From IMG/VR virus record IMGVR_UViG_3300020219_000062, positions 1-26,160 of that record: a stretch of DNA of 26,160 nucleotides. The stretch is one strand, 5' to 3'. The number at the start of each line of letters is the position of its first letter. Position 1 is the first letter of the stretch. Source of the DNA: a virus. Made by a program: the position numbers and the translations under genes. Below, piece after piece: positions 1 to 26,160 of the stretch. A model generated the notes under the pieces. That model was not told where the DNA came from. It did no database searches and saw only the letters and a program-made list of their open reading frames with translations.

Positions 1-375
1 ATGCACCCCTGCCCCTCTTGTGGGGACGACGCCCCCCGGTGCATCGTGGGGGAGGGGTTCGCCTTCGGCTTCAAGACGGAGCCGGGCAAAGAAGGCAACT
101 CGGGGGTTCACAAGGACGACTACCCGACGGCCGACCAGGCGGTCGGCAGGTCGGCCGAGCGCCGCTGGGCTTCGTATGAAGGCCGAAAGAGCATCAAGAA
201 TCAGGTTCGCGCGGTCGGGCAGACCCATGCCCTCGCCCGCCATGATGCCCCCGACGGCGACTACGTAGAATACAGCGTTCTCGACAAGCCAGGGCTCAAC
301 GCCCGCAAGCAAAGGGCCCAGCGGGCGTTCGATGCTCTTCGGGTCGCGAAAGAAGCTAGGGCGGCAGCTCGATAA
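1..375 (+). CDS. FmdB-like zinc-ribbon phage protein, probably 5'-truncated by the window edge
   Basis: The frame is open from the first base of the window to a TAA at 373-375 and gives 124 residues. A CPSC knuckle lies at residues 4-7. It is followed by a segment of the type GNSGVH..DYPTAD.AVGRSAERRW and a basic, charged C-terminal half. From memory of the family, this resembles the later part of small phage and bacterial FmdB-like zinc-ribbon proteins, which usually carry about 30 more residues and a first CxxC pair before the PCPxCG motif. The ATG at position 1 may therefore be an internal methionine, with the true start upstream. Such proteins are common in phage structural regions, but their function is not established. 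It precedes the sheath gene by 160 bp on the same strand. Family assignment is moderate; the coding call is good. Confidence 0.65.
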   Translation: MHPCPSCGDDAPRCIVGEGFAFGFKTEPGKEGNSGVHKDDYPTADQAVGRSAERRWASYEGRKSIKNQVRAVGQTHALARHDAPDGDYVEYSVLDKPGLNARKQRAQRAFDALRVAKEARAAAR

Positions 376-448
376 ATCACTGTTTCACCTAGAAAGGGTG
401 GAGTCCAACTGCCCGGCACGCCGGGACGAGCCTTCCAAGGCCCGAGCG

Positions 449-507
449 AGACCAAAATCAGATCGGACCTACCTGGGGACTGTCGCACCAAGACCCGGAT
501 CAGATCG
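449..507 (+). repeat. Imperfect 17-nt direct repeat upstream of the sheath gene
   Basis: Two 17-nt units, 449-465 and 491-507, match at 14 of 17 positions. They share agacc at the left and atcagatcg at the right, and are offset by exactly 42 nt (about four helical turns). They lie in the 160-bp gap before the sheath start. A protein-binding or promoter element is possible, but I see no convincing -35/-10 pair. Confidence 0.35.
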
Positions 508-523
508 AAACACGTCCCACCAC

Positions 524-530
524 TAGGAGA
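524..530 (+). promoter_or_regulatory. Ribosome binding site of the sheath gene
   Basis: The sequence taggaga ends five bases before the ATG at 536. It is a strong Shine-Dalgarno match and fixes the sheath start. Confidence 0.75.
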
Positions 531-535
531 CTCGG

Positions 536-3500
536 ATGGCTCTTGGACCTTTTATCAGCTACGTCCCGCCAGGGGCCTACACCCGCACGTTGACGGAAGC
601 GAACGTCGCTCAGATCGTCGCTGGCATCCGTATTCCCGTCGTCCTCGGCGTCGGGCAGGAGGAGCTGACCCAGAGCGATGTCGAGATCGTGCGTGGCAGC
701 TCCGCAACCGTTGACCAGCAGATCAACAACGAGGACGTTAGCCTCGCGTGGGTCGTAGACTCGACGAACCCGCAGAACCTCATCCTCGGCGTCCAAGACG
801 GCACCAGGACCATTCTGCGCGTCCGCAACTACCCCATCGTCGACGGGCAGGGCTTCGGCCGTGTGACCAACGACACCCGTTCGGTCACCGTGACGGTGAA
901 CGGGTTGCCGGTGTCGATTGGCGGGGTGAGCGGCCAGCGGGGCCTCATCACCCTCCAGGTCCCGACCCAGCCCACGGACCTCGTCCGGGTCACCTACTTC
1001 TTCCACCGGGGCGACACCGCCTTCACCGACGACGTGTCGGCCCAGGTGTCGAGCACGGCGGCCCAGCTCACCACGCCTGGCTTCGCCCCCTTCACGATCG
1101 TCACCGGGTCGAACGACACCTTCAGCCTGAAGGTCAACGGCACGACGTATTCGGTGGTCTTCGCGGCAGGCGCCACCACGGCAGCCGGGCTGAAGACCCA
1201 GATGGACGCGGCGGCCATCACCAACTTCTCGACGGCCGTCTTCACCGACAACAACGGTCTCGACCACCTGCTCTTCACCGCGACCCAGGCCATCGAGATC
1301 CTGGACGGCACGGCCAACGGCCCTCTCGGCTTCCAGCCGGGGACGAAGACCAGTCGGGTCACCTCGTTCGAGGTCTTCAACCGGCCCGTCGTGGATGGCT
1401 CGGGCGGCGGTACGACCACGACCGACACCTCGAAGGTCGTGGTGAAGGTCAACGGGCTCCAGGTGATCCCGACGGCCGTGGACGGCGCCAACGGCCGGGT
1501 CACCCTCGGCTTCGCCCCGTCCCTGGGCTCGACGGTCACCGTGACCTACTGGGCCAACACCTGGCAAGACACGTTCGACTACCTGCCGAACACCCTGATC
1601 ACGACGGTCACCCGCTGCGGCATCTCGCCCGGCCGGGCCGACTACATCCAGGGCCAAGACTTCGTGGTGTCGAACCCGTCGGCCGACGTGTCGATCCTTC
1701 ACTGGGGCACCAGCGCCTCCGTGGTCCCCGGGACCACGACCCCCGGGGCCGAGCCCTTCGACGGCACGCAGGTCATCCCGGCTCTCAACGATGACCAGAT
1801 GTACCTCGGCGAGTGCGAGAGGTTCGTCGACAACACGGTCATCCCGGCCCTGGCCAGCTCGACGAAGTTCTTCCTCCCCGAGATCCCGACCACGGGCAAC
1901 GGCCGTAACACGCCCCTCGGCGTAGCGCTGTACACCTCCGTCACCAACGGCAAGCAGGACGTGGTCACCAACCGACCCGACCTCGTGGTCGTTCGGACGG
2001 GGCGCAACCTCCGTGACGCCATGAACCGGACGGCGGCCACCGTCCTCTCGGTCGATGGTGCCAGCCGCGTCGTCACCCTGAAGGACCCGGTCCCGCCGGA
2101 TCATATCGCCTTCGCCACGTTCTACTACAACCGCATCCAGGACGAGACCTACCTCCTGACGTGCGTTGTCCCTGGGCCGGTCGGTGCTGGGCAGTACACG
2201 ATCTTCGGGACGACCCTGAACGCGAACCTGTACCAGACGAGGTTCGGTACCAAGTCGGGCCTCGCCCAGACCGTCCAGTGGCCAAGGGGTGTCGAGCAGG
2301 TCCCCGACGCCTTCCACACGGGCGCTGGCGATGCGGTCTCCGAGATGGTCACCGTGACCTTCTCGATGGCCCTCGCGAAGAACGCGGCCTACACGACCAA
2401 GGGCCAGGGCCCCTGGTCGTTCTACTCGCCCTTCTCGGCGACATGGACGACCAAGCTGAACGGCAACAACTACGCGACCAACTTGGCCACGGCGGCTCCC
2501 GCTGTGCTGGTGAGCGGTCATGTGGTGCCCATCCAGACGGGCATCGACACCGGGAAGATCAACATCCCGGTCGGGTCGGACGCCTTCAACGTCACCATCG
2601 ACGGCGTGGCCTTCCCGGTCACCCTGACCACGGGCAACAGGACTGCGACCCAGATCTGCGGCGAGATCGATGCCGCGGTCGGTTCCGCGGTGGCGTACTT
2701 CGTCCAGATCGGCCCCTCCACGGGCGACATCGTGTTCTTCATCAAGAGCACGACGACCCCGGGCGCTCTCCCCGGTGGCCTCGATGTGGTCTCGACCGTC
2801 CGTATCGACTCGGGTACGGCAGAGACCCTGCTCGGCTTCGCGGCCTTCCAGTCGGCCGCCGGGACCACGGGGGCCATCAACAAGGCAGCGACGCTGCTCG
2901 GCACGATCGCCGGCCCCTTCAACATCACGACGGGTCTGAACGACACGTTCAAGTACCGCCTGAACGGCACCGACTACACGGCGACGCTGCCTGCGGGCGT
3001 GGCGGTGACCACGGCGGCGGTGGCGGCGGCCATCAACGCCGTCACGGCCGGCGTCGCCTCGGCCGGTACGCTGCTCAACCTGAACATGCTCAGGCTGATC
3101 TCGACGGTCAACGACGCCACCAGCGCGCTGATCATCCTGGACGGCAACGCGAACCTCACCCTGGGCTTCACCCAGAGCCAGTCGGCGACCCAGACCCTCG
3201 TGGACCCCCAGGAAGTGGTCTCCGCCCTCATGGCGACCGCGGGCTTCGTGGTGGACGGCTTCGCCTACGTGTCGGTCATCGACACGGCCCGCTACCTCAC
3301 CATCGAGTCGATCGCGGTTGGTCTGACCACGTCGTCGGTCTCCTTCGTCACGGCGGCCAACTCGGCCTTCAACACGACCACGGGCGTGAACATCACCCCC
3401 GGCGTGGACGGGGACTCAGGCGAGGACGCGCAGCAGATCTACACGGTCACCTCGAACAACCCCCTGGGGTCGGACGGGACGGGCATCCCCGGGCAGACCT

Positions 3501-4774
3501 ACACCGACGCGAGGACGGGTCTTCGCTTCACGGTCCTGCCGGCACTGGCGGGCAACTACACCAACGGGGGCAGCTTCACCCTGCCGGTCTCGCCCACGTT
3601 CGTGGTCGACCCGAGCCGCCCCTTCTACGCCATCCCGGGCCTGGAGACCACGGTGTACAACACCGTCGGCGTCGCCGTGAACGACTCGGCGTCGCTCCAG
3701 ACCTTTAACCCGGGCGGTGTCGAGCCCAGGGTCGGGGACTTCTACTTCGTGAGCTACCGCTACATGAAGCAGGACTTCGCGACCCGCCTCTACCGTCAGA
3801 CCAAGACGATCGAAGCGTCGTTCGGTAGGGCGTCGGGCGAGAACCGGGTCACCCTCGCGGCGAACCTGGCCATCCTGAACGGGGCCCTGCTGGTCGGCAT
3901 CAAGCAGGTCTTGAAGGTCCCGAACACCAACCAGGCGTCGGACGCGAGCTTCATCGCGGCCATCGACGAGCTGGCGACGCCCCTGCCCGGCAACATCAAG
4001 CCGGACATCCTGGTCCCGCTCGCGACTTCGACCGCGATCTACTCGTACCTCACGCAGCACGTCGAAATCCAGTCGAACATCCGCAACCAGGCGGAACGGA
4101 TGGGCTTCATCGGGTTCGCGTCGGGCACTATCCCGGCGAACGTCCAGGCCATCGCGAGGGCCCTGAACTCGAACCGCATCGTCGCCTTCTACCCCGACTC
4201 GGCCGTCATCACGATGACCGACGAGCTGGGGCAGAACTTCGAGCAGCTCGTGGACGGGACGTTCTTCGCAGCAGCGGTCGCCGGGGCCGTGGTCAAGGCG
4301 TCGGTGGACGTGGCGACCCCGTACACCCGCAAGACCATCCTGGGCTTCACCCGCATCCCCCGCATCCTCGACCCCGTGGAAGCGAACCAGACGGCGGTGG
4401 CGGGGGTCACGATCCTCGAAGACATCGACCCGATCATCCGTATCCGGCAGGGACTCACGACGAACATGTCGAACGTCCTGACCCGGCTGCCGACGGTCAC
4501 GCAGATCGCCGACTTCGTACAGCAGCAGAGCCGGCTCTCGCTCGACGCCTTCATCGGGACCAAGTTCCTGGCGTCGCGGACGAACGAGGTCAACGTCACG
4601 ATGACCTCGCTCTTCAAGACGATGATGCAGGCGGAGATCGTCGGGGCGTTCACGGGGCTCTCGGCCTCGATCGACCCCGAAGACCCCACGGTCATGCTGT
4701 TCGAGGCGTACTACCAGCCGGTCTTCCCGCTCCTGTGGATCGTGCTGACGTTCAACCTCCGCGCGAGGCTCTGA
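536..4774 (+). CDS. Contractile tail sheath protein, unusually large
   Basis: The protein has 1412 residues. It would polymerise around the tail tube and contract to drive injection. The N-terminus (residues 8-45: PPGAYTRT, then a VPVVLG-like strand) is typical of myoviral sheaths. The last ~330 residues (about 1085-1412) look like the conserved sheath core, with a late FTRIPRILDP segment, a VNVTMTSLF strand and a terminal beta segment ending in FNLRARL. Most sheaths are 400-700 residues, T4 gp18 being 659. The excess here is in the middle and consists largely of repeated beta-rich units: two modules at residues 97-168 and 280-349, and three at 184-270, 675-772 and 791-885. These probably form surface domains. 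A strong ribosome site precedes the gene and a terminator follows it, as expected for an abundant structural protein. The start is well supported. Confidence 0.92.
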   Translation: MALGPFISYVPPGAYTRTLTEANVAQIVAGIRIPVVLGVGQEELTQSDVEIVRGSSATVDQQINNEDVSLAWVVDSTNPQNLILGVQDGTRTILRVRNYPIVDGQGFGRVTNDTRSVTVTVNGLPVSIGGVSGQRGLITLQVPTQPTDLVRVTYFFHRGDTAFTDDVSAQVSSTAAQLTTPGFAPFTIVTGSNDTFSLKVNGTTYSVVFAAGATTAAGLKTQMDAAAITNFSTAVFTDNNGLDHLLFTATQAIEILDGTANGPLGFQPGTKTSRVTSFEVFNRPVVDGSGGGTTTTDTSKVVVKVNGLQVIPTAVDGANGRVTLGFAPSLGSTVTVTYWANTWQDTFDYLPNTLITTVTRCGISPGRADYIQGQDFVVSNPSADVSILHWGTSASVVPGTTTPGAEPFDGTQVIPALNDDQMYLGECERFVDNTVIPALASSTKFFLPEIPTTGNGRNTPLGVALYTSVTNGKQDVVTNRPDLVVVRTGRNLRDAMNRTAATVLSVDGASRVVTLKDPVPPDHIAFATFYYNRIQDETYLLTCVVPGPVGAGQYTIFGTTLNANLYQTRFGTKSGLAQTVQWPRGVEQVPDAFHTGAGDAVSEMVTVTFSMALAKNAAYTTKGQGPWSFYSPFSATWTTKLNGNNYATNLATAAPAVLVSGHVVPIQTGIDTGKINIPVGSDAFNVTIDGVAFPVTLTTGNRTATQICGEIDAAVGSAVAYFVQIGPSTGDIVFFIKSTTTPGALPGGLDVVSTVRIDSGTAETLLGFAAFQSAAGTTGAINKAATLLGTIAGPFNITTGLNDTFKYRLNGTDYTATLPAGVAVTTAAVAAAINAVTAGVASAGTLLNLNMLRLISTVNDATSALIILDGNANLTLGFTQSQSATQTLVDPQEVVSALMATAGFVVDGFAYVSVIDTARYLTIESIAVGLTTSSVSFVTAANSAFNTTTGVNITPGVDGDSGEDAQQIYTVTSNNPLGSDGTGIPGQTYTDARTGLRFTVLPALAGNYTNGGSFTLPVSPTFVVDPSRPFYAIPGLETTVYNTVGVAVNDSASLQTFNPGGVEPRVGDFYFVSYRYMKQDFATRLYRQTKTIEASFGRASGENRVTLAANLAILNGALLVGIKQVLKVPNTNQASDASFIAAIDELATPLPGNIKPDILVPLATSTAIYSYLTQHVEIQSNIRNQAERMGFIGFASGTIPANVQAIARALNSNRIVAFYPDSAVITMTDELGQNFEQLVDGTFFAAAVAGAVVKASVDVATPYTRKTILGFTRIPRILDPVEANQTAVAGVTILEDIDPIIRIRQGLTTNMSNVLTRLPTVTQIADFVQQQSRLSLDAFIGTKFLASRTNEVNVTMTSLFKTMMQAEIVGAFTGLSASIDPEDPTVMLFEAYYQPVFPLLWIVLTFNLRARL
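824..1039 (+). repeat. Sheath beta module a, copy 1 (residues 97-168)
   Basis: This copy has the pattern P-VDG, a T/S-rich strand, V.VNGL.V, G..G.(I/V)TL, V.VTY and a following D.F. It aligns without large gaps to copy 2 at residues 280-349. It looks like a small Ig-like or beta-sandwich insertion. Confidence 0.6.
1085..1345 (+). repeat. Sheath module b, copy 1 (residues 184-270), flagellin-IN-like
   Basis: The pattern is TG.NDTF, NGT.Y, AG, an Ala-rich helix, then ILDGTAN..LGF. It shares TG.NDTF, NGT.Y, ILDG.AN and LGF with the copy at residues 791-885. The pattern resembles flagellin hook-IN-type repeats seen in flagellar and phage structural proteins; that link is from memory. Confidence 0.6.
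1373..1582 (+). repeat. Sheath beta module a, copy 2 (residues 280-349)
   Basis: Second copy of the VDG / VNGL.V / RVTL / VTVTY module, directly after module b copy 1. Order along the protein is therefore a-b-a. A weaker third relative may lie at residues 481-541 (RVVTLKDPVPP then FYYNR). Confidence 0.6.
2558..2851 (+). repeat. Sheath module b, copy 2 (residues 675-772)
   Basis: The most diverged copy. It keeps I..G.D.F...IDG..F...L..G.RTATQI, an Ala-rich helix, a GDIVFF strand and GTAETLLGF. The next copy begins about 20 residues later. Confidence 0.55.
2906..3190 (+). repeat. Sheath module b, copy 3 (residues 791-885)
   Basis: A clear copy with NITTGLNDTF, LNGTDY, an Ala-rich helix, ILDGNAN and LGF. 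It is followed at residues 888-950 by a segment resembling a second half-unit (Ala helix, YLTIES strand, SSVSF, A.SAFNTTTG), which may be a partial fourth copy at 3197-3385. Confidence 0.6.
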
Positions 4775-4789
4775 TGTAGGCGGGCGATG

Positions 4790-4836
4790 AAGGCGGTGGG
4801 TTGGCTGTCAGAAAGCTGGCCCACCGCCTTTCGTTT
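4790..4836 (+). terminator. Rho-independent terminator after the sheath gene
   Basis: An 11-bp perfect stem pairs 4790-4800 (aaggcggtggg) with 4820-4830 (cccaccgcctt). It extends inward by G-T wobbles and a GC/CG pair to a ~9-nt loop. The tail is tttcgttt. It sits 16 bp after the sheath stop and 31 bp before the helicase start, so it separates the two transcriptionally, at least in part. Confidence 0.8.
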
Positions 4837-4867
4837 AGGTGTAGTTCTCTTGTTCTGAGGGTTCCCG

Positions 4868-7800
4868 ATGATGATCTCCTACGACCGTTCCGCCGTGCCC
4901 CAGGCAGCCGCAGCTCCCTTCGTCCGCCAGGCAGCGGACGAGCCCGATGACGGGCTCGACATTGACCTGACCGAGCTTCAGGTCGCGGACTACATCGTCT
5001 TCCTCCTGGCCCTGGAGACATACATGGGCTGGCTTCAGGAGACGGGCCGCGGGGAGGACGAGACGCTCAAGAATGGTGTCGCTCTCGCGAGGGTGGCCGA
5101 GCGGCAGAATCTCGAAGCCATCGGGGCCTTCATCAAATCGAACCTCTCAGACAAGGCCACCAAGGCCACGTTCGCGCTGCTCGACGCGGCCCTCCGACCA
5201 CCCCCGACGCCCCGGGGCCTGGCTCTCCGGGCGGTGAAGCTCCGTACCGTGCTCTCGAAGGGGGGCACGGCGACGACCAAGGCTGTCTTCGGCACCTCGG
5301 CCAAGGCCAAGGGGCAGGTTCAGGAGGCCATCGACGCTTCGATGATCGATGACCCGGACGCCGCGCTCAACAAGTTCGCGGTCCTCACGCTGAAGAACAA
5401 GAAGCTGGAGAAGTGGATCGACGAGGCCAGCGCGGTTTGCGTGACCCCCGGTACGGCCCAGATCAGCCCTGTTCGTGAGGCGGCTCGTGGGGCGACGGAC
5501 GCTTCGGCCGAGCTGGTCAAGGCCCAGGTCATCCAGGACGTGAAGTCGGGCACCGACGCCTCGGCCGACGCCCGCGACAAGCAGACCCAGGTGCTCACCC
5601 GGGTCCAGTCGGACGCGACGGCGGCGGCCAAGAAAGCCATGGACCAGGCGGGCGAAGTAGACCGCCCGCTCACCAAGGCTGAGGTCATCGGTGTGGCGAC
5701 GGCGGCGGCAGTGGCCGTCTCGTCCGACACCGACAAGGTCCAGAACGTCCCCCCGGCCCTCGCCAAGCTCGACCCCGAGCAGCGGGCGGCGGCCATGACG
5801 GGCGGCAAGGTCCGGGTCTCGGCCGGCGCCGGCTCCGGGAAGTCCACCACGCTTTTGGCCCGGGTCCAGTACCTCATCGACGGCGGCGCCACGCCGAACC
5901 GCATGATGGCCATGTCCTTCAACAAGAAGGCAGCCGACGAGCTGGCGATCAAGATGGCCGGCAAGATCGGGGATGACCGGGTTTCGACCACGCAGAAGCC
6001 GAACCCGAACGGTGTTCGGGTCGGCACCATGCACGCGGTCTTCCTGAAGTTCATCAACGAGTACGGCTTGCCCGAGCAGAAGGCCATGTTTGCCAAGGTG
6101 AACAACCGAGGCGGCATCGTGAAGGCCGAGAAAATCTTCTCCGCGGTCAAGGAAGTCTGGGACGAGTGCTTCCGGGACATCGACAAGAACCCCCCGGGGG
6201 ACCCCGATGGGACCCCTCGTGAGCTGCCCCAGGATGAGCTGTGGAAGATGCCCCCGAAGTCGAAGCGGATGATGGCGTACCTGAACCTCTTCCAGGGGCA
6301 GGGTTGGTCGCTGGCCCAAGCGACGGAATGGGCCAAAAACGAAGACGCCCTCGAAGCTGACCAGGCCCTCAAGTTCTTCGAGGTCTACGAGGGTCTCAAG
6401 GGTGGTCTCGGCGCCGCGTGGCGGCCGAACTTCTGCCCCGAGAAGCCGTCGCGGGCCTTTGACAAATTTGTGAAGTCCAACCGGGACGGCAAGTCGCAGG
6501 CTGGCGACTTCAACGATATGCTGGCGGTCTTCCACAATATCATGAAGACCCAGCCTCTCGCTCAGAAGAAGGTTCAGGAGCAATTCGACCACATCATGGT
6601 CGACGAGTGCCAGGACTTGAACCCGCTTCAGTTCGACATCCTCCAGATGATGACGGAGCACGTCGAGACCGACGACCCCAAGAAGTCGTTCTGGATGGTC
6701 GGCGACGACAAGCAGAGCATCTACCAGTTCCGCGGCGCCGACCCGAACAACTTCATCGCCCTCGACCAGATGGGCTTCAAGGACCGGCAGATCACCACGA
6801 ACTACCGGTGCGCCCCGGAGTTCGTCGACGCCGCCAACAAGCTCATCGCCGTCAACGAGAACCAGATCCCGATGGAGGCCAAAGCGGCCCCGAGTCGGGC
6901 TCGGGGTGAGGCGAGTCTCCGGGTCCTGAAGGTCCAGGATGAGGTCGCGGCAGCCCGTGTGTTCGGTGCGAAAATCCGGGATGCCGTGGCGGCGGGAGAA
7001 CCTCTCTCCAACTTCGCTGTTCTGGCCCGGACGAACGCCGAGCTGGGGGTCTACCAGCAAATGTGTGCTGCCCTGGGCATTCGTTACGTTCAGAAGAAGG
7101 CCACGTCGGTCTTCTCGGCGCAAGAGAGCGAAGCCTTCCGGGCCTTCGCTTCGTCGGTGGTCGCTTCGTCCCCAGCACAGGTCCAGGACCAGTTCTGCCA
7201 GACGCTCATGTCGGCAGGCTTGCTCAACCCGAAGCTCGACGTCGATCGAACCGAGAACCAGAAGAAGGCGCTCCAAACGATGAAGGGTGTCTTCCGGGAG
7301 TACTGCTCGCGGAACCGTATCGACCTGAACACCTTCGACCCCATCGAAGCGGCAGCGAACACGTCAACCTTCCTCCCGTTCGTCCTCAGCAAGTTCGGGG
7401 TACCTGACTTCGGGGCGAAGAAGGACGCGGCCAAGGCCGGGCCGCTCCTTCAGGGCGTTCTGCAACTTCAGGAGTACATGGCGGACCCGGACTTCACGTC
7501 CAAGGATCTGTTTGCGGGTATCATGGCGCTGCCCGTCGTGAGCCTCGTGCCCCCCGACCAGTCCCCGACGGGGAAGTGGCAGGAGATCATCCAGACCTTC
7601 GGGGATAGCACCGTGAAGCGTCTGGCTGCCAGAGCTGCCCAGGAGGATGCCGACGAAGACTCCGAGCTGGGGGACGATAAGGGGCCGGGCTTGGGTATGC
7701 TGGATTTCGTGTACGACATGCTCCAGCCGAACGATGTCGACCCCAACTACAACCCGCAGAACCCGCGGCAGTTCTTCGACCGCTTCGAGGGCCTGGCCGC

Positions 7801-8416
7801 CAAGGGGGCCGAGCTTCGGATGGACCCCGACGTGTGGGACAAGAAGCAAGCCGAAGAGGGTATCCCCCTCGCTCAGCGTACGCCTCCCCCGGGCGTCTAC
7901 CTCGGGACGGTCCACTCCACCAAGGGGGCCGAGTGGGAGGATGTCACTCTTCTCATGCCGCTCGGTGTCTTCCCCGCGCAGCGAATGCCCCCCAAGCCCC
8001 GGCTCAATCAGGTCCCCGAGCACGACTTCGTGGACTCGCAGTCGAAGATGGAGTCGGAACGTCGTCTCGGCTACGTGGGTCTGACCCGGGCCAAGAAGGT
8101 GATGACGATCCTCGGCCCGGGTGGGCTCAGCCCCTTCGTGGAGCAGGCCGGGCTGAAGGTCGGGCAGAACGTGCCTCAGCCCGCGACCTCCATCTCCGGG
8201 GAGGTCTTGGCCACCACGGCTGACGTGGCGGCGGCCGAAAACGACGGTGAAGAGGCCATAACCATCGAGGATGATGACTTGCTGCCGTTCGGCGACGAGG
8301 ATGACCGTATGGTCGATCACCTGATGCGGCAGGCGGGGCTCGGCTTGCGTCGTCAGAAGACGGCCTCGGATGCGTCCCCCACCCAGGGCTACAGCTACCA
8401 GAGGAGCGCCAAATGA
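4868..8416 (+). CDS. UvrD/Rep-family SF1 DNA helicase with long unassigned N-terminal region
   Basis: The protein has 1182 residues and should be an ATP-driven DNA strand-separating enzyme. The superfamily 1A motifs appear in order: a Q-motif-like LDPEQRAA (301-308), Walker A SAGAGSGKST (318-327), FNKKAADEL (351-359), VGTMHAVF (385-392), Walker B VDECQD (578-583), VGDDKQSIYQFRG (611-623), TTNYRC (643-648), VHSTKGAEW (1015-1023) and YVGLTRAKK (1069-1077). The catalytic residues look intact. Residues 1-300 and the last ~90 have no motif I recognise; 205-260 is Ala/Lys/Gln-rich and probably helical. Typical UvrD or Rep proteins are 650-750 residues. The start has gagg about seven bases upstream; the ATG at 4871 is an alternative. 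The stop overlaps the next gene as ATGA. It lies between sheath and tube, an odd place for a helicase. No nuclease motif is obvious, which argues against AddA or RecB. Confidence 0.93.
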   Translation: MMISYDRSAVPQAAAAPFVRQAADEPDDGLDIDLTELQVADYIVFLLALETYMGWLQETGRGEDETLKNGVALARVAERQNLEAIGAFIKSNLSDKATKATFALLDAALRPPPTPRGLALRAVKLRTVLSKGGTATTKAVFGTSAKAKGQVQEAIDASMIDDPDAALNKFAVLTLKNKKLEKWIDEASAVCVTPGTAQISPVREAARGATDASAELVKAQVIQDVKSGTDASADARDKQTQVLTRVQSDATAAAKKAMDQAGEVDRPLTKAEVIGVATAAAVAVSSDTDKVQNVPPALAKLDPEQRAAAMTGGKVRVSAGAGSGKSTTLLARVQYLIDGGATPNRMMAMSFNKKAADELAIKMAGKIGDDRVSTTQKPNPNGVRVGTMHAVFLKFINEYGLPEQKAMFAKVNNRGGIVKAEKIFSAVKEVWDECFRDIDKNPPGDPDGTPRELPQDELWKMPPKSKRMMAYLNLFQGQGWSLAQATEWAKNEDALEADQALKFFEVYEGLKGGLGAAWRPNFCPEKPSRAFDKFVKSNRDGKSQAGDFNDMLAVFHNIMKTQPLAQKKVQEQFDHIMVDECQDLNPLQFDILQMMTEHVETDDPKKSFWMVGDDKQSIYQFRGADPNNFIALDQMGFKDRQITTNYRCAPEFVDAANKLIAVNENQIPMEAKAAPSRARGEASLRVLKVQDEVAAARVFGAKIRDAVAAGEPLSNFAVLARTNAELGVYQQMCAALGIRYVQKKATSVFSAQESEAFRAFASSVVASSPAQVQDQFCQTLMSAGLLNPKLDVDRTENQKKALQTMKGVFREYCSRNRIDLNTFDPIEAAANTSTFLPFVLSKFGVPDFGAKKDAAKAGPLLQGVLQLQEYMADPDFTSKDLFAGIMALPVVSLVPPDQSPTGKWQEIIQTFGDSTVKRLAARAAQEDADEDSELGDDKGPGLGMLDFVYDMLQPNDVDPNYNPQNPRQFFDRFEGLAAKGAELRMDPDVWDKKQAEEGIPLAQRTPPPGVYLGTVHSTKGAEWEDVTLLMPLGVFPAQRMPPKPRLNQVPEHDFVDSQSKMESERRLGYVGLTRAKKVMTILGPGGLSPFVEQAGLKVGQNVPQPATSISGEVLATTADVAAAENDGEEAITIEDDDLLPFGDEDDRMVDHLMRQAGLGLRRQKTASDASPTQGYSYQRSAK

Positions 8417-9087
8417 ACCCCGTGATGCAGCGTCAAGCGAAGGTCGAGCCCGCAGTCATCACGCGGGAAATGATGGACAAGGTCATCCGCCGGTCCTTCC
8501 GGGCGCTGGACCCCAAGCCCGGCAACGACAAGGGTGAGCTGTACTACGACCTCTCTGTGGAAGAGGTCGGGGACGCGGTCATTCGTGTGTACACGTCCAT
8601 CGGCTCAAGCGGCACGTCCTTCGGTGTCGGGGATGATGCCATCCGGGTCGGGATCTTCGCGGGGGGCCGGCCCTTGAAGGCCGGCAAAATGCCCATCGTC
8701 AAGCGTATACAGAAGAGAGACGAAAAGACGGGGGTCGTGACGCAGCTCTGGCCCGACAACCTCCGGACCCGGATCGAAGACGCCATCGAGGAAATCGAGT
8801 CGCTCGGTGAAGAGCGGGCTCGGGCTCAAGACCTGGCCAAGCAGCAGGTCCAGCAGCAGGTCCAGCAGCAGCAGGCCCCTGACGCCTTCCGGGCCGAGCG
8901 GAAGCGGCAAGGGCTGATGCTCGAAGACCTGGCCGACGCCGAGGCCGCGGGGAAATTCCGCAACGTCGCCCCCGGCACCCGCGGGCCCTTCTCTCAGATG
9001 CTCGACAAGATGCTGGCCAACCGGAACATGCTCCTCTCAGAGAAGCAGCTCGCCTGGGCCGAGCGTGAGCACCGGCAGCTTCGATGA
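8413..9087 (+). CDS. Unknown protein with Gln-rich repeat, coupled to the helicase
   Basis: The protein has 224 residues; its ATG overlaps the helicase stop (ATGA). Residues 55-135 form a compact alpha/beta-looking region with VYTSIG, a GVGDDAIRVG strand and a later LWPDNLRTRIEDAIEEI helix. Residues 143-155 are almost all Gln and Val. Near the C-terminus lies FSQMLDKML followed by LSEKQLAWAERE (208-219). From memory, VYTSI...DAIRV and a terminal F..ML...LSEKQ..W both occur in small viral and archaeal proteins of unknown function that tend to accompany nucleic-acid genes; I cannot verify this. Coupling to the helicase suggests a partner or accessory factor. No transmembrane segment or signal peptide is visible. 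The coding call is strong; the function is unknown. Confidence 0.85.
   Translation: MNPVMQRQAKVEPAVITREMMDKVIRRSFRALDPKPGNDKGELYYDLSVEEVGDAVIRVYTSIGSSGTSFGVGDDAIRVGIFAGGRPLKAGKMPIVKRIQKRDEKTGVVTQLWPDNLRTRIEDAIEEIESLGEERARAQDLAKQQVQQQVQQQQAPDAFRAERKRQGLMLEDLADAEAAGKFRNVAPGTRGPFSQMLDKMLANRNMLLSEKQLAWAEREHRQLR
8841..8875 (+). repeat. CAG-rich short tandem repeat in the coding region
   Basis: Repeated cag units, interrupted twice by gtc, encode a Gln-rich stretch broken by two Val residues. Such tracts can change in copy number without disturbing the frame. Confidence 0.7.
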
Positions 9088-9596
9088 GCTGCGATGACCC
9101 GTGCCTGCCTGTCGCCACGGAGGTTTGCAAGATCCCGGTCGACTACTTCATGCCCATCGGGCAGACACGGGTGCGTTTCGTCGCCTTGCTCCCCGCCATC
9201 CTTCGGGCCTGGGGGCCGGTGTTCGACCCAAAGGACATCCATCAGGCTGAGCTTCGGGCGGCTTCGACCCTGGCCCAGACGGGCATGATACGCGGCCAGG
9301 CGTTCGCGTTCATGCGGCAGGGTGCCGTCCTGACCCAAGCCGAGACCGCGACGCTCCTCGGCGTGACCCCCCTCGTCATCCAGGCGTACGAGAACGAGAC
9401 CGTCCCCCTGCCCATGACGGCCTGGAAGACGCTCGCCCACTACGTGACCGACCTCGACGGCCGGGACCACTACATGACGACGCCTCCCTGCCCCACGGAG
9501 AGCTGGCAGCGGCGGGACATTCGCGTCTACCCGGACTTCCCCATGCAGTCCACGCAGCCCCCCATGGGCGTAGACAACGGGTGTATACCCTGTTGA
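9084..9596 (+). CDS. XRE-like helix-turn-helix protein with cysteine-rich termini
   Basis: The protein has 170 residues; its ATG overlaps the preceding stop (ATGA). Residues about 67-120 look like a Cro/CI (XRE) helix-turn-helix: LTQAETATLLGV as the helix-turn, VIQAYENETVPLP as the recognition part, then a closing helix AWKTLAHYV. The N-terminal 60 residues and the last 50 match nothing I recognise. Cysteines lie at positions 3, 7 and 15, and the protein ends in CIPC, so metal binding or a disulfide is possible. An HTH protein coupled behind a helicase and inside a tail operon could be a regulator of late genes, a DNA-binding adaptor, or a structural protein that has taken over an HTH fold. 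The HTH call is moderate to good; the role is inference. Confidence 0.75.
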   Translation: MSCDDPCLPVATEVCKIPVDYFMPIGQTRVRFVALLPAILRAWGPVFDPKDIHQAELRAASTLAQTGMIRGQAFAFMRQGAVLTQAETATLLGVTPLVIQAYENETVPLPMTAWKTLAHYVTDLDGRDHYMTTPPCPTESWQRRDIRVYPDFPMQSTQPPMGVDNGCIPC

Positions 9597-10427
9597 ATGC
9601 CCACCCTTGAGCTGAACGCCACGCTCGACCCGAAGGCCCCCGCCGTCCTCGATGACACCATCACCTTCGAGACGGGGGCCAGCTTGCAAGAGGTGGCAGA
9701 CCTCACTACCTATACCTACAACCACCATGGGCCGGGGTTCGGGGCAGCTCACCCGGGGGCGTTGACGGCGTTCTTCGAGGACTTGGTGCTCGGCCGGCCG
9801 ATGCCGCTCCGGATGGTGGCGAGAAGCATCGAGGGCATGGACACCATCGTGGCCTTCGCCCTCTTTTTGCACCGGGACCTGGCCATCGCAGCCAGGACGC
9901 CGGGCTTCGTGGGGGCGGTGGACTTCCTTCACCGCCGGGGGCGTACGACCCTGGGGCACGTAGACCCGGAGACGGAGCAGCTCGTCTACCTCCTAAACAC
10001 CCCCGACGGGTCGGTGTCCGACTGGCTCCCCCGGGCCATAGGCTGGGTCCGGGGCTACTTGCTGGAGGGTACGGTTCCTGGGACCACCCGGCGGGCCCAG
10101 GTGCGGGTGCTCGACCGGGGGACGGACGGCTTCGTCGTGGCCGCGACGGCCGAGCCGCAGCTTGATAGGGTCTGGGTCGAGCTGTACCGGCAGGGCTTCC
10201 TTCGGGGCGTGGTCTTCGGGCCCGAACACCAAAGCCACCGGCCCGTGATGGTGAGCCGCAAGAGCGCCTACGTGAGGCTCGATCTTGCGAAGGCGTGCTC
10301 GATTCTGACCGACATGGAGCAGGCCATGGGGCTCGTCTCCGGCTGGCAGCTCGATGGGCTGTGGCTTTCGACCGAAGGGACGCTCCTGCTCCCGGAGCAC
10401 ATTCTTCAGGTGCTCGCTCGGGTCTAG
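9597..10427 (+). CDS. Unknown protein, weakly reminiscent of DHH-type phosphoesterases
   Basis: The protein has 276 residues. Its ATG directly follows the TGA of the HTH gene with no spacer, so translation is probably coupled; it ends in TAG, the only TAG stop in the window. Residues 39-48 hold a YNHHGPGFG motif and residues 82-96 a hydrophobic helix with Asp82, His92 and Asp94. HVDPE lies at 121-125. The C-terminal third has V.LDL (226-230), GW.LDG (249-254) and a final LLLPEHILQVL. A His-His pair, an Asp-bearing helix and a C-terminal substrate-like domain recall DHH or MYG1-type metal phosphoesterases. However, the canonical DHH triad is not seen (NHH replaces DHH), so this is only a hint. 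No signal peptide or membrane segment is clear. Coding confidence is high, function low. Confidence 0.8.
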   Translation: MPTLELNATLDPKAPAVLDDTITFETGASLQEVADLTTYTYNHHGPGFGAAHPGALTAFFEDLVLGRPMPLRMVARSIEGMDTIVAFALFLHRDLAIAARTPGFVGAVDFLHRRGRTTLGHVDPETEQLVYLLNTPDGSVSDWLPRAIGWVRGYLLEGTVPGTTRRAQVRVLDRGTDGFVVAATAEPQLDRVWVELYRQGFLRGVVFGPEHQSHRPVMVSRKSAYVRLDLAKACSILTDMEQAMGLVSGWQLDGLWLSTEGTLLLPEHILQVLARV

Positions 10428-10454
10428 CGAATCCTTTCGTGAACCGGCTGGGGT

Positions 10455-11276
10455 GTGCCGAAGCTCACGACTGTCACGGTGGGGACCGACGGGAATATCG
10501 ACTACGTCGAGACGCCCGATGGGGTGAAGTACGCCCTGGGTACGACCTCAGTTCTCCAGCTCATCGCGAAAATGGTGTCCGGGCAGCGCCTCCGAAAAGA
10601 GGCCGTCGAGACGTTCAACAAGGACGGCGCGGCCATGGTGGTGCTCGACCTGGACGCCTTCTTCGAGATGCTGACGCCTGTTCGGAAGAGGTGGGCTTCC
10701 AATAGTTCACTTTTTCGCGATGCAGATCGAGACGATCCCCTTCGAGGTACTCCCATGGACAAGGCCGAATTTATCAAGCGGCTCGCGTGCTGCGAGCAGC
10801 AGGTCAAGAAGCTCACCGACACCCCGTCGCCTGAGGCCACGTCGGCTCTCGTTCAGGCGGTGGCTTCGATCAGCCTCCCCAGCTTCGGCGACCCGTCGAA
10901 GAACAACTCTTTCATGAGCCTGGGCCAGCCCAAGCTCGACACGGTCGAAGACCCTGGCGCCTACACGCCCCCGACGAGCGTGACGCACCCCCTGGGCAAG
11001 TCGGCCAACTTCCAGACGCTTCAGACCAACCTGAAGATGGCAGAAGAGATCGTCGAGAAGGTCGACCAGACCGACACCAAGATCGACGCCCTGGTCACCG
11101 CCGGCCGGAAGTTCAACGCTTCCCAGGCCCGCTCCGACCTGCACACCATCGTCGCCACCCTCGTGTCGATGCTCAAGCAGGTCGACCCGGCTCAGCCCTG
11201 GGTCACCGCCGAGCTTCAGAAGCTCGCGAACCAGGCGACGGAGATCCACGGCCTCTTCGCCCCCGCGAAGGTCTGA
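10455..11276 (+). CDS. Unknown tail-module protein upstream of the tube gene
   Basis: The 273-residue reading starts at GTG 10455, with no good Shine-Dalgarno site. An internal ATG at 10755 (residue 101) has gagg seven bases upstream and would give a 173-residue product beginning MDKAEFIKRL. The frame is open throughout, so both readings are possible. Residues 1-80 contain beta strands around an NIDYVETPDG turn. The second part is mostly helical (CCEQQVKKL, LKMAEEIVEKVDQTDTKIDAL, LVSMLKQVD) and fits a small coiled-coil assembly or structural protein. Position just before the tube suggests a tail role. I do not recognise the family. Confidence 0.75.
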   Translation: MPKLTTVTVGTDGNIDYVETPDGVKYALGTTSVLQLIAKMVSGQRLRKEAVETFNKDGAAMVVLDLDAFFEMLTPVRKRWASNSSLFRDADRDDPLRGTPMDKAEFIKRLACCEQQVKKLTDTPSPEATSALVQAVASISLPSFGDPSKNNSFMSLGQPKLDTVEDPGAYTPPTSVTHPLGKSANFQTLQTNLKMAEEIVEKVDQTDTKIDALVTAGRKFNASQARSDLHTIVATLVSMLKQVDPAQPWVTAELQKLANQATEIHGLFAPAKV

Positions 11277-11301
11277 GGACCCCCAGGCTTCAACCTCTTC
11301 T

Positions 11302-11306
11302 GGGAG
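11302..11306 (+). promoter_or_regulatory. Ribosome binding site of the tail tube gene
   Basis: The sequence gggag lies nine bases before the ATG at 11316. It supports this start and efficient translation of the tube protein. Confidence 0.6.
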
Positions 11307-11315
11307 TGACATCAA

Positions 11316-12032
11316 ATGACCGTCAAGACTGATAACTACATCTACCGCATGGGTACCGCCCCCAACACGCGGGCGGCGACTTCCCAGAAGAACAAGGTCT
11401 ACGGCTACAGCGTGGGGGCCAAGGGCTTCCAGCAGCTCGGGGCCATCTCGGAGTTCGGCTTCGATGAGTCGCGGACCATCGACCCGGTTCGCGGCATCGG
11501 CTACGGCGACATGATCGCCGAGCTGGTCCCCGGCGTAACCGAGCCGATGACCCTGACCCTCAACAAGACCCTGCTCTACACCGCCAACCTGCTTCAGATG
11601 GTCGGCTACAAGGGCGGCATCGACGGCATGATCAGGAGCCTCCGTCACCACCGGTGGCCGTTCGACATCAAGCAAGAGCTGGTCTTCTCGGAGATCGCCG
11701 GCAAGTTCGATGGCAACACGACCCCCACGGCCACCATTCTGCCCGGGTCGGGCGGGACGAGCGGGTCGGCCGATAACATCCTCATCCGGATCATCGCGCT
11801 CTTCACGTACTTCGAGGGGTGTTGGTTCAACAGCTACGGCGCCTCGTTCACCTCGGACGCTGCGATAGTGTCTGAGAACAGCTCGGTGACGGTGACCGAC
11901 ATCATCGACGGGACCAGCCAGTACGGTGAGTTCATCGACACCGGGCTCGCCCCCCTGGGTAGCAACGGAGCACCGGGTAAGGGGTATTCGATGCGCTTCG
12001 CGTCTGCATCGAACACCAACACCGACTTCTGA
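11316..12032 (+). CDS. Probable tail tube protein
   Basis: The protein has 238 residues. The composition is beta-rich and cysteine-poor, with no signal peptide. A central segment runs GFQQLGAISEFGFDESRTIDPVRGIGYGDM and then EPMTLTLNKTLLY. This fits the strand pattern of phage tail tube proteins, in which a strand naming a feature of the molecule precedes a G-rich turn and a T.TL.(K/R) strand. The C-terminal half holds Gly/Ser/Thr-rich loops (700-nt scale) and ends in SNTNTDF. Typical myoviral tubes are 150-250 residues. It precedes two chaperone-like genes and the tape measure, the usual order downstream of a tube gene. A good ribosome site precedes it and a large stem-loop follows, both consistent with high expression. 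The assignment is from context plus strand pattern, not from a diagnostic motif. Confidence 0.72.
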   Translation: MTVKTDNYIYRMGTAPNTRAATSQKNKVYGYSVGAKGFQQLGAISEFGFDESRTIDPVRGIGYGDMIAELVPGVTEPMTLTLNKTLLYTANLLQMVGYKGGIDGMIRSLRHHRWPFDIKQELVFSEIAGKFDGNTTPTATILPGSGGTSGSADNILIRIIALFTYFEGCWFNSYGASFTSDAAIVSENSSVTVTDIIDGTSQYGEFIDTGLAPLGSNGAPGKGYSMRFASASNTNTDF

Positions 12033-12044
12033 TCGTCTGCGTTA

Positions 12045-12105
12045 TGCCCGGCGGCGGGGAGGGTCTCGAAGGGGACCACATCGTCCCCTCCTTCGCCGCC
12101 GGGCA
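12045..12105 (+). other. Large nested stem-loop behind the tail tube gene
   Basis: An outer 12-bp perfect stem pairs 12045-12056 (tgcccggcggcg) with 12094-12105 (cgccgccgggca). A second hairpin inside it pairs 12070-12076 (aggggac) with 12083-12089 (gtcccct) around a 6-nt loop. No T-run follows; the next bases are cagatcacat. It may be an attenuator, an mRNA 3'-stability element for the tube transcript, or a factor-assisted terminator. It fills most of the 97-bp gap before the next gene. Confidence 0.7.
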
Positions 12106-12115
12106 CAGATCACAT

Positions 12116-12124
12116 AAAAGGAGA
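12116..12124 (+). promoter_or_regulatory. Ribosome binding site of the first chaperone-like gene
   Basis: The sequence aaaaggaga, with core aggag at 12119-12123, lies six bases before the ATG at 12130. It is one of the strongest sites in the window and restarts translation after the stem-loop. Confidence 0.75.
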
Positions 12125-12129
12125 CTGCT

Positions 12130-13194
12130 ATGGGTACTGTGTCCGCGAAGGATCTTTTCGCTTCGTTGGAGAGGGCTCGCAATATGGGCCTCGTTGAGGA
12201 GAAGTTCGACCTCTGTGGCCATGCCCTGGTGGTCCGGAACCTTCGCCCCAACGAAATCGAGGCTGTCCTTGAGTCCTGCAAGGGGCTCGAAGACCTCGCC
12301 TACTTCAACACCTACCAGCGGGAGCATGTGGCCAGGGGGCTTTGCGAGCTGGATGGGTTCGACCTCCGTGCGGTTGATTTCATAGACGACGAGGAGCCCG
12401 ACCCCAAGAAGCCTGGGCAGGTGAAGAAGGTTCGGGTCGAGTGCCATCGGTGGATCGCCGACAAGTTCCTCACTTCGTGGGGACCCGAGGTCATCCTCAT
12501 CGCCTACCGCAAGATCGGCGACTGCACCGCCATGGCCGACAAGCAGGCCAAGGATGGGGTGACCTTCATCCAGCCCGACGAGACGCCCGAGCAGAAGTAC
12601 CGGCGCATCCTCGGGGAGCTGAAGGAAGCCGAAGATGATATGCCCGATCAGCTTCTCGACCGGACGCTTGAAGAGTTCGGGTTCGCCCGCAAGTCTACGC
12701 TCGACGAGCTGAAGGCGGCCGACGAGCGGCTGAACAAGATCCGGGACCAGGAGATCGCGGCCGAGAAGGCTGCCCAGGAGGCCCAGGACGCGGCCGAGAA
12801 GGCAGCCCCGGCTCCGCCCCCACCCGTTGTGCCGAACGGCCGGGATCTCCTGGCCAACCGGCGACCGATGAACCGGGAAGAAGCGCCGCCCCCCGAAGTC
12901 TCGACGCCCCTTCGGCCGGTCCAGCCCCCGGGAACGACCGTGACCCGGCCAGAGGGGCCGTCTTCGCGGGCTGCTGAGCTGGCGGCCATCGAGGGCGACG
13001 CCGACTCTGTAGGCATCCTGGCGGCCGGCCCAGCCAGCCCCAAGCCGGCCGAAGCCTTCCGGATGACCGACACCGCGGTTCTCGGCCACCGGGCGAACCA
13101 CGACCCTGAGCAGCAGGCGGCTGAGGCCCGAAGCATCATCGACCCGCCGGTCCAGGGCGGAATCAACCCGAGGTTCCGGCCCCCGTCCCGGTAA
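12130..13194 (+). CDS. Probable tail assembly chaperone
   Basis: The protein has 354 residues. Residues 25-80 have the pattern FDL.GHALVVRNLRPNEIEAVL...DLAYFNTYQREHVARGLCELDGFDL. This matches the general fold pattern of phage tail chaperones and baseplate-hub assembly proteins: a short strand, an R.L...E turn, a helical bundle and a conserved i.G. Residues 190-225 are Ala/Glu/Lys-rich and probably coiled-coil, and 226-354 are Pro/Ala-rich and likely disordered. The gene lies between tube and tape measure, where such chaperones sit. In many phages this region makes a second product by frameshifting. Here the next gene is in the same frame, six bases after the TAA, so a frameshift cannot join them. 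The role rests on position and pattern. Confidence 0.65.
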   Translation: MGTVSAKDLFASLERARNMGLVEEKFDLCGHALVVRNLRPNEIEAVLESCKGLEDLAYFNTYQREHVARGLCELDGFDLRAVDFIDDEEPDPKKPGQVKKVRVECHRWIADKFLTSWGPEVILIAYRKIGDCTAMADKQAKDGVTFIQPDETPEQKYRRILGELKEAEDDMPDQLLDRTLEEFGFARKSTLDELKAADERLNKIRDQEIAAEKAAQEAQDAAEKAAPAPPPPVVPNGRDLLANRRPMNREEAPPPEVSTPLRPVQPPGTTVTRPEGPSSRAAELAAIEGDADSVGILAAGPASPKPAEAFRMTDTAVLGHRANHDPEQQAAEARSIIDPPVQGGINPRFRPPSR

Positions 13195-13200
13195 CGCCCC

Positions 13201-14487
13201 ATGCCAGCCGCAGCGGAGAGTTACGACGACGACCAGGAGCGTCTCCGCCGCACGAACGATGGGGAGCGGAGTGAGGAGGACAACCTCCGCCTCGCCGTCC
13301 CCAAGGCGCCGGAGGTCAACCCCGAGGTCTACAAGGACGTGATGCCCATGATTTTCCGTGGGTTTCTCACGCTTCCCGCTGAGATCAACGGGGTCTACTT
13401 TGTCTTCAAGTCCCTGAACCAGCACGAGTTCGATCTTGTGCGTCTCATGGGCGGCGGGGCAGGGGACGTGATCCCCCCGAGGTTCTGGGACCTCTTCCTT
13501 GCCCACGGCGTCTTCCTGGTCGACGGCCAGAATGTACTCGTGGACCGGCAGAGGTGGATGCCCCGCATTGCCAACGTCTTCCGTGATATGCCCCCGCAGG
13601 CCAAAAGCAAGGTCATCCGGGCCCTGTCCGAGCTGAACCGCCGGGCTGCGAACGCCACCGTGCTGACCGAAGCGTACGCCATGGAGTCCTACAGTCGCTA
13701 CCGGTGGGCCCAGGTCCATGGGTTGGACCTTTCGACGCCAGCCATCACCGGCCTCGCCGGCACCGCCGAGCTGGGGCTCAACTGGCCCCAGCTTACCTGG
13801 CGGGCGCTCAACTACTTCGAGGACATGGCAGCGGCGACGGAGCGGGAGTGGGAGCACGCCAAGTTCATCGGCTCTTGCACGGCGGGCAAGGGCATCCAGA
13901 AGGTCTACAACCGCGACCACGACCGGCACCGCAAGGAGGCCGAGGAGCGTATCGCCCGCAAGGACAAGCTGCTCCGCCACATCTTCGACGGGGCCCCGCT
14001 CCAGGACGGCACCACGCTCCGGAACGGCCAGATCGTGAATGTGGCCCAGACCGTCGAAGAGCTGACCGACCAGCTCGAAAGGTCCCTCCGTGGGGAGAAG
14101 GACTGGCACGACAACGTTGTCGAAGCCCACGAGCAGCGTACGCGGGGTCAGTACCAAGACCAGCAAGCCCAGCTCCAGACGATGGCCGAGGAGTCCAGCA
14201 AGCGGTTCGGCGACCAGTCAATCATGGGCGAGACGGAACTCGTCGGCCTGTCCCCCCAGCAGGTCCAGGAGCGCATCCAGCGGTCGAGACAACACCAGGC
14301 CCAGGCACTCGCCCGCGGCATCGTCGCTCCCGACCCCGAGGGCGCCGAGAAGATGGAACGGTTCCTTACCCGGCACGGCATTCTCGGCCCCGAAGTCGAG
14401 ACCACCGTGACCCCGACGCAGCGGGACACGTCTACCGCGACCCCCCTTCCCCCGCCGCGTGAGCCCGGCAAGCCCTGGAGGCCGTGA
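13201..14487 (+). CDS. Second tail assembly chaperone-like protein
   Basis: The protein has 428 residues. It starts six bases after the previous TAA, in the same frame, with no Shine-Dalgarno site, so it probably depends on re-initiation. Residues 52-100 (GFLTLPAEINGVYFVFKSLNQHEFDLV, then FLAHGVFLVDG) follow the same strand, F.SL...E, helix and DG layout as the preceding protein and may be a distant paralog. A middle segment (about 195-265) reads WRALNYFEDMAAATEREW, then EHAKFIGS, a helix I associate with proteins that contact the tape measure. The C-terminal 150 residues are Gln/Arg/Glu-rich and helical, ending in a Pro-rich tail. The stop overlaps the next start as TGATG. Chaperone role is inferred from position. 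Confidence 0.65.
   Translation: MPAAAESYDDDQERLRRTNDGERSEEDNLRLAVPKAPEVNPEVYKDVMPMIFRGFLTLPAEINGVYFVFKSLNQHEFDLVRLMGGGAGDVIPPRFWDLFLAHGVFLVDGQNVLVDRQRWMPRIANVFRDMPPQAKSKVIRALSELNRRAANATVLTEAYAMESYSRYRWAQVHGLDLSTPAITGLAGTAELGLNWPQLTWRALNYFEDMAAATEREWEHAKFIGSCTAGKGIQKVYNRDHDRHRKEAEERIARKDKLLRHIFDGAPLQDGTTLRNGQIVNVAQTVEELTDQLERSLRGEKDWHDNVVEAHEQRTRGQYQDQQAQLQTMAEESSKRFGDQSIMGETELVGLSPQQVQERIQRSRQHQAQALARGIVAPDPEGAEKMERFLTRHGILGPEVETTVTPTQRDTSTATPLPPPREPGKPWRP
14477..14481 (+). promoter_or_regulatory. Ribosome binding site that decides the tape measure start
   Basis: The sequence ggagg lies five bases before the ATG at 14487 but only two before the in-frame GTG at 14484. The ATG is therefore preferred. 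Confidence 0.65.
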
Positions 14488-17400
14488 TGACACAGAAAGA
14501 AGACATTCTCCTTGAGCTTGGGATCAACTTCCCGGCTGAACTGTTCAAGAATGCGTACGAGAAGTCCTTCAAGGACATGGAGAAGGCGTCGGCGAGGGCG
14601 ACCAAGTTCGGTCAGGGGAAGATCGGCGACTTCATCGACAAGGTGTCCAACAGCTTCGGCAAGGGTGCCAAAACCATCAAAGTCGCCGAGCAGGCTCTTG
14701 GCAAGTATAAGGTCCAGCAGCAGAAGGTGCAGGAGGGGATCACGGCGATCAACGGTGAGCTCCAGGTCAAGCAGAGGCAGCTCCGTCAGTATGAAAGGGA
14801 CCTCGGCAGACTCTCTGAGGCCGAAGCTGAAGCCGCCAAGGAGAGCATCGCCGACAAGAAGAAGGAGATCCAGGCCATCACGGCCAAACAGGCGGCTCTG
14901 CGGGACCTGTTCTCAGACGCCAAGAAGGCCCAGGAGGACATCGCCGATAGCATCGAAGACATGAAGTTCTCCTTCGGTGGCGAGGAGCTTCTCAAGGCCG
15001 CCGGGGAAGCCGGTAAAGAGCTGGCCGAGCCCTTCTCGAACCTGCTCAACAAGGACATCATCGGGGCCGGCAAGTCGTTCGCCAAGCTCGCGGGCAAGGG
15101 CATTCAAATGGGCCTGGGCGGCCTGGGTAAGGGCATCGGTGGCCTCGGTAGCAAGCTGACCGCCGGGGCGGATAAGCGGGCAGCGGGGGGCGACACGGGG
15201 AAGATGACCAAGGCCATGGGCTTCGTCGGGAAGGTCATGGGCGGGCTCGGTTCCTTCATCCAGACGCTCTCCAACATCGGACCCATTCTCGGGATGGCTG
15301 GGGGCGCGATCATGGGGCTGGTCAAGATGTTCATCGACGCCGACACCCAGGTGAAGGAGTTCAACAAGGGCATGATCTCGGCCGGGGGGACCGGGCAGTT
15401 CTTCTCGAAGTCCATCGGTAACGCGCATACCAAGGTCGGGATGATGATCGGCACCGTGAAGGAGTTCCGGGACGCCGCCAACAGCCTGAAGGACAACCTG
15501 GACTGGGGCATCACGTCCGACACCCACAAGGAGGTCTTGCAGAACCTCCAGGCCGAGGGCGTCTCGCTTGCGACCATGCAGGTGCAGTACGGGGACCTCA
15601 ACGCTAAGTCTGCGTCCTTCGCGAAAGACCAGGGGTCGATTACCCAGGCCGCTGTGGCCTACAGCCGCCAGATGGGCGTCTCTCTCCAGGAGGTCACGAG
15701 CTTCCAGGCCGAGATGGTGACCGAAATGGGCTCGACGTTTGCGGGCACTACGGACCAGTTCCGGATGATGGCGGCCGGGGCAGCCGAAGCGGGCATCGCC
15801 TCAAACAAGTTCTACGCCATGATCCGCGGCGTCTCGGCGGACCTGTCGCTCTACAACACCCGACTCGAAGACGCCGTGAAAGTTCTCGGTAAGCTCGGCA
15901 AGATCATGAGCCCCCGCAACGCCTCCAAGTTCATGCAAACCATGATGAACGCCTACAAGGGGGCGAGCTTCCAGGACAAGGTGAAGTCCTCCCTCCTCGC
16001 GGGCCCGGCGAAGACCGCCAAGATCGTGGCCGAGGACATCGCCTCCAAGAACAAGACGATCGCCGAGAAGATCTCGAAGGCCGGTGGCGGCACGGTTAAG
16101 GACATCCAGGAGGCCCTTGAAGCGGGCCCGGCGGGTAAGGATACCGTTCGCAAGGCACTCAAAGACGCCGAGGCGAAGCAGGATAAGCCTCTCGGGGATC
16201 TCCGCGAAGCGGTGTCCAGCCTGAACTCAGAGAAGAGGATGGCCAAGGGGGGTCTGGTGGGTAACGCCAGGGCCTTGAGCAAGGTCAGCATGATTGGGGC
16301 AGCCGAGCACAAGTTCGCTGAGTCTTCCCACTTCGGGGGTAATGAGGGCTCGTTGCAGGGTATGGCTGGAGACGCTCTTGCCGGTCTCGATGATGAGACC
16401 AAGCAGATGTACCAGAACATCTACGACCAGACCCAGGAGCAACGTGAGGAGCTGGTCAAACAGGGGAAGATGACGGAGAAGCAGGCCAAGGAAGCCTCCA
16501 TGACGGAGATCTACGACACGATGGATAAGGCCCAGAAGGACGCTGTTGACGGGAAGAATGTGGAAGAAGAGGCCAACAAACGGATGGGTACGCACGTCCA
16601 GTCGATGGAAGACAAGCTCAAGGTCCTCACCGACTTCTTCATGAACCAATTCTACAACCTCGTCATGGGGATCTATGACGCTATCTTGAGCATCCCGGGG
16701 GTCGGCGGGGGCGATAAGAAGCGGGACCTGGACTTCATGAAGAAGATGCAGAAGAACAAGGACCCCGAGGTCCAGAATGCCCTGGTCGCGGCCAGCGGGG
16801 CGGACCCCGGGCAAGCCGCTACGGTCTTCGCCGATGCGTTCATCGAAAACCCGACCTGGAAGTCGATGGCGACGTTCATGACCAAGAAGGCCGACTCGCC
16901 CGAGGAAGCGGCGAAGCAGCAGGCCGTGGTAGACAAGGCTCTTCAGTCGATGGGCGAGGGGCAGCTCAACCAGGCCATGCAGATGTCGGGGATGAGTCCC
17001 GACCTGAGGGCGAAGCTGGAGTCGTCGGGTCTGTACGAGACCAAGATGGTGAACACGAGCAAGGGCCTTCAGGACCGTCAGTCGGGCGATAAGAGCCCGA
17101 CCATGGAAGCACAGAAGGTGTGGAAGGGCGGGGACGTGTCCAAAGCCATGAAGGACGCTAACTTCACCCCGGAGCAGATGGCCGAAGTGGCATCGAAGCT
17201 CGGCTGGGCATCGAAGGCGACCGGGCAGATCGACAAGTTCGTGGAGACCCAGGGCGAGCTGGGCAAGATAGCGGGCGGGGCCGCAGCTCCAGAAGCTCCC
17301 GCCGTTTCGGCGCAGGCCGCAGCTTCATCCAAGAGCGACGGGGCTGCGGGAGTTGTGGCAGGTACACCGGGAGCTGCCGTAACTCCCGGTGTACCTGCCG

Positions 17401-18041
17401 CCGGTCCCCCTGTAGCAGGCGGCGCACCTGCCGCTGCGCCGCCCTCTGACGCTCCCCCCACAGCCAAGGCTACAGAGAAGCAGGCCGATGTCCAGCAAGC
17501 CCAGCAAGAACAGATCAAGGGCACGCTCGCAGAGGTCGTCGATGCCCTTCGGGTGAAGGGCGTCCGTCTCGACAAGTCCTGGATGGACAACCACATGAAG
17601 AAGATGATCGAGGAGGCGACTCTCGACGCGCTCCGGGTGGCCCTCCTGGAGAATTTCATGATGAAGGAGCTGAAGCCCGACGACGTGGCGAAGGCTCTTG
17701 CGAACGGGGCCGACCCCAAGACGCTGAGTAAGATCTTCATGGGGGGCAAGAAGGACGGCAAGACCGACGCGGACGCTCTCGGGTCAGTCACGGCTGGGAA
17801 GAACGCCGCGGGCGGCTTCGTCACGGGCATCAAGGGCGGCCTCGCCCAGATCAGCCCCGCTCCCGGCGAGGGCCTGGCCTCTATCGGCAAAGGGGAGCGT
17901 ATCGTCTCGGCCGATGGCGGTGGTGGCGGCGGTGGGACCACGCGAGTCGAGTTGGTGCTCAAAGGGGATCTCGGCCAGCTCATCGAGGCCAAAGCCCAGC
18001 AAGTCGTCGTCCGCCACAACGCCGCAGCGAACAACCGGTAA
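14487..18041 (+). CDS. Tape measure protein
   Basis: The protein has 1184 residues and would set tail length inside the tube. Residues 65-160 are charged, helical and probably coiled-coil. Residues 205-285 form a Gly-rich hydrophobic region, with GPILGMAGGAIMGLVKMF as a candidate membrane segment. Long helical Lys/Glu/Ala-rich stretches follow. Residues 930-1000 are an Ala/Pro/Gly linker. The C-terminus has the tape-measure hallmark GGFVTGIKGG...GLASIGKGERIV, then a poly-Gly run. By the known ~1.5 A per residue relation, the tail would be about 175-180 nm. It is the longest gene after the sheath, follows the chaperone-like genes and precedes the hub genes, as expected. The start is set by the ggagg site and TGATG overlap. 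No lytic or peptidase domain is evident. Confidence 0.92.
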   Translation: MTQKEDILLELGINFPAELFKNAYEKSFKDMEKASARATKFGQGKIGDFIDKVSNSFGKGAKTIKVAEQALGKYKVQQQKVQEGITAINGELQVKQRQLRQYERDLGRLSEAEAEAAKESIADKKKEIQAITAKQAALRDLFSDAKKAQEDIADSIEDMKFSFGGEELLKAAGEAGKELAEPFSNLLNKDIIGAGKSFAKLAGKGIQMGLGGLGKGIGGLGSKLTAGADKRAAGGDTGKMTKAMGFVGKVMGGLGSFIQTLSNIGPILGMAGGAIMGLVKMFIDADTQVKEFNKGMISAGGTGQFFSKSIGNAHTKVGMMIGTVKEFRDAANSLKDNLDWGITSDTHKEVLQNLQAEGVSLATMQVQYGDLNAKSASFAKDQGSITQAAVAYSRQMGVSLQEVTSFQAEMVTEMGSTFAGTTDQFRMMAAGAAEAGIASNKFYAMIRGVSADLSLYNTRLEDAVKVLGKLGKIMSPRNASKFMQTMMNAYKGASFQDKVKSSLLAGPAKTAKIVAEDIASKNKTIAEKISKAGGGTVKDIQEALEAGPAGKDTVRKALKDAEAKQDKPLGDLREAVSSLNSEKRMAKGGLVGNARALSKVSMIGAAEHKFAESSHFGGNEGSLQGMAGDALAGLDDETKQMYQNIYDQTQEQREELVKQGKMTEKQAKEASMTEIYDTMDKAQKDAVDGKNVEEEANKRMGTHVQSMEDKLKVLTDFFMNQFYNLVMGIYDAILSIPGVGGGDKKRDLDFMKKMQKNKDPEVQNALVAASGADPGQAATVFADAFIENPTWKSMATFMTKKADSPEEAAKQQAVVDKALQSMGEGQLNQAMQMSGMSPDLRAKLESSGLYETKMVNTSKGLQDRQSGDKSPTMEAQKVWKGGDVSKAMKDANFTPEQMAEVASKLGWASKATGQIDKFVETQGELGKIAGGAAAPEAPAVSAQAAASSKSDGAAGVVAGTPGAAVTPGVPAAGPPVAGGAPAAAPPSDAPPTAKATEKQADVQQAQQEQIKGTLAEVVDALRVKGVRLDKSWMDNHMKKMIEEATLDALRVALLENFMMKELKPDDVAKALANGADPKTLSKIFMGGKKDGKTDADALGSVTAGKNAAGGFVTGIKGGLAQISPAPGEGLASIGKGERIVSADGGGGGGGTTRVELVLKGDLGQLIEAKAQQVVVRHNAAANNR
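17357..17399 (+). repeat. Perfect 17-bp inverted repeat inside the tape measure gene
   Basis: Arms 17357-17373 and 17383-17399 are exact reverse complements (ggcaggtacaccgggag / ctcccggtgtacctgcc) with a 9-nt loop. They lie in the codons of the Ala/Gly/Pro linker. No T-run follows. Confidence 0.9.
17418..17443 (+). repeat. Second, adjacent 9-bp inverted repeat in the tape measure gene
   Basis: Arms 17418-17426 (ggcggcgca) and 17435-17443 (tgcgccgcc) are perfect reverse complements around an 8-nt loop, 18 nt after the first hairpin. Together they make a tandem hairpin pair of about 87 nt. Confidence 0.8.
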
Positions 18042-18044
18042 GCC

Positions 18045-18755
18045 ATGCCCAAAGGCAACCGGATCATCAAGTCGCCGAACCCCGACTCCCAGGGGATCAC
18101 GGCCCCGATGCGTCAGCCCCCCTACGCGCACGGGGCGGTTTCGCGGCGAGGGCCCATCCCCATGGCCTTCCAGGTGACGAGCCCGTTCGACCCCCTCAAG
18201 GCCCTGCTCCCGCACGCTCTGGTGATGCATATCAACCCCTCTTCGATGAGCGAGACGCACACGAAGAAGATCGAGCGCATCCAGACCAAGGGCGGCTTCG
18301 TCGAGCAGCACTGGCCAGACGACCTCTCCGAGCTTTCGGCCGACGGGTCCACCGGCGCCTTCATGAACCTCTACACCGGGTCCACCAGTGTCCTGCGGCA
18401 GAGGACCATCGCCTGGGACCGCTTCCGGGACCTCTACGACCTCTACCACAACAACGGGAGCGTCTACGACCCCTACGGCAACATCGTCCTCCAGGGCAAC
18501 ATCATGCTCATGTACGACCGGGGAACGTACATCGGCTACTTCCGCTCCTTCGACTTCGAGGAGACCGAAGAGTCGCCCTTTGCGTTCCGTGTGAACTGGT
18601 CGTTCAAGGTGCAGCAGACGATCGTGAAGCTGCCAGGGTACGTCCCGAAGGACAACGAAGGCGGCGCCGTCCCGGGGGTTCGCCGTGGGCTCATGCCGGG
18701 TGTCTTCCCCGTCCCTGCCTTCCAGCTTCAAAACCGCATCAAGACCTCTACCTGA
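18045..18755 (+). CDS. Baseplate/tail-tip structural protein (small paralog)
   Basis: The protein has 236 residues and starts three bases after the tape measure TAA with no Shine-Dalgarno site. Residues 58-192 form a domain with the layout INPSS, GGFVEQHW, DLSELSADGSTGAF, a helix with DLYDLYHNNG, GNIMLMYDRGTYIGYF and a WSFKV strand. The same layout recurs in the C-terminal half of the next gene (residues 463-621). From memory, NP.S...(G)GF.E.HWGD..ISA.G is common in baseplate or LysM-adaptor-type proteins of contractile tails and is usually annotated only as virion structural protein. Residues 1-57 and 193-236 are Pro-rich and probably extended. It likely joins hub and tube or baseplate. The specific part is inference. 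Confidence 0.75.
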   Translation: MPKGNRIIKSPNPDSQGITAPMRQPPYAHGAVSRRGPIPMAFQVTSPFDPLKALLPHALVMHINPSSMSETHTKKIERIQTKGGFVEQHWPDDLSELSADGSTGAFMNLYTGSTSVLRQRTIAWDRFRDLYDLYHNNGSVYDPYGNIVLQGNIMLMYDRGTYIGYFRSFDFEETEESPFAFRVNWSFKVQQTIVKLPGYVPKDNEGGAVPGVRRGLMPGVFPVPAFQLQNRIKTST

Positions 18756-18758
18756 GCC

Positions 18759-20927
18759 ATGGCCGACGGAACCCTCCCCTCCAGCCCCAAGCGTGTCTAC
18801 GAGACCATCGAGGACACGGCCGCGCTCTACCCGCCGTGGGTCTACGACCTGCTCACGTTCCAGCGGGCTAGCTGGGAGACGAGCGCCGACGAGCTGTCGG
18901 ACCAGTTCATCCCGCTCACGACGGTCCAGCAGAGGTCGCCCCAGGACGCCAAGGTCTTCGTCATCGGGCTCATCCCCCCGTCGGCCACCGTCACCGGCAG
19001 GCTTCTCGACCGCTCGGCCACCATAGCTTCGGTCCAGGGCTACAGCGAGGAAGTGGACGTCACCCTTTCGCAGCCGGCTGCGAAAGGGGGCCGCGGTGGC
19101 GGCCAGGAGTCCAACGCCCTCGTGGTGACGGCCCCCGGCTATTCGATCGGTTCCGCGTCGGGGCCGATCACGGTGGCGGGCGGGGGGTATGGCGGGGGCT
19201 CGAAGACGGACGGAGAGGGCGTACCCCCCGCCTTCACCCAGCACTCCGACGCCGAGCTGTACAACATCTTCTCTGCGGCCTACAAGAAGTCGCTCGGCAC
19301 CAACCCCACCCCCAACGAAGTCCTCTTCCTGGTAGCCCAGTCGAAGCGAGAGACCTCGGGTAACTGGCCGAACAACAACCCGGGCTTCATCGGCAACCTT
19401 GGTAAGCCCTTCCCTCAGTCCTTCGAGCACAACAAGGCGTACTGGTTTACCTTCGACTCTGTTGATTCGGGGGCCGCCGCGATGACCAAGAAGGTCTACG
19501 GCTCAGCGGCGACCCGGCAGGCAGCTCAAAACGGGGACGTTCTGGGCTACTGCACCTCTTTGGCGGCCGAAGCGTACTACGGCGACCACTCTGTCGACAC
19601 CTACTACAACGGCATCCACAAGGACCGCCCCCTGATGCAAAAGCTGCTGAAGGCAGCCGCGGCTGCCGTCAGTCGAGCCGGGGGGCCCACATGGCAGGTC
19701 CCCGACTTGCCGCTTCACGCCCCCGAGGGATGCGCCTTCAACGAGACTGGCGACGCCTACCGGCGACGGGTGGGCTGGGCGGACCCAAAGGACCCCACGG
19801 GGAAGAAGATCCGTCAGGGTAAGCCCCCGGCTTGGGCCATAGACCAGGGTGTTGACCCGAAAAACGGGGGGCAGGTCTTCGCCAGCTCCCGCCGCTTCAC
19901 CAAGTATTCACTCTACGACGCGGGCTGCCCGATCGAAGGGGCCGTGCCGCCTGTAGACCCGAACGGGAAAACCACGAGCTGGGGTGGCGCGGGTTCCGCG
20001 GCGGCGGCCCAGGCCCAGAAGGCCCAGGCGAAGGCGTCTGACAAGGACCTGAACCAGAACGACCTGGGGAAGCTCATGACGGCCCAGCAGGAGGCGTACA
20101 CCAGGGCGCTCCAGATCGCCATCCAGCAGATGGCCCAGACGCCCCCGTTGAAGCTGCTGGTCAACCCCATCAGCTTCAAGCCGGCTGAAGAGAAGATCAT
20201 CTCTGACGGCAACGTCGGCCGTAACGGCCCCATCATCGAGCACTGGGGGGCGCAGCAGACCAAGATCTCGGCTTCGGGCAAGCTCGCTGCCTTCCTCGCT
20301 CTCGACGTGGGCGACAGCCCGAACGGCTCCGCGGGGAACGCCCCGGGCATCACCCGGATGGCCCGCAACTTCTCGACCTCCTACCAGAACTTCCTCTCGC
20401 TCTACCTCATCTACCGCAACAACGGCACGATTTACCTGGAAGACCTTCACAGGAGCCGCCCCCAGGCGAACAACCTCGCCGTCGTCGGTTCGGTCTACCT
20501 CTACTACGACAACGTCCTGTACATCGGCTCCTTCGACTCGTTCAACGTGAGCGAGTCTGATGACAAGCCGTACACGTTGGAGTACGACTTCGCGTTCACC
20601 GTTCGGTACAAGTTCGAGCTGGACAGCATCCCCGACCCGAGAGAGGTCTACGGCAACACCTCGTTGTTCGCGAAAAAGCTCGCACCCCCGACCATCGCAA
20701 CGGACACGTCGGTCTCGCAGCCGGCCGCTGCGACCAAGTCGGCGGAGTCCATTGCCATCGACCAGGCGATCATCGACAAGACCCGAAAAGACCCGCCGCA
20801 AGTTCGGGGCAACAGCGTCTTCGCGCAGCCCGATGATAAAGTGGGTGGCTTGAGTCTTTCGTCGAACGGGCAGCCGCTCGGGCAGCACCCCGAGATCATC
20901 CCTTATCGCCTCGGCAAGAGGAAGTGA
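18759..20927 (+). CDS. Baseplate protein fused to a lysozyme-like domain
   Basis: The protein has 722 residues and starts three bases after the previous stop. Residues 1-105 are a beta-rich N-terminal domain. A Gly-rich linker (110-150) leads to a lysozyme or transglycosylase-like domain at about 162-305: AELYNIF...LFLVAQSKRETSGNWPNNNPGFIGNLG, with Glu198 as candidate catalytic acid, then a FDSVDSGAAAM helix and an AAEAYYGDHSVDTYYNGI segment. This would open peptidoglycan during injection. Residues 415-460 are an Ala/Gln-rich helix. Residues 463-621 repeat the domain of the preceding gene (NPISF, IIEHWGA, KISASG, IYRNNG, GSVYLYYD..LYIGSFDSF, FAFTV). The tail (622-722) is low in structure. Domain boundaries are approximate. 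The structural domain is confident; the lytic one is moderate, because the fold is inferred from motif spacing. Confidence 0.8.
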   Translation: MADGTLPSSPKRVYETIEDTAALYPPWVYDLLTFQRASWETSADELSDQFIPLTTVQQRSPQDAKVFVIGLIPPSATVTGRLLDRSATIASVQGYSEEVDVTLSQPAAKGGRGGGQESNALVVTAPGYSIGSASGPITVAGGGYGGGSKTDGEGVPPAFTQHSDAELYNIFSAAYKKSLGTNPTPNEVLFLVAQSKRETSGNWPNNNPGFIGNLGKPFPQSFEHNKAYWFTFDSVDSGAAAMTKKVYGSAATRQAAQNGDVLGYCTSLAAEAYYGDHSVDTYYNGIHKDRPLMQKLLKAAAAAVSRAGGPTWQVPDLPLHAPEGCAFNETGDAYRRRVGWADPKDPTGKKIRQGKPPAWAIDQGVDPKNGGQVFASSRRFTKYSLYDAGCPIEGAVPPVDPNGKTTSWGGAGSAAAAQAQKAQAKASDKDLNQNDLGKLMTAQQEAYTRALQIAIQQMAQTPPLKLLVNPISFKPAEEKIISDGNVGRNGPIIEHWGAQQTKISASGKLAAFLALDVGDSPNGSAGNAPGITRMARNFSTSYQNFLSLYLIYRNNGTIYLEDLHRSRPQANNLAVVGSVYLYYDNVLYIGSFDSFNVSESDDKPYTLEYDFAFTVRYKFELDSIPDPREVYGNTSLFAKKLAPPTIATDTSVSQPAAATKSAESIAIDQAIIDKTRKDPPQVRGNSVFAQPDDKVGGLSLSSNGQPLGQHPEIIPYRLGKRK

Positions 20928-20930
20928 CCC

Positions 20931-23900
20931 ATGCCACGCGGCCCTTATCAAGGTACCTACCAGCCGAACCTCCGCCCCACGGTCGTTCACGGGCCCGACG
21001 CGCTCGTCTACATCAACGGGGAGACGGACCTCATCGGCTGTGGCTCTTGCCGCCGCAAGGTGGACTTCAATTCCTACATCACCAGCGTCCAGGTGGATCT
21101 CTCCGTCGAGAGCGTCCCCGGCTCCGCTTCGGTGAGCTTGTCTATCCCCCGGCACGCGGTCGACGACTTCTTCTTCGAGGGGGAGCCCATCATCACCCCG
21201 ATGATGGAGATCGAGATCTTCGCCAAGGGCTACTACCTCATCGAGGGCGTGCCCCAGTACTACCCCATCTTCTGGGGGCTCGTCACCGAGGTCGGCGAAG
21301 CCTTCTCGGGCGGGGAGCACACCCTCAGTATCCAGTGTTCGGATATTTTGAAGTGGTGGGAGCTGTGCAAGATGAACATCAACCCGGCGCTGACCGCGGC
21401 GTCCGGGCAGGCCGGAAGGAGCATCTTCGGTAACGTCTTCTTCGGCATGAACCCCTACGACGTGATCTGGACGTGTGCCCAGCAGGCGTTCGGGGACGTG
21501 GTGATAGGCTCCGGGTCGCTGGTCTCTTTGGTCAAGGAGAATGGCTCGCAGGCCAAGGTCTTCCAGGAGTCCCTTCACGACATCATGGCTTACTGGGAGC
21601 AGAGGTTCGCCAGGGCCCGCTCGAACCTCTTGCTCTACGGGACCAACGGCGTCGCCATCCGGGGCGACTCGCTCTACGAAGCGTGGACGCAGAAGAACAA
21701 GGGCCAAAACATGAAGCCCTTCGCGTCCCAGGCCGTGCGGAACGCCAACGGCGGGACCCAGGGCGGGCAGATGGTCTTCGACCCCACCGACCCCGATGTC
21801 GTGGCGTTCAGGACCCAGTTCAGCCAGGCCGGGCAGGTCAACTTCTTTTCGAGCGAGTACCAGACGAAGCTGGAGCTGGCGAACGCGGCGAAAGAGGCCA
21901 TCGGCTTCGAGTTCTACATGGACGTGACCGGCGACATCGTGTTCAAGCCGCCGTTCTTCAACCTCGACATCCTGAGCAACAAGCCCGTGAGCTGGATTCA
22001 GGACATCGATGTGATCGACTGGGACTTCTCCGAGTCCGAGTCCGAGGTCATCACCCAGCTCACGATGCAAGGGTCATTCGGGGGTAACACCGACTACGGC
22101 TTCTCCGAAGAGGTTACCCCCTACTCGTCGGTCACCGACTACCACTTGCTCCGCAAGTATGGTTGGAGGTCACACAGCTACAACTCCGAGTTCATGGGCG
22201 ACACGCAGCTCATGTTCTACCACGGGATGGACATCCTTGACCGCATCAACTCGAAGCGGCACCGGGGGTCTATCTCCATCCCGCTCCGGCCCGAGCTGCG
22301 GTTGGGCTTCCCCATCTACGTCGCCTCAAAAGACAAGATCTGGTACGTCCAGGGGATCAGCCACAATATCCAGTTCGGGGGCCGGGCGGCGACGACACTG
22401 ACCCTCACGGCCAAGCGGGGCAAGTTCTTCGCCCCCCGTGGTATCGGCAACATCGACATGACTTCGTACACCGGGCCGACGGCGGCGGCCTCGAAGTCGG
22501 CCAAGCCTGACCCCAAGGCGAAGAACGCCCAGAGCGGCGCTCAGAAGGGAGCCCCGGCGGTCCAGCCCAACTTGCCCTTCAAGTACAGCACCCGCCAGCT
22601 CGCCAAGAACGGTAAATTCACGGTCAACATCGGACGGGCGGCGACGATCCCGCCGACCATCGACGACCTCGACTCGCTCGGGAAGGACAACCCCTACGCC
22701 CCCTTGATCCTGCGCCACCCGAAAACCGGGCGGGCTATCGGCTACCCGAACGTGATCATGGTGTACACCAGGCCGTTCGCACCTCCGAACGAGTCTCTCG
22801 CCAAAAACCTGGGCCAGAAGACGAAGCGGAACCCCCAGGTCGACAAGAAGGCCGGAGAAAAGGCTGCGAAGAAGTCTTTTGATCAGTTGACTTCGGAGTT
22901 TCAGAAGCAAAACACGGCCAACGCCATCGACGATGCCCGTGACACCCTGCTCAACAACCGCTACCAGTACGGGCTCAATTCCGCAGGGGTGTTCGTCTAC
23001 GCTCACGACAAAAAGCAGCTCTTCGGCGAAGTCACCTTCGTGACCGCGCAGAACATCACCACCCAGTACAACGGCGGGGCGGCACCGACGGCAGCAAAGA
23101 TAGCCAAGGGCGGCAAGTCGGCCATGATCAGGCCCATCTCCGATGAGCGGGGCTTCGAGGTCATCGGGCATTTCCGCTACGGCCGGGGGATGAAGCTCCG
23201 TGACGGCCAGCTCGTCCACAACCCAGGGCAGAAGAACCAGGCGGCGGCTGTGAATCTCCAGGTGGCCCTTGCGGGTGACCTGTTCGCGTCGCTCACGGCG
23301 CAGGCCCAGGGCATCACCACCCTCACCACGGCCTACGCCAACCCCGTTGACGCTATCACCCGGCTCCTGCCCGAGGACCTCCAGACGGCGGGCCAGCAGA
23401 ACGAGTACAGCGCTGGGAAGACGGCCCAGGCGTTCCTCCCCACGGGCAAGAACTTCGTCGATACCGCGCCCCTGGGCTCGGCCGAGCAGAAGGGTATGTT
23501 CGCCTCCGTGGAAGCTGGGCAGCTCTCGCGGGCTGTGACAATCGCCGAGCTGAACATCATGAAGGACGGGGGCGGCGTCGACGCCCAGTGTGGCTGCATC
23601 GCCGGGAGGGCAGACCTCGCCTTCATGAGCGTCGGCTACCAGCTCAAGCCGCTCTTCGTGAACACGATGGGGGGTGTCGCTCCGGCGCTCTCGGGGACGA
23701 ACGCTGGGGGCCCGGTGGACCCCGTCCTGGCCCAGGCGCTCAAGGACGGGACGCCTGTCACCGACGAGCAGTACCGGTCGGTCCTGGGCGGCCAGAACGT
23801 GATGGACCGCGTAGACCAGTTCCTCTTCAGTCTCTACTCGGCCCTGGACGGCCCCCACCAGCAGTACGAAGCGGCACTCCGGGGGGAGAGCCTGGAGCTT

Positions 23901-24317
23901 GAGTTCCCCACGGCCGAAGAGGTCAGGTTCGGTCAGCCAGGGGCAGCGGACTCGGAGCTGAGCCCGCCCTTCAACCCGGCCAACCGGCTCGCGGTCGGAG
24001 ACCCCGAAGCCTTCGCGGCCCAGGGCAGCTCGGCCAAAGCCGACCTGAAGCGGACCTGGACAGAGTTCGGCAGCAAGCTCCAGAAGAACTCCAAGGAAGC
24101 GCTGATTCAAGGGGAGCTGAAGCTCGTTCAAAAGGAATTGAACGAGACCAACAGCGAGCTGGAAGATCTTCTGGCCCAGCGGGAAAGGGAAGCAGCGGGC
24201 GGCTCCATCGTGCTCATGGAGCCGCCCATCAACACCCAGATTGACGCGCTGGTCCTGGCGAAGGCCAAGCTCGAAAAGCAGGTCGGCGACAAGACCCTGG
24301 AGCTTCAGCAGCTATGA
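20931..24317 (+). CDS. Baseplate hub protein (gp27-like) with long C-terminal extension
   Basis: The protein has 1128 residues and starts three bases after the previous TGA, with aagagga about eight bases upstream. Residues 25-510 match the hub layout of contractile tails: VDLSVESVPGSASVSLSIP, then IFWGLVTEVGEAFSGGEHTLSIQCSDILKWWEL (split across 113-145), a GFEFYMD..GDIVFKPP strand (325-341), and GFPIYVASKDKIWYVQGISHNI followed by TTLTLTAKRGK (459-498). This part would trimerise and carry the spike. A CGSC pair lies at 37-40. After an Ala/Lys/Pro linker (515-545) come ~580 residues I do not recognise, with a GFEVIGHFRYGRGMKLRDG strand (741-759), a CGC motif (887-889) and a C-terminal coiled coil (about 1055-1128). 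T4 gp27 is about 390 residues. The stop overlaps the next gene as ATGA. Confidence 0.85.
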   Translation: MPRGPYQGTYQPNLRPTVVHGPDALVYINGETDLIGCGSCRRKVDFNSYITSVQVDLSVESVPGSASVSLSIPRHAVDDFFFEGEPIITPMMEIEIFAKGYYLIEGVPQYYPIFWGLVTEVGEAFSGGEHTLSIQCSDILKWWELCKMNINPALTAASGQAGRSIFGNVFFGMNPYDVIWTCAQQAFGDVVIGSGSLVSLVKENGSQAKVFQESLHDIMAYWEQRFARARSNLLLYGTNGVAIRGDSLYEAWTQKNKGQNMKPFASQAVRNANGGTQGGQMVFDPTDPDVVAFRTQFSQAGQVNFFSSEYQTKLELANAAKEAIGFEFYMDVTGDIVFKPPFFNLDILSNKPVSWIQDIDVIDWDFSESESEVITQLTMQGSFGGNTDYGFSEEVTPYSSVTDYHLLRKYGWRSHSYNSEFMGDTQLMFYHGMDILDRINSKRHRGSISIPLRPELRLGFPIYVASKDKIWYVQGISHNIQFGGRAATTLTLTAKRGKFFAPRGIGNIDMTSYTGPTAAASKSAKPDPKAKNAQSGAQKGAPAVQPNLPFKYSTRQLAKNGKFTVNIGRAATIPPTIDDLDSLGKDNPYAPLILRHPKTGRAIGYPNVIMVYTRPFAPPNESLAKNLGQKTKRNPQVDKKAGEKAAKKSFDQLTSEFQKQNTANAIDDARDTLLNNRYQYGLNSAGVFVYAHDKKQLFGEVTFVTAQNITTQYNGGAAPTAAKIAKGGKSAMIRPISDERGFEVIGHFRYGRGMKLRDGQLVHNPGQKNQAAAVNLQVALAGDLFASLTAQAQGITTLTTAYANPVDAITRLLPEDLQTAGQQNEYSAGKTAQAFLPTGKNFVDTAPLGSAEQKGMFASVEAGQLSRAVTIAELNIMKDGGGVDAQCGCIAGRADLAFMSVGYQLKPLFVNTMGGVAPALSGTNAGGPVDPVLAQALKDGTPVTDEQYRSVLGGQNVMDRVDQFLFSLYSALDGPHQQYEAALRGESLELEFPTAEEVRFGQPGAADSELSPPFNPANRLAVGDPEAFAAQGSSAKADLKRTWTEFGSKLQKNSKEALIQGELKLVQKELNETNSELEDLLAQREREAAGGSIVLMEPPINTQIDALVLAKAKLEKQVGDKTLELQQL

Positions 24318-26160
24318 CCATCCGCGTTGGCGACTTCCGCAGGAAGTACCCCGTCGGGCACTCGCCCGGCAAGGGGTTCACCGACAACGGCTTCCCGCAA
24401 GGGGTCCACATCGGCATCCTCACCCGTATCGACGAGGTGTGCATGAAGGGCGACGTGAAGGTCTTGACCCGGGGCGGCCAGCTCGCCCGGGAGCTGGACC
24501 TCATGCAGCCCATGACCGGCCCCCGTTCCTTCTGGGGCGGCGTCCCCGAGATCAACTCGGTCGTGATGCTCGTCTACCGGATGAAGCACAAGCAGCAGTG
24601 GGTACCGGTCATCGTCGGCTACCTCCCTGTCGGCAACAAGAGCGGGCTCCGCTTCGACCCCTACTCGCCGACCGACCCGAAGGACATTCCTTCGGACCCG
24701 GCTGAACGGAGCATCTACGACCAGTTCATCGGCCGGACGCTCCGCTACAAGCGGCTGAAGCTCAAGCCGGGCAACGTCGGGGGCATGTCGGCCGACGGCG
24801 CCGAGTTCGTGCTCTCGAAGGACGTTCGGATGGCCAACCGGGCCGGCGACCTCCTGGAGCTTCGCGACGTAGACCGGACGCTCGTGACCCAGGCCGTGCA
24901 TCGGTTCGACTCGGCCTCGGGGGTCAAGCACTACGCGGGCCCCGTCCGCCGGGGCGAGCACTTCCTCCCCCAGGACATCTTCTCGTCAGGCCGGCAGCTC
25001 CGGGGCGAAGCGAGTCGCTACTTCGGCTCCGACGAGCTGAAGGCCCTCGGGCCTGGCGTCCCGGGTGCCGCGACGAAGTACGCCAACGCCGCCGGCAAGG
25101 TCCTGGACTTCTTCAACGACACAAAGACCTACCCCCCGACGACGTACGCCAACGGTCGCCGCGTCTTCTACCCGTCGACCGTGTTCGGGACGAGCATCGA
25201 GGACGGGGAGGCTGGCGGGGGCTATGCGTTCACCGAAGAGCGGGTCGAGCTGGCCCACGACACGGACCTTGTGCAAGAGGTCTTGGGTGAAATCGACGGC
25301 TTTTCGATCACCAAGCGACGGCCGTACATCGAGCACGTCATGGGGACGGCCATCGGGAACGACGCCACATCGAGCCAGGGGATGCGGGCCTATGGCAAGG
25401 TGCTCCGCCCCGAGCTGTGGTCCTCTTTTGAGGCGGAGGGGGCCGGCAAGTTCCTGATGAGCGAGGTTGAGCGGGCCGGTAAGGGCGACGTGGAGACCCT
25501 GACCACTGCCGCGGGCTTCCTCTTCCGTATGTGGTGCCCCTTCGGCGCCACGGACGACAACCCCTTCGCCATGGCGGTGGAGAAGCAGGGTAAGGTCTAC
25601 CTGAACGTCCCGAAGCCCACGGTCGAGCGCTACCCTGACGACGGGGGCATCTCGGTTGAAGCCAACATCCTCGGGGCCCTGAAGCTCTTTCTCGGGGCCT
25701 CGAACAAGAACAACACGAGCATTCAGGCAGACCTTCAGGGCGGCATCCGAGCGACCATCGGCCGCAACAAGGACACCGGCAACTCCATCGACGTGACCTA
25801 CCAGGGGGCGGTGTCATCCAACTACCGGTCCACGGTGGGCAACGAAGATGGCTACGCCAAGTTCGACGACATCCAGGGCAACATGGGCATCGGGGTCTCG
25901 GGCGACCTGAACGAGTCGGTCCAGGGGGCGAAGAACACGACGGTCTCGGGCGGGCACGTCATCCAGGCCGACCGGATGAACATCAACGCCTTCCAGGGCC
26001 TCGGCCTGAACGTCGGCCAGCTTGACGTGCTCGTCGCCCAGAAGAGCCAGTACCAGTATGCCCTCGCCGTCCTGGAGACCATCGTGGCGGGGGGCAAGGT
26101 CTCGACCATCTTCGCAGGGGGCCTCGTCGAGACCATCGGGGCCGGGGGCATGAGCACGAC
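24314..26160 (+). CDS. Baseplate spike protein with OB-fold and beta-structured C-terminal region, 3'-incomplete
   Basis: The ATG overlaps the hub stop (ATGA) and the frame stays open to the end of the window, giving at least 615 residues without a stop. Residues 28-106 fit the OB-fold of gp5, gpV or VgrG-type spikes: a GVHIGILTRID strand, GDVKVLTRGG, then PEINSVVMLVYRM and VPVIVGYLP. After this comes a domain with VLSKDVRMANRAGDLLELRDVDRTL and a region with no clear family. The last ~130 visible residues alternate short hydrophobic strands with Gly/Asn turns (NMGIGVSGDLNESVQGAKNTTVSGGH and following) and look like the start of a beta-helical needle. It would sit on the hub as the membrane-piercing tip. 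Any lysozyme domain here is not visible; one is present two genes upstream. Confidence 0.85.
   Translation, partial: MTIRVGDFRRKYPVGHSPGKGFTDNGFPQGVHIGILTRIDEVCMKGDVKVLTRGGQLARELDLMQPMTGPRSFWGGVPEINSVVMLVYRMKHKQQWVPVIVGYLPVGNKSGLRFDPYSPTDPKDIPSDPAERSIYDQFIGRTLRYKRLKLKPGNVGGMSADGAEFVLSKDVRMANRAGDLLELRDVDRTLVTQAVHRFDSASGVKHYAGPVRRGEHFLPQDIFSSGRQLRGEASRYFGSDELKALGPGVPGAATKYANAAGKVLDFFNDTKTYPPTTYANGRRVFYPSTVFGTSIEDGEAGGGYAFTEERVELAHDTDLVQEVLGEIDGFSITKRRPYIEHVMGTAIGNDATSSQGMRAYGKVLRPELWSSFEAEGAGKFLMSEVERAGKGDVETLTTAAGFLFRMWCPFGATDDNPFAMAVEKQGKVYLNVPKPTVERYPDDGGISVEANILGALKLFLGASNKNNTSIQADLQGGIRATIGRNKDTGNSIDVTYQGAVSSNYRSTVGNEDGYAKFDDIQGNMGIGVSGDLNESVQGAKNTTVSGGHVIQADRMNINAFQGLGLNVGQLDVLVAQKSQYQYALAVLETIVAGGKVSTIFAGGLVETIGAGGMST

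Follow-up and report, generated by a model that had tools for sequence, protein, structure and literature searches.

A helicase–partner gene module between the tail sheath and tube genes in a clade of megaphages

Gene layout and the surrounding clade

The window, that is, the whole stretch of DNA analysed here, is an IMG/VR fragment of 26,160 bases, in which a cassette of genes is located between a sheath-like and a putative tube gene. The following features, all on the + strand, were considered.

536–4774, +: sheath-like tail protein (1412 aa), the upstream flank; present in 40/48 contigs
4790–4830, +: terminator-like hairpin after the sheath stop codon, with 20-nt arms that are 80% complementary
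4868–8416, +: HEL, UvrD/SF1A helicase (1182 aa), called from profile matches and catalytic motifs, with a unique N-terminal domain and a C-terminal tail
8413–9087, +: GLN (224 aa), dedicated partner protein of HEL, always directly downstream of it
9084–9596, +: HTH, XRE-like protein (170 aa) with weak HTH matches, an optional member (21/48 contigs)
9597–10427, +: HH, DHH/DHHA1-like protein (276 aa), called from AlphaFold and Foldseek and a co-conserved motif set
10455–11276, +: CHAP (a label only), conserved tail-operon protein between HH and the tube gene; 47/48 contigs, tracking HH and the tail genes
11316–12032, +: putative tail tube protein, the downstream flank, with a weak match to phrog_985; 46/48 contigs

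A preliminary description of this DNA had proposed four fused genes at 4868–10427, and this was confirmed, the open reading frames being co-directional and the junctions ATGA, ATGA and TGA/ATG. The block had also been placed ahead of a tube module; a tube gene does lie downstream, but the conserved CHAP frame intervenes. With regard to the flanks, the call of 536–4774 as a contractile-tail sheath gene is supported by PF17482 (Phage_sheath_1C), a weak but specific match with a best E of 7e-4, found in the C-terminal domains of 5/9 relatives. Less secure than the sheath call is that of the tube, which relies on position and on phrog_985 ('virion structural protein'), matched in six of eleven relatives with a best E of 0.0025. 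At 1412 aa, the sheath protein is unusually long, and its internal modules (phrog_19400 match) recur in a second protein of related genomes.

The strong terminator that had been proposed ahead of the block held as far as the hairpin at 4790–4830 is concerned, while its T tract is weak. The region 4775–4867 folded with −41.6 kcal/mol (z −3.6), and a stem of at least 11 bp followed the sheath gene in 15/37 relatives, compared to 2/185 shuffles and to 0–10% after other genes. Given this recurrence, the cassette probably begins a new transcription unit behind the sheath hairpin; with a weak T tract and a search for sigma-70 promoters that found none, this unit is put forward as a prediction.

Relatives were collected by searching viral contigs for HEL, HH, sheath and tube; 48 contigs proved usable, including one near-identical pair. 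Several reach 250–512 kb, and the window is therefore assigned, by sequence relationship, to a megaphage clade. Outside this clade, the nearest public records, both distant, were LR745208 (485 kb, uncultured) and Tunturi_5 (309 kb), the latter described as having a contractile tail and an Acidobacteriota host (PMC11924767). When binned genomes were searched for a host, a single MAG contig was recovered. As a side observation, the major capsid proteins of ingroup genomes (L145–L164) are approximately 85–93% identical, and the identity of their HEL and GLN proteins is far lower.

The helicase, its partner and the accessory proteins

The intact SF1 helicase announced for the first gene was corroborated. 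HEL matched the Pfam UvrD-helicase family (E 4e-44) and phrog_1967 (E 7.5e-77), scored above the Pfam cut-offs for PF00580 (151.7 bits; cut-off 23) and PF13361 (UvrD_C; 67.9 bits; cut-off 25.6), and carried the catalytic motifs GSGKST, DECQD, GDDKQSIYQFRGA, VHSTKGAEW and LTRAK, whose key residues varied little or not at all among 21 divergent HELs. The nearest solved structure was PcrA (1pjr, E 4e-26). Walker A, Walker B and motifs III–VI are thus shared with the UvrD/PcrA/Rep SF1A helicases (phrog_1967), from which HEL differs in an N-terminal domain of ~290 aa, in its tagged tails, in its constant neighbour GLN and in its location within a tail operon. That N-terminal domain (about residues 1–290) had no match in Pfam or PDB. 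Two closer assignments were discarded, namely a PcrA/Rep/UvrD equivalog (below the NCBIfam cut-off; 153 bits versus 911 for PcrA) and an AddA/RecB helicase–nuclease (96 bits versus 696 for RecB, with no nuclease domain found).

In-frame inteins were present in 10/38 HELs (those of L103, L067, L023, L031, L089, L045, L097, L102, L096 and L092), at four recurrent catalytic-motif sites that correspond to residues 325, 580, 616 and 1016 of the window HEL; the L096 protein contained three, in a frame of 2,444 aa. Inteins in such motifs fit the predicted role of HEL as a working, constrained enzyme. An apparent intein was also seen in a protease-like head-module gene beside scaffold-like and capsid genes (G014 151328–154093, spanning L138/L139).

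Each large genome examined had one HEL copy, inside the cassette, and DnaB was encoded separately and elsewhere in 18/19 records. HEL was therefore rejected as the only replicative helicase of these phages. Motor domains homologous to that of HEL occur in the UvrD-type helicases of SPO1-like phages (Adastra), Moorella phage MTATph1 and Bacillus phage G. Unlike HEL, these are encoded in non-tail regions, with no tail genes in their 7-kb flanks, and in MTATph1 the helicase directly follows a UvsX-like recombinase gene.

The second gene is real, but the glutamine richness for which it had been named is confined to a brief stretch of the protein and does not characterise the family. The AlphaFold model of GLN (pLDDT 91.5) comprised an alpha/beta domain, long helices and a C-terminal helical hairpin, and had no meaningful PDB match or known fold; searches of phage isolates and GTDB genomes found no GLN homologues. 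In the hairpin of the window protein (residues about 192–224; gene 8413–9087), an LSxKQxxW-like motif was noted, with a similar one in an outgroup GLN, and some other GLNs have a different C-terminal region resembling phrog_987/DUF3072. GLN and HH represent two protein families that lack a convincing assignment in the libraries searched. For the XRE-like label of the third gene, a weak match was recovered, although below the cut-offs: Pfam HTH_19 at E 0.004 (17.6 bits versus 30.2) and, in NCBIfam, an MqsA-type family at E 4e-4 (20.1 bits versus a cut-off of 61.8).

The motif after which HH had been described is present as [EN]HHG in most relatives and absent from one subclade. No named family was matched in Pfam or NCBIfam, Pfam DHH included, and phage isolates yielded no HH. 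Its AlphaFold model (pLDDT 95.4) retrieved GdpP (probability 0.98), PAP phosphatase (0.95), the C-Ala domain of AlaRS (1.00) and NrnA (0.85) in Foldseek, each of these matches having an E higher than 1e-3 and a low TM. The motifs FETG, [EN]HHG, D82 and D109..H112R are largely kept or lost together: D82 and H112 occur in 33/33 proteins with HHG, while among the 13 without it D82 is found in three and H112 in one. This is as expected of a putative active site that has degenerated in one subclade. By predicted fold and co-conserved HH/Asp motif set, HH may resemble the DHH/DHHA1 phosphoesterases (NrnA, GdpP, RecJ/Cdc45 superfamily), from which it is set apart by an [EN]HHG that precedes D82, by the loss of the motifs in a subclade and by the lack of a sequence-family match. 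In canonical DHH enzymes, the DxD motif comes first, before DHH; since the order in HH differs, membership is not claimed, and HH is probably a DHH-like protein acting on nucleotides or nucleic acids, as judged from the model.

These resemblances raise the question of whether the whole block could be a counter-defence island, composed of a helicase, a DHH-like phosphodiesterase degrading signalling nucleotides and a regulator. The nearest predicted folds (GdpP, NrnA, PAP phosphatases) and the variable extra genes in the sheath–tube interval would suit such an island. However, HH tracks the tail and is kept in 46/48 contigs, whereas typical counter-defence genes are patchy; one subclade has lost the motifs of HH; and PADLOC matched HEL to GajB only as a generic UvrD protein, with no GajA among the cassette proteins, on which grounds a Gabija (GajAB) assignment was also dismissed. 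We consider this explanation very improbable.

Recurrence, exchange and insertion of the block

The cassette recurs, more than by chance, across dozens of divergent contigs, with HEL in 39, GLN in 38, HH in 46, HTH in 21 and CHAP in 47 of the 48. Wherever HEL and GLN were both found (38/38 contigs), GLN was directly downstream, and the only HEL without GLN, in contig 017917, is highly divergent. Nine contigs lacked both in the sheath–tube interval; these are fragments, and the corresponding genomes may carry the pair at another site. Five lineages, that of the window among them, have exactly HEL-GLN-HTH-HH, and in most of the rest the order is HEL-GLN-HH. In a subclade of eight contigs, HH is inverted upstream, giving HH(−)-HTH-HEL-GLN-CHAP(-TUBE). 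When LR745208 served to root a tree of the tail genes, drawn without node support, the deepest branch of the ingroup had the cassette, and HEL and GLN were jointly missing in at least five separate places, which would need at least five independent losses.

Pairwise protein distances among the relatives were then compared; as the pairs are non-independent, the figures that follow are descriptive. The partial correlation given the tail proteins was 0.40 for HEL–GLN, compared to 0.14 for HEL–HH and −0.03 for HEL–CHAP, and HH–TUBE showed a rank correlation of 0.65. Distances of HEL and sheath were nearly uncorrelated (rho −0.10), unlike those of HH or CHAP. In line with this, the closest tail relative of the window, 049491_357, shares 81% identity in the sheath and 84% in the tube but only 43% in HEL, while relative 036715 shares 70% in the tube and 60% in HEL. 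A break was located inside HEL near residues 240–320, the N-terminal domain being closest to 049491_357 and the motor to 036715 and 008261, and the N-terminal domain tracks GLN with a rho of 0.59 versus 0.33–0.46 for the motor regions. Together, the distance correlations and the mosaic break suggest an exchangeable HEL motor coupled to GLN through an N-terminal adapter domain.

Thus, the block recurs as the preliminary description had anticipated, conserved, co-directional and behind a hairpin, but as modules, its exact order being limited to the five lineages. The idea of one indivisible four-gene unit had to be abandoned: on these comparisons the two genes of the HEL-GLN module are missing together and are exchanged independently of the tail genes, which HH and CHAP follow, and HTH is an optional member.

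In the outgroup LR745208, sheath and tube are adjacent with no cassette between them, which bears out the proposal that the block interrupts an ancestral gene order. This huge phage has both HEL and GLN in the same relative order and orientation as the window; unlike there, the pair is on the strand opposite to the tail genes, outside the sheath–tube interval and near DnaB. From this arrangement we infer that HEL-GLN was inserted into the interval and then mostly kept. As far as the sequences tell, the placement of this new helicase–partner module is real, conserved, unusual and ancient.

The simple rearrangement of an ordinary replication helicase, named beforehand as what would undo the proposal, is borne out only halfway, by the outgroup location outside the tail operon and near DnaB; the pair was subsequently retained across most of the clade. 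HEL could still be an ordinary replication or repair helicase that came to lie in the tail operon by historical accident, without any tie to late timing or to virion function. That same outgroup location, the homologues in non-tail regions of other phages and the lineages in which HEL-GLN is missing from the interval would agree with such a history. In contrast, the position has been kept across lineages despite the HH inversion and inserted genes, and the recurrent hairpin sets a new unit at this very point. We regard the accidental placement as doubtful.

Terminal motifs and the role of the pair

The C-terminal tail of the window HEL reads KTAS ... YSYQRSAK. A YDRR-like tag was found at 21/38 HEL C-termini (0.43 expected from shuffles) and at 12/33 N-termini (0.26 expected), and [KR][TQEVLI]A[AS] at 18/38 C-termini (1.2 expected from shuffles), figures that are uncorrected for the choice of motifs noticed before the shuffle test and that come from related, not independent, sequences. 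Controls (HH, g9, whole proteomes) were at chance, except that CHAP C-termini exceeded shuffles for [KR][TQEVLI]A[AS]. These motifs might be capsid-targeting or processing signals, as the short terminal signals of P1 DarB are known to be (PMC9024508).

A serious rival, although one on the unlikely side, is that the capsid takes up HEL and GLN, guided by the HEL tail signals, and that both are ejected with the DNA so as to act at once on it as it enters. The location of the HEL-containing intervals inside a structural operon, motifs far above shuffles at both HEL ends, K[TQ]A[AS] in head-module proteins of G014 (MCP, scaffold-like and protease-like) and the precedent of injected proteins bearing helicases (PMC5512222) all favour packaging. 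However, in MCP the motif falls within conserved sequence of the protein body, for which reason the MCP N-terminus was discarded as proof of a protease site and of cleavage; a head-module protein carries the tag only inconsistently (4/20 versus 1.0 expected), and the tag found no genome-wide support as a general virion signal; the HEL of LR745208, encoded elsewhere than in the tail operon, nevertheless has KTA motifs in its tail; and HEL does not follow the sheath in the distance comparison, unlike HH or CHAP.

HEL is like P1 DarB and the polyvalent injected proteins in being a helicase-containing, presumably late product with short putative signals at its ends and a candidate for packaging (PMC9024508, PMC5512222). 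In the methylase–helicase polyvalent proteins, the helicases are mainly of the SWI2/SNF2 type and fused to a methylase (PMC5512222), whereas HEL is of the UvrD type and only a candidate for packaging. By analogy with DarB, a packaged pair might unwind incoming DNA, strip host proteins from it or resist restriction, tasks that we likewise hold to be rather unlikely. The specific version of this proposal, a virion-borne SF1A HEL-GLN complex sorted to the capsid by YDRR-like and KTAS-like signals and ejected for the processing or protection of very long DNA as it enters, also appears improbable.

We tentatively favour, with confidence somewhat short of even, late DNA processing in the infected cell by a two-protein HEL-GLN helicase machine. 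HEL would be an active 3'–5' motor of the UvrD family, its polarity and activity following from homology, and its unique N-terminal domain would couple the motor to GLN, presumably by physical binding. Relocation of the pair to the late tail operon would date back to the ancestor of the megaphage clade, and the two proteins would be made late from the unit beginning behind the sheath hairpin. They would act on phage DNA late in infection alongside the separate DnaB replicative helicase; candidate tasks are the clearing of bound proteins, recombination-dependent replication and the readying of concatemers for packaging. HH and CHAP would be tail-linked neighbours outside the machine, and HTH an optional extra. 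This reading draws on the helicase homology, the motifs, the linkage and co-absence of HEL and GLN, the module exchange, the insertion and the separate DnaB as established by comparison of the sequences. Against it, retention between sheath and tube over deep divergence could equally fit virion packaging, and the enriched terminal motifs of HEL resemble targeting or processing signals.

In either case, this clade-wide helicase–partner module, lodged between two tail genes of phages that are among the largest, offers a concrete test case for the carriage of DNA motors within giant-phage particles, and leads to the prediction of an exchangeable motor tied to a dedicated partner by a conserved N-terminal adapter.

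Similar tags were observed in other proteins. A conserved protein encoded beside the terminase (L139:16923–18263; G014 168923–170263) contains repeated YERR-like tags and KQAS, and its G015 orthologue ends in YSYDRT. Likewise, a handful of proteins whose genes precede that of the sheath have YDRR-like tags at one end (L049:1838–3301, L019:724–1518, L023:6189–7154 and L052:6211–6927).
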